From positions 49,241 to 113,240 of the forward strand of contig JAUIKY010000007.1 of NCBI GenBank assembly GCA_030430535.1: DNA of 64,000 bases, in the 5' to 3' direction. Below are positions 1 through 64,000 of the stretch, piece by piece; the first letter of the stretch is position 1; the number at the start of each line of letters is the position of its first letter. The position numbers and the translations under genes are program-made. The notes below the pieces were generated by a model, which ran no database searches, had not been told where the DNA came from, and saw nothing but the letters and a program-made list of their open reading frames with translations. The DNA is from Bacteroidia bacterium (GTDB lineage Bacteria; Bacteroidota; Bacteroidia; Flavobacteriales; Flavobacteriaceae).

Positions 1-2601
1 GGAGTCGTAAACTGGTTCTGGAGCTTCGTAAATTTCAGAAATAATTTCTCCGCCTCTGGTAATGGGTTTTTGGGTGCTCAATGCATTGGTGCTTCCAGTT
101 GATAAAATATCTGAAATGCCTTGGAAAATTTCTGGTTCGTTAGAGAGGTCGCCATGCGAAGTTTGCGTATAGTAAATCCTGTTGGTGTTGAGAAGCTGTT
201 TTGGTATGCCCGTGGCCCAAGTTACGCTGCCATCGCCATGCGAAGTGGCTTTGTAAACCAATTTCTTTTTGCTGGATAGGAACCTGTTTTTTAATGAATA
301 ATCAAATACAGTTTTATCGGCCTGCCCACAAACGTAATAGATATTGTTGAAATCTTCACCTTTTAATTGGTTAGTGAAATTGATGACGTCCTTTCGGTAG
401 CTTTCAAAACCCGACAACGATTTTGTGTTTGTTTTTGGTTCGGGCATATGCTTTAAATCGGCTTGAGCATCCAGTTCGTTCCAGAATTTTTCTTCCCAGA
501 AGGGTCTTTCGGTATCTTCTTCAATGGGAAGGAGTTCAAAAATCCCTGGGTATTTCCAGAATATTTTCAATAAATCGGCACGGTCATTTTTAAAATCGAT
601 GGCGGCCAATTGTTTAACGCGTCTGCTGTGTCCAGTAAGTACCTCCATAATAAGGTAGGAACCCAACCACGGCGTGCCCAGCATAATGAATTTATTGGCG
701 CCGTTTTGTTTAAAAGCGGACCATGTGTCGGGGAAATCCATCATAAACTGACGAACCAACAAACCACCCATAGAATGCGCTACAAAATGAATCTTTACAT
801 TGTATTTGTTTAGGATGTCTTCAACCTTTTGCTTGAGAATTTTAGCCGAATCCTTTAACGATTTTCGCCAATCGAATTGCATGGTAATAACATCGTATTG
901 TCCCGATAAATGCTCGGCCAAATTGTTATAATATTTTTCAATAACACCGCTGGCCTTTACGTTGGTGGCACTAATATTAAGGTCTTTGGAAATACCACCA
1001 TCGTTAAGTTTACGCATGTTTACCCATTGGTGGTCACCATTTCTGGAAATAGTTGAACCCATGATGCCGGGAACCACAAAAACCACATCGCGGGTAATTT
1101 TTTCGGGTGAAAAGATAACCCCGTCGAGAGAAAGGGCGTCCAATAAAATACCGCGTTCGCCATCGGTATAAAGTTCTTTTTTGAATAAAGTAACCGGATT
1201 CTGGGCGCTGGCATTAAGGGCTTCCAAAATAGCGGGGCAGGAGCCATTTGCTGAAAAATAATTAAAATGATTGGTGTCGCTACTTTGTGCCAAATGTTTG
1301 TAAATGCCATTTTTTCTAACCACACCATGCTCCATCCGTTTGGTATCGACCACCAAATCATTCGCTTGGCGGTAAAATAAATTGGCCAAAATAACCTTTA
1401 GTGAACTAAAGTTAACGCCGCCCACTTCAGAATCTCCGGCAATGTTGTACAAGTCACTTTCCACGGTTGATCCTGAAATATTCATCATTTTTTGAAATAA
1501 CGATTCGGGCATCATCGCATTCAAACCAGGCAAAGTTTCGGGGTCGTCTTTTTGGCTAACAAGCTCCAATAAAAAGGCTTTTGCGTTGTGGTAAAGCGGA
1601 TTGGTAACCCCGAAAGCCAATGACACTGCATTGAGCAAAAGATTGAAAAAGTGATCGGCACGCCGCGATAAAATAGTGGTGCCACTAGATGGAGCGGCCA
1701 CGCGTACCACTTTGTTTACGGTTATCTTTTTTTCTTTGGCCATTTTGTTTATGTTGTGCATCAATTCACGATTTTGCTTGTTTTCATCAGATTTTAAAAC
1801 AGCAATTTCATTGTCGCTAAAGCCTGTTATTTTGTTTCTGACGTCGCATTTGGCCAAAATATCGGCAACAATTCCACCGCGCGAATGACTCAAAATATCA
1901 ATGTTGCAGCCAACAGGGCAATCATTTAAAAAATCGAGGGCGTTTTGCAACGGACTTACCGATAGGGTTCGGTGTTCCAAAGCCCAAATTCGTGAGCTGT
2001 AAATGGATACAATATCTCTCCAAGCTTTGTTGTTACTATTCAGTTTGAAAAAAGCATCGGTGCAAGTTGATAATGTACCGTGCAATAGCAACAAATAGGG
2101 TCTGGTTAGGGTAGAAGGTGCCGAGTATTCAATTTTGTTAAAATTGGAATCCAACCGAAAAAGCCCTGGGTTGGGCTGGATTTTTTTATCATAGTTTTTG
2201 GCCAAAGCCTCCATTGTTGTTTTGGCCACACCTTTAGGTGAAAACACACTGAATACACTGATTAATGCCCTTTTTATAAGTCCACGGCTGTTATCTTCAG
2301 TGGTTATTTGGATATCGAAAATGTAATCTTCATCAACGATGGATCGCTCAACTTGTGTTTTTTTGTCATAAATCGCTTGAACGTCTTCCGGGTGGCCAAT
2401 CCATTCGGTCTGGTCTGTAAATTGGATGGCAACCAAATCGTTGTCTTCTAGTTCAATGGTATTGATGTTGTTGCTAGACCGCGTCGACGAAACCTCAATG
2501 TAAGTTTTTAGTTCAAATTGTTGCGAAAGCGTATTCGGTATAAGGTGCGCTACTGTTTTTACATCCTGTTTTAAACCTATTATTTTGGCCTTTTTTGTCA
2601 T
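1..2601 (-). CDS. Large protein with two alpha/beta-hydrolase (lipase/LCAT-like) modules, partial
   Basis: The reading frame is open from an ATG at 2601 to the left edge, so at least 867 residues are present and the C-terminus is missing. Two hydrolase-like modules are visible. The first has an oxyanion-type HG motif near residue 173 (LLLLHGTLS) and a nucleophile elbow SHSRGG near 237. The second has VVPGIMGS near 515, typical of lecithin:cholesterol acyltransferase-like enzymes, and the elbow AHSMGG near 610. No signal peptide is seen, so a cytosolic protein is likely. The first 130 residues are not recognised. Proteins of this type in Bacteroidota can, as far as I recall, continue into a CHAT protease domain, but that part lies outside the window. 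The substrate is unknown. The gene stands alone, with about 500 bp of gene-free DNA upstream. Confidence 0.75.
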   Translation of the reverse strand, partial: MTKKAKIIGLKQDVKTVAHLIPNTLSQQFELKTYIEVSSTRSSNNINTIELEDNDLVAIQFTDQTEWIGHPEDVQAIYDKKTQVERSIVDEDYIFDIQITTEDNSRGLIKRALISVFSVFSPKGVAKTTMEALAKNYDKKIQPNPGLFRLDSNFNKIEYSAPSTLTRPYLLLLHGTLSTCTDAFFKLNSNNKAWRDIVSIYSSRIWALEHRTLSVSPLQNALDFLNDCPVGCNIDILSHSRGGIVADILAKCDVRNKITGFSDNEIAVLKSDENKQNRELMHNINKMAKEKKITVNKVVRVAAPSSGTTILSRRADHFFNLLLNAVSLAFGVTNPLYHNAKAFLLELVSQKDDPETLPGLNAMMPESLFQKMMNISGSTVESDLYNIAGDSEVGGVNFSSLKVILANLFYRQANDLVVDTKRMEHGVVRKNGIYKHLAQSSDTNHFNYFSANGSCPAILEALNASAQNPVTLFKKELYTDGERGILLDALSLDGVIFSPEKITRDVVFVVPGIMGSTISRNGDHQWVNMRKLNDGGISKDLNISATNVKASGVIEKYYNNLAEHLSGQYDVITMQFDWRKSLKDSAKILKQKVEDILNKYNVKIHFVAHSMGGLLVRQFMMDFPDTWSAFKQNGANKFIMLGTPWLGSYLIMEVLTGHSRRVKQLAAIDFKNDRADLLKIFWKYPGIFELLPIEEDTERPFWEEKFWNELDAQADLKHMPEPKTNTKSLSGFESYRKDVINFTNQLKGEDFNNIYYVCGQADKTVFDYSLKNRFLSSKKKLVYKATSHGDGSVTWATGIPKQLLNTNRIYYTQTSHGDLSNEPEIFQGISDILSTGSTNALSTQKPITRGGEIISEIYEAPEPVYDS

Positions 2602-3102
2602 GGGTTCAGTTGTTTAGAAATGAAAAGTTATTGTGGAAGGAAATTTGATTGTTGCTCTTGTAAACGCCAAAACGGAATGCGAAAATGAACTTTTAAAAAG
2701 ATGTATTTTCGAAACCATAGCGATTCAGTTTTAATTTAAAAGAATTCCTCGATGCTCTGTGTCGGAGTTTCCGCAAACAGAATTATGGATTTCGACCTTG
2801 CAAGGTTACAATGAAACTGGCAAACCCCCTATGATTCTACTGTTGGGGAGTTCGTTTCAAGAAATTCTTTATTAATTCTTTAAAAACACATTAACAAACT
2901 GTCCTAAAAGGCAGATTTTGTTAATTAAAAAACAGTGTGACTATAAGGCTATTTCTAAACTGAAAAAAGACTTATGAACACAATCGCTATTAATGAGTAA
3001 AAAGTGGGGAGAGTTATAAAGCTACTAAATAAACCTTAATAATCAAAGGGTTATGTGGCGGTTTTTTTAATGGGAAATAGTAAAAAGATTTCATTTTTTG
3101 TG
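2602..3102. other. Gene-free stretch between the hydrolase gene and yidD
   Basis: About 500 bp of AT-rich DNA lies upstream of the hydrolase gene and downstream of yidD. No plausible coding frame, tRNA fold or strong hairpin was seen. The promoter of the hydrolase gene must lie here, but no clean TAnnTTTG element could be assigned to it. Confidence 0.5.
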
Positions 3103-3327
3103 TTAAGGCACAGGGTCGTAGCCCGAACCACCCCATGGATGACAGCTAAAAATACGTTTAATGGATAGCCATCCGCCTTTAATGAGTCCGTGTTTTTGCA
3201 GCGCTTCTTTTGAATAATGTGAGCAGGTTGGCGAATACCTGCATGTTGCGGGAGTTAACGGTGAAATAAAGGTTTGGTACCCCTTTATTAAAAGTAAAAA
3301 TGGCGCAATGAGTAGTTTTTTAAACAT
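3103..3327 (-). CDS. yidD: Membrane protein insertion efficiency factor YidD
   Basis: This 74-residue protein has the hallmark [10 protein letters not shown] motif (residues about 29-38), a basic N-terminus with one amphipathic or hydrophobic stretch, and the C-terminal pattern [16 protein letters not shown]. That is a near full-length match to the YidD/Haemolytic (PF01809) family. The family sits at the inner face of the cytoplasmic membrane and assists YidC-dependent insertion. The usual rpmH/rnpA/yidC neighbours are absent. Here it follows cysS and folE on the same strand, separated from cysS by 93 bp that hold a small palindrome. Confidence 0.95.
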
Positions 3328-3336
3328 ATTATTGTC

Positions 3337-3356
3337 ATTCCCTCGAAGGAGGGAAT
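3337..3356. repeat. REP-like palindrome ATTCCCTC-gaag-GAGGGAAT
   Basis: A perfect 8-bp stem with a 4-base loop lies between cysS (stop at 3421) and yidD (start at 3327). The flanking GTCATTCC recurs in two other intergenic spots of this window (near 21633 and 36322), so it looks like a dispersed repeat. It could also act as a weak terminator or processing hairpin. Confidence 0.5.
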
Positions 3357-3420
3357 CTGTATAATTTCAGACCATATCAGCATTGGGTTGCTGCTGAGAC
3401 TGTAATGGCGAACAATACCA

Positions 3421-4902
3421 CTAGTTTACAGAAAACGTGGTGCCGTCTTTTCCATCTTTAAGTTGGATGCCAATTTCGGCTAGTTCGTCCCTAATTTTAT
3501 CAGACAGCGCAAAATCTTTATTGGCTCTGGCTTCTTGCCTCAGTTTTATTAAAACATCAACAGCTCCTGCCAATTTATCGGTTCCGGAGTCGCCGTTTGA
3601 GCTGTTTACAAGTCCTAGCACGTCAAAAACAAAACCGTTTATGGTATCTTTTAAATTCACCAAATCGGCTTCAGAAATGGTCTCTTTTCCTTCCTTTATT
3701 TGGTTGATGTATTTGGTTGCTTCAAACAGATGCGCAATTAAAATGGGCGAATTAAAATCGTCATTCATCGCGTCGTAGCATTTCTGTTTCCAAGAAGCCA
3801 CATCGAACGACGAGGTTTCAGAGGTCTTTAGCCCGTTTAGAAGGGCAATGGCATCCATCAATCTGTTGAAGCCCTTTTCACTGGCTAGAAGTCCTTCATC
3901 GGTTAAATCGAGTACACTTCGGTAGGACGATTGCGCATTGAAAAAACGGATTACGCTTGGTGAATAAGCCTTACTGAAAAATTTATTATCCCCGGAAAGT
4001 AATTCGGATGGGTTTACCGTATTTCCGGTGGATTTGGACATGCGTTGCCCGTTAAGCTGAAGCATGTTGGCATGCATCCAATAATTTACGGGCGATTTGC
4101 CTTTGGCCGCTTCGTTTTGTGCAATTTCGCATTCGTGGTGCGGAAATTTTAAATCCATTCCGCCACCATGAATATCAAATTGGTCACCCAAATATTTGGT
4201 GCTCATGGCGGTACATTCTAAATGCCAACCCGGAAAACCGTCGCTCCAGGGCGAAGGCCATCGCATAATGTGCTGTGGTTCGGCTTTTTTCCAAAGGGCG
4301 AAATCCTGCGGGTTCTTCTTGTCGCTCTGCCCGTCTAGCTCGCGGGTATTGTGTATTAAATCTTCAAGTTTTCGTTTGCTCAACTTTCCGTATTCGTTCG
4401 TTTCATTGAACTTGTGCACATCAAAATACACCGAGCCATTGACTTCGTAAGCAAAACCGTTTTCAATAATGGTGTTGATCAGTTCGATCTGCTCAATAAT
4501 ATGTCCGGTTGCCGTAGGTTCGATACTGGGCGGTAAAAAGTTGAAGGTATTTAAAATGTTATGAAAATCGACAGTGTATTGTTGAACCACTTCCATGGGT
4601 TCAATTTGTTCCAGCCGTGCTTTTTTGGTGATTTTATCTTCACCGGTATCGGCATCGTTTTCCAAATGACCGGCATCGGTAATGTTCCTCACATAGCGCA
4701 CTTTATAACCTAAATGTTTAAGGTATCTAAAAACCATATCGAACGACATAAAGGTGCGTACATTGCCCAAATGCACATTGCTGTAAACCGTAGGGCCACA
4801 AACGTACATGCCTACATAGCCTTCTTCGATAGGTTTAAATGTTTCCTTTTTGCCTGTTAACGAATTGTATATTTTTATCTGTTGTTCTTTATAAAGTTGC
4901 AT
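3421..4902 (-). CDS. cysS: Cysteinyl-tRNA synthetase
   Basis: Class I aminoacyl-tRNA synthetase charging tRNA-Cys in the cytosol. Visible motifs are the zinc ligand Cys35 in CGPTVYSN, the HIGH-type signature HLGN at 44-47, the WHLECTAMS and [11 protein letters not shown] zinc-site segments, and RMSKS (the KMSKS loop) near 285. A C-terminal anticodon-binding region ends at FSVN. I place the start at the ATG at 4902 (MQLYKEQQ), giving 493 residues, the usual length. The frame is open further upstream to 5013, but that would overlap folE and add non-family sequence. folE ends 37 bp upstream on the same strand, so the two are probably co-transcribed. Confidence 0.96.
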
Positions 4903-4939
4903 TAGTGGGCTGGCTTGGTTATTTGTAGGGGGAAATAAC

Positions 4940-5617
4940 TTAAAATTTGGTGTCGAGTTTAATGTAGTCCAAAAACTCACGGCGTGTGGCCATGTCTTTG
5001 AATTTTCCACCAAACTCTGAAGTTACCGTGCTGCTTTCAATATCTCTGATACCTCTTGAATTAACACATAAATGCTTGGCGTCGATTATACAGGCCACAT
5101 CTTTGGTGCCCAAAACACTTTGCAGTTCGCGAACAATTTGAATAGTTAAACGTTCCTGTACTTGCGGGCGTTTTGCAAAATAATCCACTATGCGGTTCAT
5201 TTTTGAAAGCCCTACTACAGAGCCATTGGAAATGTAGGCGATATGGGCTCTTCCTACGATTGGCAGTAAATGGTGCTCGCATGTAGAATATAATGTAATA
5301 TTCTTTTCAACCAGCATTTCGCCGTATTTGTACTTATTATCGAATGTAGAAGCGCTTGGTTTTTTGTCGGGATCTAGACCGCCAAAAATTTCCTTAACAA
5401 ACATTTTGGCTACACGGTTTGGCGTGCCTTTTAGGCTGTCGTCACTTAGGTCGAGGCCCAAGGTTTCCATAATGTGGCGAACATCGTCTTTAATGATGTC
5501 TATTTTTTCTTCATTAGAAAGTTTAAAGGCATCGCTGCGCATTGGTGTGTCTTCCGAAGTGCCAATATGCTCTTCTCCTAAAGCGTCAAAATCTTCTAAA
5601 TTACTGTCGAATTTCAT
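4940..5617 (-). CDS. folE: GTP cyclohydrolase I (type I, FolE)
   Basis: Converts GTP to 7,8-dihydroneopterin triphosphate, the first step of tetrahydrofolate synthesis. The catalytic zinc motif STCEHHLLP lies near residue 110, followed by [20 protein letters not shown] and the second zinc segment around IIDAKHLCV. The start ATG at 5617 ([10 protein letters not shown]) gives 225 residues, typical for flavobacterial enzymes. The frame also permits an upstream start at 5710, but those 31 residues are lysine-rich and not family-like. It is followed by cysS after 37 bp and is divergent from the SMR transporter gene. Confidence 0.95.
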
Positions 5618-5729
5618 GTTACATTTATTGTTTTTAACTGAGGGGTGTTTCTTTTTAAGCTTACCGCGCTTTGTTTCAGTAGGTTGCTTTGAAAAAAGGC
5701 CAATACCCACCCGTTAAAAATTTAGTTTG

Positions 5730-5737
5730 CAAAGATA
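5730..5737 (-). promoter_or_regulatory. Candidate -7 element (TATCTTTG) for folE
   Basis: On the minus strand the octamer TATCTTTG matches the Bacteroidota -7 consensus TAnnTTTG and lies about 110 bp upstream of the folE ATG. No TTTG was found at the usual 19-21 bp further upstream, so the assignment is weak. Confidence 0.35.
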
Positions 5738-5909
5738 AGCATTATACTTTTGTTATGCTTTGTGTTTGCAAATATTTAATACTTACAAAATTTGACGTTA
5801 AATTTATATAAAATCAACAATTTGTCTACATCTTTTTTGGCTAGTTTTGTTTCGTGTTGGTCGATTCTGGTTCGAATGGGCTAAGGTTTAAATATTTAAA
5901 AAACAAATA

Positions 5910-6236
5910 ATGAATTGGTTGTTATTGGTTGTTGCAGGCCTGTTTGAAGTTGCATTTGCCTTTTGTTTGGGCAAAGCCAAAGAGACCACAGGGAATGAAA
6001 TGTATCTGTGGTATTTAGGGTTTTTACTTACGCTCGCAGTAAGTATGTCACTTTTGGTAAAGGCCACACAAACTTTGCCCATTGGTACGGCCTATGCGGT
6101 TTGGACGGGTATTGGGGCGGTGGGCACTGTGTTGGTTGGTATTTTTGTTTTTAAAGAACCCACTACTTTTTTGAGGCTGTTGTTTCTTTCTACGTTAATT
6201 ATGTCTATAATCGGGTTGAAAGCCGTATCGCATTAA
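5910..6236 (+). CDS. Small multidrug resistance (SMR) transporter, Gdx/SugE-like
   Basis: This 108-residue inner-membrane protein has four predicted helices. Glu13 in helix 1 (GLFEVAF) is the conserved proton/substrate-binding acid of the SMR family. The helix-3 segment GTAYAVWTGIGAVG is characteristic of the SugE/Gdx branch (guanidinium exporters) rather than EmrE. It ends GLKAVSH, as Gdx proteins do. SMR proteins work as antiparallel dimers. The gene is single, so this is not a paired EbrAB-type system. A guanidine riboswitch was looked for upstream and not found. The substrate remains an inference. Confidence 0.85.
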   Translation: MNWLLLVVAGLFEVAFAFCLGKAKETTGNEMYLWYLGFLLTLAVSMSLLVKATQTLPIGTAYAVWTGIGAVGTVLVGIFVFKEPTTFLRLLFLSTLIMSIIGLKAVSH

Positions 6237-6259
6237 GGGTGTTGTTACCTAATAGGGTA

Positions 6260-8416
6260 TTATAAATTATCCAATTGATTGCTTTTTTTGTCTTCACTAA
6301 TGGTCCAGAAAAAACCAATAAAAAAGAACTGGTCGGTAGCAGGTTGAAGCGCTCGCCTGTTGAAATTTCCGTTTACATCGGGGGTATTAGTATATTGGTA
6401 GCTGTTAATATTTTTAAACCCTAAAACATTATTGACGGAAGCATACAGTATTTTTTGCGAACTGATTAAATATGCCCAATTTATGCTCAAACTATTGAAG
6501 CTTTTGGTTTTTTGATTTAAAAATCCGGACTGGTTCGGGTCGGTATAAGTACGTCCCGCGCCGTGAGCATAGCTAAACCCAATTTGACTCCTCCATTGGT
6601 TTACCCAATATTTGCCGACGACCGAAAGGTTATGCGGATTTGCAAAATAAGGTTGCGCTTTGGCAGGGTAGTTTTGGTAGTCGCGTTCGGAATTCAAAAA
6701 GGAATAGCTCAACCAATAATCGAAATTTTTAATGCTTTTGCTATCGCGCCAAAAGAAATCTATGCCTTTAGCGTATCCATGGCCACTGTTGTTGAAATTG
6801 CTGTTTAACGAAGCAAAATTGGTATCGTATTTTACCAAATCATTATATTTTTTGTAGTAGGCTTCGGCGCGGAATAATTTTTTGTCGCCATTGTATTGAT
6901 AGTTAAAAATATAATGGGTTGTTTTTTGAGGCTTTAAATTCTGGTTGAATTTCAATATTTCGCTCGAAGGGTTTTGATGAAAATTCCCGTAAGCCAGCGA
7001 TATTTGGCTTTTGTTGGAGGTTTTATAAGCCACGGAAAATCTCGGTGAAATCGTGAAATCATCAAATAATTGACTATACTCGCCGCGCAGACCTGGCTTA
7101 AAGGCCAATGTTTTCGAAATGAAAATATCGGTTTCGGTAAAAACGGCCGCCAGATTGTTGTTGAAGCCGTAGTTGGGGCTTTCTAAAATTTCGTCACGGT
7201 AGGATTCGTTAAAACCAGTGGAAAAATATTCAGCGCCAAAATTAATTTTAAACTGGTTGCTGACTCTGTTTTTCAATTTCAGTTTGGCATGCACGGAGTT
7301 TTCGGTGTTTTTTATAATGCTTTCTGATATATTCAGGTGGTTACCTGCCCGTGTGTAACTCATCCCTCCAAAAAGCGTCCAAGAGCTGTTCAGTTTGCTT
7401 TCGTAAGAACCGTTCATGTAAACGTTGTTGTTTTTTAGTTTAAAATAAAGGCCTTCTGGAGTGTTGATATCGTCTTGGGTCAGTTCAAAATTGGTGGCAT
7501 CAAAAGCGCTATAAAGTTTAAATAGCCCCGAATTGGTTTTGTGGCGAAAAACGGCTTCCCCTGAAAAGGTTTCAAAAGGTTTTATCCATTGGTTTCTGTT
7601 GGTGAAAATGGCATTGTATGGCGCTAAATTTATGTAGGAAGCATTAACACTCACCGAACTTTTCTCCCATTTTTGGGTGTTTCCTAAACTGGCGCCCAAG
7701 CTCATGATGCCAATATCGGTTTTTTCTTGGTCGGGTTCGTCAATGGTATTTAGCAATAAAACACTGGATAGCGCCTGACCATATTCTGCCGAATACCCAC
7801 CGGTTGAAAACGTAATGCCGTCAAACAAAAACGGCGAGTAGCGTCCGCGGGTAGGGGCATTGTTAGTAGTTGGGGTATAGGGCGTAAATACGCGAATGCC
7901 ATCGATGAAAATCTGGGTTTCGTTGGCATCGCCGCCACGAACGAATAGTCGGCCATCTTCGGCAACGGTGGTTGTTCCGGGCAAGGTTTGCAGTGCGCCA
8001 ACAAAATCGCCCAAAGCACTTGCCGTGGTGACTACATCCAATGGTTTTAGTGCGTTTACTTTGCTGTTGTCGCCAGCAGAAAAGGTTCCGGCCGATAGTA
8101 CAACGGCATCTAAAGTGTTCAGGTCTTCTTTCAATTTTATGATAACATTTTTCATGAACGATATATCGCCAACCATTTTAAAAGTTTCGAAAGCTAAGTA
8201 TGAAACTACCAAAGTTTGTGTGCCAGTTTCGGAAGTAGAAAACGAAAATTTGCCATTTTCATTGGAGGTTGCGCCGTCGTAGGTGCCTTCTAGGTAAATA
8301 TTGGCTCCTTCAATGGGTTTGTTTTTAGTGTTAAAAACGGTTCCGCTAATGGTGGTTTGTGCCACGGTTTGAAGCGAAGTAAAAATAAGAATAAGGAAGA
8401 AGATAGTGGTTTTCAT
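6260..8416 (-). CDS. TonB-dependent outer-membrane receptor with N-terminal carboxypeptidase-like domain
   Basis: 718 residues. A signal peptide is followed by cleavage near TVAQ-TTISG. A CarboxypepD_reg-like beta domain covers about 20-105 (TISGTVFNTKNKPIEGANIY). A plug domain follows (about 115-230) with the segment VRGGDANETQIFIDGIRV, and then a C-terminal beta-barrel. It imports an unknown ligand across the outer membrane using TonB energy. There is no SusD partner, so this is not a SusCD pair, and its length also fits a siderophore/cobalamin-type receptor better than the roughly 1000-residue SusC class. It is divergent from the ECF sigma gene at 8983 across 566 bp. A regulatory link to that sigma factor is possible but not shown. 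Confidence 0.88.
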   Translation of the reverse strand: MKTTIFFLILIFTSLQTVAQTTISGTVFNTKNKPIEGANIYLEGTYDGATSNENGKFSFSTSETGTQTLVVSYLAFETFKMVGDISFMKNVIIKLKEDLNTLDAVVLSAGTFSAGDNSKVNALKPLDVVTTASALGDFVGALQTLPGTTTVAEDGRLFVRGGDANETQIFIDGIRVFTPYTPTTNNAPTRGRYSPFLFDGITFSTGGYSAEYGQALSSVLLLNTIDEPDQEKTDIGIMSLGASLGNTQKWEKSSVSVNASYINLAPYNAIFTNRNQWIKPFETFSGEAVFRHKTNSGLFKLYSAFDATNFELTQDDINTPEGLYFKLKNNNVYMNGSYESKLNSSWTLFGGMSYTRAGNHLNISESIIKNTENSVHAKLKLKNRVSNQFKINFGAEYFSTGFNESYRDEILESPNYGFNNNLAAVFTETDIFISKTLAFKPGLRGEYSQLFDDFTISPRFSVAYKTSNKSQISLAYGNFHQNPSSEILKFNQNLKPQKTTHYIFNYQYNGDKKLFRAEAYYKKYNDLVKYDTNFASLNSNFNNSGHGYAKGIDFFWRDSKSIKNFDYWLSYSFLNSERDYQNYPAKAQPYFANPHNLSVVGKYWVNQWRSQIGFSYAHGAGRTYTDPNQSGFLNQKTKSFNSLSINWAYLISSQKILYASVNNVLGFKNINSYQYTNTPDVNGNFNRRALQPATDQFFFIGFFWTISEDKKSNQLDNL

Positions 8417-8982
8417 CGGTTGGTCTTTTTGTTGGTTTTTGAAGGATTAATGAATTTAGCCTGCACAAATTTGCAATAGGAAAGAGGAAGGAAAAATTGT
8501 TAAATACCGAACTGTTAAATAATGCTGATGAATTGAATTTTTTTCAGAAAAACTAAAATGACCGTATGGGAAAATGGACTCTCGGTATGTGGGAAATCGA
8601 ACCGCTTTTTCAAAATTGAAAGAAGATGAATTGTGGTTTTTTAGACTTTTTAGACGTGTGAAAAAACTATTAAAAAATTTTTATATTAGCTTTACAAAAA
8701 ACTACTTAAAATTCAATTTTAAATCGTAAAAACGGTTGATAGGTTTTATCTATAGTTGTTTGTTATTTTGTTTTTAATCAGAGTTTTATTGGTTTTTATT
8801 TAAACTTAAGGTTTAAACTGCTATTTCTGATTTAGAATAATTATTAATCTTCAAAAAAAACGAAAAACTTAGAATCAATCACTTTCATTTTCTTCATTTA
8901 CAAAGTATGAATGAAAATAGTTTTTAGTATTTGTAACATTCCTAAAAATTAAGCTACTTACATTGTAACTAAACCACCATCA
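8417..8982. other. Long AT-rich intergenic region between TonB receptor and ECF sigma gene
   Basis: 566 bp without a credible gene. It must contain the divergent promoters of the receptor and the sigma factor. An imperfect inverted repeat is visible around 8880-8920 (CTTTCATTTT against GAATGAAAATAG). No clean TAnnTTTG could be assigned to either gene. Confidence 0.5.
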
Positions 8983-9477
8983 TTGAATAAAGAACTAGAA
9001 CATAGTTTTGTTGAATTGCTGGAAAAGCACCAAAATATTGCACACAAAATTTGCCGTTTGTACACCAATAATTATGATGCCCATAACGATTTATTTCAGG
9101 AAATAACCGTACAGCTTTGGAAAGCCTACCCAAAATTCCGGGGCGATTCGAAGTTTAGTACCTGGATGTACCGTGTAGCTTTAAACACAGCCATTACACT
9201 TTACAGAAAATCGAAACGCACCATACAAACGCAGGATTTTGAAGGTGTGGAATTCAAAATAAAAGCGCAAGATTATGACGATACCGAAGAGCAACAACTT
9301 AAAGTACTGTACCAAGCGGTACACCAATTAAACGATATTGAAAAAGCATTGGTTTTCTTATATCTTGAAGATAAAAACTATAAGGAAATCAGTGAAACAT
9401 TAGGTATTAGCGAGGTGAATGCCCGTGTGAAGATGAACCGAATTAAAACAAAGCTAAAAACCATTTTAAATCCGTGA
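8983..9477 (+). CDS. ECF-type RNA polymerase sigma factor
   Basis: 164 residues with sigma region 2 (about 18-85, including DLFQEITVQLWKAYPKFRG and STWMYRVALNTA) and region 4 (about 105-160, ending in the helix-turn-helix YKEISETLGISEVNARVKM). The chosen start is TTG at 8983. The frame is closed by TAA at 8950 and no ATG precedes the conserved N-terminus. The next gene begins 4 bp after the stop and encodes a four-helix membrane protein, the usual place for an anti-sigma or membrane partner. Its regulon cannot be read from the sequence. Confidence 0.9.
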   Translation: MNKELEHSFVELLEKHQNIAHKICRLYTNNYDAHNDLFQEITVQLWKAYPKFRGDSKFSTWMYRVALNTAITLYRKSKRTIQTQDFEGVEFKIKAQDYDDTEEQQLKVLYQAVHQLNDIEKALVFLYLEDKNYKEISETLGISEVNARVKMNRIKTKLKTILNP

Positions 9478-9481
9478 TGCT

Positions 9482-10114
9482 ATGGATGGACTAGAGTTAC
9501 TAAAGAAAGACTGGAATAAGCAACCGGAGCACAAGAAGCTTACGGTTGGCGAAATATACCCGATGCTGCACAAAAAATCGTCTTCAATTGTGAAGACCTT
9601 GTTTTACATTAGTGTGGCCGAATTGGTGTTTTGGATTTTAATCAATACCGTTCCGTATTTTACATCTGACTCGTTCAGAGAACGATTGGATACCGTATAT
9701 GCTGATGATGGAACTTTTACCGTGCTTACTGTTTTTGGCTATGCCGTAATTCTCTTGTTTATTTTTCTGTTGTTTAAATCTTATAAATCCATTTCGGTAA
9801 CCGATAGTGCCAAGCAGCTAATGGAAAGCATTTTGCGCACCCGAAAAATAGTAAAATACTATGTGCTTTATAATTTAATAGTTGCAGGAGGCTCGCTGCT
9901 TTTCGGTTTTTATTTTGCGTTTACCCATAATCCTGAATTGGCCGATCAAGTAGCCCATTTTAGCCGGGAACAAACCATAATGGCCACGGCTGTGGTGGTC
10001 ATTTCAACAGTGGTGTTTATACTTATTATTTGGTTGTTTTACAGGCTTATTTATGGTTTGTTGCTAAAACGCTTAAACCGAAACTACAAAGAGCTTAAAA
10101 AGCTTGATGTTTAA
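9482..10114 (+). CDS. Four-helix membrane protein downstream of ECF sigma factor (possible anti-sigma partner)
   Basis: 210 residues. An N-terminal cytosolic segment of about 38 residues (MDGLELLKKDWNKQ) is followed by two pairs of hydrophobic helices near 38-58, 82-102, 128-148 and 168-195, then a basic tail. The order sigma gene, then membrane protein, separated by 4 bp, suggests a regulatory partner, but no zinc-binding anti-sigma motif (HxxxCxxC) is present. I do not recognise a characterised family. The stop codon shares the tetranucleotide TTAA with the stop of the convergent anti-sigma gene. Confidence 0.75.
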   Translation: MDGLELLKKDWNKQPEHKKLTVGEIYPMLHKKSSSIVKTLFYISVAELVFWILINTVPYFTSDSFRERLDTVYADDGTFTVLTVFGYAVILLFIFLLFKSYKSISVTDSAKQLMESILRTRKIVKYYVLYNLIVAGGSLLFGFYFAFTHNPELADQVAHFSREQTIMATAVVVISTVVFILIIWLFYRLIYGLLLKRLNRNYKELKKLDV

Positions 10115-10911
10115 GATTTAACTACACCAAGAGTATAAAGTTGCTCCATGGTTGGGGTTTCGCTTCCGCCGGCAGGTTCTAAAGTGATACCAAAGGCTTC
10201 ACTCTCGTTGGTGTTTTCAATTTCGAAAATTTTGTTTTCATCGGAAATGAAATCGTCAATAGTGCCCAAACTGGTTGGTGTTAACGGGCTTAATTTTAAC
10301 GACCAAACTTGGTAAACGGTGCCCTGGGGAGGTTCGGGAAGCCCTTGCGCATCCAAGAATATGCGGTTTGATGTTTTATCCCAATACACTTTGGCGTAAG
10401 TGCTCGAAAAATGGCCTTGTCCTGCCAATGGCACTTGGGTGATGTTTTCGTCCCTTAACACCGAAATTAAAGTGTTGGCTTCCTCTAAACTGGTTTTTGA
10501 AAGTTCTATTTGCGTTTCCAGTAAGTCTATTTGTGTGTTTGAAATTTTTATATCGCTTTCCAGTTGTCTGTTTTCGTTGGCGAACCACATAAGCCCTAGG
10601 CCCAAAATAATGGCGGCGGCCCAACCAGTGTAAGTTATCCAATTGTATTTTGGTTTGGTGATTGAAACGACTTTGCCCGATTTACTTAAGCCTAAATGGT
10701 CTTTTACGGCCTGGAATATTTTTGATCGGTTTGTAGCGGGAGCTGCAGCTGATGTTAATTTAATGGCAGCCGATTCTATTTCAAGAACTTCCTGTAAAAT
10801 TTCCGGATGCTCCATCATCATACCGTAGACCTCCTGATTTTCTTTTTCAGAAAGAACACCGGCTACGTATAGCTCCAAAATACCAGATTCTATGTAGGTT
10901 TTAATGTCCAT
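10111..10911 (-). CDS. Anti-sigma factor, RskA-like
   Basis: 266 residues with a cytosolic N-terminal helical domain (about 1-75, ILELYVAGVLSEKE, the segment that holds the sigma factor in this family). One transmembrane helix lies near 90-112 (WITYTGWAAAIILGLGLMWF), followed by a coiled coil of about 40 residues and a periplasmic RskA-type beta domain (VYWDKTSNRIFL, PPQGTVYQVW). Its ATG lies 1 bp after the stop of the sigma gene upstream, so the two are translationally coupled. RskA-type proteins bind their sigma factor at the inner membrane and release it after proteolysis. Confidence 0.88.
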   Translation of the reverse strand: MDIKTYIESGILELYVAGVLSEKENQEVYGMMMEHPEILQEVLEIESAAIKLTSAAAPATNRSKIFQAVKDHLGLSKSGKVVSITKPKYNWITYTGWAAAIILGLGLMWFANENRQLESDIKISNTQIDLLETQIELSKTSLEEANTLISVLRDENITQVPLAGQGHFSSTYAKVYWDKTSNRIFLDAQGLPEPPQGTVYQVWSLKLSPLTPTSLGTIDDFISDENKIFEIENTNESEAFGITLEPAGGSETPTMEQLYTLGVVKS

Positions 10912-10912
10912 T

Positions 10913-11443
10913 TTAATTCAATACCAAATTTCTCAATTCTTTAATACAATTCCTGTTTCTTGTTTTTATGGTGCCCACAGGCATGTTTAGGGCTTCGGAA
11001 GCTTCAGTTTGAGTATAGCCCCTAAAATAGAGCAGTTCGATGACAGATTTACATTTTTCGGCTAGCTTGTCTACAAACTTTTTAATGCCAATGGCATCGG
11101 TCTTTTGGTCTAAACTTTCTCCCGTTGCAATTATATCTACGAAAAAATCGGAGTCAAGGTTTTGTTTCGATTTTTTGAAAGCCTTAGAACGCGTTTTGTC
11201 TATGGCGGCGTTTCGTGCAATATTTAAAATCCAAGTAAAAAACCGCCCCTTGCTGCTTGAATAAGTATCTGCCTTGTGCCATGCTTTTATAAAAACATCT
11301 TGCATCACTTCTTCGGCAATAGCATGGTCTCTCACAATATTGAAAATGACGCCGTGCATGCTTTCACTATACATATTGTATAGGCTTTCAAAAGCTTTTT
11401 CGTCTTTTTTTTGAAATTGAACTACAAGGAAGTCTAAGTCCAT
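10913..11443 (-). CDS. ECF-type sigma factor paired with RskA-like anti-sigma
   Basis: 176 residues from the ATG at 11443 (MDLDFLVVQFQKKDEKAFE). An extension to 11482 is possible, but it would start inside the terminator hairpin downstream of sodC. Region 2 is about 8-75 (EEVMQDVFIKAWHKADTY, FFTWILNIARN). Region 4 is about 115-172, with the HTH GYTQTEASEALNMPVGTIKTR. It resembles SigK-type ECF factors controlled by RskA. The anti-sigma gene follows directly. sodC lies upstream on the same strand, but a strong hairpin separates it. Confidence 0.92.
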   Translation of the reverse strand: MDLDFLVVQFQKKDEKAFESLYNMYSESMHGVIFNIVRDHAIAEEVMQDVFIKAWHKADTYSSSKGRFFTWILNIARNAAIDKTRSKAFKKSKQNLDSDFFVDIIATGESLDQKTDAIGIKKFVDKLAEKCKSVIELLYFRGYTQTEASEALNMPVGTIKTRNRNCIKELRNLVLN

Positions 11444-11466
11444 AAAGGGGAATCGATTAAAGAATA

Positions 11467-11500
11467 AAGCCAAGATAATCAATAAAAATTATCTTGGCTT
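11467..11500 (-). terminator. Rho-independent terminator after sodC
   Basis: A perfect 13-bp inverted repeat (AAGCCAAGATAAT / ATTATCTTGGCTT) with an 8-base loop lies 24 bp downstream of the sodC stop. In the minus-strand transcript it is followed by a T-rich tract. It uncouples sodC from the sigma/anti-sigma pair. Confidence 0.75.
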
Positions 11501-11523
11501 AGTTATTAGAGTTTTTGTTTTTG

Positions 11524-12099
11524 TTATTCTATGATTCCGGCGCAACTTACTCTAGCTCCTGCAGCACCAGAAGGCTGGGAAGTAAAATCGTCGGCCCCGG
11601 CATGAACAATGATGGCTTTGCCAACAATGTTTTTGTTTTCGTCGTCGCAACCAATGCACCACTCATCAGTAGTAAACGAAATGGTGCCGTTACCATTTTC
11701 ATCGGCAGTAAAGTTTCCAATATCTCCTTTGTGGTAACCTTCGGCAGCGCCCCATTTTCCGTGAGGTTGTGCGGTTGGGTTCCAGTGGCCACCGGCCGAT
11801 GTGCCATCGGGAGCAGAACAATCAGACGATTCGTGGATGTGAATAGCATGTTGCCCAGCTTCAAGTCCGCTGATTATGGCCGTCATGCTCACTTGTCCAT
11901 CTTCTTCCTTAAAAACCACGTTACCGCTAACGTTACTGTCGCTTTTTGCGGCCAAGGTCATTTTAATTTTTTTAGGTGCTTGGGTGGCTACTTCGGTTGT
12001 TTCGGTTTCAGTCTCCATGGTTTTGGTCTCTTTTTTTTCATTTTTACAAGACACAAATCCTATGGCTAAGGCAATTATCGCTATGCTTATTTTTTTCAT
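11524..12099 (-). CDS. sodC: Cu/Zn superoxide dismutase, lipoprotein
   Basis: 191 residues. The signal peptide ends in the lipobox GFVSC (Cys19), followed by a charged linker rich in E/T/K, so the enzyme is membrane-anchored outside the cytosol. The catalytic domain shows HAIHIHESSDCSAPDG (copper ligands and a disulfide Cys), GGHWNPTAQPHG (zinc/copper His) and IIVHAGADDF with the C-terminal Arg in GARVSCAGII. It dismutates superoxide to peroxide and oxygen. It is transcribed away from hemN, and both promoters lie in the 115-bp gap between them. Confidence 0.95.
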   Translation of the reverse strand: MKKISIAIIALAIGFVSCKNEKKETKTMETETETTEVATQAPKKIKMTLAAKSDSNVSGNVVFKEEDGQVSMTAIISGLEAGQHAIHIHESSDCSAPDGTSAGGHWNPTAQPHGKWGAAEGYHKGDIGNFTADENGNGTISFTTDEWCIGCDDENKNIVGKAIIVHAGADDFTSQPSGAAGARVSCAGIIE

Positions 12100-12123
12100 G
12101 ATGTTTATATTTTTAGGTTCATT

Positions 12124-12155
12124 CGAAAGTAAAACAATAATAAAACAATTACAAA
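12124..12155 (-). promoter_or_regulatory. Predicted sodC promoter (TTTG-N20-TACTTTCG)
   Basis: On the minus strand TTTG (12152-12155) and TACTTTCG (12124-12131) are separated by 20 bp, close to the Bacteroidota -33/-7 pattern, and lie about 25 bp upstream of the sodC ATG. One base departs from TAnnTTTG. Confidence 0.5.
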
Positions 12156-12162
12156 TTACAGA

Positions 12163-12206
12163 TTGACTTATATCATATTTTTATGTGTCGGATTCGCTTA
12201 ATTTTG
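12163..12206 (+). promoter_or_regulatory. hemN promoter: Fnr/Crp-type site plus -7 element
   Basis: TTGACTTATATCAT (12163-12176) is an Fnr-like palindrome, and TAATTTTG (12199-12206) is a perfect TAnnTTTG element. Their centres are 33 bp apart, the same spacing as at four other promoters in this window. The implied transcription start near 12210 leaves only about 5 bases before the ATG at 12215. It therefore favours the in-frame ATG at 12224 as the hemN start. Confidence 0.7.
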
Positions 12207-12223
12207 ACTTTTAAATGTTAGGT

Positions 12224-13588
12224 ATGTTACAATCATTAGTCAATAAATACAATATTGCGGGGCCACGGTATACCAGCTACCCAACGGTGCCGTATTGGAA
12301 TCCGGATACTTTTTCTTCGGAAAAATGGAAAGATTCATTGGTAAAATCGTTTAACGAAAGTAATACCGATGAGGGTATAAGTCTTTATATCCATTTGCCG
12401 TTTTGCGAAAGTTTGTGTACGTTTTGCGGTTGCAATAAGCGCATTACTAAGCAACATAGCGTAGAGTCGCCATACATTGAAGCGGTTTTGAAAGAATGGA
12501 AACTTTATTTGGAGTTGTTAGGTGAAAAGCCCAAAATAAAGGAAATGCACTTGGGGGGCGGTACGCCAACATTTTTTAGTACTGAAAATTTAAAACGGTT
12601 AATTAACGGTATTTTGAAGACTTCGGAAGTTACCGAAAACCACGAATTCAGTTTTGAAGGCCACCCCAACAATACCACAACCGCACATTTACAAGTGCTT
12701 TACGATTTGGGATTTCGGCGAGTGAGTTTTGGTGTTCAGGATTATAATGAAACTGTGCAAAAAGCCATTCATCGTATCCAGCCTTTTGAACATGTAAAAC
12801 GTGTTACTGACGCTGCTCGAAAAATAGGCTATACCTCGGTGGGGCACGATATTATTTTTGGTTTGCCATTCCAAACTTTAGAGCACGTTCAGCAAACCAT
12901 TTTAAAAACCAAGGCATTGTTGCCCGACCGTTTGGCATTTTATAGCTATGCGCATGTACCGTGGATTAAAGGTAATGGGCAACGTGGATTTGATGAGGCC
13001 GATTTACCATCGGCAAAACTAAAACGGCAGCAATACGAATTAGGAAAAAAACTGTTGGCCGAGGTGGGCTACACCGAAGTGGGCATGGACCATTTCGCCT
13101 TGAAAACCGATAGCCTTTGCCAATCGATGAAAAATGGGAGTTTACACCGAAATTTTATGGGCTATACGGCATCAAAAACCCAAGCTATGATTGGGTTGGG
13201 CGTATCGTCCATAAGCGATAGTTGGTATGGGTTTTCGCAAAATGTAAAGAAAATTGAGGATTACTACCGCTTGTTGGGTGAAAATACCATTCCGGTGTAT
13301 CGCGGACATATTTTAAGTGATGAAGATTTGATAATCCGAAAACATATTCTTAACTTAATGTGTCAATTTAAAACATCCTGGCGCGATAAAACCTTGCATT
13401 TCAAGGAAATTCCAGATGTACTTATTAAGTTAAGTGAAATGGAAAAAGACCAATTGCTAAGCATAAACGTCCACGGTATTGAGGTTACTGCGATAGGAAG
13501 GCCATTTGTTAGAAATATATGTATGGCCTTCGATGTGCTATTGCAGCGCAAGCAGCCCGATACGCAATTGTTTTCCATGACCGTTTAA
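12224..13588 (+). CDS. hemN: Oxygen-independent coproporphyrinogen III oxidase
   Basis: Radical-SAM enzyme converting coproporphyrinogen III to protoporphyrinogen IX without O2, in heme synthesis. It is 454 residues from the ATG at 12224 (MLQSLVNKYN); an ATG three codons earlier is also possible. N-terminal GPRYTSYPT is family-typical. The iron-sulfur motif CESLCTFCGC lies near residue 60, followed by the SAM-binding GGGTPT and a C-terminal HemN domain. The upstream Fnr-type site fits anaerobic or microaerobic induction. The universal stress gene begins 29 bp after the stop and probably shares the transcript. Confidence 0.96.
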   Translation: MLQSLVNKYNIAGPRYTSYPTVPYWNPDTFSSEKWKDSLVKSFNESNTDEGISLYIHLPFCESLCTFCGCNKRITKQHSVESPYIEAVLKEWKLYLELLGEKPKIKEMHLGGGTPTFFSTENLKRLINGILKTSEVTENHEFSFEGHPNNTTTAHLQVLYDLGFRRVSFGVQDYNETVQKAIHRIQPFEHVKRVTDAARKIGYTSVGHDIIFGLPFQTLEHVQQTILKTKALLPDRLAFYSYAHVPWIKGNGQRGFDEADLPSAKLKRQQYELGKKLLAEVGYTEVGMDHFALKTDSLCQSMKNGSLHRNFMGYTASKTQAMIGLGVSSISDSWYGFSQNVKKIEDYYRLLGENTIPVYRGHILSDEDLIIRKHILNLMCQFKTSWRDKTLHFKEIPDVLIKLSEMEKDQLLSINVHGIEVTAIGRPFVRNICMAFDVLLQRKQPDTQLFSMTV

Positions 13589-13617
13589 ACCAAGTTTCAC
13601 CCTAAAATTAAGTAAAA

Positions 13618-14451
13618 ATGAAAACCATAATAATTCCAGTCGATTTTTCAGAACAATCAGAATATGCATTAAAAACGGCAGCCCAGCTCGCCAAAAAGTT
13701 TGATGCCGAATTATTGGTGTTGCACATGCTTGAAATGTCTGATATTATGCTTTCAGCTTCAGGTGGTATGCAAAACCAAAAAACCATGTTTTTCCTTCAG
13801 TTGGCCGAACAAAAGTTTGAGGAATTTTTAAAAAAGGACTACTTAAAAGGCGTTCGAATCAAACCTATTATTAAACATTTTAAGGTGTTTAGCGAGGTTA
13901 ACGATGTGGCTATTGAAAACAATGCCGACCTTATTGTTATGGGGTCTCACGGTGCCTCTGGGTTTAAAGAGTTTTTTGTGGGGTCTAATACCGAGCGGGT
14001 GGTGCGCCATTCGGAAATTCCGGTGCTTGTGGTTAAAAATGATGTAAAGACTACTGATTATAAATCGGGTGTATTTGCTTGCGATTTTTCAGAGGAAGCT
14101 ATTGAACCTTATTTGAAAGCAGATCGGTTTTTTAGAAAAATGGGAGCAAAAATGAATTTGGTTTATGTGAATTTGCCTAATGAACGATTTAAGAGTACTG
14201 CAGAAATTGAAAAACGGGTGGTTAACTTTTTTACCAAAGCTGAACGAAGTTTGGATAAAATGGCGGATGTGAGTTATGTTTCAGACTATACGGTTGAGGC
14301 AGGCATTTTGAACTTCGCCAATAAAATACATGCCGATATCATTGCTATTCCAACCCATGGCCGAAAAGGCTTGGCACACTTTTTTGAAGGCAGTGTAGGG
14401 GAAGATGTGGCCAACCATGCCAATTTACCTGTTGTAACTTTTAAGATATAG
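13618..14451 (+). CDS. Universal stress protein with tandem Usp domains
   Basis: 277 residues. The N-terminal Usp domain (about 1-140) begins IIIPVDFSEQSEYALKTA and ends with the nucleotide-binding pattern VMGSHGASGFKEFFVGSNTE, that is G-x2-G-x9-G-(S/T), so it probably binds ATP. The second Usp-like domain (about 148-277) starts GVFACDFSEEA and ends with IPTHGRKGLAHFFEGSVGE. It lies 29 bp behind hemN on the same strand. Usp genes under Anr/Fnr control are known for anaerobic survival in other bacteria, which fits the upstream site. It is convergent with the TolC gene, with 9 bp between the two. Confidence 0.92.
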   Translation: MKTIIIPVDFSEQSEYALKTAAQLAKKFDAELLVLHMLEMSDIMLSASGGMQNQKTMFFLQLAEQKFEEFLKKDYLKGVRIKPIIKHFKVFSEVNDVAIENNADLIVMGSHGASGFKEFFVGSNTERVVRHSEIPVLVVKNDVKTTDYKSGVFACDFSEEAIEPYLKADRFFRKMGAKMNLVYVNLPNERFKSTAEIEKRVVNFFTKAERSLDKMADVSYVSDYTVEAGILNFANKIHADIIAIPTHGRKGLAHFFEGSVGEDVANHANLPVVTFKI

Positions 14452-14460
14452 CGTTTTATT

Positions 14461-15861
14461 TCATAAATCGGGATTGTGAATGGCCAAAATATTGAATAGC
14501 GACGCTTTGGTGTTGAAAAAATCATTTTCTAAAGCAATGGCCTTTAGTTTGGCATCGATAAGTTTCGATTCTCGGGAGTTTACCAAAAACAGTGAGCTTT
14601 CACCTAAAAAGAATTTACGTTCTTCGGCGGTGAGCATTTTGCCATAATCTTCAACAATGGTTTTGGTGTATTGGTTTTGCAGTGAGTAGGATTCCAATTC
14701 CTGGCTTATAGCATCAATTTTATTTTTAAGGCTCACTTTGGTGTTTTGAAGGTCGAAGGTGGTGTTTTGTAACTTAAGGTTGGCCAATTTTAAATCGCCG
14801 CGCTCTTTCCTCAAAAATAATGGGATATAAATGTTAACACCGCTTTTGTGGGCCGAGGTGCTGAACGACCGGGCTACCTCTGGGGTTTGCGATAAAAAAT
14901 TGTACTGCAAGTCGATTTGTGGCAGTAGGTTATTGCGTTTTAGACGTTGTTCAATAGTCAAACTTTTTATTTTGTAGTCCAAAGATTTTAGTTTGGGATG
15001 ATTCTCTACATCAAAGCTTTCAATGTTAAGTTCTGCAGTGTTAAGCGTGGCATCAATGGTTTCAAATGTGTTGGTGTTCGGCACCATGCCATCTTTCAGT
15101 TCAATGGGCGTATCGTTGTTCAGCCACAAAAAATTCGATACGTTCAGTGTCGATTTTACAAATTTTATCCGTGCTTTTTCCAGATTCAGTTTTCTGTTAT
15201 TCAGGGTTATCCGTGCCTCTAAAGTGTCAATAGCCGGTTTGTCTCCCGTTTCAAAGCTCTTTTTTATGCCGTTGAAACGCACTTCGGCATTGGTTAAAAA
15301 GGCTTCGTAAACTTGTTTTTCGTTATAGGTTTTCAGCCAATCAAAATAGGCTAGTGTAGCATCGTATAAAATCTGGTTCACGAGCATTTGGCGGTCTGCT
15401 TTCGCTTGATTAACGTATAATTTAGCTTGCCGTAACATGGCCATACGTTTGTTGGTGAGCAGCCCACGTGCCACTGGAATGGAGACCCCGGCGCTGTATA
15501 GTCCATCGGTAGGTACTGTTGATTCCGGATTCAAATAATAACCTGTGTTTTCCTCAAAATTGCCTTTAAATTCGATACCAAACCATGTCGGGATTTTGAA
15601 TGATGCATTGAGCTTGTCGTAATACTCGGTACCTTTAAATGTTTTTCGGGCGTAATCTACTTCTACTTTAGGGTCGAAAGCCCCACGAGCTTTAAGTAGT
15701 TTGGCCTCGCTTTCCGAAATCACCAAATTGGCCTGTTTTACAATGGGGTGGTAGGCTTTTACGTAGCCCAAGTATTCGGCTAATGAAATGACCGATGTGC
15801 TGTCTTGGGCAGTCAAAAAACCGCTGATTAAAAGTAGAACACCTACAATAAATCGTTTCAT
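14461..15861 (-). CDS. TolC-family outer-membrane efflux protein
   Basis: 466 residues with a signal peptide (cleavage near FLTAQ-DST) and two long helical repeats typical of TolC/OEP channels, with heptad-like stretches around 150-240 and 350-450. It is the outer-membrane exit duct for the ABC-HlyD pair encoded upstream. Its ATG overlaps the stop of the adaptor gene by 4 bp, so the three genes form one operon in the order ABC, adaptor, TolC. Confidence 0.93.
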   Translation of the reverse strand: MKRFIVGVLLLISGFLTAQDSTSVISLAEYLGYVKAYHPIVKQANLVISESEAKLLKARGAFDPKVEVDYARKTFKGTEYYDKLNASFKIPTWFGIEFKGNFEENTGYYLNPESTVPTDGLYSAGVSIPVARGLLTNKRMAMLRQAKLYVNQAKADRQMLVNQILYDATLAYFDWLKTYNEKQVYEAFLTNAEVRFNGIKKSFETGDKPAIDTLEARITLNNRKLNLEKARIKFVKSTLNVSNFLWLNNDTPIELKDGMVPNTNTFETIDATLNTAELNIESFDVENHPKLKSLDYKIKSLTIEQRLKRNNLLPQIDLQYNFLSQTPEVARSFSTSAHKSGVNIYIPLFLRKERGDLKLANLKLQNTTFDLQNTKVSLKNKIDAISQELESYSLQNQYTKTIVEDYGKMLTAEERKFFLGESSLFLVNSRESKLIDAKLKAIALENDFFNTKASLFNILAIHNPDL

Positions 15862-17216
15862 TTTTTATCTGTTTTTGAAGCCGCTTTATTGGTTGATGGT
15901 TGATAGTAGTTAGGCGGGAAACTGTTAACCTGTCTCCAAAGCTCGAACCAAATAGGTACGTCTTCCAATAGTGCTATGGTTCTTGCGCCCGAGCCTACCC
16001 TGATATCTTTTGGCCAAGTGTGGTCGGCTTCATCGGGAGCCAACAATACCCTGTATTTTCCGTTGTCGCTAATAAAGCGTTCAATAGCTGTTATTTTGGC
16101 GCCGTAGGTTCCGTAGGAGGCGTTGGGCCATCCGCTAAAAACAATGGCTGGCCATCCGTCAAACTGCACGCGGACTTTTTCACCAATGTGCAAAAGGGGT
16201 AAATCTATGGGTCTAACGTAAGTTTCAACGGCCAGATCATAATCGGCGGGCATAATCCCTACTAAATCGGCACCTTCTTTAAAAGTAACGCCAACCCCTC
16301 CTGTTACCGCTCTATTGATATAGCCGTCTTGGGGTGCTGTAACATACAGCAGGCTGTTCCGTTTTTTGTAATTCGAGTAGGTGTTTTCCAGTTTGGTAAC
16401 CTGTGCTTTGGTGTCGAATTGGCTAGATTGCGCCGTAAACATATCGCTTTGTGCTTTCGATATTTTATCTGTATAAGTGGCGTTGGTTCTAGATAGCTCC
16501 AATTGCGCATTGATAACTTCGTTTTGGCTGGCCAAATATTTGTTTTCCTGCGAAATTAATTTGGCTTGGGTTTCTTGGAGTTTTAGGCGCTTTTCCTCCA
16601 CGTCCTTTACGGCTTTTAGCCCCTCTTCCTGTAAGGTTTGTGTTCGGTTAAACTGGCGTTCTGCAATGTTCAAGTTGGTTTTTGCGGCTTCTAGATCTAT
16701 GCTGTCACTTTTTACTTTAAGTTGGGCTTGCATCAATTTGTTTTCAGCCTGCTTTAATTTGAGTCTTCGCTCGTTTTGTAATGCAGAAATTTGTCGGTTC
16801 AACGCTTCTACTTTGCCTTCATAAGCTGTAACTGATGATGATTTTGCCAAGATTTGCTCATTGGTGCGTTCAACCAATTGGTCGTCAAAATATTCACTTT
16901 TTATTTCGGAAATCCTTAAAATGGTATCCCCCTTTTTTACAAAATCGCCTTCCTGTACAAACCATTCTTCAATGCGACCAGGAATGGGCGATTGTATGGT
17001 TTGCGGACGTTGGTTAGGTTTTAAAGTGGTTACCAATCCTTGCCCAGTAATATTTTGGGTCCAAGGGAGGAAAAGCACAATAAAGCCAATTATGGCAGCA
17101 GCAAACAGAAATTTGTTAAAGGACTTGTAGTAGGTTTTGTCCATTATTTTTTCTCCAGACTTAAAAACCGTTAAGTCTATTTTTTTATTCAACGGGTTGT
17201 GGGATATGTTGAGCAT
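15858..17216 (-). CDS. HlyD-family membrane-fusion (adaptor) protein
   Basis: 452 residues from the ATG at 17216 (MLNISHNPLNKK). The frame extends upstream, but that part overlaps the ABC gene. A single N-terminal membrane anchor lies near 35-55 (FLFAAAIIGFIVLFLPW). It is followed by a biotinyl-lipoyl half-motif (PIPGRIEEWFVQEGDFVKKGD), a long coiled-coil hairpin of about 170 residues, and a beta-barrel portion (VTAPQDGYINRAVTGGVGV). It bridges the ABC protein and TolC across the periplasm. It starts 2 bp after the ABC stop. The transported substrate is not evident, since no peptidase or small precursor gene is adjacent. Confidence 0.92.
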   Translation of the reverse strand: MLNISHNPLNKKIDLTVFKSGEKIMDKTYYKSFNKFLFAAAIIGFIVLFLPWTQNITGQGLVTTLKPNQRPQTIQSPIPGRIEEWFVQEGDFVKKGDTILRISEIKSEYFDDQLVERTNEQILAKSSSVTAYEGKVEALNRQISALQNERRLKLKQAENKLMQAQLKVKSDSIDLEAAKTNLNIAERQFNRTQTLQEEGLKAVKDVEEKRLKLQETQAKLISQENKYLASQNEVINAQLELSRTNATYTDKISKAQSDMFTAQSSQFDTKAQVTKLENTYSNYKKRNSLLYVTAPQDGYINRAVTGGVGVTFKEGADLVGIMPADYDLAVETYVRPIDLPLLHIGEKVRVQFDGWPAIVFSGWPNASYGTYGAKITAIERFISDNGKYRVLLAPDEADHTWPKDIRVGSGARTIALLEDVPIWFELWRQVNSFPPNYYQPSTNKAASKTDKK

Positions 17217-17218
17217 AC

Positions 17219-18886
17219 TTAACTGCGTTTGTATTTGATGGTTCCACGATCTAAATTGATGAGTTCGGTACATTTTTCGGCCCAAGCACTATTACTGCTC
17301 ACCACGATAAGCCCCCAAGGGCGGTCTTTGTGGGATAAATATTCAATTATAGTGTTGGTTTCGGCTTGATGGAACCGATCTAAAGCATCTTCAAGAATAA
17401 GTAATTTGGGGCGTTTAAGAATGGCACGGGCCAAAACCAATTTTTTGGATATGGTATAGCTCATTTGTTTTCCATCGGGATAAAGCACTGTATCTAAGCC
17501 TTTTTCTTGATCTTTAATAAAAGGTTTTAGGCCCACAATATCAAGCACTTCATAAATATCCTCGTCAGAAACCTTACTGTTCCCGAAGGTTAAGTTTTCT
17601 CTAATACTGCCCTCGAATGGTGTTTCATCGGATAACGATAGTCCTAATTGGGATCTATAGTAGTTAATATGAAGGCTGTCTATAGACATATCGTTGATAT
17701 AAATGTGGCCAGAGGTTGGCTTAATAACCCCAGAAATTAATTGTAGTAAAGTAGATTTTCCGGCACCACTTTCCCCTTGAATTAAAATTCTACTTTGGGC
17801 ATTAATGTTGAATGAAATATCTTTTAGAATGGGTTTTTTTCGGTTGGAAACTTCATAGGAAACGTGATCAAGCTCAATATGGATACTTTTTGAAAATGAA
17901 GGTGAATTGCCATCTTGGCTTTCCAATTCTTTGTCAACAATTTGCCCAATTTTTTCCAAAGAGGTGAGGGTGTCGTAAAAAGGTTCCAATCCCAAAATCA
18001 ACTTTTCCACCGAACCAATCACCAAAAGAATAATGATTTCGGCAGCAACAAACTGCCCGATGTTCATTTCTTGGTTGAGAACCAAAGCCCCACCAATAAG
18101 CAATAAACTGGCGGTGACGATTACTTTAAAGCTAATCATTTGAATAAATTGGAGCATAAGTATGCTAAAGTGGCTTTCTCGCGATTTTAAATAATCATTT
18201 ACCAGGTTATCGTTTTTGCTCATACCCAAACTGGTGCTCCCAGAAAGTTTAAAGCTAATAACAGATCGCGCAATCTCTTGTATCCAATGGGCCACACGGT
18301 ATTTGTTTTTTGACTCTTTAAGACTGGTTTCCAGTCCTTTTTGGGCTGTAAATTTAAAAACCACAAAAACCAGAACCAATAATAATATCCCGAAAACAAT
18401 AAAAAACGGATGATAAAATGAGAGTAGAATGAGTGCAAAAATAATCTGCAATACTGCCGTGGGCACATCAATCAATATTTTTGATAAACTTTTTTGGATG
18501 GTCAATGTATCAAAAAAACGGTTGGCCAACTCGGGCGGGTAATAATTGCGCAGTTCGGCCATTTTTATTTTTGGAAACCGGTAAGCCAACTCGAACGACG
18601 AACGTGTGAAAATACGTTGTTGAATGGTTTCGATAATGCGCAGTTGCATGAGTTGCAAAGCCCCCGAAAAAGCTACGCCCAATGTTACTAAAATAACCAG
18701 TACAACCCACGAGGTAGATACTTGGGCACCTTGTATTAAATTAATAATGGCCTGAATGCCCAATGGCAAGGATAACGCTACAATACCCGAAAAAATAGCA
18801 TAGTAAAAAATTTGCCGGATATCCCGTTTTTCTAATTGAAGCAGACCAATTAAGCGTTTCCAAGGCGTCATTTTAGAGTGTTCCAT
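17219..18886 (-). CDS. ABC exporter (fused permease-ATPase) with degenerate nucleotide-binding domain
   Basis: About 555 residues from the ATG at 18886; an ATG at 18916 is an alternative. It has six hydrophobic segments in the first 310 residues and one nucleotide-binding domain. Walker A is intact (GESGAGKST, near 370). The other catalytic motifs are not. The signature LSGGQ reads MSYTI. Walker B reads LLILED, with Glu and Asp in place of Asp-Glu. The Q-loop Gln is Ser in LSLSDET, and the H-loop His is missing in VVSSNS. The protein may bind ATP but hydrolyse it poorly. No C39 peptidase domain is present. It forms an operon with the adaptor and TolC genes downstream. Confidence 0.88.
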   Translation of the reverse strand: MEHSKMTPWKRLIGLLQLEKRDIRQIFYYAIFSGIVALSLPLGIQAIINLIQGAQVSTSWVVLVILVTLGVAFSGALQLMQLRIIETIQQRIFTRSSFELAYRFPKIKMAELRNYYPPELANRFFDTLTIQKSLSKILIDVPTAVLQIIFALILLSFYHPFFIVFGILLLVLVFVVFKFTAQKGLETSLKESKNKYRVAHWIQEIARSVISFKLSGSTSLGMSKNDNLVNDYLKSRESHFSILMLQFIQMISFKVIVTASLLLIGGALVLNQEMNIGQFVAAEIIILLVIGSVEKLILGLEPFYDTLTSLEKIGQIVDKELESQDGNSPSFSKSIHIELDHVSYEVSNRKKPILKDISFNINAQSRILIQGESGAGKSTLLQLISGVIKPTSGHIYINDMSIDSLHINYYRSQLGLSLSDETPFEGSIRENLTFGNSKVSDEDIYEVLDIVGLKPFIKDQEKGLDTVLYPDGKQMSYTISKKLVLARAILKRPKLLILEDALDRFHQAETNTIIEYLSHKDRPWGLIVVSSNSAWAEKCTELINLDRGTIKYKRS

Positions 18887-19010
18887 AGTTAATTGCTCAG
18901 GGTTTTGATGCAACAAAAATAATCCAATACAGGATAAAAATGTTTATTGTAAAAAGAAATGCTAAAATTATATTCTATTACAATTTTAAAAAAGTTAAAA
19001 TGCATTTTAT

Positions 19011-19862
19011 TTAATGTTTGTGTTGGGGTTCCCAAATTAGTCTAATAAAAGAGCTGAATCTCTCGTTTTCTCTTTTAACGGGTATTCCTGCAACTATGCC
19101 TATTAATAAATTGTCAGCAACACCAACCCTTATTTGTGGGCGTATGGTCATGTCAAAATCAGCATTGTCAAAAGTTTTGTTAAATTCTACACCAATTAAA
19201 TTTTTAGTGCCAGTTATCATGTAGTGAAAACTGGTGTTTAAGTCATAAGTAGTGTGAAACGTGTTTGTACTAAAGTTTTGTTCAATCATTGGGCCTGTGT
19301 AAATTAAAGAGTGGAAGTTGTTGCCCCAACGTTTAGCAATAACAAAGAACGGATTGTAAACATTGCCCTTTATTAAAGGTGCCCCAAAGCTTTTAAAATC
19401 TGATAATTCAAACTCATTAATGTAGCCCAAGGCCATAGAGGTTGCTATTTTTTTATTTACAAAAAATGACCATTGGGTAGCAATTTTTATACTGTTTAAT
19501 TTGTTTGAAGGTTTATTGGTATTTCCATTTACAGGAGCGTAAAATGTAAATGGCAGCTCAACTTCTAGTCCTAACCGGTCGGCAGGAGCCCATTCATATT
19601 CAATTAAAGCTTCGTATGAGTCAAACCTCAAATTATCGGTAATACCAAAACCTAAGTTCCATTCTTTTTCGCCTTTTCTAGCGCCTAGATCTCTAATAAG
19701 GTCTATGTACAAAGGCTCGGCGTGTAAAACCTTGTCTGGTTTTTCGTTGTCTTCAAATTCTTTTATGTATAGGCTATCTTTTACGGTATTTGTGGTTTGG
19801 GCAAATAGATATTGCGATGATATTGATAAAACAACAATCATCATTGATTTTTGTATATTCAT
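19011..19862 (-). CDS. Predicted outer-membrane beta-barrel protein of unknown function
   Basis: 283 residues with a signal peptide cleaved near LFAQ-TTNT. The conserved stretch HAEPLYIDLIRDLGARKGE (about 46-64) is followed by alternating beta-strand sequence (LIEYEWAPADRLGLEVELP, IRPQIRVGVADNLLIGIVAG), consistent with a small barrel of the transporter/porin type. I recognise the HAEPLYIDLIRDLGARKGE signature as widespread in Bacteroidota proteins without known function. It follows a small secreted-protein gene (19927-20313) on the same strand, just downstream of the cbb3 assembly genes. Confidence 0.7.
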   Translation of the reverse strand: MNIQKSMMIVVLSISSQYLFAQTTNTVKDSLYIKEFEDNEKPDKVLHAEPLYIDLIRDLGARKGEKEWNLGFGITDNLRFDSYEALIEYEWAPADRLGLEVELPFTFYAPVNGNTNKPSNKLNSIKIATQWSFFVNKKIATSMALGYINEFELSDFKSFGAPLIKGNVYNPFFVIAKRWGNNFHSLIYTGPMIEQNFSTNTFHTTYDLNTSFHYMITGTKNLIGVEFNKTFDNADFDMTIRPQIRVGVADNLLIGIVAGIPVKRENERFSSFIRLIWEPQHKH

Positions 19863-19926
19863 TTTAAAAAGTTTATTGTTAAAAAAAAATCCAAGTATTA
19901 TATGCTTGGAGGTTGTGAATTAACAA

Positions 19927-20313
19927 TTAAACTTTTGGTGGTGGACTATCAATTTCTTTAAAACCATTTAAAGCAGTAGCGTTATGGTTTATAAAAAGAT
20001 TCTTCTTCTTTAATGATAGTTCTACTGAACTGTTTTTTGAAAGGAATTGATGGATTAAAAAATCAATTTTTATATTTTTGCTATTATTGAAATCTTCGGT
20101 GTCGCAATCATCATGTTCGTCAATGGCATCTTCAAAACCTAAAACTTTTTCAACAATAATTTCAATAATACTTTCTTGGTCGTTAAACGATAAATCTTCA
20201 GCTATGTATTGTGGATTTGGGTCTGCAGCATCAACACTAATGTTTAATAGATACAACCCCATTAATCCCCAAATAATTTTGGTAAAGACGCTATTTTTTA
20301 ACTTGCTATACAC
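19927..20313 (-). CDS. Small conserved flavobacterial protein of unknown function
   Basis: 128 residues. The only available initiator is GTG at 20313. An N-terminal hydrophobic segment (IIWGLMGLYLLNISVDAA) could be a signal peptide or anchor. The mature part is acidic, with the cluster DEHDDCDTED, and ends SPPPKV. Related proteins, as I recall them, occur near heavy-metal efflux genes in flavobacteria, so a metal-linked periplasmic role is possible but unproven. It precedes the beta-barrel gene by 64 bp. Confidence 0.6.
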   Translation of the reverse strand: MYSKLKNSVFTKIIWGLMGLYLLNISVDAADPNPQYIAEDLSFNDQESIIEIIVEKVLGFEDAIDEHDDCDTEDFNNSKNIKIDFLIHQFLSKNSSVELSLKKKNLFINHNATALNGFKEIDSPPPKV

Positions 20314-20377
20314 AAAGCCAAAATTAAGATACTTTTTATGGCTCTGAGAAACATTAAGATTTATTTATGAAAAATGG

Positions 20378-21079
20378 TTAATGGCATTCCATGCCGCTAG
20401 AAACCAGATGGTAAACCGGATCGGGCGAGAGGTAAGGTATGCCAAGCCCCATACCACGAAGAATAAACAAAGCGCCAATAATTACCACAAAAACAGGGAT
20501 AGCTTTTTGAATGCGCTGTCTGGCTGTGCCTTTCAATAACTGAGTGAAATATACAGCGGTAGTCATTAAAGGAACCGTGCCCAAACCAAAAACGGCCATG
20601 TACAAACTTCCGTTTAAAGCTTTGCCACTGGCAATGGCTGCAAAAACGGCCATATAAACCAAACCACAGGGTAAAAATCCGTTCAAAAAGCCAATGGTTA
20701 AAAAGGTATCTGGTGTTTTTTTCTTTAAAGCATGGCCTAGTACCGATTTCACTTTCGAAATCATTCTATAAATCGGTTTAGAAAAGTTGTATTTGCTGAG
20801 TGTTTTCTGCGGAATTATAACTGCCAATATCATTAATAAGCCAATGACAATAGAAAGTTGTTGCTGGAATCCAAACAAAGAAAGGCTCTTTCCAACAAGA
20901 CCAAAAACCAGCCCTATTAGTGCGTAGGCCAATAATCGGCCAAAATGGTAAATGCCAATCTGTGTAAACTTTTTTAAATTATTGGTTCGGTCAACAGGAA
21001 GCATAAATGCAATGGGGCCGCACATGCCCACACAGTGCAAGCTGCCCAAAAGCCCCAAAACAAATGCCGAAATTAACAT
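20378..21079 (-). CDS. UreH/SafE-like (TauE/SafE family) membrane protein of the cbb3 cluster
   Basis: 233 residues with about six transmembrane helices. The start LISAFVLGLLGSLHCVGMCGPIAF and the internal GFLNGFLPCGLVYMAVFAA are the two Cys-containing repeats of the UreH_2 (PF13386) group, related to DsbD/CcdA transmembrane domains. In flavobacteria it follows ccoH, here by 1 bp, which points to a role in copper or thiol handling during cbb3 oxidase maturation. The paired Cys residues make thiol or metal transport plausible. The exact substrate is unknown. Confidence 0.85.
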   Translation of the reverse strand: MLISAFVLGLLGSLHCVGMCGPIAFMLPVDRTNNLKKFTQIGIYHFGRLLAYALIGLVFGLVGKSLSLFGFQQQLSIVIGLLMILAVIIPQKTLSKYNFSKPIYRMISKVKSVLGHALKKKTPDTFLTIGFLNGFLPCGLVYMAVFAAIASGKALNGSLYMAVFGLGTVPLMTTAVYFTQLLKGTARQRIQKAIPVFVVIIGALFILRGMGLGIPYLSPDPVYHLVSSGMECH

Positions 21080-21080
21080 A

Positions 21081-21527
21081 TCAATAATTTATGGTTTCTT
21101 TGAATAAATACGATTGGTTGTTATATTGCCAATCAATTTTAATGTTCCAACGGCCATCTACCAAACGATTGTCAGGTATGAGCAAATAGGGTTTGGACAG
21201 TGAAATAGCAGTATCAAAGTCCAGTTGTTTGTTAGATGGCCTGTACAGGAACACCTTTCCAGTAATTTTTTTGAAATCAACATTACTTGGAAAATAAATA
21301 ACCAATCCCTCGGTTATGCGTTTGTAGCTTATGTTTTCGCTTAAAGTTTTTGCGTTTCTTAGCTTATCAATATCTTTTTGATAGCTCAGTTCTTCAGCAT
21401 AATAATTTTCCGTAACCAAATCATGGTCGTATTTGCTGTTCACGTTCATGGTTACAATAAAGTACATGATAAAGCTTATAAAACCAATAAAGGCTAATAC
21501 AATTCCGGTTCCCCAATTTATTTTCAT
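21081..21527 (-). CDS. ccoH: Cytochrome oxidase maturation protein FixH/CcoH
   Basis: 148 residues with one N-terminal transmembrane helix (WGTGIVLAFIGFISFIMYFIV) and a periplasmic beta domain, as in FixH. The segment KYDHDLVTENYYAEELSYQKDI is strongly family-typical. It assists assembly of the cbb3 oxidase. It follows ccoG after 274 bp of repeat-bearing DNA and is coupled to the UreH-like gene downstream. Confidence 0.92.
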   Translation of the reverse strand: MKINWGTGIVLAFIGFISFIMYFIVTMNVNSKYDHDLVTENYYAEELSYQKDIDKLRNAKTLSENISYKRITEGLVIYFPSNVDFKKITGKVFLYRPSNKQLDFDTAISLSKPYLLIPDNRLVDGRWNIKIDWQYNNQSYLFKETINY

Positions 21528-21584
21528 AGTCTTAGTTTTTAGTCTCCCTTTACCATTTTTAGGGTTTCATAATTATATTTTTGG

Positions 21585-21762
21585 CATTACCCTCGTTACC
21601 TCGGGTCGGGCTTTCCGCTATATCTTTTTTGCGTCATTCCGAATAAAATGTCACCTTTTGTTGTGGCAATCTCTTGATTAGGACAGATTACTTCGTCTTT
21701 CATCCTCGTCATCACGGCCAATTATATTAAGCAAAAAAGGATGCCGCTTCAATCCCTAATGC
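21585..21762. repeat. Nested palindromic element between ccoG and ccoH
   Basis: Outer arms GCATTA (21585-21590) and TAATGC (21757-21762) enclose inner arms CTTTTTTGC (21623-21631) and GCAAAAAAG (21731-21739), with a C/G-richer segment on each side and a GTCATTCC motif inside. The size and nested arms suggest a dispersed non-coding repeat or a MITE-like element that entered the operon. No coding frame lies here. Confidence 0.5.
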
Positions 21763-21801
21763 GCCCTTCCGCAAGTTTTGTTTCAGCTCCAATCGCCGCG
21801 C

Positions 21802-23253
21802 TTACCTAAAACTTCGCGGCCCCAAAAAGTTGGCCGTTGTGGTTTCAATAAGCGTATCGTCTTGGTACACGCCAATTTTAATATTGTTTCTGTCGCCCGA
21901 AAGCGCAGCATTGTTAATTTCAATAAATAAAGTGCCCTCGGCAATACCCTGTTCGGGTACGGTAAAACTTTGCTCGGTCGATACTAACTTCAATTCCCCT
22001 TTATGCGACAATAGTTTCAGGCTTACATTGGTGATGTCGTTAGTGGTTTTGTTTACCAGTTTATAGGTAAACACGTTACTGATTATGTTGTTTTCTTTGT
22101 GCTCGTACAACTGGCCGGGCAGTCTCAAAACATTGGCTTCAACATCGTTCCTTAAAAACAGCATGCCCGTTAGCATCCCGATTAAAATCACTAAAATGGC
22201 TATGTAGCCTTTCATTCGGGGCGTGAGTTTAAATGGGGTTTTGTTTTCAATATTTTCTTCGCTGGCATATCGAATCAATCCTTTCGGTAAATTGATGCTT
22301 TCCATAATGTGGTCGCATTCGTCAATGCAGGCGGTGCAGTTAACACATTCCAATTGTGTACCGTTTCTAATATCGATACCGGTTGGGCAAACGTTTACGC
22401 ACTGAAAACAATCAATGCAGTCGCCAAACCCTAAGGCTTTCCGGTCTTCATTTTTTCTGAATTTTTTCCGTCCGTTTTCGGCTTCACCACGTTTATGGTC
22501 GTAGGCCACCACAATCGATTTAGTATCTAAAAGTACTCCTTGCAGTCTGCCATACGGACAGGCAATAATGCAAACTTGCTCTCTAAACCATGCAAAAACA
22601 AAATAGAAAACGGCGGTAAAAATTAACAAAGGAAACAGCGTGCCTAAATGCTCAAACGGTCCATCAATGATGTATCGCAATAATTTATCGCTACCAATTA
22701 AATAGGTCAAAAATATGTTGGCAATTAAAAACGAAATCAACAAAAAGATAAACCATTTTAAAAGGCGCTTCCTTATTTTTTCGGCATTCCATTTTTGTTT
22801 GTCCAATTTGCGCTGTTTGTTGCGGTCGCCATCAATCCAATATTCAATGCGTCGAAAAACCATTTCCATAAAAATGGTCTGTGGGCAGATCCACCCGCAA
22901 AAAATGCGTCCAAACCCAACAGTGAATAGCGTAATAAATACCACGCCAATCAGCATCGAAATAACAAACAAATGAAAATCTTGTGGCCAAAATGGAAACC
23001 CAAAAATATTGAATCGGCGTTCCATAATGTTGAACATTAAAAACTGGTTGCCGTTAACTTTAATAAACGGCGACACGAACAAAAATGCCAATAGAAAATA
23101 GCTTACCCATTTTCGGTAGTCGTAAAGTTTGCCGCTGGGTTTTTTAGGGTACACCCAAGCACGTTTACCTTCTTCGGTAACCGTGCCAATGGAATTTCTG
23201 AATATTTCGTTATCTGGGGTGTCCAATTTGTTTTGTTTTAAAACCTGCCGCAA
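21802..23253 (-). CDS. ccoG: Cytochrome c oxidase accessory protein CcoG (RdxA/FixG)
   Basis: 483 residues. Several transmembrane helices are followed by two ferredoxin-type clusters, CIDCFQCVNVCP and CVNCTACIDEC (about 265-310), plus CGWICPQ and CIIACPYGR in the membrane part. A C-terminal immunoglobulin-like FixG domain follows. It is involved in copper reduction and delivery to the cbb3 oxidase. The best available start is TTG at 23253; no ATG precedes the conserved GTVTEEGKRAWVYPKKP. It lies 50 bp behind ccoP. Confidence 0.95.
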   Translation of the reverse strand: MRQVLKQNKLDTPDNEIFRNSIGTVTEEGKRAWVYPKKPSGKLYDYRKWVSYFLLAFLFVSPFIKVNGNQFLMFNIMERRFNIFGFPFWPQDFHLFVISMLIGVVFITLFTVGFGRIFCGWICPQTIFMEMVFRRIEYWIDGDRNKQRKLDKQKWNAEKIRKRLLKWFIFLLISFLIANIFLTYLIGSDKLLRYIIDGPFEHLGTLFPLLIFTAVFYFVFAWFREQVCIIACPYGRLQGVLLDTKSIVVAYDHKRGEAENGRKKFRKNEDRKALGFGDCIDCFQCVNVCPTGIDIRNGTQLECVNCTACIDECDHIMESINLPKGLIRYASEENIENKTPFKLTPRMKGYIAILVILIGMLTGMLFLRNDVEANVLRLPGQLYEHKENNIISNVFTYKLVNKTTNDITNVSLKLLSHKGELKLVSTEQSFTVPEQGIAEGTLFIEINNAALSGDRNNIKIGVYQDDTLIETTTANFLGPRSFR

Positions 23254-23303
23254 TACCGGTGTTACGACAGGTTGGTCACAGTTTAGTTGAGATTAAAGTG
23301 CTA

Positions 23304-24266
23304 TTAATTAGTCTTCAACGTCACCGTAGAATCAGTTTCTATAATGTCTTTTTCTATGGTTTTGGGTGTTTCAAGGTCTTCAGCTTTCATTTCATCTGTG
23401 GTCCAAAGGTCACCCTGTGCTTCTTTGGGTTCGTTCGGGGTCGTGCCTTGAAATTGAAGCACATAGCTGGCCACCTGAGCGATTTCGTAAGGTTTTAGGT
23501 TTTGTTTCCAGGCAATCATCCCTTTTCCGGAACGCCCACCTTCAGAAATGGTTTTGAATACATTTTTTATACCGCCACCCAAGATCCAATATTCGTCGGT
23601 TAGGTTGGGGCCAATTCCGCCACCGCCATCAGCTTTGTGGCAAGCCACACAATTGGTTTCGTAAATGGATTGTCCGGCTTTTAGGTCGGCAGCATCAACT
23701 AATACCTCCACCGTGTTATAATCAACAAGGTCTTTGGCGGTAGCTTTATATTTTTCAATAGCTACTTTAGCTTCGGCCAATTCGGTTTGTAGTTCGTCAA
23801 TTTGTGTATCGCCATTAAAAACATGGTATTTTAAGAGATAAATAGCGCCAAAAATGATGGAAATATAAAAGCCATACAACCACCACGGCGGGAGGTTGTT
23901 GTCCAATTCCTTTATGCCATCGTAATTATGGTCTAAAATAATTTCACCTTCTTCTTCCAAAGGTTTTTGCCCAAGTAGTTTGATATAGGTTTCTTTAAGC
24001 CATGTGAATTTATAGGTGTTTTCTTTTTCAGCCAAAAAACGAGCTTTCGCTTCATCGTCCAGTTTTTGAAGCATAATATTCTCTAAAGCACCAATAATGG
24101 CCTCAATGGCTATTAAAATAAGAAGCACTAAAAACAGGAACAATAAAACAACGGGATACTCAATGAAAGCTGGTTTGTCGCCCGAGTCTATAAAATATTC
24201 TACGGCTCCGAAGATGATGAAAAATGCTACGGGTATCCTAACCCAAGATGGAATGTGTCGTATCAT
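23304..24266 (-). CDS. ccoP: cbb3-type cytochrome c oxidase subunit III (CcoP), monoheme
   Basis: 320 residues. Two N-terminal hydrophobic segments (about 8-28 and 35-60) and the CcoP-typical LDHNYDGIKELDNNLPPWW stretch are followed by a third helix and a coiled coil. One cytochrome c domain is present, with heme site CVACH and a possible axial Met (GKGMIAW). Proteobacterial CcoP carries two hemes; this protein has only one CxxCH. Its ATG overlaps the ccoQ stop by 4 bp. Confidence 0.94.
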   Translation of the reverse strand: MIRHIPSWVRIPVAFFIIFGAVEYFIDSGDKPAFIEYPVVLLFLFLVLLILIAIEAIIGALENIMLQKLDDEAKARFLAEKENTYKFTWLKETYIKLLGQKPLEEEGEIILDHNYDGIKELDNNLPPWWLYGFYISIIFGAIYLLKYHVFNGDTQIDELQTELAEAKVAIEKYKATAKDLVDYNTVEVLVDAADLKAGQSIYETNCVACHKADGGGGIGPNLTDEYWILGGGIKNVFKTISEGGRSGKGMIAWKQNLKPYEIAQVASYVLQFQGTTPNEPKEAQGDLWTTDEMKAEDLETPKTIEKDIIETDSTVTLKTN

Positions 24267-24448
24267 AATGTATCGTCGTTTTGATGGTCTAACGGAATAT
24301 GGCTTACGGTTTTTATATAGTCTTTTTTAGCGGTAAACACCCACCAAAACAGTACTACAAAAAAGGTGAAAAATATGAGCAGGGAAATGATGGGGTATAT
24401 TTCTATGCCCGTGATGCTTTCCATGTGATTTTTTACAAATTTTAACAT
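24263..24448 (-). CDS. ccoQ: cbb3 oxidase subunit CcoQ
   Basis: 61 residues with one transmembrane helix (IYPIISLLIFFTFFVVLFWW) and a short charged tail, placed between the fused catalytic subunit and ccoP as CcoQ usually is. It stabilises the oxidase complex. It is coupled to ccoP by a 4-bp ATGA overlap. Identification rests on size, topology and position. Confidence 0.85.
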   Translation of the reverse strand: MLKFVKNHMESITGIEIYPIISLLIFFTFFVVLFWWVFTAKKDYIKTVSHIPLDHQNDDTL

Positions 24449-24470
24449 GATTTTGGTCTTTTTTTGATGG

Positions 24471-26651
24471 TTAGTTTTGTGCTGTGGTTTCTACATGGAT
24501 ATCGGTGCCCAATCGCTGTAAATAAGCGATAAGTGCCGTAATCTCTCTGTCTTTCATTTCAACAAATGGCTCTCCATTTTCAGCAGCGTATTTTTTGTCG
24601 GCTTCGTAGGCCTTCGCAAAATCGGGGTCGGTATAAAGGTTTTCTTCAATCTGTGCGCCTTGTGCCGTCATTTGCTCTTGGGCTTGGGCGATATCGTCTT
24701 CTGAATATGGAACACCCAAAGCTACCATTGCCTCCATTTTGGCTTCGGTTTGCGATTTATCCAATTTATTGGTAATCAGCCATTGGTAACGTGGCATGAT
24801 AGAACCCGAAGAGGTACTTTGCGGGTCGTACATGTGGTTGAAATGCCAGTTGTCTGAGTACTTGCCGCCAACACGGTGCAAATCGGGACCGGTACGTTTA
24901 CTGCCCCAAAGGAACGGGTGGTCATAAACAAATTCGCCTGCTTTTGAGTATTCGCCGTAGCGTTCTACCTCGCTCCTAAACGGACGTATCATTTGTGAGT
25001 GACAGCCCACACAACCTTCACGGATGTAAATATCGCGACCTTCCAATTCTAAAGGTGTATAAGGCTTTACGCTTGTAATGGTTGGGACATTCGATTTTAC
25101 CATTATGGTAGGTACAATTTGAATAACACCACCAATTAAAATAGCCACGGTAGCTAAAATGGTTAATTGAATAGGGCGACGCTCCAACCAAGTGTGCCAG
25201 CCTTCGTTAGCGGTTCTTCTTTTGCTAACGCGTTCTAAAGCGGGAGCTTCGGCCAGTTCGTTTTCAACAGCGCTACCTTGCTTGATGGTGACGATAACAT
25301 TATAAATCATAACTAACATGCCGATGATAAACAACGAACCTCCAATGGCACGCATCCAGTACATTGGTATGATTTCGGTAACGGTTTCTAAAAAGTTTCC
25401 GTAGGTAAGTGTACCGTCAGGATTGAATTGTTTCCACATACTGGCTTGGGTGAACCCGGCCACGTACATAGGCAAAGCGTACATAATGATACCCAATGTG
25501 CCAATCCAGAAATGCAGATTCGCCAATCCTAAAGAATAGAGTTTGGTTTTGAACAGTTTGGGCACTAAGTAATATATCATTCCGAAGGTTAAAAAGCCGT
25601 TCCAAGCCAGGGCACCAACATGCACGTGTGCAATAATCCAATCGGTAAAGTGGGCAATGGCATTTACGTTTTTAAGCGATAAAGTAGGACCTTCGAAGGT
25701 AGCCATACCGTAACCTGTAATAGCTACTACCATAAACTTTAAAACAGGGTCGGTGCGTACTTTATCCCAAGCACCGCGTAGGGTCAACAAACCGTTTATC
25801 ATACCGCCCCATGATGGCATTAGTAACATTACGGAAAACGCTACCCCTAAGTTTTGGGCCCATTCAGGCAAAGCGGTATATAATAAATGGTGCGGTCCGG
25901 CCCAGATATAAATAAAAATTAATGACCAAAAGTGAACAATGGACAGTCGGTACGAATACACCGGGCGATTTGCTGCTTTTGGAACGAAATAGTACATAAG
26001 CCCCAAAAACGGTGTGGTTAAAAAGAAAGCCACGGCGTTGTGTCCGTACCACCACTGAACCAAAGCGTCTTGCACACCGGCATAAACCGAGTAGCTTTTC
26101 AATCCGCTAACCGGAAGCTCCAAGCTATTGAAAATGTGCAGAACGGCCACAGTAACAAACGTGGCAAGGTAAAACCAAATGGCCACGTACAAATGGCGCT
26201 GTCTTCTTTTTAAAATCGTACCTATTAAGTTCCATCCAAAAACCACCCAAACTATGGCAATGGCAATATCTATCGGCCATTCCAGTTCGGCATATTCTTT
26301 TGACGAGGTGTAGCCCAAGGGTAAGGTTATGGCAGCAGCTACAATAATAAGCTGCCAGCCCCAAAAGTTTATTTTGCTTAGTACATCGCTAAACATTCGG
26401 GCTTTTAGTAATCGCTGGGTAGAGTAGTAAACCCCCGCAAAAATGGCGTTACCCACAAATGCAAAAATAACGGCATTGGTATGCAATGGGCGCAAACGCC
26501 CGAAACTGAGCCACGAGATGCCGTCGGTTAAATTGGGAAATAAAAACATGAAGGCCAGAAGTAAGCCCACCAACATACCTACCACGCCCCAAAGCATAGT
26601 GGCGTAAAGGAAATTTTTAACGATTTTGTTATCGTAATGAAACTGTTCCAT
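24471..26651 (-). CDS. ccoNO: Fused cbb3 oxidase catalytic subunits I and II (CcoNO)
   Basis: 726 residues. The CcoN part (about 1-480) has the heme/copper ligands HTNAVIFAF, WWYGHNAVAF, GPHHLLY and IIAHVHVGALAWNGF. The CcoO part (about 520-726) is anchored by a helix and carries a single c-heme, CVGCHSQMIRPF, plus the SIMPRYQWL Met ligand region. It reduces O2 to water at low oxygen and pumps protons in the inner membrane. The N-O fusion is the usual Bacteroidota form. The start overlaps the 3' end of ccoS by 23 bp. Confidence 0.96.
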   Translation of the reverse strand: MEQFHYDNKIVKNFLYATMLWGVVGMLVGLLLAFMFLFPNLTDGISWLSFGRLRPLHTNAVIFAFVGNAIFAGVYYSTQRLLKARMFSDVLSKINFWGWQLIIVAAAITLPLGYTSSKEYAELEWPIDIAIAIVWVVFGWNLIGTILKRRQRHLYVAIWFYLATFVTVAVLHIFNSLELPVSGLKSYSVYAGVQDALVQWWYGHNAVAFFLTTPFLGLMYYFVPKAANRPVYSYRLSIVHFWSLIFIYIWAGPHHLLYTALPEWAQNLGVAFSVMLLMPSWGGMINGLLTLRGAWDKVRTDPVLKFMVVAITGYGMATFEGPTLSLKNVNAIAHFTDWIIAHVHVGALAWNGFLTFGMIYYLVPKLFKTKLYSLGLANLHFWIGTLGIIMYALPMYVAGFTQASMWKQFNPDGTLTYGNFLETVTEIIPMYWMRAIGGSLFIIGMLVMIYNVIVTIKQGSAVENELAEAPALERVSKRRTANEGWHTWLERRPIQLTILATVAILIGGVIQIVPTIMVKSNVPTITSVKPYTPLELEGRDIYIREGCVGCHSQMIRPFRSEVERYGEYSKAGEFVYDHPFLWGSKRTGPDLHRVGGKYSDNWHFNHMYDPQSTSSGSIMPRYQWLITNKLDKSQTEAKMEAMVALGVPYSEDDIAQAQEQMTAQGAQIEENLYTDPDFAKAYEADKKYAAENGEPFVEMKDREITALIAYLQRLGTDIHVETTAQN

Positions 26652-26853
26652 TTGTGTGATTTTGGTTATTGTTCTTTTTGGTTTGTATTGTTTTTTTAGA
26701 ATCGGTTTTTACCAGTTCGTCCTCAAAAAGCATGCGTACCGATGGCGTGTAACCGTCATCGAATTGTCCTTTTTTTACGGCCATAATAAAGGCAATAAAG
26801 AAACCGATGGCCACAGCAATGCTTATAGCTAATAGAATATATATAACACTCAT
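26629..26853 (-). CDS. ccoS: cbb3 oxidase maturation protein CcoS
   Basis: 74 residues. One N-terminal transmembrane helix (VIYILLAISIAVAIGFFIAFI) is followed by the CcoS-typical KKGQFDDGYTPSVRMLFED. A Q/N/K-rich tail is encoded where the gene runs 23 bp into ccoNO. It is needed for metal cofactor insertion into cbb3 oxidase. It is the first gene of the ccoS-NO-Q-P-G unit, and its promoter carries the Fnr-type site. Confidence 0.93.
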   Translation of the reverse strand: MSVIYILLAISIAVAIGFFIAFIMAVKKGQFDDGYTPSVRMLFEDELVKTDSKKTIQTKKNNNQNHTNGTVSLR

Positions 26854-26873
26854 ACCTAATTGAAGTTATGGGT

Positions 26874-26917
26874 CAAAAGTACTTCCATCGCTTACCTTAA
26901 AAAATGACATTTGTCAT
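26874..26917 (-). promoter_or_regulatory. ccoS-ccoNO promoter: Fnr/Crp-type site plus -7 element
   Basis: The palindrome ATGACATTTGTCAT (26904-26917) and, on the minus strand, TACTTTTG (26874-26881), a perfect TAnnTTTG, have centres 33 bp apart. The predicted start of transcription near 26870 leaves a leader of about 17 bases before the ccoS ATG. This is the layout expected for class II activation by an Fnr-family protein. Confidence 0.7.
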
Positions 26918-26926
26918 GTTTCATTT

Positions 26927-29302
26927 TTATATCAGTTTTCTACCAATAACGTTAGTAGCAATGGTGGTAAAAAACACAATACTGATGGAACTTAAGGGCA
27001 TCAAAATGGCTGCAACTACCGGAGCCAATTGTCCGGTTATGGCAAAATAAAGTCCGATACAGTTGTAAATAAAAGAGAGCAAAAAGCTCCATTTGATGAT
27101 TTTTATGGCCGATTTCGAAACTTTTATATAGTTGTATAATTGGTTGAATTTTGAAGCATCCAAAATGGCGTCGCAAGCCGGTGAAAACACATTGACGTTT
27201 TCCGAAATGGCAATGCCTACATCGCTTTGTGCCAAGGCTCCGGCATCGTTCAGTCCATCGCCAACCATAAGCACTTTGGCACCTTCGGTTTGGTGGTGTT
27301 TAATGTATTCCAGTTTGTCCTCTGGTTTTTGATTAAAAATCAGTTTGGTTTTCGTGGGTAGCAGTTTGGTTAAGTTCTCCTTTTCCCCAGAATTATCGCC
27401 CGAAAGGATTACTAAATCGTATTCATTTTTCAGCTTATTGAACAATTTTGAAAGCCCTTTGCGGTAAGAGTTATAAAAGGTGAATTTACCTTTGTAAGTA
27501 TCGTTTGTTCTGATGTGTACGCTGGTATTGAGCGTGGCCGTTTCAGTATTGTGTCCAACAAAAGAAGCCGAGCCTATTTTAATATTTTGATTTTTGTATT
27601 TGGCTTCGATACCCTTGCCCAAATATTCGGTGTAATCATCTAAAGTTAAAATGTCGTTCTGGTTCAAAATTTGGTACAGCGAACGGCTCAGTGGGTGGTT
27701 GGAGCCCCGCAGGGTGCTTTTCAGTAAAGTTTCTTCTTCGTGGCTTAAATGTAAACCTTCGTAATCGATTCGGGTTTCCTTGTTGGCGGTAATGGTACCC
27801 GTTTTATCAAAAATGATGGTGTTTATTTTTGAAAGTTGCTCGATTACCGAAGCGTTTTTCAAATAGAATTTCTTTTTGCCCAAAATGCGCAAAATATTCC
27901 CTAAGGTAAATGGTGCCGCCAGTGCAATGGCACAGGGGCAAGCAATAATCAATACCGAAGTGAATACGTTTAAAGCTTTGCTGGAATCGGCCACCAACCA
28001 AAACACCGTGGCCAAAGCGGCGATGGATAAAATAGCCAGCGTAAAGTGTTTGCTAATGTTGTTGGTAATGTTGGTAAACGCCAGTTCTTTGTCCTTTTTA
28101 AATACATCGTTGCTCCACAATTGTGTGAGGTAACTTTGTTCGACCGATTTTAATACATCAACCTCTATGCTGCCATCTACTTGTTTTCCCCCAGCAAAAA
28201 GTTTGTCGCCCGATTGTTTCGATACGGTTTTCGATTCGCCTGTAACAAAACTATAGTCAATCCGAGCGTTTCCTTTTATCAAAATACAATCGACTGGGAT
28301 GAGTTCTTCGTTTCTAATCAGTAAGCGGTCGCCCTTTTTAATATCATAAACCTGAATAGATTCCTCTGTTCCGTTATCTAAAATTTTGGTGATTCCAATA
28401 GGGAAATATGATTTGTAATCGCGCTCGAACGACAAAAAAGAGTAGGTTTTCTGCTGAAAGAATTTGCCGAGCAAAAGGAAAAATACCAAGCCTGTTAAAC
28501 TATCGAAAAAGCCCGAACCCCAATCGAACATAATTTCCGCCGTGCTTCTTAAAAACAGTACCACAATACCCAAAGCAATGGGAACATCAATATTTAAAAT
28601 GTTCGACTTTAATCCTTTGTAGGCCGAAATAAAATAGTCTTGTGCGGAGTAAAACACCACCGGCACCGAAAAGGCAAACATAAGCCACCTAAACAGCGGT
28701 TTAAACTGTTCCAGCCAAAATTCGTCCACTTCAAAATATTCCGGAAACGATAAAAACATCACGTTTCCGAAGGCAAAACCCGCAATGCCCAATTTGTAAA
28801 TTAGCGAACGGTTTATCTGTTTTTTTCCAACACTGTAATCGTCCAAACTAATAAACGGTTCGTAACCAATTCGGCTTAACAGCAATACCAAATCTTTTAA
28901 CGATAAGGTTTCATATTGAAAAGTAACCCGAACGGTTTTCTTACCGAAATTGACGGTTGAAGCACTAATTGCCGGATTTAATTTGTTGAGGTTTTCCAGC
29001 ACCCAAATACAGGAACTGCAATGAATGTGCGGAATGTAAAGCGTAACAATTTGCGTGTCGTCACTGTTAAATTCTAATAATTGCTCAATGATTTTTTCGT
29101 TATCCAAAAAGTTGTATTTGCCTTCAACCTCTTTTGGCGTCGCTCCGGGGGCTTGTTGCAAATCGTAATAACAGGTGAGGTCGTTTTCTGAAAAAATCTG
29201 GTAAACCGTCTTACAGCCGTTGCAACAAAACGATTTGTCGTCAAAAACAATGTTGGAAGCAGTAGCGTCCAACCCACAGTGGAAACATGTGTGGTGTTCC
29301 AT
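26927..29302 (-). CDS. ccoI: Copper-translocating P-type ATPase for cbb3 assembly (CcoI/FixI)
   Basis: 791 residues. The N-terminal cysteine-rich metal-binding region (CFHCGLDA, CCNGCKTVY) is followed by an HMA-type segment (IHCSSCIWVLENL, about 90-105). Eight helices are expected; the transport motif CPCAIALAAP is in the sixth. The phosphorylation motif is DKTGTITANKET and the hinge is MVGDGLNDAGALAQSD. It exports copper across the inner membrane for the CuB site of cbb3 oxidase. It is monocistronic with its own Fnr-type promoter, placed just upstream of the ccoS unit. Confidence 0.95.
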   Translation of the reverse strand: MEHHTCFHCGLDATASNIVFDDKSFCCNGCKTVYQIFSENDLTCYYDLQQAPGATPKEVEGKYNFLDNEKIIEQLLEFNSDDTQIVTLYIPHIHCSSCIWVLENLNKLNPAISASTVNFGKKTVRVTFQYETLSLKDLVLLLSRIGYEPFISLDDYSVGKKQINRSLIYKLGIAGFAFGNVMFLSFPEYFEVDEFWLEQFKPLFRWLMFAFSVPVVFYSAQDYFISAYKGLKSNILNIDVPIALGIVVLFLRSTAEIMFDWGSGFFDSLTGLVFFLLLGKFFQQKTYSFLSFERDYKSYFPIGITKILDNGTEESIQVYDIKKGDRLLIRNEELIPVDCILIKGNARIDYSFVTGESKTVSKQSGDKLFAGGKQVDGSIEVDVLKSVEQSYLTQLWSNDVFKKDKELAFTNITNNISKHFTLAILSIAALATVFWLVADSSKALNVFTSVLIIACPCAIALAAPFTLGNILRILGKKKFYLKNASVIEQLSKINTIIFDKTGTITANKETRIDYEGLHLSHEEETLLKSTLRGSNHPLSRSLYQILNQNDILTLDDYTEYLGKGIEAKYKNQNIKIGSASFVGHNTETATLNTSVHIRTNDTYKGKFTFYNSYRKGLSKLFNKLKNEYDLVILSGDNSGEKENLTKLLPTKTKLIFNQKPEDKLEYIKHHQTEGAKVLMVGDGLNDAGALAQSDVGIAISENVNVFSPACDAILDASKFNQLYNYIKVSKSAIKIIKWSFLLSFIYNCIGLYFAITGQLAPVVAAILMPLSSISIVFFTTIATNVIGRKLI

Positions 29303-29327
29303 AATATTTGCTCATTTATACCTTGGG

Positions 29328-29371
29328 CAAAAGTCTAAAATTGGGAGGCTTTTATATATGATAATTGTCAT
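29328..29371 (-). promoter_or_regulatory. ccoI promoter: Fnr/Crp-type site plus -7 element
   Basis: ATGATAATTGTCAT (29358-29371) and, on the minus strand, GACTTTTG (29328-29335; one base off TAnnTTTG) have centres 33 bp apart. The predicted transcript starts about 22 bases before the ccoI ATG. The site is nearly symmetric, but no -7 element stands at the matching distance toward the kinase gene on the plus strand. Confidence 0.65.
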
Positions 29372-29512
29372 GTTTTATTTACTTTTACGCAACTTCAATT
29401 TTAAAATACATGGAATATTTTTACACGATTGGTTTCAAAATGGTTATGATAAAACGCTTCAATTTAGTTGGTTCAAAAAAGGGGTAACCTGTTTTAAAAT
29501 CATTTTTATTCA

Positions 29513-30757
29513 ATGTTTGGAAACGAAAAAGATGTGTTTAATGTGCTTTTTGAAGCCGTTTCAGAAGGTGTTATTGTGGTTGATAACCATCAAAAAATTG
29601 TAGCTGTTAATGCATCGGCAGGCCGTATGTTTGGTTATGAAAAACAGGAACTTTTGCACAAACCGCTTAGTATTTTAATTCCCCAAAGATATCAGACCAA
29701 CCATGCTAGCCATGTTGAAGGTTTTATGAAACAAAAGGAAAGCCGGCGGATGGGCCACGGTCGCGATTTGTACGGCGCAAAAAAAGACGGCAGCAGTTTT
29801 CCGGTTGAGGCGGGTTTAAATCCTATGGAGATTGATGGCGAATCGTACGTTATGGCTTTGGTTATCGATATTTCTGTGCGCAAGCAACAGGAATTGGAAT
29901 TACAGGAACTGAATACGGAATTGGAAAAGAAAGTTGAAGAACGTACCAAAGAGTTGAGCAATACGGTAAAAACCCTAAAAACGGTTAACCTTCAGCGCGA
30001 TGCGGAAATAAAAAAGCGTATCGAGGCACAAAATAAAACCAAGGAAGCTTTAAAAAAGGAAAAGGAATTGAATGAACTTAAAACCAAATTCCTGTCTTTG
30101 GTGTCTCACGAATTCAAAACCCCGTTGAGTGGTATTTTAACGTCGGCCATGTTGCTGGGAAAATATAAATTGGCCGAGCAACAGGAACGGCGCGACAAGC
30201 ACATCAAGACCATTTCAGACAAAGTAAGGTATTTAAATAGTATTTTAAACGATTTTCTTTCTATTGAAAAACTGGAAACCGGAAAGGTGAACTACAAATT
30301 TAGCACCTTTAAAATCAGTAAAGTCGTTAACGAGGTGGTGTACAATGCTAACATGCTTTTAAAAGAAGGGCAGACCATCAACTATCCCGAAAATATTGAA
30401 GATTATTCACTGTATCAGGATGAAAAAATAATAGAGTTGGCCTTATCCAATTTACTGCACAATGCCATTAAATATTCACCCGAAAATACTTTGGTCGATA
30501 TCGATATCAAACAGGGTGAAAGCCATACTGTTTTTAAAATAAAAGATAACGGTATTGGTATTCCGGAGAAAGACCAAAAACAAATTTTTAATCGTTATTT
30601 TAGAGCCGAAAACGCACTGTTAACACAAGGTACGGGCATTGGGCTTAATATTGTGAAAACCCATTTGGAGAACCTTGGAGGTAGCATAAGTTTTAAAAGT
30701 GAAGAAAATATAGGAACCGAGTTTACGATTACAATACCCAATAAAGCAAAACCCTAA
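29513..30757 (+). CDS. Soluble PAS-domain sensor histidine kinase, FixL-like heme-PAS candidate
   Basis: 414 residues without transmembrane helices. A PAS domain (about 8-125) is followed by a coiled coil (about 125-190). The dimerisation domain has His199 in LVSHEFKTPLSG. The HATPase_c domain has the N-box NLLHNAIKYS, G1 KDNGIGIPEKD and G2 GTGIGLNIVK. Within PAS, His64 (PQRYQTNHASHV) and Arg84 (MGHGRDLYG) align with the proximal heme His200 and the O2-contacting Arg220 of Bradyrhizobium FixL, with the same 20-residue spacing, and the following KKDGSSFPVE also matches. I infer an O2-sensing heme kinase. The response-regulator gene follows after 9 bp. Confidence 0.88.
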   Translation: MFGNEKDVFNVLFEAVSEGVIVVDNHQKIVAVNASAGRMFGYEKQELLHKPLSILIPQRYQTNHASHVEGFMKQKESRRMGHGRDLYGAKKDGSSFPVEAGLNPMEIDGESYVMALVIDISVRKQQELELQELNTELEKKVEERTKELSNTVKTLKTVNLQRDAEIKKRIEAQNKTKEALKKEKELNELKTKFLSLVSHEFKTPLSGILTSAMLLGKYKLAEQQERRDKHIKTISDKVRYLNSILNDFLSIEKLETGKVNYKFSTFKISKVVNEVVYNANMLLKEGQTINYPENIEDYSLYQDEKIIELALSNLLHNAIKYSPENTLVDIDIKQGESHTVFKIKDNGIGIPEKDQKQIFNRYFRAENALLTQGTGIGLNIVKTHLENLGGSISFKSEENIGTEFTITIPNKAKP

Positions 30758-30766
30758 AACCAACCA

Positions 30767-31819
30767 ATGAAAAAAGTATTATTGATAGAAGACGATATTA
30801 TTTTAAGGGAAAATACAGCGGAATTGTTAGAGCTGTCCGAATACCTGGTAACTACCGCTCCCAATGGAAAGCTTGGGGTAGAGGCGGCCAAAACCCATTT
30901 GCCCGATATTGTGGTTTGCGATATTATGATGCCCGAGTTGGATGGCTATGGCGTATTGGAAGCATTATCTAAAAATGATAGCACCAAGCATATTCCGTTT
31001 ATATTTCTTTCAGCAAAAACCGAGCGCAAAGATGTGCGCAAAGGCATGGATTTGGGGGCTGACGATTACATTACCAAACCTTTTGAGGAAGAAGAACTCA
31101 CTAGCGCCATTGAAAGCCGTTTGGCAAAAGCAGCCATTTTAAAAGAAAAAAGTGAAGAGCAGCAAGAAACTCAAGCTGACCAAGATGGAGAGTTGAGAAC
31201 ACTGAATGATTTAAAGAATTTTTTTGACGATAACGGCACTGAAATCGATTTTGAAAAAGGGCAGTTTGTTTATGAAGAAGGCGACCATTCCAATAATATG
31301 TATTTAATTTCCAGAGGACTTATAAAATGTCATAAACTGGATGAAAATGGAAAAGACCTTACCACGGCGCTTTATAAAGAGGACGATTTATTCGGTTATA
31401 CCACATTTACCCAAAATAACATATATCAAGAAACAGCCACGGCCATTGAACCCTCAAAACTTATAGCGCTCCCAAAAAGTGAACTTATAAAAGTGTTGGA
31501 TAGCAACCACAAAGTAACTTTTGAGCTTATCCAGTTGTTGACAGACGATCTCGCACACGTTAAAGATCAGTTGCTACAAATGGCTTACAGTTCTGTAAAA
31601 AAGCGAACGGCTTCAACCATTTTAGAGTTTGCCGAAAAACTGAACACAAAACCCAACCAAGCGATTAGGATTTCCAGGAACGACTTGGCCAGTGTGGCCG
31701 GAGTGGCTATTGAAAGTTTAATACGAACACTTTCTGGTTTTAAGGATCTAGGACTTATTGAAATTGAAGGCAGAAACATTAAAATTTTGGATATTGAAGG
31801 GCTTAAACAAATAAGTTAA
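30767..31819 (+). CDS. Response regulator with receiver fused to Crp/Fnr-type DNA-binding protein
   Basis: 350 residues. The receiver domain (about 1-122) has the acidic pair Asp9/Asp10, the phospho-acceptor Asp52 in VVCDIMMPELDG, and Lys in YITKPFEEEE. A linker of about 25 residues leads to a cyclic-nucleotide-binding-like fold (about 155-270; EEGDHSNNMYLISRGLIKC) and a Crp-type HTH (about 275-350; SRNDLASVAGVAIESLIRTLS). The recognition helix has Glu and Arg in E-S-L-I-R, suited to TGA/TCA half-sites. With the kinase it forms a two-component system in which the output domain is the FixK-like regulator itself. A REC-Crp fusion is uncommon. Neighbouring Fnr-type sites are the likely targets. 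Confidence 0.93.
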   Translation: MKKVLLIEDDIILRENTAELLELSEYLVTTAPNGKLGVEAAKTHLPDIVVCDIMMPELDGYGVLEALSKNDSTKHIPFIFLSAKTERKDVRKGMDLGADDYITKPFEEEELTSAIESRLAKAAILKEKSEEQQETQADQDGELRTLNDLKNFFDDNGTEIDFEKGQFVYEEGDHSNNMYLISRGLIKCHKLDENGKDLTTALYKEDDLFGYTTFTQNNIYQETATAIEPSKLIALPKSELIKVLDSNHKVTFELIQLLTDDLAHVKDQLLQMAYSSVKKRTASTILEFAEKLNTKPNQAIRISRNDLASVAGVAIESLIRTLSGFKDLGLIEIEGRNIKILDIEGLKQIS

Positions 31820-31838
31820 TCGGCGCTAAGCCTGAATT

Positions 31839-31882
31839 ATGATTTTGGTCATATTTCATTCTGCCACATGCCTTTATTTTTG
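31839..31882 (+). promoter_or_regulatory. usp promoter: Fnr/Crp-type site plus -7 element
   Basis: ATGATTTTGGTCAT (31839-31852) and TATTTTTG (31875-31882, a perfect TAnnTTTG) have centres 33 bp apart. The predicted transcript begins about 17 bases before the usp ATG at 31903. The element follows directly after the receiver-Crp gene, so this regulator's first neighbour is a likely target. Confidence 0.7.
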
Positions 31883-31902
31883 CATTATAGAAGATAAAGG
31901 GC

Positions 31903-32742
31903 ATGAAGAATATTTTAATACCAACAGATTTTTCAGAAAATTCATGGAACGCCATCGAGTATGCCATCCAGTTTTTCAAGAAGTCGGCATGTAATTTTTA
32001 TTTGTTGCACGTTAACGCCGATGGTGCATTAAAAACCGATGATAGTTACTATGTACAGTACGAGAATGTTGGAGTTTCAACACTAAACAAACCTTCAAAA
32101 GAACTGTTAAAGGAAATGGTCGGGCGCATTTCTGAATGTTTTGCTAAAAATACAAACCATCGCTTTTTTACGCTCTCAGACAGTAATAATCTTATAGGCT
32201 CCATTCGCGAACATGTAGTAAAAAACAACATCGATTTAATCGTTATGGGCACCAAAGGGGCCTCAGGTATTAAAGGCTTAGCCATTGGTGGAAATACAGG
32301 GAACGTAATTACAAAGGTAAAGTGCACTACACTGGTTGTGCCCGAAAATGCCAAATATGTTTCGCCTAAAAATGTAGTGTTGCCTACCGATTTTTCAATT
32401 GAGTATAACCCAGATACCCTGCAGCCGTTGTTTGAGGTTTTAAAACAGCACCAAGGCAAAATAAATGTGTTGAATGTTAGTAAGCATACCCCAATCCTGA
32501 ACGAAGACCAAAAGCAAAATAAAGAGTTTTTAAGAGATTATTTTATGGGGCAGAAGCACGATTTCTACTTTTTGGCCCATAAACACATTGATTGTGCCGT
32601 ACAACAATTTGTAGATTTTAAGGATATAAGTTTAATATCTGTGTTGGCTAAAAATCTCAATTATCTACAACGGATTTTGTTCCAACCATCCATCGACAAA
32701 GTGAATTATTACAAAAACGTGCCTTTTTTGGTTTTGCACTAA
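31903..32742 (+). CDS. Universal stress protein with tandem Usp domains
   Basis: 279 residues. The first Usp domain (about 1-145) begins NILIPTDFSENSWNAIEYA and has the ATP-binding pattern VMGTKGASGIKGLAIGGNTGN. The second domain (about 150-279) starts VVLPTDFSIEYN and lacks a clear glycine motif. It is a paralogue of the Usp behind hemN. It has its own Fnr-type promoter between two Crp-family regulator genes, which points to a role under oxygen limitation. The stop codon lies inside a small hairpin. Confidence 0.9.
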   Translation: MKNILIPTDFSENSWNAIEYAIQFFKKSACNFYLLHVNADGALKTDDSYYVQYENVGVSTLNKPSKELLKEMVGRISECFAKNTNHRFFTLSDSNNLIGSIREHVVKNNIDLIVMGTKGASGIKGLAIGGNTGNVITKVKCTTLVVPENAKYVSPKNVVLPTDFSIEYNPDTLQPLFEVLKQHQGKINVLNVSKHTPILNEDQKQNKEFLRDYFMGQKHDFYFLAHKHIDCAVQQFVDFKDISLISVLAKNLNYLQRILFQPSIDKVNYYKNVPFLVLH

Positions 32743-32750
32743 TCAGTGCA
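32735..32750 (+). terminator. Small hairpin overlapping the usp stop codon
   Basis: TGCACT-AATC-AGTGCA followed by TTTTAG forms a 6-bp stem with a 4-base loop that includes the TAA stop. It could be a weak terminator before the fnr-like gene. Confidence 0.4.
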
Positions 32751-32797
32751 TTTTAGCCTATCTATTTCAATCAAATAATATTAAAGAAAAAACAGGT

Positions 32798-33475
32798 ATG
32801 GGAAAATGTGAGCAATGCATAATCAAACAATTTAATGCTCTAAAATCTTTATCAAAAGAAGAGTTAATACGTGTTTCTAGCTGTAAAACCAGCAAAATCA
32901 TAAAAAAAGGCGAAGTTATTTTTGATGAAGGCGAAGCGGTTAACGGCGTTTTTTGTGTAAGGGACGGTATCTGTAAACTGTCGAAATTAAGTGAAAACGG
33001 AAAAGACCAAATTGTAAAAATGGTGGTAAAGGGCGATTTGCTGGGGCAGCGTTCATTGGTTTCGGTTGAAAATTCAAATCTTCAAGCTACAGCATTGACC
33101 GATATGAAGGTATGTTTTATTCCTAAAAGCGAAATAATAAACAGCTTGCAGAACAATCCGAAATTCTCGTTCGATGTGCTTCAGGAAATGGCGAGAGATT
33201 TAAAAGTTGCCGACGATTTTATTGTAAACATGGCACAAAAATCCGTTCGGCAACGTCTCGCGGAAACCCTTATATACATTCACGATAGCTTTGGCGTAAA
33301 CCCAGATAGAAGCCTTAGTGTGATGCTCTCTCGCGAAGATTATGCCAATATTGTGGGCACGGCCACAGAGTCTGCCATCCGTGTATTGTCACAGCTTAAA
33401 AAGGAAGGTCTTGTTTCCGCAAATGGTAAGCAAATAAAAATAGAAGACCTTGAAGGCTTAAAAAGGGTGAGGTAA
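32798..33475 (+). CDS. Fnr/Crp-family transcriptional regulator with N-terminal cysteines
   Basis: 225 residues. N-terminal Cys4, Cys7 and Cys29 (CEQC and VSSC), plus Cys53, Cys59 and one near 110, could ligate an iron-sulfur cluster as in Fnr, although the spacing differs from E. coli. A cNMP-binding-like barrel (about 25-125) and dimer helix are followed by a Crp-type HTH (about 155-225; SREDYANIVGTATESAIRVLS). The recognition helix E-S-A-I-R matches that of the receiver-Crp regulator 1 kb upstream. Both may therefore read the same ATGA-N6-TCAT sites. Oxygen sensing is an inference. Confidence 0.9.
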   Translation: MGKCEQCIIKQFNALKSLSKEELIRVSSCKTSKIIKKGEVIFDEGEAVNGVFCVRDGICKLSKLSENGKDQIVKMVVKGDLLGQRSLVSVENSNLQATALTDMKVCFIPKSEIINSLQNNPKFSFDVLQEMARDLKVADDFIVNMAQKSVRQRLAETLIYIHDSFGVNPDRSLSVMLSREDYANIVGTATESAIRVLSQLKKEGLVSANGKQIKIEDLEGLKRVR

Positions 33476-33564
33476 AACCCATTGGTTTGTTATGTTGAAC
33501 CATAAATAAATCTAATGGGCATTTGTTGGTGCGTTGTGTAAAAAAATACTAATTTTATACAGCT

Positions 33565-34692
33565 ATGAAACCACATAATGCTCCAAGAAAAGGATTTGTT
33601 TTTAAAAGTTACGAAGCGCCCAATCAATCGCCGTTCGAAAAACTTTTCGAGATTTTCAAGGAATTGATTACCCATACTTCGGGCGATTTTGACGAGGCTA
33701 TAGATTGGCTGCGCGAATTAGATAGGGAATATGAATTGACTACTCCCGATTACACCATTGACGATTTTATTGAAGACCTCAAAAAGAAAGGCTATTTGCG
33801 TGAAGAAATCGACCCAGACGGAAACGGTTCGTTGTCCATTACAGCAAAAACCGAACGAGCCATTCGTCAACAAGCACTCGACCAGATTTTTGGGAAAATT
33901 AAACGCAGCGGACAGGGCAACCATAAAAGTAAAAGCCCCGGCATTGGTGATGAGCATACGGGCGATTATAGAAGCTACCAGTTTGGCGATGCGCTCGATA
34001 AAGTTTCGATGACCGAAAGTTTAAAAAATGCACAGATCAGTCATGGAATTTCAGATTTTACCTTATCGGAAGACGATTTGGTGGTCGAGGAAACTCTGCA
34101 TAAATCGCAAATGAGTACCGTGCTGATGATTGATATAAGTCACAGTATGATTTTGTACGGTGAAGACCGTATTACACCGGCTAAAAAAGTAGCCATGGCT
34201 CTAGCCGAACTTATCACAACGCGCTACCCCAAAGATACGCTCGATATTTTGGTGTTCGGTAACGATGCTTGGCAAATTGAAATCAAGGATTTGCCCTATT
34301 TAAAAGTAGGCCCTTACCACACCAATACCGTAGCGGGGCTGGAATTGGCAATGGATTTACTAAGAAGAAAGCGCAATACCAACAAACAGATTTTTATGAT
34401 TACCGACGGTAAACCAAGCTGTTTGCGTTTGCCCAGCGGTGAATATTTTAAGGACAGTTTTGGGCTAAACCCCAATATTGTAAACAAGTGCTATATGATG
34501 GCACAGCAAGCCCGCCGATTGCATATTCCCATTACGACTTTTATGATAGCCAAAGACGATTATTTAATGCAGTTTGTTAGGGAGTTTACTTATGCCAACC
34601 AAGGTAAAGCCTTTTATACCGGGCTAAAAGGATTGGGCGAAATGATTTTTGAAGATTACGAAACCAACAGAAAAAAACGGATTCGAGGGTAA
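33565..34692 (+). CDS. von Willebrand factor A (vWA) domain protein partnered with AAA+ ATPase
   Basis: 375 residues. An unrecognised charged N-terminal half (1-175) is followed by a vWA domain (about 178-365) with the MIDAS motif DISHS in VLMIDISHSMIL, a Thr near TNTVAGLELA and FMITDGKP. No signal peptide is present, so it is cytosolic. The AAA+ gene follows 91 bp later on the same strand. MoxR/vWA pairs act as chaperone or metal-insertion machines, but the client is unknown. Position downstream of the oxygen regulators suggests, but does not prove, a role in enzyme maturation. Confidence 0.85.
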   Translation: MKPHNAPRKGFVFKSYEAPNQSPFEKLFEIFKELITHTSGDFDEAIDWLRELDREYELTTPDYTIDDFIEDLKKKGYLREEIDPDGNGSLSITAKTERAIRQQALDQIFGKIKRSGQGNHKSKSPGIGDEHTGDYRSYQFGDALDKVSMTESLKNAQISHGISDFTLSEDDLVVEETLHKSQMSTVLMIDISHSMILYGEDRITPAKKVAMALAELITTRYPKDTLDILVFGNDAWQIEIKDLPYLKVGPYHTNTVAGLELAMDLLRRKRNTNKQIFMITDGKPSCLRLPSGEYFKDSFGLNPNIVNKCYMMAQQARRLHIPITTFMIAKDDYLMQFVREFTYANQGKAFYTGLKGLGEMIFEDYETNRKKRIRG

Positions 34693-34783
34693 AATAGTTT
34701 AAAATTTAAAAGTTTCTCCCTAAAATTTGAAGCATAATTATCACATCGATCGGAGTTGAGATGTGTCTTAAGCAAATTAAAAT

Positions 34784-36250
34784 ATGAATATAGAAAATAT
34801 AGAAACACTAGGCGAATTAAAAAAAACAGGTTATCACAGCAAATCCATAAAAGATGAATTGCGCGACAACCTCATCCAAAAAATAAAAAATAAGGAAACT
34901 GCTTTTGAAGGCGTTCACGGTTACGAAAACACAGTAATCCCAGAATTGGAACGCGCCATTTTATCACGGCATAACATTAATTTGTTAGGGCTTCGCGGAC
35001 AGGCCAAAACCCGATTGGCACGTTTAATGCTCAATTTATTGGATGAATACATCCCTTTTGTTGAAGGTTCGGAGATTAATGACGATCCATTTAATCCCAT
35101 TTCAAGATATGCCAAGGAATTAATAAAAGAAAAAGGAGACGATACTCCTATTTCTTGGTTGCACCGAAGCGAGCGTTTTGCCGAAAAACTGGCCACCCCC
35201 GATGTTACGGTAGCCGATATTATTGGCGATGTAGATCCCATAAAAGCGGCCAATTTAAAACTGAGTTATGCTGACGATAGAGTGATTCACTACGGCATGA
35301 TTCCCCGTGCCAATCGTTGCATTTTTGTGATTAACGAACTGCCCGATCTTCAAGCGAGGATTCAGGTGGCACTATTCAATATTTTGCAGGAAGGCGATAT
35401 TCAAATTAGAGGGTTTAAGTTGCGCTTACCGCTCGATATACAATTCCTGTTTACGGCAAACCCCGAAGATTACACCAACCGGGGCAGTATTGTAACGCCA
35501 CTGAAAGACCGCATTGGTTCGCAAATTCTAACCCATTATCCCACCGATATTGAAACCGCCAAACGGATTACCCAACAGGAAGCCAAGTTGGTTGAAGACC
35601 AAAAAGCCAATGTAGCCGTACCCGATTTAGCAAGGGATTTATTGGAACAAATTGTTTTTGAAGCCCGTAAAAGCGATTACATTGATGCCAAAAGTGGAGT
35701 GAGTGCCCGATTGAGCATCACCGCTTTAGAGAATTTGATGAGTACCGCCGAACGACGTGCCTTGATTAGTGGTGATAAGAATACTACGGTACGGCTTTCA
35801 GATTTTGTGGGCATCATTCCTGCCATAACCGGAAAAGTGGAATTGGTTTACGAGGGCGAACAGGAAGGAGCTGCGGTGGTGGCCTATAATTTAATTGGCG
35901 AAGCTGTAAAAAGTGTATTCCCAAATTTGTTTCCCAAAATTGAAAAATTGAAAAAGCAAACCGACGAAAGCCCCTATGATGAGTTGGTATCATGGTTTTT
36001 CAACGAAAAGGAAGGTTTCGAACTGTTGGATGATATCAATGATGGTGAATATAAGAGCCTGTTGGATTCCATCGACCCGCTAAATAATTTGTTGCGCAAT
36101 TTTCAGCCTAATTTAAAAAAGGCAGACCAATATTTCATTAAAGAGTTTATTCTTTGGGCATTGGTGGAGTTTAAGCTTTTAAGTAAAAAGCGTTTTTCCG
36201 AAGGACTTCAGTTTAAAGATCCCTACGGCAGTTTTATCAGTGGTATTTAA
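34784..36250 (+). CDS. AAA+ ATPase of the magnesium-chelatase/MoxR type
   Basis: 488 residues. Walker A is LLGLRGQAKTRLARL (about 65-80). Walker B is CIFVINELPDL, in which the usual Asp before Glu is Asn; I believe this is normal for this Bacteroidota subfamily. Sensor 1 lies in FLFTANPEDYTNRG, and the arginine-finger region is TPLKDRIGSQI. A helical lid and a C-terminal helical extension follow to residue 488. With the vWA protein upstream it forms a chelatase-like or MoxR-like pair. A terminator follows 115 bp downstream. Confidence 0.88.
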   Translation: MNIENIETLGELKKTGYHSKSIKDELRDNLIQKIKNKETAFEGVHGYENTVIPELERAILSRHNINLLGLRGQAKTRLARLMLNLLDEYIPFVEGSEINDDPFNPISRYAKELIKEKGDDTPISWLHRSERFAEKLATPDVTVADIIGDVDPIKAANLKLSYADDRVIHYGMIPRANRCIFVINELPDLQARIQVALFNILQEGDIQIRGFKLRLPLDIQFLFTANPEDYTNRGSIVTPLKDRIGSQILTHYPTDIETAKRITQQEAKLVEDQKANVAVPDLARDLLEQIVFEARKSDYIDAKSGVSARLSITALENLMSTAERRALISGDKNTTVRLSDFVGIIPAITGKVELVYEGEQEGAAVVAYNLIGEAVKSVFPNLFPKIEKLKKQTDESPYDELVSWFFNEKEGFELLDDINDGEYKSLLDSIDPLNNLLRNFQPNLKKADQYFIKEFILWALVEFKLLSKKRFSEGLQFKDPYGSFISGI

Positions 36251-36364
36251 TTGAAAAGCATTACCGAGGCCCTGCCCAAGGTTTCCATTGAAATTGCGAT
36301 GCACTGAACGCAGTCGAATTTGTCATTCCGTAATCCCGATAGATATGGTGAGAGGAATGTAAAT

Positions 36365-36405
36365 AAAAAATACGATTTAGCTTCGAAGGCGAAATCGTAT
36401 TTTTT
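36365..36405. terminator. Terminator after the vWA/AAA+ genes
   Basis: AAAAAATACGATTT (36365-36378) pairs with AAATCGTATTTTTT (36392-36405), a 14-bp arm around a loop containing CTTCGAAG. The T tract on the plus strand fits a rho-independent terminator for the AAA+ gene. Confidence 0.75.
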
Positions 36406-36566
36406 TATTCCATTATTTTCAACGGTTCAAATTTTCAAATCTGTATTAAAAACCGTTTAATTTTTCGGGGTCTTGAAAAAGCACATTTTCAATTCGTATG
36501 AGGTAGTTTTTGCTCTGTGTTTTCATTATATTAAGCCAATAATCATGTTTTTTGGGCTGTTTTTAA

Positions 36567-36580
36567 TTGAAAATTGTCAA
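36567..36580 (+). promoter_or_regulatory. Perfect TTGA-N6-TCAA palindrome close to the phosphatase-glycosidase start
   Basis: TTGAAAATTGTCAA matches the Fnr half-sites perfectly but ends only 26 bp before the ATG at 36607. A -7 element at the 33-bp spacing used elsewhere would fall on the start codon. It could act as a repressor site, serve another start, or be fortuitous. Confidence 0.35.
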
Positions 36581-36606
36581 AAAACGCAAAATTTTGTTTT
36601 TAATAT

Positions 36607-38691
36607 ATGGATTCAGACCTTGCAAAAAAGTACCCGATCAAATTATTGTCATTTGATATTGATAATACCTTAATTGAGTTTCACACCTTAAAGGGAAATT
36701 TTACAAAAATTTGGAATAAATATAAAGATGACACCGAAGTCTTGCTTACTTACAATACTGGCCGACTTATTGGTGATGTAAAAAACTTAATTAAAAAAGG
36801 TGTCTTGCCAGAACCCGATTATATTATCTCGGGCGTGGGCACCCATATTTACGATTATCCGAATAAAAGAGTTGTAAAGGAATTTAACGATATACTTGAT
36901 GAAGGTTGGGATTTAGAAGCTGTTGAAAATATTGTTCAGAGTATAAACCACCCGATTAGCGAACAGCCATTACGATTTCAGCATTCCTATAAAAGAAGCT
37001 ACTTTTTTTATGACGCTACTCCAAATCTTATAGAAGGTATTGAAAAGGATTTTGAAAAAGCGAATATGCACATTAACGTGGTGTATTCCGGTGATAAATT
37101 TTTGGATATTCTACCCAAATGGGCCAACAAAGGAAATGCTTTGCAGTGGTTGCTTCAAAAGTTGGAAATAAGCACTAGCGAAACCCTTGTGGCAGGAGAT
37201 AGCGGTAACGATTCTGCGATGTTCAATTTAGAAGATGTTAAGGGCATAGTAGTGGCCAATGCCCATCAAGAACTTTATAAGTTTACAAAATACAGACAGA
37301 TTTATCATGCCGAAGGTGAGCACGGCAATGGCGTTATTGAAGGTTTGGTGTATTACGGTGTTTTGCCCAAAGAAGCATTGGCTGCCATGGACAAGGACCA
37401 TTCTGAAGATTTTATCATTCAAAAGGAATTGAACAATATTGCACAAGAGGATGAAGATGAAAAAATAGCCTTAATAAAAGAAGGTTACATCAAAGCAGTT
37501 GAAGCCCTAAAAAAGAATATCACGCCGTTGGGCTTTTCGGCCTGCTCTATTAAAGATAACGTACCCAGCGGTACCGACGAAAATTATCATAGTGTTTGGG
37601 CACGAGATGGCGCCATTACCGTAATTGGTTCGTTGCCCCTAATCCGTGATAAGGAAATCCACCAATGCCAACGGCAAACGTTAATCACGTTATTTGAGCA
37701 CATTTCACGCAACGGACAAATCCCTTCCAATGTTAGGATAAAGGACAATGTGCCCGATTATTCGGGGGTAGGAGGTATTTGCTCAATCGATAGTGGTATT
37801 TGGGTTGTGATTGCCTTTTACGAATATGTAAATGTTACAAAAGATATCGATTTCCTTCGGAAGTATATTTCAGATATAAAAGAAACCATGCGATGGTTGG
37901 GTGCGCATGACAGTAATAACGATGCACTATTGGAAATTCCCGAAGCTGGCGATTGGACCGATTTATTCGGCGGAAGCTACAATATTCTTTACGACGAAAT
38001 TCTTTGGTATCGAGCCAATGTATGTTTTGGAAGAATGTTGGAAATGTTGGGCGAATATGAAGAGGCCGGCGAGTATATCCGATGGTCGCAGGTCATAAAA
38101 AAGGAAATACTTATTAACTTTTGGCCATCAACACAACAAAAATTATTTCAGTCGGTTTCGTTTGCAGAACGACAGTTTACGTTGGGAGATACTTCGTATT
38201 TAATCGCCCAAACCACACCATTCGATTTTGGTTGGCGTTGCGATGTATTCGGTAATGTGTTGGCCTTTTTACACGGCACCGTTGATGCCGAAAAAGCGCA
38301 CCAAACCTTTAAGTTTATGCTGGGTGTAGGGGTTAACGATCCGTTTCCGGTTTCGAATGTATATCCCGTAGTTACTCCGGGCGATCCCGATTGGAAACCT
38401 TACTATACGGTTAATTTATTGAATCTTCCGCACCATTACCACAATGGGGGAATTTGGCCGTTTGTTGGTGGCTTTTGGGTAAAGTTTATCAATAAATTAG
38501 GCTTAAAGGATGTCGCTGTTTCTGAGTTGCACAAACTGGCATTGATCAATAAGGAAGGCTTGACCGAAGAATGGGAATTCACCGAATGGGCGCACGGTAC
38601 CACAGGAAAAGCCATGGGAAAAGCCTATCAAGCTTGGTCGGCTGCCCAATACATTTCAGCATGTCACGATTTAAACATAATTAACAAATAA
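36607..38691 (+). CDS. Sucrose-phosphatase-like HAD domain fused to a GH100-like glycosidase
   Basis: 694 residues. The HAD domain (about 10-255) is of the sucrose-phosphatase type, with motif I DIDNT (Asp17, Asp19) and motif IV VAGDSGNDSAMF. The C-terminal (alpha/alpha)6-type domain (about 285-690) resembles GH100 neutral/alkaline invertases. Visible motifs are VWARDGAITV, IDSGIWVVIAFYEY (Asp395, matching the invertase catalytic Asp), DWTDLF, YHNGGIWPFV, and TEEWEFTEWAHGTTGKA where the family's catalytic Glu lies. The GT4 gene follows after 10 bp and would make the phosphorylated disaccharide that this HAD domain dephosphorylates. A hydrolase on the same chain could then cleave it. Substrate identity (sucrose or mannosylfructose) is inferred. 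Confidence 0.85.
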   Translation: MDSDLAKKYPIKLLSFDIDNTLIEFHTLKGNFTKIWNKYKDDTEVLLTYNTGRLIGDVKNLIKKGVLPEPDYIISGVGTHIYDYPNKRVVKEFNDILDEGWDLEAVENIVQSINHPISEQPLRFQHSYKRSYFFYDATPNLIEGIEKDFEKANMHINVVYSGDKFLDILPKWANKGNALQWLLQKLEISTSETLVAGDSGNDSAMFNLEDVKGIVVANAHQELYKFTKYRQIYHAEGEHGNGVIEGLVYYGVLPKEALAAMDKDHSEDFIIQKELNNIAQEDEDEKIALIKEGYIKAVEALKKNITPLGFSACSIKDNVPSGTDENYHSVWARDGAITVIGSLPLIRDKEIHQCQRQTLITLFEHISRNGQIPSNVRIKDNVPDYSGVGGICSIDSGIWVVIAFYEYVNVTKDIDFLRKYISDIKETMRWLGAHDSNNDALLEIPEAGDWTDLFGGSYNILYDEILWYRANVCFGRMLEMLGEYEEAGEYIRWSQVIKKEILINFWPSTQQKLFQSVSFAERQFTLGDTSYLIAQTTPFDFGWRCDVFGNVLAFLHGTVDAEKAHQTFKFMLGVGVNDPFPVSNVYPVVTPGDPDWKPYYTVNLLNLPHHYHNGGIWPFVGGFWVKFINKLGLKDVAVSELHKLALINKEGLTEEWEFTEWAHGTTGKAMGKAYQAWSAAQYISACHDLNIINK

Positions 38692-38701
38692 ATACAAAAC
38701 C

Positions 38702-39979
38702 ATGAAGTCAATTTTAATGATATCTCTGCACGGATACGTTGGTGCAAACGCCGAATTAGGAAAACCAGATACAGGAGGGCAAGTAGTTTATGTGTTAGAG
38801 CTGGCTGAGCGTTTTAGCCGATTGGGTAAACGAGTGGATTTGGTTACCCGTCAATTTGAAGACCAACCCGAATACGACCACGTCGATGAAAATTACAGTG
38901 TTTGGCGCATCCCTTTTGGGGGCAAAAAATTCATCCGAAAGGAAGATATGCACGACCACCTCAAAAAGTTTGTTACAAATTGCTTGGCGGCCATAAAAAA
39001 GGAACGAAAAAAGTACGATGTTGTTTACAGTCATTATTGGGATGCCGGTTGGGCCGGACAAAAAATTGCTGAAGAATTAGGTATTTCGCATGTGCATACA
39101 CCGCATTCGTTGGGGTGGTGGAAACAACACACCATGGGCAGCGATATGGACGAAAAGGAGATGGAAAAGAAATACCGTTTTAAGGAACGCATTAGAAAGG
39201 AGTATTTTGTCTATCAAATGTGTAATTACGTTATCGCAACAACACTACCACAGGTAGATTTGCTGACACAACAATATGATGTATTGCCGAGAAACTGTGG
39301 CATGATTCCTCCAGGAATAGACGAAAATAGATTCTACCCCGTGCCATCAAAAGAGAATGACAAAATACGTTCTAAGTACGATATCCATCCTACCGATATT
39401 TTGGCCTTGGGAAGAATGGCGCATAACAAAGGTTACGACTTGCTGTTACAAGCATTACCGACAGTTTTTGAATTGTGCCCAGAAGCGCGATTGGTGGCAG
39501 CTATTGGAGGCGATAATTCGAAACAGGACGATAAAGGTGTGGCAGGGTTGAAAATATTGGCCAACGAGTTAGGAGTGGCCGATAGAATTGCTTGGAAAAA
39601 TTATATAGCTGATGAAGATTTGGCCAACGTGTACCGCTCGGCCAATATTTTTGCAATGCCTTCGCGTTATGAGCCTTTTGGTATGGTAGCTATTGAGGCC
39701 ATGGCCTGCGGAACGCCAAGTGTGGTTACCGTACACGGAGGTTTATACGATTTAATCGATTTTGGAAATCAGGCTTTATTTGCCGATCCGCATCGTCCAT
39801 TGGAATTTGGAGCAATGCTATCAATGCCTTTGTTATATCCTAAAATGCGCAACGAACTATCGGTTGAAGGAGCAAGGTTTGCCCGCCGAAATTTTGGGTG
39901 GACAGGTATTGCTAAGCGTATGATTAAAGTATTTGAAAATTCTATCAATCAGCGTACCATGGAATCTAATATTTTTTAA
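38702..39979 (+). CDS. GT4 glycosyltransferase, sucrose-phosphate / mannosylfructose-phosphate synthase type
   Basis: 425 residues with a GT-B fold. The start LHGYVGANAELGKPDTGGQV is the fructose-6-phosphate-side signature of sucrose-phosphate synthases and their relatives. It is followed by SHYWDAGWAG and HTPHSLGWWKQ, which I associate more with mannosylfructose-phosphate synthase. The C-terminal nucleotide-sugar motif is RYEPFGMVAIEAMACGTP (the E-x7-E). It probably transfers a hexose from a nucleotide sugar to fructose-6-phosphate to form a compatible-solute precursor. It lies 10 bp behind the phosphatase-glycosidase gene. Its stop shares TTAA with the convergent YdeI gene. Confidence 0.88.
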   Translation: MKSILMISLHGYVGANAELGKPDTGGQVVYVLELAERFSRLGKRVDLVTRQFEDQPEYDHVDENYSVWRIPFGGKKFIRKEDMHDHLKKFVTNCLAAIKKERKKYDVVYSHYWDAGWAGQKIAEELGISHVHTPHSLGWWKQHTMGSDMDEKEMEKKYRFKERIRKEYFVYQMCNYVIATTLPQVDLLTQQYDVLPRNCGMIPPGIDENRFYPVPSKENDKIRSKYDIHPTDILALGRMAHNKGYDLLLQALPTVFELCPEARLVAAIGGDNSKQDDKGVAGLKILANELGVADRIAWKNYIADEDLANVYRSANIFAMPSRYEPFGMVAIEAMACGTPSVVTVHGGLYDLIDFGNQALFADPHRPLEFGAMLSMPLLYPKMRNELSVEGARFARRNFGWTGIAKRMIKVFENSINQRTMESNIF

Positions 39980-40545
39980 TTCCTGGATTTTATGTTACAG
40001 GCGCATAATCGAATAATTTCGATAATGCGCCTTTTTCTCGTTTCTTCCCGTTTGGCTTGGTTTAGCCAATAGAGATAACTTTTTCTGTATGATGGTGCAA
40101 AATCTTTATAGTTATTGAAAGCTTCCCTGTTTTTATGGAATGCAATTTCTAAGTCCTCAGGTATTATGCCATTTTCAACATCGTCTAAGGCGGTCCAACT
40201 ACCGTTTAGCTTTGCAGTTTCAACAGTTCTTAGTCCGTTGTTATGCATTAAACCTTTGGTAGTCAGCTCTTCGATATAGGTCTTGTTCAAGGCGCTCCAA
40301 ACACTTTTTTCGTTGCGTGGCGTAAAATATTGTCGCCGTTTGCCGTTGCCCAAACTTTTTACGGTGGAATCAATCCAACCATAGCAAAGAGCCACTTTTA
40401 CGGCTTCTTCCCAACGCATACTTTCATTTTCATGGTCAACCTTGTAAAAAATAAGGAAAACCCCTTTGCTCGATTCGTGGTTTTCGTGTAGCCATAGCCG
40501 CCACTCGGTATCTTTTTTAAAATATAATTCGGGGAGTTTGGCCAA
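39976..40545 (-). CDS. YdeI/OmpD-associated family protein
   Basis: 189 residues, with ELYFKKDTEWRLWLHENH at the start, WEEAVKVALCYGWIDSTVKSL and RYFTPR-type segment (RQYFTPRNEKSVWS), all typical of the YdeI/BOF-like family (DUF1801-related). It ends in a helical region with SYRKSYLYWLNQAKREETRKRR. The family is linked to stress or peptide resistance in some bacteria, but its biochemical function is unknown. The start is TTG at 40545, 2 bp after the stop of the M1 peptidase gene, so the two are co-transcribed. Confidence 0.88.
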   Translation of the reverse strand: MAKLPELYFKKDTEWRLWLHENHESSKGVFLIFYKVDHENESMRWEEAVKVALCYGWIDSTVKSLGNGKRRQYFTPRNEKSVWSALNKTYIEELTTKGLMHNNGLRTVETAKLNGSWTALDDVENGIIPEDLEIAFHKNREAFNNYKDFAPSYRKSYLYWLNQAKREETRKRRIIEIIRLCACNIKSRN

Positions 40546-40547
40546 AA

Positions 40548-42194
40548 CTAAAGTTTTTTGCTTTCTATGTAAAAATCGGGGTCTACTTTAAAAGAATTAA
40601 TTTTGTCATCGAAACTTAAAGTGTCCCATTCTTGTTTTGGAAACAGCCATTGTTCCTTTCCGTTAATTGAAACTTGAATAGGCATGTCGAAATGTTCAAC
40701 CACATTATTCCAACGGAATTTAAGCGTGTTCTTTTTTATTGAGTATTCTAAAACTGGGACTTTTATGGTTCTTAAATACTGGTTGAAAAATTCGGTTAAA
40801 TCGATACCTGTTTCAGCGGAAAGGAAGTTTTCAATTTGTTGGGTGGTTACTGTTTGATGGTAAAATTGAGTATTCATTTTCCGGAGGATATTTCGCCATT
40901 TTCCGTCGTCTTCAATCAATTGGCGGAGCGTATGCAACATATTGGCGCCTTTATAATACATATCGCCAGAACCTTCACTGTTCACGTTGTAGTGGCCAAT
41001 TAAGGGCATGTCGTTTAAAATGTTTTTTCGAGTGCCGATAACATATTCTGAAGCCGCTTGTTTTCCGTAATAATAATCAAGAAACAGATTCTCTGAGTAG
41101 GCGGTAAAACTTTCGTGAATCCACATATCGGCAATATCTTTGTTTGTAATATTGTTGGCAAACCATTCGTGGCCCGACTCGTGTATAATAATAAAATCGA
41201 ATTTTAAGCCCCACCCCGTGCCCGATAGATCACGGCCCAAATAGCCATTTTGGTAGTGATTGCCGTAAGTGACACTACTTTGGTGTTCCATGCCCAAGTA
41301 CGGTACCTCGACCAATTTAAAGCCATCGGCATAAAACGGATACTGCCCAAACCAATGCTCGAAGGCTTTCATCATTTTCGGTGCATCTTTAAACTGTTCC
41401 TTGGCTTTTTCCAAGTTGTATTTTAAAACGTAATAATCCATATCGAGGTTACCTGCCATGCCATCGTAAACTTCAGAAAAGTGTGCGTAATCCGCAATGT
41501 TGATATTAACGCCATAGTTGTTAATGGGGTTGCTTACAAACCAACGGTAAGTTTTGGTGTCGCCGTATTGCTCAACGCTTCTTAACCTGCCGTTTGAAAC
41601 ATCCATTAAATGGGAGGGTACATTAACGCTTATTTGCATACTATCCACCTCGTCGTACATGTGGTCTTTACACGGCCACCAAACACTGGCACCCAAACCT
41701 TGGCAGGACGATGCGATAAAGTGTTCGCCGTTTTGGTCTTTTTTCCAAGAAATACCACCGTCCCATGGGGCGTTTACCGCTTCTTTTGGATGACCTTCGT
41801 AAAACAGTTCCAAGCTTTTTGTTTCACCAATTTCCTGATTACTAACAAGTTTTATAAAGTGTGCATTGCCCTCGTGCTCTATTTGCAAATCTGCACCGTC
41901 TTGTGTGGCTTTTAATAGTTTCATTGGCGATTGCAAATCGATTTGCATCACCGAATGGTTTTTCAAAACTTTGTATTGAACCGTATTTTTCCCAGATATA
42001 AATTTGTTTTCTGGCTCTACTTTCATGTCGAGGTGGTAATAAGTCAAGTCCCACCATTCGCGCTCTGGGGTAATGCTGCCCCTTAAGGTGTCTTGTCTTG
42101 TGAAATTGCCTTTTTGTGTGAGTAAAGCTTGCGCATTTAATGTGCTAAAATAAGTTGCCAAAAAAAATAGAAGTAAAAATAAACGATGAGTCAT
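40548..42194 (-). CDS. M1-family (aminopeptidase N-like) zinc metallopeptidase, secreted
   Basis: 548 residues with a signal peptide (cleavage near TLNAQ-ALLT). An N-terminal beta-sandwich precedes the substrate motif LGMEHQSSV (the GxMEN position) and the zinc site HESGHEWFANN with the third ligand Glu in MWIHESFTAYSENL, an HExxH-x18-E arrangement. It is shorter than full M1 enzymes because the C-terminal helical domain is missing. It probably trims peptides in the periplasm or outside. YdeI follows, and a DUF6265 gene precedes it by 35 bp. Confidence 0.93.
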   Translation of the reverse strand: MTHRLFLLLFFLATYFSTLNAQALLTQKGNFTRQDTLRGSITPEREWWDLTYYHLDMKVEPENKFISGKNTVQYKVLKNHSVMQIDLQSPMKLLKATQDGADLQIEHEGNAHFIKLVSNQEIGETKSLELFYEGHPKEAVNAPWDGGISWKKDQNGEHFIASSCQGLGASVWWPCKDHMYDEVDSMQISVNVPSHLMDVSNGRLRSVEQYGDTKTYRWFVSNPINNYGVNINIADYAHFSEVYDGMAGNLDMDYYVLKYNLEKAKEQFKDAPKMMKAFEHWFGQYPFYADGFKLVEVPYLGMEHQSSVTYGNHYQNGYLGRDLSGTGWGLKFDFIIIHESGHEWFANNITNKDIADMWIHESFTAYSENLFLDYYYGKQAASEYVIGTRKNILNDMPLIGHYNVNSEGSGDMYYKGANMLHTLRQLIEDDGKWRNILRKMNTQFYHQTVTTQQIENFLSAETGIDLTEFFNQYLRTIKVPVLEYSIKKNTLKFRWNNVVEHFDMPIQVSINGKEQWLFPKQEWDTLSFDDKINSFKVDPDFYIESKKL

Positions 42195-42229
42195 GTTTTT
42201 ATATTCAGGAATATGGGGTTATATATTTG

Positions 42230-42712
42230 TTACTTTTTATAATGGAATGTCATGACTTTTATAGAGCCATCTTTTTGTTTCATATCAACATAAACATTCA
42301 TTTCGTTATTGCTGATTCTTTCAAAGGTCATGCCATCAAAAATAACTCTATTTGATGTAATTTTTTTTAAAGGAAAATCGATGGTTTCATCTTGGGTTTC
42401 CCAGCCTTTTAAATCGTTTCCAAAGTGTTTCAGTTGCAGAATGAGCGAGTTTTCCAATTGCCTTATAATTTCAATTTCATAAAAAGAGACTTTACCATTA
42501 TTGATGAGCTTGAAGGTGGCCATCATGGAATCTCCGGAGGGTTCGCTCCAGTTTTCCTCAATCGTACCTCCAAAAGCGTTTCCGGTCCAGTTTCCTGCTA
42601 TCCATGAAATGTTCTCCAACTTGGGCTCCAAAACATCTTCCTGTTGGGCAAATGCAGTATGTCCAAAGAGCAAAGATACCATTAACAGGGTTGTTTTAAA
42701 ATATGTTGTCAT
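42230..42712 (-). CDS. DUF6265-type secreted protein of unknown function
   Basis: 160 residues from the ATG at 42712 (MTTYFKTTLLMVSLLF). The frame runs on upstream to 42805, but that part crosses a terminator hairpin. A signal peptide ends near HTAFAQ. The mature part starts LENISWIAGNWTGNAFGGTIEENW, the DUF6265 pattern, followed by a calycin-like beta domain. The function is unknown. It lies 35 bp upstream of the M1 peptidase gene on the same strand. Confidence 0.8.
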   Translation of the reverse strand: MTTYFKTTLLMVSLLFGHTAFAQQEDVLEPKLENISWIAGNWTGNAFGGTIEENWSEPSGDSMMATFKLINNGKVSFYEIEIIRQLENSLILQLKHFGNDLKGWETQDETIDFPLKKITSNRVIFDGMTFERISNNEMNVYVDMKQKDGSIKVMTFHYKK

Positions 42713-42757
42713 GTTTATGCTTTTATGGCCTTGACAATTTAGTGAAAAATTAAAAAA

Positions 42758-42787
42758 AAACGCTTCGAAAAGAGCTTCGAAGCGTTT
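42758..42787 (-). terminator. Terminator after the acyl-CoA dehydrogenase gene
   Basis: AAACGCTTCGAA (42758-42769) pairs perfectly with TTCGAAGCGTTT (42776-42787) around a 6-base loop. In the minus-strand transcript the stem is followed by a run of nine T. It closes the beta-oxidation operon. Confidence 0.8.
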
Positions 42788-42815
42788 ATAAATTGAGTTA
42801 GTCACTTAAGTCTGC

Positions 42816-44618
42816 TTAATAGCAGTATTTATTTTCTTTAATTACTTTATCGGCAATAATGTGCCTTAATTCAATAATATTGGGCATGTTTACGTATTTA
42901 ATGTAGCGTTTAAGCCCCATAAGCATCATGCGTTGTTCATCGCCTTTTGAAAAGGAAATAATGGAATGCTTACCAGCAGTTTCTATTACATCAATAGCAT
43001 GGAATAGGTTGAGTTTGGCCATGGCTATTTGTTCCTTTACGTTTTCTTCGCCTTCTTTTTTGGCCATTTTTTCAGCTCTTAAAATGGCAGATTCGGCTAA
43101 GTAAATTTGAATCAAAATATCGGATGCAGCTAGCATCAACTGCTGTTGTTTTTCAATTTCTTCGCCGTACTTTTTAAGTGCAGCCCCAGCTACCATTAAA
43201 AACAATTTTTTTAGGTTTTTAACAATGCTTTTTTCTTCTGAAAATAATTCTGAAAAATCTTGCGGTTGAAATGAAGGGATGCCCACTAATTCTTCGGCAA
43301 CTTCCTGAGCGGGGGTTAGTAAATCTACATGGCCTTTCATGGCTTTTTTAATCAGCATCCCAATAGAAAGCATGCGGTTTATTTCGTTGGTGCCTTCGTA
43401 AATCCTTGAAATACGGGCATCGCGCCAAGCCGATTCAATTGGAGTTTCTTCCGAAAAGCCCATACCTCCAAAAATCTGGATGCCTTCATCGGTACAGCGT
43501 TGAATAAATTCTGAAACCGCCACTTTAAGAATGGAGCATTCAATGGCATATTCTTCAACACCCTTTAATTCGGCTTCCTGATGGGAATCCTTGCCATTAT
43601 TTTTTCTAATATTAATGCGGTCTTCAATGTTTTTTGAAGCCCGATAGGTTGCAGCCTCGCCAACCCAACAATTGGTGGCCATTTCTGCAATTTTCTGGCG
43701 GATGGCTCCAAAACTGGAAATGGGTACTTTAAATTGAACGCGTTCATTAGCATATTTTACGGATTCGGTTATGGTGCGTCTTTGCGCATCTAAACAGGCC
43801 GCGGCCAATTTTATACGGCCCACGTTTAGGGCGTTCATGGCAATTTTAAAGCCATTGCCACGAGTGGAAAGCATATTTTCAACGGGCACTATGGTGTCGT
43901 TAAAAAACACTTGCCTAGTAGATGATGCACGAATCCCTAATTTATGTTCCTCTTCACCCATGGTAATGCCATTAGGGTTTTTGGGGTCGTATTCTAAAAT
44001 AAAGCCGGTGATGTTTTTATCGTCTTCAATACGTGCAAAAACAATCATTAAACTACAAAATCCAGCGTTAGAAATCCACATTTTCTGCCCAGTAATTTTA
44101 TAATGGGTACCATCTTCTGAAAGTACTGCTTTGGTCTTTCCGGAATTAGCATCACTACCGGCACTGGGTTCGGTAAGGCAGTACGAGCCAAACCATTCGC
44201 CTGTGGCCAATTTGGGGACGTATTTTTGTTTTTGCTCCTCGTTTCCGTAAAGCGTGATGGGCATTGTGCCAATTCCGGTGTGGGCCCCAAATGCCGTACT
44301 GAATGATCCCGTAGCTCCCGAAATAAAATCGCAAACCAAAACCGTATCGACAAAGCCCATGCCCATACCTCCGTACTCTTCAGGCACCGCAATGCTTAAA
44401 AAGCCAAGCTCGCCAGCTTTTTGCATGCAGGATTCGGTTAGCGCGTAATCCTTCTTTTCGAACTGAGCTTTTTTGGGCCAGATTTCGCGATCCACAAATT
44501 CGGTTACCGCTTCTTTCATCATTAATTGGTCTTCATTGAAATCTTCAGGGGTGAAGACGTCTTCACAGTTGGTTTCTTTTACCAAAAACTGTCCGCCACG
44601 TAAAATATCTTTTTCCAT
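42816..44618 (-). CDS. Acyl-CoA dehydrogenase
   Basis: 600 residues. The acyl-CoA dehydrogenase core (about 30-430) has GSYCLTEPSAGSDA and WISNAG (flavin-binding), and the C-terminal core IFGGMGFSEETPIESAWRDARI and YEGTNEINRML, which contains the catalytic Glu. A further helical C-terminal domain of about 170 residues is typical for the ~600-residue very-long-chain-like class in flavobacteria. It catalyses the first oxidation of beta-oxidation and passes electrons to ETF. It is the last gene of the fadB-fadA-acd set, 122 bp behind fadA. Confidence 0.94.
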   Translation of the reverse strand: MEKDILRGGQFLVKETNCEDVFTPEDFNEDQLMMKEAVTEFVDREIWPKKAQFEKKDYALTESCMQKAGELGFLSIAVPEEYGGMGMGFVDTVLVCDFISGATGSFSTAFGAHTGIGTMPITLYGNEEQKQKYVPKLATGEWFGSYCLTEPSAGSDANSGKTKAVLSEDGTHYKITGQKMWISNAGFCSLMIVFARIEDDKNITGFILEYDPKNPNGITMGEEEHKLGIRASSTRQVFFNDTIVPVENMLSTRGNGFKIAMNALNVGRIKLAAACLDAQRRTITESVKYANERVQFKVPISSFGAIRQKIAEMATNCWVGEAATYRASKNIEDRINIRKNNGKDSHQEAELKGVEEYAIECSILKVAVSEFIQRCTDEGIQIFGGMGFSEETPIESAWRDARISRIYEGTNEINRMLSIGMLIKKAMKGHVDLLTPAQEVAEELVGIPSFQPQDFSELFSEEKSIVKNLKKLFLMVAGAALKKYGEEIEKQQQLMLAASDILIQIYLAESAILRAEKMAKKEGEENVKEQIAMAKLNLFHAIDVIETAGKHSIISFSKGDEQRMMLMGLKRYIKYVNMPNIIELRHIIADKVIKENKYCY

Positions 44619-44634
44619 AATAAACTCCCTATGA

Positions 44635-44740
44635 CTCCCCCGAAAGGGGAGAACTGTTACGGGGTACTTTTTTTAATTATACTTAGTTTTAATCGCCATT
44701 TTTTCTGATTCTTCCCCTTTGGAGAGGTTAGGAGGGGCTT
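44635..44740. repeat. Two G/C-rich inverted repeats between fadA and the acyl-CoA dehydrogenase
   Basis: CTCCCC-cgaaa-GGGGAG (44635-44651), and a second unit with CCCCTTTGGAGAGG and GGAGGGG around 44714-44737, lie in the 122-bp gap. They resemble intergenic CCCC/GGGG palindromes common in this family. They may adjust mRNA levels of the distal gene. Confidence 0.5.
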
Positions 44741-45931
44741 TTAGTTTAAAAATTCAAAAATGCCACAAGCGCCTTGTCCGGTTCCTACACACATGGTTAC
44801 AGCACCATATTTGTTTTTCATATTACGTTTTCGCATTTCGTCAAACAATTGCACCGAAAGTTTCGCTCCTGTACAGCCTAAAGGATGCCCCAACGCAATA
44901 GCGCCACCATTAACGTTTACGATGTCTGGGTTGAGGTTTAACTCACGGATTACAGCTATGGATTGCGAAGCGAATGCTTCGTTGAGTTCTATCAATTCCA
45001 AATCTTGTTGTTTTAATCCCGCTAGTTTCAGTGCTTTCGGTATGGCTTTTACCGGGCCAATCCCCATGATACGAGGCTCTACGCCTGCAGCGGCATAATT
45101 AACCAGTCGGGCAATAGGTTCCAAATTAAGTTCTTTTACCATGGCTTCGCTCATGAGCATCACGAAGGCAGCACCGTCACTCATTTGCGACGAATTTCCT
45201 GCTGTAACACTTCCGCTTTGAGCGAAAACAGGTCTCAGTTTAGCCAAAACTTCCAAGCTAGTATCTTTTCGAGGACCTTCGTCTTTGGTGACGGTGTATG
45301 ATTTGGTCGCTTTTTTTCCGTTGGAATCGATGTAAGTTTCTTCTACTTCAATGGGAACAATTTGATCTTGAAAACGGTCTTCGGCTTGAGCCTTTATCGC
45401 TTTTTGATGTGAGTTAAAAGCAAACTCATCTTGATCCTCACGGGATACTTTAAATTGATTGGCAACAGCCTCGGCCGTGTTGCCCATACCCCAATAGTAA
45501 TCAGGGTGACCGGCCTTAACGGTGTCGTAATTCAATTCGGGTTTAAAACCCGTCATAGGCACGGCACTCATGCTTTCGGCGCCACCAGCAATAATGCAAT
45601 CGGCCATTCCTGCTTGAATTTTTGCTGCCGCAATACCAATGGTTTCAATGCCTGAGGCACAAAACCGATTGATGGTTACTCCCGGAACTTCAACACTATC
45701 TAAACCAATAAGTGATATAAACCGAGCCATGTTAAGGCCTTGCGAACCTTCGGGCATGGCGTTGCCAACAATAACATCGTCAATTCGGGTTTTGTCGAAA
45801 CCAGGTAACTGTTTCATCATATACTGAATGGTCTCGGCCGCCAATTCGTCTGTTCTTTTAAATCGGAACACACCCTTGGGCGCTTTGCCAACAGCGGTTC
45901 GGTATGCTTTAACTATATATGCTTGTTTCAT
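44741..45931 (-). CDS. fadA: Acetyl-CoA acyltransferase (thiolase)
   Basis: 396 residues. The catalytic nucleophile Cys lies in TINRFCASGIETIG (near residue 90). His lies in NVNGGAIALGHPLGCTGAK and the second Cys in MCVGTGQGACGIFE. It performs thiolytic cleavage of 3-ketoacyl-CoA to acetyl-CoA plus a shortened acyl-CoA. The ATG comes 3 bp after the fadB stop, so the two subunits are coupled. A role in acetoacetyl-CoA formation is the alternative, but context favours beta-oxidation. Confidence 0.95.
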   Translation of the reverse strand: MKQAYIVKAYRTAVGKAPKGVFRFKRTDELAAETIQYMMKQLPGFDKTRIDDVIVGNAMPEGSQGLNMARFISLIGLDSVEVPGVTINRFCASGIETIGIAAAKIQAGMADCIIAGGAESMSAVPMTGFKPELNYDTVKAGHPDYYWGMGNTAEAVANQFKVSREDQDEFAFNSHQKAIKAQAEDRFQDQIVPIEVEETYIDSNGKKATKSYTVTKDEGPRKDTSLEVLAKLRPVFAQSGSVTAGNSSQMSDGAAFVMLMSEAMVKELNLEPIARLVNYAAAGVEPRIMGIGPVKAIPKALKLAGLKQQDLELIELNEAFASQSIAVIRELNLNPDIVNVNGGAIALGHPLGCTGAKLSVQLFDEMRKRNMKNKYGAVTMCVGTGQGACGIFEFLN

Positions 45932-45934
45932 GAT

Positions 45935-48343
45935 TTAGTTTCTTAATGGTTTACCGGTTTTGAGCATGTGTTGAATGCGTTCTAAAGTTTTACGTTCGGT
46001 ACACAAGCTCAGAAAAGCTTCGCGTTCTAGGTCCAGTAAATATTGTTCACTTACTAGAGTAGGTTCAGATAAATCGCCTCCGGCCATAACATAAGCCAGT
46101 TTGTTGGCGATTTTTTGATCGTGCTCACTAATGTAATGGGCGGCTTCCATAGAATCTGTACCTACCAAAAACATGCCTAGCGCTTGTTTTCCTAAAACCT
46201 TTACGTCGTTTCGTTTTACAGGTTTGGTGTAGCCTGCTTCGGCCATTAATTTGGCGTGCGCCTTTGCCGTGGCTATTTGTCGGTCTTTATTAACCACCAC
46301 AATATCCTTTCCTTTTTCAAGAACCCCCAGGTCGAAGGCTTCGTAGGCCGAAGTAGATACTTTTGCCATACCAATGGTTAAAAAATATTCTTGAAGCACG
46401 TTGAGTTGAACATCACCTTTTCTAAAAGTATCTGATGCCCGTAATGCCATTTCTTTCGATCCGCCGCCGCCGGGAATTACCCCAACACCAAACTCTACCA
46501 AGCCCATGTAAGTTTCGGCTGCTGCCACCACTTTGTCGGCATGCATGGAAAGCTCGCATGCCCCGCCGAGTGACATACCGTGGGGAGCGGAAACGGTGGG
46601 GATGGCCGAATAGCGCATGCGCATCATGGTGTCCTGAAAATATTTTATGGCACCGTTAAGTTCATCGTATTCCTGTTCTACGGCCATCATAAAAATCATC
46701 CCAATATTGGCACCAACCGAGAAATTGGCGCCTTGATTTCCAATAACCAATCCCTCGAAATTTTTTTCTGCGATATCAACAGCTTTATTCAATCCGGCCA
46801 ATACATCGCCGCCAATAGTATTCATTTTACTTTGGAATTCACAATTTAGAATACCATCGCCCAAATCTTCAATGACCACATCGGCATTTTTGAATACTTG
46901 ATTGGATTTTCTAATGTTGTCCAAAATAATAAAGGCGTCCTGTCCGGGTACTTTTTCCTGTGATTTTGAAGGAATATCGTAAAAATACGTAGCGCCTTCT
47001 TTTATGGTATAGAACGAATTGTTTCCTGCAGAAAGCATCTCGTTAACCCAATCGGGAGCTTGAAGGTTTTCAGCTTTAATGAGCTCAATGCCTTTTTCAA
47101 CACCAATAGCATCCCAAATTTGGAAGGGGCCGTGCTCCCAACCAAAACCGGCTTTCATGGCATCATCTATTTTATAAAGTTCATCTGAAATTTCAGGAAC
47201 TCTGTGTGAAACATAAGCGAATAATGCAGCAAAGGTTTTTCGGTAAAACTCGCCAGCTTTGTCTTTTCCTGAAACCAAAATTTCAAACCGGTCAATGACT
47301 TTATCAACTGATTTGGTGAGTTCTAAAGTAGCGAATTTAGCTTTTTTTGAAGCCCGGTATTCCATGGAATCGAGGTCGAGTGATAGGATTTCACTTTTAC
47401 CGTCGTCACCTTTCACTTTCTTGTAAAAACCTTGACCTGTTTTGCTACCGTACCATTTGTTTTCCATCATGGTATTGATGAAGTCGGGTAGTTTGAACAG
47501 TTCCAAACGTTCGTCATTTTTGCAGTTTTCGGCTATACCATTGGCTACATGTACTAAAGTGTCGAGCCCTACCACATCGACGGTTCGGAAGGTGGCCGAT
47601 TTTGGCCTGCCAATAACGGGGCCGGTGAGTTTATCGACATCTTCAATGGTTAGCCCCATGTCTTTTACCGTATGAAACAAGCTCATGATGCTAAAAATAC
47701 CAATGCGGTTACCGATGAAAGCAGGAGTATCTTTGGCCACTACTGAGGTTTTTCCTAAAAACTGTTCGCCATAGCCATTCAAGAACTCTAAAACAGAAGC
47801 GTCGGTTTTTGGTCCTGGAATGATTTCAAACAGTTTTAAATAGCGCGCCGGATTAAAAAAGTGGGTGCCACAAAAATGCTTTTGGAAATCATCAGTGCGC
47901 CCCTCGCTCATAAATTTTATGGGGATACCAGAGGTATTACTGGTAATAAGCGTGCCTGGGGTGCGGTGCTTTTCCAATTTTTCAAAAACTTGTTTTTTTA
48001 TGTCGAGCTTTTCAACCACTACTTCCATAATCCAATCTACATGGGCTACTTTGGCAATATCGTCTTCTAAATTTCCGGTGGTAATTCTGGAAGCAAATTT
48101 TTCGTGGTAAATGGGGGAGGGCTTCGATTTTAATGCCGTTGCCAAAGCATCGTTTACCAACCGATTTCTTACCTCTTTGTCTTCTAAAGTGAGGCCTTTA
48201 GCTTTTTCCTTATCGTTTAATGCTCTTGGAACAATATCCAACAACAGGACTTCTACACCAATGTTGGCAAAATGGCAAGCTATACCACTGCCCATAATTC
48301 CTGAACCGATAATGGCTATTTTGTTTATTCGTCTTTTGCTCAT
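45935..48343 (-). CDS. fadB: 3-hydroxyacyl-CoA dehydrogenase / enoyl-CoA hydratase (FadB-like, reversed domain order)
   Basis: 802 residues. The N-terminal NAD-binding domain has IAIIGSGIMGSGIACHFAN, followed by the hydroxyacyl-CoA dehydrogenase C-terminal domains (THFFNPARYLKLFEI, GRPKSATFRTVDVVGLD). The crotonase domain is at the C-terminal side (about 470-700; GNQGANFSVGANIG, PGGGGSKEMALR). This is the order found in the Firmicutes/Bacteroidota enzymes, opposite to E. coli FadB. It carries out the second and third steps of beta-oxidation. It lies 9 bp behind the marR gene. Confidence 0.94.
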   Translation of the reverse strand: MSKRRINKIAIIGSGIMGSGIACHFANIGVEVLLLDIVPRALNDKEKAKGLTLEDKEVRNRLVNDALATALKSKPSPIYHEKFASRITTGNLEDDIAKVAHVDWIMEVVVEKLDIKKQVFEKLEKHRTPGTLITSNTSGIPIKFMSEGRTDDFQKHFCGTHFFNPARYLKLFEIIPGPKTDASVLEFLNGYGEQFLGKTSVVAKDTPAFIGNRIGIFSIMSLFHTVKDMGLTIEDVDKLTGPVIGRPKSATFRTVDVVGLDTLVHVANGIAENCKNDERLELFKLPDFINTMMENKWYGSKTGQGFYKKVKGDDGKSEILSLDLDSMEYRASKKAKFATLELTKSVDKVIDRFEILVSGKDKAGEFYRKTFAALFAYVSHRVPEISDELYKIDDAMKAGFGWEHGPFQIWDAIGVEKGIELIKAENLQAPDWVNEMLSAGNNSFYTIKEGATYFYDIPSKSQEKVPGQDAFIILDNIRKSNQVFKNADVVIEDLGDGILNCEFQSKMNTIGGDVLAGLNKAVDIAEKNFEGLVIGNQGANFSVGANIGMIFMMAVEQEYDELNGAIKYFQDTMMRMRYSAIPTVSAPHGMSLGGACELSMHADKVVAAAETYMGLVEFGVGVIPGGGGSKEMALRASDTFRKGDVQLNVLQEYFLTIGMAKVSTSAYEAFDLGVLEKGKDIVVVNKDRQIATAKAHAKLMAEAGYTKPVKRNDVKVLGKQALGMFLVGTDSMEAAHYISEHDQKIANKLAYVMAGGDLSEPTLVSEQYLLDLEREAFLSLCTERKTLERIQHMLKTGKPLRN

Positions 48344-48352
48344 TGTGAATGA

Positions 48353-48796
48353 CTAATCGTTTTGATTGTATATTTTTTTATTGCAAACCATTTCGTTGAT
48401 GACTTCAGCCACTTCATAAAAATGGTTGATTTTTTCTTCTGGAATATTAGCGCGAATTACCTCATTGAACGTTAATACTTTTTCTCTGGATTGAGCCCTT
48501 TTTTCACGGCCAAATTCGGTAAGACTGATGATAACGCCACGGCCATCATCTGGGTTGGGGCGCCGCTCAATAAGCCCTTTTTTTTCCATGGTTTTTAGTA
48601 TTCTGGACAAGCTCGTCGCCTCCATGCCCATTTTAGGGCCCAATGCTGTGGAGGGCGTGCCTTTTTCGGGGTCTATACTTAATAAGGTAAATCCTGTAGC
48701 CATCGTGCTTTCAAACTTTGCGGCTTCTTCATTGTACATTTTTTGAACACTTAGCCAAGTGGTTCGCAACACATAGTCGATGGTTTTGTCTTTCAT
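48353..48796 (-). CDS. MarR-family regulator of the beta-oxidation operon
   Basis: 147 residues. The winged helix (about 45-115) has GPKMGMEATSLSRILKTMEKKGLIERRPNPDDGRG, the DNA-recognition helix and wing with the conserved DxR. N- and C-terminal helices form the dimer interface. As the first gene before fadB-fadA-acd, it probably represses the operon and is released by an acyl-CoA, by analogy with other fatty-acid-responsive MarR proteins. A perfect 12-bp inverted repeat overlaps its own promoter. Confidence 0.93.
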   Translation of the reverse strand: MKDKTIDYVLRTTWLSVQKMYNEEAAKFESTMATGFTLLSIDPEKGTPSTALGPKMGMEATSLSRILKTMEKKGLIERRPNPDDGRGVIISLTEFGREKRAQSREKVLTFNEVIRANIPEEKINHFYEVAEVINEMVCNKKIYNQND

Positions 48797-48861
48797 CTAT
48801 TAATTTAATTATCACTTTTGGGTTGCAGCTTTTGCTGTTTTGGTTTAAGTTTGCTATAGCC

Positions 48862-48899
48862 CAAATATAAAAAAAAATATTATGCGTGCATAATATTTT
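48862..48899 (-). promoter_or_regulatory. marR-fad promoter with perfect palindromic operator
   Basis: AAAATATTATGC (48874-48885) and GCATAATATTTT (48888-48899) form a perfect 12-bp inverted repeat with a 2-base spacer. On the minus strand TATATTTG (48862-48869) is a perfect TAnnTTTG -7 element. The palindrome covers the -33 region, so bound MarR protein would block the promoter. Confidence 0.7.
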
Positions 48900-48940
48900 G
48901 CTTAAATCTTGTGATTATTAAATGAGAAAAATAGAATCAT

Positions 48941-50716
48941 TTAAGACCGATAAATCTTTTCGATAAGTTTTTCGTACTTCTGCTTAATAACATCCCGTTT
49001 CATTTTCATGGTCGGGGTAAGGTGTCCGCTTTCAATAGACCAGATTTCCGGAGTCAATTCAAACCTCTTTATTTGCTCCCACTTGCCAAATTTGACATTG
49101 CATTTGTCAATTTCTTGCTGAATTCTTTCTTGCACCACACTGGAATTTGAAATTTCAGCTTCAGATTTTCCAACATCAAGGCCTTTTTGTTGGATCCATT
49201 CTTGAATAAATTCAAAATTAGGCTGAATTAAGGCGGCGGGCATTTTTTCACCTTCTCCTATAACCATAATCTGTTCAATGAAACGTGATTGTTTAAGATC
49301 GTTTTCAAGTAGGGTGGGGATAATGTATTTGCCGCCCGAAGTCTTGAACATTTCTTTTTTTCGCCCCGTAATTTTTAAAAAGCCTTCGGAATCAATTTCA
49401 CCTTTGTCGCCCGTATGGAAATAATCGCCCGTCATCACACTGGCTGTTTTTTCGGGGTCCTTGTAATAACCCATCATCACGTTGGGACCTTTTACTAAAA
49501 TTTCACCATCATCGGCAATTTTTACTTCAACATGCTCAATCGGTGTGCCTACCGTACCGACTTTAAACTTTTTGTTGCTGTATTTACCCACAGAGATTAC
49601 AGGTGAGGTTTCTGTAAGACCGTAGCCTTCCATAACCTGCATGCCGGCTGCACAGAAAATGCGGGTAAGCCTAGGTTGCAGTGGCGCACTACCCGAAACC
49701 ATGGTGTGCAGTTCTCCGCCCAAAGCGGCTTGCCATTTGCTAAATATTAATTTTTTGGCAATAGAAAGTTTGAATTCATACCAAGCGCCATTTTTTTTGT
49801 AAGGTTCCCAAATTTCACCTAAACCCACAGCCCAATAAAACAGCATTTTTTTTATGCCAGTTAGCTCGGCGGCCTTGGCCATGATTTTGTCGTATACTTT
49901 TTCCAGTAACCTAGGAACTACGCTCATTAAGTTGGGTTTTATCTCTTTGGCGTTGTCTCCAATTTTGTCCATGGCTTCGGCATAGTAAATCGATATTCCG
50001 GCATATTGGTAAATATAAATGAGCACACGCTCAAAAATATGACAAATGGGCAAAAAGCTTAGTGCGCGTTCTATTTGGTTGTTCCCAATAGGCAATCTGG
50101 GTACACTATAAATAGCATTGCTGGTAATGTTCCAATGCGAAAGCATAACCCCTTTGGGGCGGCCTGTGGTGCCCGAAGTATAAATTATGGTTGCTAAATC
50201 GTCTGCTTTTACACTGGCTTTACGCTGCTCTACTTCGTCTTGGTTGCTGGTGTCTTTACCCAAATCCAGCAATTCTGAATAATGTTTGCAGCCTTCAATG
50301 CGATCGAAGGAATAGACATCTTTCAGCTTGGTATTGGCTTTGACCTTGTTGACTTTTTCCAAAACCTCTTCATCTGAAACAAAGCAGTAAATAGACTCAC
50401 TGTGGTTCAGAACATATTCGTAATCTTCGGCACTTATGGTTGGGTAAATAGGAATGTTTTGCGCACCCAATTGAAGTACACCAATATCTAAAATATTCCA
50501 CTCTGTGCGGTTAGTGGTAGAGATTACGGCGATTTTGTCGTTTTTATTTATTCCCAGTTTCAGTAATGCCCGGCTCATGGCATTAGCCTTGTCTATATAT
50601 TCTTGAGTAGATGTTTTTTTCCATTGCCCATTATATTTTGTGACCAAACAGGCCTCTAAGGGGTGGTTTTGTAGTTGGTAATATGGAAAATCAAAAAGTC
50701 TGGTGATGTCTTTCAT
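48941..50716 (-). CDS. fadD: Long-chain acyl-CoA synthetase (AMP-forming)
   Basis: 591 residues of the ANL superfamily. The AMP/ATP P-loop is IIYTSGTTGRPKGVMLSH (about 177-194). The adenylate motif is VMEGYGLTETSP, the hinge is DYFHTGDKGEIDSEGFLKITGRKKE, and the C-terminal lysine is in GGKYIIP. It activates long-chain fatty acids with CoA for the oxidation genes downstream. It has its own promoter; the marR operator and promoter lie between its stop and the next operon. Confidence 0.94.
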   Translation of the reverse strand: MKDITRLFDFPYYQLQNHPLEACLVTKYNGQWKKTSTQEYIDKANAMSRALLKLGINKNDKIAVISTTNRTEWNILDIGVLQLGAQNIPIYPTISAEDYEYVLNHSESIYCFVSDEEVLEKVNKVKANTKLKDVYSFDRIEGCKHYSELLDLGKDTSNQDEVEQRKASVKADDLATIIYTSGTTGRPKGVMLSHWNITSNAIYSVPRLPIGNNQIERALSFLPICHIFERVLIYIYQYAGISIYYAEAMDKIGDNAKEIKPNLMSVVPRLLEKVYDKIMAKAAELTGIKKMLFYWAVGLGEIWEPYKKNGAWYEFKLSIAKKLIFSKWQAALGGELHTMVSGSAPLQPRLTRIFCAAGMQVMEGYGLTETSPVISVGKYSNKKFKVGTVGTPIEHVEVKIADDGEILVKGPNVMMGYYKDPEKTASVMTGDYFHTGDKGEIDSEGFLKITGRKKEMFKTSGGKYIIPTLLENDLKQSRFIEQIMVIGEGEKMPAALIQPNFEFIQEWIQQKGLDVGKSEAEISNSSVVQERIQQEIDKCNVKFGKWEQIKRFELTPEIWSIESGHLTPTMKMKRDVIKQKYEKLIEKIYRS

Positions 50717-51097
50717 GCAAGTTTAGCTAGAGTGATAATGCAAATTATGAAATTAAATGAATTAATCAAATATGGGTTTATCCAGAAACTTTGCAATGTA
50801 GGTCTATATTTTGGTTTTGTATGGTGTATTTTTGCGAAAAACTTGCTAAAATTTTAAGAATTTAATAAAGTATTTCAGTTTGTGTTGGGTTCGTTGATGT
50901 TTTGTGTTTTTAAAATGTTAAATATTTGAATATTCTTTAAATCGAAATTCATTTTTCAAACGTTTTCGTAAAAAATTTAAGGTCGAATTTGTTTTTTGAT
51001 ATGGTTTAGCTGATAAAAGTCATCTTTTTAGAGCGTGTTGGGGTTTAATTTTATACCACGTTAACCACGAAAGGTTACAATATAAACAAAAGCAAAG
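50717..51097. other. Divergent intergenic region between fadD and pflB
   Basis: 381 AT-rich bases that contain the fadD promoter region and, at 51010-51053, the Fnr-type pflB promoter. No gene-like frame with family character was seen. Confidence 0.55.
51010..51053 (+). promoter_or_regulatory. pflB promoter: Fnr/Crp-type site plus -7 element
   Basis: CTGATAAAAGTCAT (51010-51023) has the TGA-N6-TCA core, and TAATTTTA (51046-51053) differs from TAnnTTTG in one base. Their centres are 33 bp apart, as at the four other sites. The leader before the pflB ATG would be about 41 bases. Confidence 0.6.
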
Positions 51098-53323
51098 ATG
51101 GAAGTAAAGCAATTTAAACCTGGAATTTGGACAGACAAAATCGACGTAAGGGATTTTGTTGTTAACAATGTAACGCCTTACCACGGGAATCACCAATTTT
51201 TGGTTGGCCCCAGTGTAAAAACCCAAAAATTATGGGATGTATGTAAAGAAGCGACGAAACTTGAAAGGAAAAATAACGGTGTACTTGCTTTGGATACCGA
51301 TGTAATTTCTACAATTAGTGCTTTTGATGCCGGTTATATCGATAAAGAGAACGAAGTTATTGTTGGCTTGCAGACCGACCAATTGCTCAAAAGAACCATG
51401 AAGCCTTTTGGTGGATTTAAAGTGGTGCAAAAAGCACTGTCTGAGCAAGGCTTAAAACCCAATGACAATCTTACCGAGTTGTTTTCAAAATATGTTAAAA
51501 CGCATAACGATGGGGTATTTTCGGCGTATAACGATGAAATTAAAAAGTTCCGCTCGCTTGGCTTTTTAACGGGACTGCCAGATAATTATGCACGAGGGCG
51601 TATTATTGGTGATTACCGTCGTGTAGCACTTTATGGAATAGATTTTTTAATTGCTTCAAAAAAAGAAGATTTGGCCAAAATTAATGGCCCGATGACCGAT
51701 GCCGTTATCCGTCTGCGAGAAGAAGTTTCAGATCAAATTAAAGCACTCAGGGAAATGATTGAGTTGGGAGCTAAGTATGATTTAGATTTAGGCCGTCCGG
51801 CAGAAAATGCCAAAGAAGCAGTGCAGTGGACTTATATGGCTTATTTGGCTGCGGTTAAAGAACAGGATGGAGCGGCCATGTCGTTAGGAAATGTTTCAAC
51901 CTTCCTTGATATATATATTGAAAACGACCTTCAGGATGGATTTATTACTGAAAATGAAGCCCAAGAGTATATCGACCAGTTTGTAATGAAATTGCGTATG
52001 GTGCGCCATTTAAGAATGGCTGCCTATGATGAGATCTTTGCTGGTGACCCCACTTGGGTTACCGAAGCCATTGGCGGTATGTTTGAAGATGGAAGAACAA
52101 AAGTTACCAAAACTTCTTTCCGTTTTCTGAATACACTATATAATTTAGGGCCTTCACCAGAACCCAACATGACGGTGCTTTGGTCTAAACATTTGCCAGA
52201 AAACTTTAAAAATTATTGTGCCAAAGTAGCTATCGACACGTCATCAATTCAATTTGAAAATGATGAATTGATGCGTACTATTCGAGGTAATGACGATTAT
52301 GGTATTGCTTGTTGCGTGTCTTACCAAGCACTTGGTAAATCCATTCAGTTTTTTGGTGCACGAACCAATTTGGCAAAAACCTTATTGCTAGCCATTAATG
52401 GCGGGAGATGCGAAATTACAGGAACCCAAATGGTAGGCGGTATTGAACCATGCAATTGCGAGTATTTAGACTTCGATAAGGTAATGGCCAATTTTAAAAT
52501 AGCCATGAAAGAAGTAGCTCGTGTGTACAACGATTCTATGAATATTATCCACTACATGCACGACAAATACTATTACGAAAAAGCCCAAATGGCATTGATT
52601 GATACCAACCCAAGTATTAATATTGCCTATGGTATTGCAGGTTTGTCCATTGTTGCAGATTCGTTATCGGCTATAAAATATGCCAAGGTTAAGCCCATAA
52701 GAAATGAAGAAGGGTTAACGGTTGATTTTAAAATAGAGGGCGAATTCCCATGTTATGGCAATGATGACGACCGAGTGGATGCATTAGCGGCAAATGCAGT
52801 GGCCGATTTTAATAACGAACTTAAAAAGTTGCCGGTATATAAAAATGCTTATCCCACACTATCTGTACTCACCATCACCTCGAACGTGGTATACGGTAAA
52901 AAAACTGGAGCCACTCCAGATGGAAGGGAAAAAGGCGTTCCGTTTGCACCTGGAGCCAACCCTATGCATGGAAGGGATTCGCACGGAGCGATAGCTTCTT
53001 TAAACTCAGTTGCAAAAATCAATTATGAAGATTCTCAAGATGGTATTTCCAACACCTTTTCTATTGTTCCCAAATCTTTAGGAGCAAATAGTGAGGAGAG
53101 AATAGAAAATATGGTGGATATTTTAGATGGTTATTTCTCCAGAAAAGCACAACATATTAATGTTAATGTGTTGGATAAGGAAACTTTGCTCGATGCGATG
53201 GAGCACCCCGAGGAATATCCGCAGTTAACCATTCGCGTATCTGGTTATGCCGTAAATTTTGTTAGGCTTACCAGAGAACAGCAAATGGAAGTTATAACAA
53301 GATCGTTTCACGAGTCTATTTGA
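51098..53323 (+). CDS. pflB: Pyruvate formate-lyase (formate C-acetyltransferase)
   Basis: 741 residues. The adjacent catalytic cysteines are in [14 protein letters not shown] (near residue 410) and the C-terminal glycyl-radical loop is [12 protein letters not shown] (near 715). Both identify a true PFL and not a diol dehydratase or a choline-lyase relative, which lack the Cys-Cys pair. It converts pyruvate plus CoA to acetyl-CoA and formate under anoxia; the radical is O2-sensitive. It has its own Fnr-type promoter. The activase gene follows, separated by a strong hairpin. Confidence 0.96.
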
Positions 53324-53342
53324 ATTGGTTAGTTTTTAATTG

Positions 53343-53387
53343 ATGCGTCTGAGGAACAAATCGCAAAGGTTTGTTTTTCAGATGCAT
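53343..53387 (+). other. Strong intercistronic RNA hairpin between pflB and pflA
   Basis: Bases 53343-53360 pair with 53370-53387 over 18 continuous base pairs, counting three G-U wobbles, around a 9-base loop. It begins about 20 bp after the pflB stop. It lacks a T tract, so it is more likely an mRNA-stabilising or partial-termination structure that lowers pflA output relative to pflB. Confidence 0.65.
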
Positions 53388-53423
53388 ATTTAAAGCCATC
53401 GAATCATAAAATCAAAAGAAAAC

Positions 53424-54155
53424 ATATTAAGAGTACACTCAATAGAGTCTTTCGGTACGCACGACGGCCCTGGGATAAGGATGGTGGTGTTTTTGCAAGG
53501 TTGCAATCTAAAATGCCTGTACTGCCATAATCCAGACACCATCGATAAATGCGGAGGAAAAGAAATTCATATTGATGAATTGGTACAAAAGGCTATCAAT
53601 TTGAAATCTTATTTCGGCAAAAGAGGCGGGGTAACCGTATCTGGTGGTGAGCCGCTGCTGCAATCCAAAGCGTTGCTGATTTTTTTTAAACGCTTAAAGG
53701 CGGAAGGCATCCACACCAATGTCGATACCAATGGCAGGATTTTAAACCATTTTACTGAAGATTTATTGGATAATTACGCCGATCTGGTAATGCTAGATAT
53801 TAAACATGTTACAGAGCAGGGCTATCAATTTTTAGTAGGGCAGAAAAACAAAGAAACCAGTTTTGAGTTTGCCAAGCACAGAGAGGCTTCAGGAAAAAAA
53901 ATGTGGTTGCGTTATGTGCTCATTCCGGGGATAACCAATAAACCCGAGTTGCTCCATCAGTTAGGCGACCACTTTAAAGATTATAAAACCATTGAAAAGA
54001 TTGAAATTCAACCTTACCATAAATTGGGAATCCATAAGTGGGAAGCTCTTGGTTGGAATTACGAATTAAAAGATGCCAGAGAGAACACAAAAGAGGAAAT
54101 TGATGCTGCAGCAGAAATCTTAAAAAACTATTTCAGGGAAGTGAAAGTAAATTAG
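53424..54155 (+). CDS. pflA: Pyruvate formate-lyase activating enzyme (radical SAM)
   Basis: About 243 residues. The radical-SAM cluster motif is CNLKCLYCHNPD and the glycine-rich SAM site is GGVTVSGGEPLLQ. Conserved family sequence starts well before the first ATG at 53481 (ILRVHSIESFGTHDGPGIR), and the frame is open back to a stop at 53391 with no ATG, GTG or TTG. The residue where homologues have their initiator Met is ATA at 53424, which I take as the likely start. Starting at 53481 would remove the first strand of the barrel. It installs the glycyl radical in PflB. Confidence 0.85.
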   Translation: MLRVHSIESFGTHDGPGIRMVVFLQGCNLKCLYCHNPDTIDKCGGKEIHIDELVQKAINLKSYFGKRGGVTVSGGEPLLQSKALLIFFKRLKAEGIHTNVDTNGRILNHFTEDLLDNYADLVMLDIKHVTEQGYQFLVGQKNKETSFEFAKHREASGKKMWLRYVLIPGITNKPELLHQLGDHFKDYKTIEKIEIQPYHKLGIHKWEALGWNYELKDARENTKEEIDAAAEILKNYFREVKVN

Positions 54156-54190
54156 ATCCGTATTTAATTCTGCAATCAAAAAATGATTAA

Positions 54191-55693
54191 ATGAAAACCT
54201 ACAAAGAACTTCATAAACCGGCTTCAGCCTTTAAAAATAGATCAGATTATTTAAACCACGAATTGCAAATCATGAAACCCAGAAGGTTCAGGTTGAATCT
54301 GCCTGGAAGAGATTTTAGGTTTGAGTGGGAAGATTTGGTTCCGGCACTTGCTGGTACACTAGGTATTATAGCCATGTATTCTTCAGTAATGATGGCCTGG
54401 GCCAATGGATTAAGCGAAGCTTGGGGTCACATTACTCTGGGTAAAGAATTTGCCATTGAAGTGTCTCGTGTAGAAATGATTATACCGGCTATTTTATTTG
54501 TGGTTTTGGCATCGGGCTTTCTTAATCCTCGAGCTAATTTGGCAGGTAACCACGGCCCTATGATTCCGCTTATTGCAAGTATTGCGTTAGCAGGGGCACA
54601 TCCTTTGGCGTTAGCAATCCTTATTGGTGTATTGGGGCTTTTGCTAAGTGTGTTTAAAGGAGGGTCTCGTTTGGTTAATTTAACAAGTAAAGGTGTAGCC
54701 GGCGGGTTGCTCATTTTTTTAGGGTTTACTGGTGCGTTTGGTCAGATAACGGCAGTGCAAACTTGGGGAATGGGTTTGGAGTCTCCAGAAGTTGCTTTGG
54801 GATCAATGGGATTTTTGGGACTAATAATTTTAGGCGTTACGGTGGTAGTGTATAGTTTTTTAGCAAGAATTGATAAGCGTTGGTTGGCTATTCCAGCATG
54901 TGCCATAACAGCTTTGGGTATAGCTTTGTTGGGTGGAGCTGGTTTCGACCTTCAGTTTACAACCGAAATGGGGTTGCCTAATTTAAACCCAGTACATTGG
55001 TGGGGTAGCACAGAAGAAGGTTGGATGCTCGGTTTACCAAATACACAGCATTTTATAGCGTCTTTGCCTTTCGCTATTTTGGCGGTTGCCATGTGGTCTC
55101 CCGACTTTTTGGGGCATCGTATTTTTCAAGAAATGAATTATCCAAAACATACAGATAAGGTTTTAATGAATGTAGATGATACTATGACCATGTGTTCATT
55201 ACGGCAAATGGTTGGGACAGCTGTTGGCGGAGGTAACATTACTTCTTCTTGGGGAACATACATGATTCCGGCCGCGATAGCCAAACGACCTATTCCGGGA
55301 GGGGCCATTCTTTTAGGGTTGATGGTTTTGGCGGTTGCCTTTTTAGGAAGTCCTATGGATGTTGCTGTTTGGCCTCCAGTTAGATGCATCGCTCTTCTTG
55401 TGGGCGTATTTTTACCCATGATTGAAGCAGGTATTCAAATGGTAAAAAAGAGTGCATGTGCACAGGCCGCAGGTATATGCGTTTTTACAGCTATGGTAAC
55501 CAATCCTGTACTAGCGTGGGCATTGGCCATGTTTTTAGATAATAACGGACTGATAGGAGATAAAGAAAGGGCCTCTAAGCTTTCTGTAGTGGATAAGTTG
55601 GTGATACCTTTAAGTATTTTGCTAATATGCATATCGGCAATACTAACGGTTGGAATGTTTAGAGGAAGCTATGGTATACAAGCATTTTTGTAA
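54191..55693 (+). CDS. DUF3360-family polytopic membrane protein
   Basis: 500 residues. The cytosolic start (YKELHKPASAFKNRSDYLNHEL) and the core pattern FEWEDLVPALAGTLG, FLNPRANLAGNHGPMIPL, WSPDFLGHRIFQEMNYP and SSWGTYMIPAAIAKRPIPGGA match what I recall of DUF3360 (PF11840). About 11-13 hydrophobic helices are present. The layout resembles the UraA/SulP transporter fold. It lies 35 bp behind pflA, so transport of a fermentation-linked anion (formate, pyruvate or similar) is a reasonable inference. No family member has a transported substrate known to me. Confidence 0.8.
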   Translation: MKTYKELHKPASAFKNRSDYLNHELQIMKPRRFRLNLPGRDFRFEWEDLVPALAGTLGIIAMYSSVMMAWANGLSEAWGHITLGKEFAIEVSRVEMIIPAILFVVLASGFLNPRANLAGNHGPMIPLIASIALAGAHPLALAILIGVLGLLLSVFKGGSRLVNLTSKGVAGGLLIFLGFTGAFGQITAVQTWGMGLESPEVALGSMGFLGLIILGVTVVVYSFLARIDKRWLAIPACAITALGIALLGGAGFDLQFTTEMGLPNLNPVHWWGSTEEGWMLGLPNTQHFIASLPFAILAVAMWSPDFLGHRIFQEMNYPKHTDKVLMNVDDTMTMCSLRQMVGTAVGGGNITSSWGTYMIPAAIAKRPIPGGAILLGLMVLAVAFLGSPMDVAVWPPVRCIALLVGVFLPMIEAGIQMVKKSACAQAAGICVFTAMVTNPVLAWALAMFLDNNGLIGDKERASKLSVVDKLVIPLSILLICISAILTVGMFRGSYGIQAFL

Positions 55694-55749
55694 CACTATT
55701 AAAGCATTTTGTTTGAGTTTTTCATAAAACTGTTTTTAGTTTCAACAGG

Positions 55750-55778
55750 CCCCAAAAGAGAGAGAGAATCTTTTGGGG
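55750..55778 (+). terminator. Terminator of the pfl operon
   Basis: CCCCAAAAG (55750-55758) and CTTTTGGGG (55770-55778) form a perfect 9-bp stem around an 11-base purine-rich loop, followed by TTTCTT. It can also serve the convergent YigZ gene, whose stop is at 55783. Confidence 0.8.
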
Positions 55779-55782
55779 TTTC

Positions 55783-56400
55783 TTAATTTTGGTCAATGGG
55801 TTTTATGTCAACTTCAAATAGGTGATTAAAAATATCAAAGATTTTTTGAGACGCCTTCTTTCTAACGGAAATAATTATTTTGCAATCCAGTTCCATGGTT
55901 TGGTCAACGATTTTAAGTTGATGTTCTTTGATAATGCGCATTACCGTGTTCATATTTTTATAGTCAAACGAAACAGAATACTGAATATTGATGGTTTTGG
56001 TAACAATTTTTGAAGCTTCCAAAGCCATTTGAGCAGCCGTTCGGTAAGCATTAATCAATCCGCCAACACCTAATTTTACGCCGCCAAAATACCGGACCAC
56101 AATAATTAAAACATTGGTAACTCCGAACGATTGTATTTGTCCGTAAATGGGCATTCCGGCCGAATTGCTGGGTTCGCCGTCATCATTTGCCCGATATGAT
56201 ATGGTTTCTGTGCCTAGCTGGTAGGCATAGCACCAGTGCCGAGCCGAATGGTGTTCTTTTTTTACTTCGTCGATATGTGCTTTTATTTCATCTTCGTTCC
56301 TTACCGGAAAGGCATAACCAAAAAATTTGCTGTTTTTGTCCTTAAATAAAACCAGTTCGTTGGGCTTGCTGATGGTTTTGTACGTGTCGTTTTCTTCCAA
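55783..56400 (-). CDS. YigZ/IMPACT-family protein
   Basis: 205 residues. The N-terminal IMPACT domain (about 15-125) has SKFFGYAFPVRNEDE, HHSARHWCYAYQLG, ANDDGEPSNSAGMPI and RYFGGVKLGVGGLINAYR. A small C-terminal ferredoxin-like domain follows. In eukaryotes relatives modulate Gcn2; the bacterial role is unclear. The start is TTG at 56400, 1 bp after the stop of the HAD gene; no closer ATG preserves the N-terminus (EENDTYKTI). Confidence 0.9.
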   Translation of the reverse strand: MEENDTYKTISKPNELVLFKDKNSKFFGYAFPVRNEDEIKAHIDEVKKEHHSARHWCYAYQLGTETISYRANDDGEPSNSAGMPIYGQIQSFGVTNVLIIVVRYFGGVKLGVGGLINAYRTAAQMALEASKIVTKTINIQYSVSFDYKNMNTVMRIIKEHQLKIVDQTMELDCKIIISVRKKASQKIFDIFNHLFEVDIKPIDQN

Positions 56401-56401
56401 A

Positions 56402-57013
56402 TTAAAATAAATGCTTTTGGGTTTCGAACAGAGAGGTAACGTCGTCCGTTTTCGGATTAATGTGCCAAGTATTGAAGCCTAATTCATTGGCGCTTTCAAT
56501 ATTATTTTGGTTATCGTCTATAAACAAGCATTCGTTGGGGTTTAGTTTGTTTTCTCTTAACACAAATTCGAAAATATTGGGGTTGGGTTTTACGAGGTGT
56601 ATTTCGTGTGACAGGTAAAAGGCATCAAAACAATCTTTGAATTCACTAAAAAAAGAAACGTTTTCCTTTATCCAACTGATGTGCAAATCGTTGGTGTTGC
56701 TCAATAAAATAAGCTTGTATTTCGATTCGTTTTTAAGTTGTTTTATGAATTCCAATCGATGCTTCGGAAAATCCTTCAGCATAAAATTCCAAATATACTT
56801 TAAATCCTCGTTCGAATACTGCGGAAAATTTTCTTGGTATGACGCCAGAAACTCTTCGGTATTCATCAGTCCTTGTTCGTAAAGGCTGTTGAAGGCCAAA
56901 ATATCTTCCGAAAGATTATCCATTCCAAATTTTTCTAAGGCTAATTTTTGTGCGCCTTCAATATCTAAATTGATAAAAACGTTTCCAAAATCGAAAACAA
57001 GGGCTTTAATCAT
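56402..57013 (-). CDS. HAD-superfamily hydrolase (haloacid dehalogenase-like)
   Basis: 203 residues. Motif I is FDFGNVFIN, which has Asp then Gly in place of the second Asp, as in the YihX-like group. Motif II is ILLSNTND, the Lys motif is HLVKPNPNIFE and motif IV is FIDDNQNNIESA. It is probably a small phosphatase (alpha-D-glucose-1-phosphate or similar) in the cytosol. It overlaps ribD by 8 bp and may contribute the missing pyrimidine phosphatase of riboflavin synthesis, but that is only positional inference. Confidence 0.88.
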   Translation of the reverse strand: MIKALVFDFGNVFINLDIEGAQKLALEKFGMDNLSEDILAFNSLYEQGLMNTEEFLASYQENFPQYSNEDLKYIWNFMLKDFPKHRLEFIKQLKNESKYKLILLSNTNDLHISWIKENVSFFSEFKDCFDAFYLSHEIHLVKPNPNIFEFVLRENKLNPNECLFIDDNQNNIESANELGFNTWHINPKTDDVTSLFETQKHLF

Positions 57014-57992
57014 TATGGTATATTTTTAGGGTGTCGTTTAATATGTTTTCCTCTGAAATTAGTGTACCCGAAAAAGATGGCGCTTTTGTACCGTCGCCAA
57101 AAGTATTGTTTCCTATGAATACACGCGCTTCGTCCCAAATATTTTCATCAATAAACATTTGAAGCGTTTTAGTTCCGCCTTCAATAATCACCGAATTGAT
57201 ATTGACTTTAAAAAGTACCTCACAAATAGATTTGGCGGAAGTTTCCTTCAATAAAATGGTTTCAGCTTCGTTGTTAAAAATACCCAGGGTTTTGGGAAGT
57301 GATTCCGTTTTATCCAAAACTACCCGAATGGGATTTTGTCCCGTCCAATCGCGAACCGTTAAACTCGGGTTATCCTGTAAAACCGTATTAGCGCCGACTA
57401 AAATGGCCTGTTCTTCGGTACGCCATTTGTGCACCAATTGTCTTGAAAATGGGTTGGTAATCCAAACAGGTTTTTTTTCGTTTTTAGTTAGCGGAGCAAT
57501 AAATCCGTCGCTCGTTTCTGCCCATTTTAAAATAATGTACGGGCGTTTTTTATTGTGAAAAGTAAAGAATCTTTTATGGTGGGTTTTGCATAAATCTTCC
57601 AAAACGCCCACTATAACATGGCATCCGGCCTGTTTTAGTTTGGCGATGCCTTTACCTGCCACTTGCTCGTTGTCGTCAATACAGCCAATAACCACATTCG
57701 GGATTTGGTGTTTGATAATTAAGTCGCTGCACGGCGGCGTTTTTCCGTAGTGCGAACACGGTTCCAAAGTCACGTAAATGGTGGCTTCTTTCAGTAAATC
57801 TTTATTTTTTACCGATTTAATAGCGTTTACTTCGGCATGGTTTCCGCCGTAGGCGCTAGTAAAACCTTCGCCAATAATGGTGTTGTTGTGCACAATAACG
57901 CTGCCTACCATGGGGTTGGGACGCGTACTGCCCAATCCGTTTTTGGCAATTTCAATACAGCGTTTTATGTAGGTTTCATGTATGTGGAGCAT
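57006..57992 (-). CDS. ribD: Bifunctional riboflavin biosynthesis deaminase/reductase
   Basis: 328 residues from the ATG at 57992 (MLHIHETYIKRC). The deaminase domain (about 1-145) has the zinc motif HAEVNAI and PCSHYGKTPPC. The C-terminal reductase domain (about 150-328) has ILKWAETSDGFIAP and the NADPH-site VIIEGGTKTLQMFI. It performs the second and third steps of riboflavin synthesis. The ATG overlaps the LEA-type gene's TGA stop by 1 base and the gene ends 8 bp inside the HAD gene, a tight operon. Confidence 0.95.
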   Translation of the reverse strand: MLHIHETYIKRCIEIAKNGLGSTRPNPMVGSVIVHNNTIIGEGFTSAYGGNHAEVNAIKSVKNKDLLKEATIYVTLEPCSHYGKTPPCSDLIIKHQIPNVVIGCIDDNEQVAGKGIAKLKQAGCHVIVGVLEDLCKTHHKRFFTFHNKKRPYIILKWAETSDGFIAPLTKNEKKPVWITNPFSRQLVHKWRTEEQAILVGANTVLQDNPSLTVRDWTGQNPIRVVLDKTESLPKTLGIFNNEAETILLKETSAKSICEVLFKVNINSVIIEGGTKTLQMFIDENIWDEARVFIGNNTFGDGTKAPSFSGTLISEENILNDTLKIYHND

Positions 57993-58453
57993 CAATATTT
58001 GATTTTTACGTTTTCGGTAACATCAACGGAATAGGTGTGTGAAAATCCAAAAACCTTATATTTTATGTCGCCTTTGTACTGCACTTTTACCTGTTTGCTA
58101 AATAGACTGCCAATTAATCCGCTAAGATTTTTATTGCTGAAAATACTATCGGTAGGCACGTGGGTTTTCAAAGGAATACTGAATTCCTTTTTTGCGGGGA
58201 CTTCAAAATTTTCGGTCGAAACACTAGCCATTTCATTGTTGTTTACAAAAACCTTAATCTCGTCGGTTTGCAGTTCGCCACCAATATCGTTCGGGTTCAA
58301 AAATCGGGCCTCGGCTGTAAAGGTTATAAATTTTGGAGTCGATTCTATAATTTCAATATGTTCAACACCAATAAATTGAGGTTTTTCGGTAACCGTACAT
58401 GCCAGTTGCAGCAAGCCTATTGTTAATAAGATTATCAGTTTTTTAACGGCCAT
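57992..58453 (-). CDS. LEA14-like lipoprotein
   Basis: 153 residues. The signal peptide ends in the lipobox LLQLAC (Cys19). The mature part is one beta-sandwich of the water-stress LEA type 2 kind (HIEIIESTPKFITFTAEARFLNPNDIGGEL, split by the family's Asn-Pro-Asn). The function is unknown; related lipoproteins are scattered in Bacteroidota. It is the first gene of the unit with ribD and the HAD gene. Confidence 0.82.
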   Translation of the reverse strand: MAVKKLIILLTIGLLQLACTVTEKPQFIGVEHIEIIESTPKFITFTAEARFLNPNDIGGELQTDEIKVFVNNNEMASVSTENFEVPAKKEFSIPLKTHVPTDSIFSNKNLSGLIGSLFSKQVKVQYKGDIKYKVFGFSHTYSVDVTENVKIKY

Positions 58454-58501
58454 TTTTTAGGATTTAATGTATCTTCACTCTTTAAAACGAGTGCCGTAAT
58501 A

Positions 58502-58993
58502 ATGGGTAAAGATACTATAGTTATTCGAGAAATTGAACCCCAGGACAACCAGCAAATCGAGCAGGTTATAAAGGCCTGTTTCCATGAGTTTAAAATACCG
58601 TTGAAAGGTACAGCATACACCGACCCGGAAACCTCGAAAATGTACGAGGCTTACCAAAATAAAAACGATGTTTACTATGTGCTCGAAGCCGAAGGAGAAG
58701 TTTTAGGCGGTGGAGGCATAAAGCCTTTGAGGGATTACCAAAAGGACGTTTGCGAAATCCAGAAAATGTATTTTTCGCCCAAAGTTAGGGGTAAAGGTTA
58801 TGGAAAAATCCTTTTTGAAAAATGTATGGAAGCGGCTAAAAATATGGGATACAAAACCTGTTATTTGGAATCGGCTTCTCAATTAAAAGCCGCCATCCAT
58901 ATTTACGAAAGCTACGGGTTCAAACATTTAAAAAGTGCCTTGGGCAATACGGGGCATTATTCCTGCGGCGTGTGGATGACAAAAACGTTATAA
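58502..58993 (+). CDS. GNAT-family N-acetyltransferase
   Basis: 163 residues with a single GNAT domain. The acetyl-CoA-binding motif is SPKVRGKGYGKILFEKCMEA (about 95-115), with preceding beta strand VCEIQKMYF and the final SYGFKHLKSALGNTGHYSCGVWM. The acceptor substrate is unknown. It starts the run GNAT-prmC-ligA on the plus strand, 4 bp before prmC, and is divergent from the LEA-type lipoprotein gene. Confidence 0.9.
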   Translation: MGKDTIVIREIEPQDNQQIEQVIKACFHEFKIPLKGTAYTDPETSKMYEAYQNKNDVYYVLEAEGEVLGGGGIKPLRDYQKDVCEIQKMYFSPKVRGKGYGKILFEKCMEAAKNMGYKTCYLESASQLKAAIHIYESYGFKHLKSALGNTGHYSCGVWMTKTL

Positions 58994-58997
58994 TTAA

Positions 58998-61848
<2,851 letters not shown>

Positions 61849-61899
61849 AAATAACCGATAAAAAGAGTGTTTTGTTCGTTTAAATACGAATTATTTATA

Positions 61900-61907
61900 T
61901 ATATTTG
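61900..61907 (+). promoter_or_regulatory. Candidate -7 element (TATATTTG)
   Basis: The octamer matches TAnnTTTG and lies 14 bp before the ATG at 61922. A TTTG occurs at 61871-61874, but 25 bp away, longer than the usual spacing. Confidence 0.5.
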
Positions 61908-61921
61908 CGTACCAGATAAAA

Positions 61922-62671
61922 ATGTCTCTCATGTCCAAGTCGAAAGTCTTGATAGGTTTTGTATTAATGTGCTATGTGCTATTTGCTATTTTTGAGTTTA
62001 GCGGATATGATGCGGTTGCCTATTATTTACATTATTTGATGGTGCCTTTCATTACTTTGGCGTATTTGTTTTTAGGCAATAAAAAGAATAGTCTGTTTAT
62101 ACTTTTTCTGGTATTTTACTCATTGTCAGATTTGATGGGGCTTTTAATCAGCAGCCTGCCTTACGATGAATCCCAAAAGTTATACGATTTTGAATATTAC
62201 TTCGGTAATTTGTTATATTTACTTTCGTATTTGTTCCTCATTATAAAGATTAGTAAATCGATTAATCTAAAGCATGTGGTAAAACATTTTAAAATACATA
62301 TTGTGGTGCTTACTGCGCTTGGCATTTATTTGGTTTTTGTTTTGCAGGGTGTTATTAGTGATGGTTTGGAGTATGAAGGTGATTATTACTTCGAGTTGAT
62401 ATACAATATAGTGTCGGTGGCATTGCTTCCATTGTCGTTGCTTAATTATTTTTACAGAGATAACAGAAAAGCACTTTACCTGTTTTTAGGTTCTTTGTTT
62501 ATTGTGTTTTCAGAAGTTATGGTGGTCGCCCATATTTACGTTAAAGAGATGAGTATATTGAATTTTTTGTCAGCTACATTCACCTTAATAGCTTTTTATT
62601 TCTACTACCAGCAATCAAAGTTCAAAAATGTTGGTAATCAGCACAAACATTTCAGGGTAATTGAAAATTAG
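61922..62671 (+). CDS. Polytopic membrane protein of unknown function (first of a tandem pair)
   Basis: 249 residues with about eight hydrophobic helices and short loops (VLIGFVLMCYVLFAIF, LVFYSLSDLMGLLISSL, LLYLLSYLFLIIKI). A charged C-terminal tail ends HFRVIEN. The helix layout recalls the YhhN/TMEM86 lysoplasmalogenase group, but no decisive motif was found. A second membrane protein of the same size and layout follows. The start is ATG at 61922; ATG at 61931 is also possible. A 12-bp inverted repeat follows the stop. Confidence 0.7.
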   Translation: MSLMSKSKVLIGFVLMCYVLFAIFEFSGYDAVAYYLHYLMVPFITLAYLFLGNKKNSLFILFLVFYSLSDLMGLLISSLPYDESQKLYDFEYYFGNLLYLLSYLFLIIKISKSINLKHVVKHFKIHIVVLTALGIYLVFVLQGVISDGLEYEGDYYFELIYNIVSVALLPLSLLNYFYRDNRKALYLFLGSLFIVFSEVMVVAHIYVKEMSILNFLSATFTLIAFYFYYQQSKFKNVGNQHKHFRVIEN

Positions 62672-62684
62672 TTTTACTCTAGGC

Positions 62685-62728
62685 TTTATCGATGAATGGC
62701 ATTTTGATTTTGGTGTTTCATCGATAAA
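62685..62728 (+). terminator. Perfect 12-bp inverted repeat between the two membrane-protein genes
   Basis: TTTATCGATGAA (62685-62696) and TTCATCGATAAA (62717-62728) are separated by 20 bases. It could fold as a terminator for the first gene or serve as an operator for the second; the following sequence is only moderately T-rich. Confidence 0.5.
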
Positions 62729-62763
62729 ATACTGTTTTATTCGATTAACGAAATTGTAATCTA

Positions 62764-62771
62764 TACATTTG
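62764..62771 (+). promoter_or_regulatory. Candidate -7 element (TACATTTG)
   Basis: TACATTTG matches TAnnTTTG and lies 24 bp before the ATG at 62796, supporting separate transcription of the second membrane-protein gene. Confidence 0.5.
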
Positions 62772-62795
62772 TAGCAACCTACTTATGTTTTGATT

Positions 62796-63554
62796 ATGAA
62801 AAAATGGTGTCAGACTCATTCCGGCAACCTGTTTGTTATGCTATTTTTGTTGATGGCGCTAGTAATAGGCAGTACTTATTTTACTGAAAAACTCCTTGTT
62901 TTACGGTTGGTTTTGCTTTCTTCCATTCCGTTGTATTTTGGTTTTTATGTTTTGAAAGGAGAGCGGTTGAGTATACTCATTATTTCTTTTCTTTTGTTTG
63001 CCTTTTTAGGAAATGCTTTTTCAGCCATTTTTCTGGAAGCCAATTATGTTGGTATTTCAAACATGCTGTATTTGCTGGCTTTAATGAGTTTGACTTTTAA
63101 TTTTGTGCCTCAATTTAAAATGCAACTACAAAATAGAAATACATGGCTGATAGTTTATTTATTGGGCATGTTTGCGATAGGTTTGTGTTTTCTGCTTGAA
63201 ATTAGCCATGCATTTAGAGCTCTTATTTTAAATGATATTGAGTTTTATGTGTTTGTTTTCCAAGCGCTGATTTTGTTGGTTTTAGGTGTTTTATCTTTTG
63301 GGGTGTATCTAAATACCCAAAGTCATTCAGCCATTCGCTTTTTAATGTCTATTTTGTGTTTCGGCTTTGCTTTGGGAGTAAATTACGTGTCTGCATTTTA
63401 TTTGTACGATTATATTTTTGAATTGCTGAACGGTTTGTTTTATATAAGCGGACTTTACTTTGTGCTTAAATTCCTGTTAACCCAAAACAAAGCAATACCT
63501 CAAAAATCCATTGAGGATTGCGAAGTGTTTTATTCTGAAATTGTATACGCTTAA
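62796..63554 (+). CDS. Polytopic membrane protein of unknown function (second of a tandem pair)
   Basis: 252 residues from the ATG at 62796 (MKKWCQTHSGN); a TTG two codons earlier is possible. About eight hydrophobic helices (VMLFLLMALVIGSTYF, ILIISFLLFAFLGNAFSAIF, FQALILLVLGVLSFGVYL) are arranged like those of the preceding gene, suggesting an old duplication. There is no recognised family motif. The stop codon shares TTAA with the convergent metallophosphatase gene. Confidence 0.7.
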   Translation: MKKWCQTHSGNLFVMLFLLMALVIGSTYFTEKLLVLRLVLLSSIPLYFGFYVLKGERLSILIISFLLFAFLGNAFSAIFLEANYVGISNMLYLLALMSLTFNFVPQFKMQLQNRNTWLIVYLLGMFAIGLCFLLEISHAFRALILNDIEFYVFVFQALILLVLGVLSFGVYLNTQSHSAIRFLMSILCFGFALGVNYVSAFYLYDYIFELLNGLFYISGLYFVLKFLLTQNKAIPQKSIEDCEVFYSEIVYA

Positions 63555-64000
63555 ACAATAATGGAAGTGCCGTTGGCCGATTTATTTTTATTATTATCAA
63601 AATAAAAATCGATTTTCCCAAGGTTGATGCCATAGCAGCCCACTTGGTTCACTAACATATTTTTCCCGTCTATATTTTTTACCACCGTTGGTTTTGAAAG
63701 AAAGGTATGGGTGTGCCCTCCAATAATAAGGTCGATATCTCGGGTGGCCTCGGCTAATTTTAAGTCGCTAATTTTGTCGTATTTATAGTGGTAGCCCAAG
63801 TGCGATAAGCAAATAATTAAATCGCATTGTTCTTCGTTTTTTAAAATGCGGGTCATTTCTTGCGATGTTTCGATAGGATCTAAATACTGAGTTTCTTTAT
63901 ACATCTCAGGGTCAACCAAGCCTTCCAATTCAATGCCAAGTCCAAAAACACCAATTTTTATATTTCCCTTTTTGAACACTTCATAAGGCTTGGTATGGGT
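63551..64000 (-). CDS. 5'-nucleotidase/UshA-type metallophosphatase, partial (C-terminal part)
   Basis: The frame is open to the right edge, giving the last 149 residues. CLSHLGYHYK and LIIGGHTHTFLSKP are the last metal-binding motifs of the calcineurin-like domain found in UshA/5'-nucleotidases. The protein ends shortly after (GTSIIV), so the UshA C-terminal substrate domain is not on this chain. In Bacteroidota that domain is often a separate gene, which would lie outside the window. It probably hydrolyses nucleotides or UDP-sugars in the periplasm. Confidence 0.85.
   Translation of the reverse strand, partial: THTKPYEVFKKGNIKIGVFGLGIELEGLVDPEMYKETQYLDPIETSQEMTRILKNEEQCDLIICLSHLGYHYKYDKISDLKLAEATRDIDLIIGGHTHTFLSKPTVVKNIDGKNMLVNQVGCYGINLGKIDFYFDNNKNKSANGTSIIV

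Follow-up and report, generated by a model that had tools for sequence, protein, structure and literature searches.

Does the two-gene pair beside the cbb3 oxidase genes of this Flavobacteriaceae genome form a shortened FixL-FixJ-FixK circuit, in which the response regulator is itself a Crp/Fnr-type activator, and what would such a circuit sense and switch on? The DNA analysed (the window) is 64,000 nucleotides long and comes from a genome of 3.6 Mb in 110 contigs. Both genes of the pair are on the plus strand. The first (29513..30757) encodes a sensor kinase of 414 residues with Pfam matches to PAS (2.9e-13), HisKA and HATPase_c; its PAS domain is N-terminal (29513..29908), and its phospho-acceptor His199 is encoded at 30107-30109. 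The second (30767..31819) starts 9 bases after the kinase stop and encodes a regulator of 350 residues, in which Response_reg (6.5e-28) is followed by a cNMP_binding barrel (PF00027, 1.2e-16) and HTH_Crp_2 (PF13545, 9.7e-14). The barrel and the Crp HTH together place the regulator in the Crp/Fnr superfamily. Open reading frames and domains thus agree with the original prediction, which had described a PAS-HisKA-HATPase kinase followed after nine bases by a receiver-barrel-Crp protein. It had also named Asp52 as the site of a full receiver, and the codon at 30920-30922 is indeed that of Asp; this residue, together with Glu8, Asp9 and Lys104, is invariant in 29/29 aligned regulators (the window and 28 of 60), just as His199 is in 36/36 aligned kinases (the window and 35 of 59 paired kinases). 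The structure model of the receiver-Crp protein has weak interdomain confidence (pTM 0.39). Among the 50 structure-search matches listed per query, which were kinases, Crp structures and phytochromes, there was no full-length receiver-Crp match.

The receiver-Crp fusion is a common, conserved Bacteroidota family: at E ≤ 1e-60 it is present in 66 of the 149 Flavobacteriaceae genomes, and at E ≤ 1e-55 in 43 of 296 genomes taken phylum-wide. A survey of the gene pair had been proposed as one check on the original prediction, and its outcome is favourable. Of 60 loci of 20 kb each, 59 have a kinase gene immediately before the regulator gene and in the same orientation, the exception (L103) having a divergent kinase; in named genomes, 76 of 77 loci show the kinase upstream, three of 80 having been excluded as too short. 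Since the arrangement is kept to this extent in relatives, the pairing is more than chance. The nearest named relative of the regulator among the matches listed is from Tamlana crocina (92% identity). Annotations among the at least 120 relatives listed include ‘response regulator’, ‘transcriptional regulator’, ‘DNA-binding response OmpR family regulator’ and ‘CheY-like chemotaxis protein’; one of those listed is called ‘CRP-like cAMP-binding protein/CheY-like chemotaxis protein’, which means that at least one automatic annotation has recorded the fusion.

Next to the pair, on the opposite strand, lie ccoI, ccoS, a fused ccoNO, ccoP and ccoG, which bears out the expectation that cbb3 and copper-ATPase genes adjoin it. 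The fused ccoNO (24471..26651, minus strand) encodes cbb3 oxidase subunits I/II, ccoS occupies 26629..26853 (minus), and the CcoI-like heavy-metal P-type ATPase (26927..29302, minus) takes its name from position and similarity; ccoP and ccoG were named by reading the ORF listing. On the plus strand, the pair is followed by a universal stress protein gene, usp (31903..32742, domain match), and by a gene for a second, Fnr-like Crp/Fnr protein without a receiver (32798..33475). The latter has four Cys kept in 7/7 copies, two near the N-terminus and two in the barrel; the spacing of the Cys residues in E. coli FNR is different. Across relatives, cbb3 structural genes were found in 13 of 60 loci (20 kb), and the most constant neighbour is usp, found within 600 bp in all but two (L072 and L095) of 41 loci, which leaves a set of 39. 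At least two usp genes are present in 28 of 40 Flavobacteriaceae loci, and arrays of four to nine lie less than 10 kb from the pair in L067-L069, L082-L084 and L093, recalling the hypoxia-induced usp genes that exist in other bacteria. The wide spread of the pair, the constancy of usp and an Fnr-like protein that seems to act at the same DNA box (see below) are the points that go beyond the original prediction.

Motif discovery in the intergenic DNA of 40 Flavobacteriaceae loci (of 60) and the window returned, de novo, the palindrome ATGAT-N4-ATCAT, with 41 of its 43 occurrences intergenic and sites about 50 bp before usp. The strict site is present in 25 of the 39 usp promoters, and its distance to TAnnTTTG, which we take to be the Bacteroidetes -7 element, is identical to the base. 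Relaxed to HTGAY-N4-RTCAT (first base A, C or T), the pattern fits all 39 usp promoters, with at least four of six element positions at the fixed distance. The spacing is sharply defined: of the 318 site-directions in 40 loci, 68 have a perfect element 22 bp after the box, and no other distance between 5 and 59 accounts for more than two. If transcription begins 5–6 bp after the -7 element, the box centre would fall near -41.5, the position of a class II activator. On this pattern, HTGAY-N4-RTCAT is the likely DNA site of the receiver-Crp regulator. Where the recognition helix has Ile (55 loci), ATGAY-type sites outnumber TTGAY-type sites by 112 to 15. A change in that helix (FNR-like ETVSR versus ESLIR) was considered as the source of the TTGA/ATGA difference and dropped, the four loci with the FNR-like helix having no TTGA and six ATGA sites.

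Without its -7 element the box is a poor guide. The bare 16-bp form occurs four times in the window’s genome, against five and one for controls, and the bare 14-bp form 21 times against 12, three of the 21 within the cco-regulator cluster; since neither is clearly enriched, many bare matches there are chance. Plain 16-bp counts likewise discriminate genomes less well than box and -7 element together: the 66 genomes that have the regulator gave 1023 against 565 and 315 for controls, and the 83 that lack it 873 against 793 and 485.

Four class II promoters are predicted in the window: that of ccoS-ccoNO (26874..26917, minus; ATGACAAATGTCAT-N22-TACTTTTG), that of ccoI (29328..29371, minus; ATGACAATTATCAT-N22-GACTTTTG, five of six -7 positions), that of usp (31839..31882, plus; ATGATTTTGGTCAT-N22-TATTTTTG) and that of pflB (51010..51053, plus; CTGATAAAAGTCAT-N22-TAATTTTA, again five of six). 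The last belongs to a pair some 20 kb from the regulator, with the box at the exact -7 spacing: pyruvate formate-lyase pflB (51098..53323, plus; TIGR01255) and its activating enzyme pflA (53481..54155, plus; TIGR02493), both above cut-off. Elsewhere in the genome, promoters with a perfect element precede copper nitrite reductase nirK and phosphate acetyltransferase pta, and also genes for a thioredoxin-like protein, a NeuD-type acetyltransferase and a 608-residue protein without a Pfam match. In this last gene (L144:2924-4747), called start and predicted -7 element overlap, and the true start is probably further downstream. With one -7 mismatch come citrate-transporter-, TonB- and CBS-type genes, which have no evident oxygen link; a strict box also stands 59 bp before the gene for a B12-dependent ribonucleotide reductase, but a fitting element is missing at the required distance, and some boxes are intragenic. 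The pflB product is an oxygen-sensitive enzyme, and the pflB box recurs at the exact spacing, with G also allowed as its last base, in 15 of the 21 genomes with a close pflB; given this conservation, the cue to which the box responds is likely to be low oxygen. Fourteen of these 15 genomes have the Fnr-like protein (seven of them without receiver-Crp) and one has receiver-Crp only.

How might such a cue reach the kinase? By sequence, the closest solved structures to its PAS domain are FixL (1.4e-15) and then DosP (2.8e-12), the next ones, a blue-light photoreceptor (4.6e-7) and another kinase PAS (8.6e-7), being far weaker. His64 (codon 29702-29704) and Arg84 (codon 29762-29764) had been noted as spaced like a FixL pair, and the alignment with Bradyrhizobium FixL supports this: without a gap, the two fall on its proximal His and distal Arg, 20 apart, which we take to be His200 of helix F and Arg220. 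His64 stands at the start of a predicted helix (64-74) and belongs to a set of seven PAS-region residues that never vary in the 36 aligned kinases. Of 136 partner kinases, 125 have its equivalent, as judged with a profile built without L095, L104, L108, L120 and L121; the remaining 11, one of them cut by a contig end, show no His PAS. DosP, the heme-PAS phosphodiesterase of E. coli, is alike in its PAS domain and presumably in having His and Arg 20 apart, and unlike in its output domain, which is a kinase here. The position of what we assume to be its Met ligand is occupied by His82, which is variable in relatives. The PAS domain is predicted to hold heme on His64.

The same circuit and box could nevertheless work with a PAS domain that has no heme and senses another respiration-linked signal, such as redox state, flavin or a metabolite, which would make the system a general energy or stress switch in keeping with its usp targets. 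Arg84 has an equivalent in 83 of the 125 His-bearing partner kinases; the other 42 have L, M, T, K or a different residue instead. L085, whose pair adjoins cbb3, also lacks this Arg. Three further FixL residues which we take to line the heme pocket, R206, I215 and L236, are G70, R79 and A100 here by alignment, and are likewise not conserved among the aligned Flavobacteriaceae kinases. Nor does the kinase reach the NCBIfam FixL equivalog NF041777 (99 bits against a cut-off of 850). As the Arg is so often replaced in relatives, the His/Arg pair is thin evidence for heme; His-bearing PAS domains similar to this one are probably common, and His64-x19-Arg84 is by itself insufficient as proof of heme or O2 sensing. 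A search for PAS paralogues in the same genome, meant as a background for the pair, returned solely the query PAS. A heme-free sensor would also suit the prevalence of usp over cbb3 structural genes around the pair, the additional PAS-like stretches of the longer partner kinases, and the boxes before TonB-, citrate-transporter- and CBS-type genes. It sits less well with the invariance of His64, with the lead of FixL and DosP over the next solved PAS domains, and with nirK, pflB and pta among the targets. Furthermore, the FixL distal motif [IV]IGIGR is present in six of the 136 partner kinases (L105, L110, L112, L117, L118 and L240), of which four also have R206. The L112 kinase is identical to that of Mucilaginibacter sp. 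MD40, some listed relatives of which are annotated ‘Sensor protein FixL’, and its locus is beside cbb3. These six kinases mean that a FixL-like kinase does accompany the receiver-Crp regulator in other Bacteroidota. In a tree of 51 of the collected receiver-Crp proteins, the FixL-motif kinases need three label changes, with the deep forks open. On balance, we regard heme-free sensing as a serious possibility that falls somewhat short of an even chance.

Which protein reads the box can be approached by counting promoters (box with -7 element), of which 149 genomes contain 836, against two for a reversed-pattern control. In counts over related genomes, kinship being ignored, the mean per genome is 10.5 where both receiver-Crp and the Fnr-like protein are present (36/36 with at least one promoter), 7.1 with receiver-Crp only (30/30), 4.3 with the Fnr-like protein only (50/52) and 0.65 with neither (8/31). 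Presence of the Fnr-like protein was set at E ≤ 1e-60. Eleven genomes with weaker matches (between 1e-30 and 1e-60) were scored as lacking it, and without them the means become 10.5, 6.7, 4.3 and 0.56, promoters being present in 23 of 23 receiver-Crp-only genomes. Four genomes with distant receiver-Crp relatives only (E about 1e-80 to 1e-87) were scored as having the regulator, and the counts were recomputed for this as well. The contrast persists among genomes of 2.8–3.6 Mb, and z = 9.5 with genome size in the model. Because each protein alone predicts the box, binding by both is the simplest explanation, and the box thus appears to be common to the receiver-Crp regulator and its Fnr-like neighbour. 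As Fnr-like-only genomes carry promoters too, the box alone cannot tell which of the two acts at cbb3 or pflB.

These counts also bear on two other arrangements. The pair might work as a classical FixL-FixJ-FixK cascade, in which receiver-Crp merely raises expression of the Fnr-like gene (32798..33475). That gene is the second one downstream, and the accessible text of PMC7888657 describes hFixL-FxkR-FixK as priming fnrN in Rhizobium leguminosarum. The box, however, lies directly before ccoS, ccoI, usp and pflB, and promoters are kept in all 30 receiver-Crp genomes without a close Fnr-like protein, so we judge this cascade very unlikely. That the Fnr-like protein alone reads the box and receiver-Crp binds other DNA is highly improbable: Fnr-like-only genomes do carry promoters, and in the window the cluster includes the Fnr-like gene, but promoters are also present in the receiver-Crp genomes without a close Fnr-like protein, both with weak matches excluded and when size-matched, against few genomes with neither, and the box is present at 39/39 usp genes downstream of receiver-Crp.

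We return to the reading in which receiver-Crp acts at the box directly, and consider it quite probable that a PAS kinase controls the cbb3, copper-ATPase, usp and pflB genes through a phosphorylated Crp/Fnr-type activator and HTGAY-N4-RTCAT boxes. The kinase would likely phosphorylate the receiver; phosphorylation of Asp52 would make the activator dimer bind the predicted boxes; and binding about 41–42 bp upstream of the start site would activate by a class II contact with RNA polymerase, switching on these and other low-oxygen genes. Domains, key catalytic residues, pairing, box, fixed -7 distance and, across genomes, the association between regulator and box number are the sequence-based parts of this scheme. 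The signal would be low oxygen, and sharing of the box with the Fnr-like protein next door would let two sensors converge on one element. The fuller version is a one-step FixL circuit of Bacteroidota: a heme-PAS kinase phosphorylates a receiver-Fnr protein, which competes or cooperates with an Fnr-like oxygen sensor at one box to control cbb3, copper assembly, usp and fermentation, the sensor half having diversified while receiver-Fnr and box were kept. This version we hold tentatively, at only just under even.

Comparison with the rhizobial FixL-FixJ-FixK system shows both likeness and difference. Shared are a PAS kinase, a receiver, a Crp-type activator, and cbb3 and CcoI as targets. First, however, receiver and activator are here one protein, whose HTH is HTH_Crp_2, and there is no NarL/LuxR-type FixJ. 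Second, the predicted palindromic box lies before cbb3 and anaerobic genes at the class II distance of FixK and FNR (start sites being deduced from the -7 element), but its prevailing form across the 55 loci is ATGAY-type, rather than the rhizobial anaerobox TTGAT-N4-ATCAA. Third, heme is only predicted here. With FNR and FixK2, the regulator shares the effector barrel, HTH_Crp and class II promoter geometry; it differs in taking its input from an N-terminal receiver, and the N-terminal Fe-S motif of FNR is absent from its 350 residues, which include two Cys only (51 and about 187). The roles of FixJ and FixK are thus plausibly merged, as the original prediction proposed. The shortened circuit is well grounded, given a receiver and a FixK/Fnr-like activator in one protein, the pairing with a PAS kinase and the putative box before cbb3 and ccoI, among other low-oxygen genes; the claim of a FixL-like sensor fared less well, for the reasons of the distal Arg and the pocket residues given above.

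The closest arrangement we found described, as far as the accessible text of PMC7888657 goes, is that of R. leguminosarum, where hFixL-FxkR-FixK and FnrN bring two oxygen inputs together on the anaerobox, and so, as proposed here, on one Crp/Fnr-type box. There, according to the same text, the response regulator, FxkR, is a protein of its own that drives fixK transcription, whereas here the response regulator is the Crp-type activator. This, and the different box, is what is new relative to the rhizobial scheme. Narrow multi-term queries of the open-access literature returned no recognisable paper on the receiver-Crp regulator or the HTGAY-N4-RTCAT box, and little on the link between oxygen and respiration in Bacteroidota. 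A defined pair, a defined box and a short target list offer a directly testable system. If true, gating of a Crp/Fnr activator by phosphorylation would be an unusual control mode for a large regulator family, and two regulators at one box would be a clean example of signal convergence at DNA.

A second receiver-Crp clade in Flavobacteriaceae (L108, L119, L120 and L121) lies beside longer kinases of 676 to 1109 residues, and its loci contain three to six ATGAY-N4-RTCAT sites per 20 kb.
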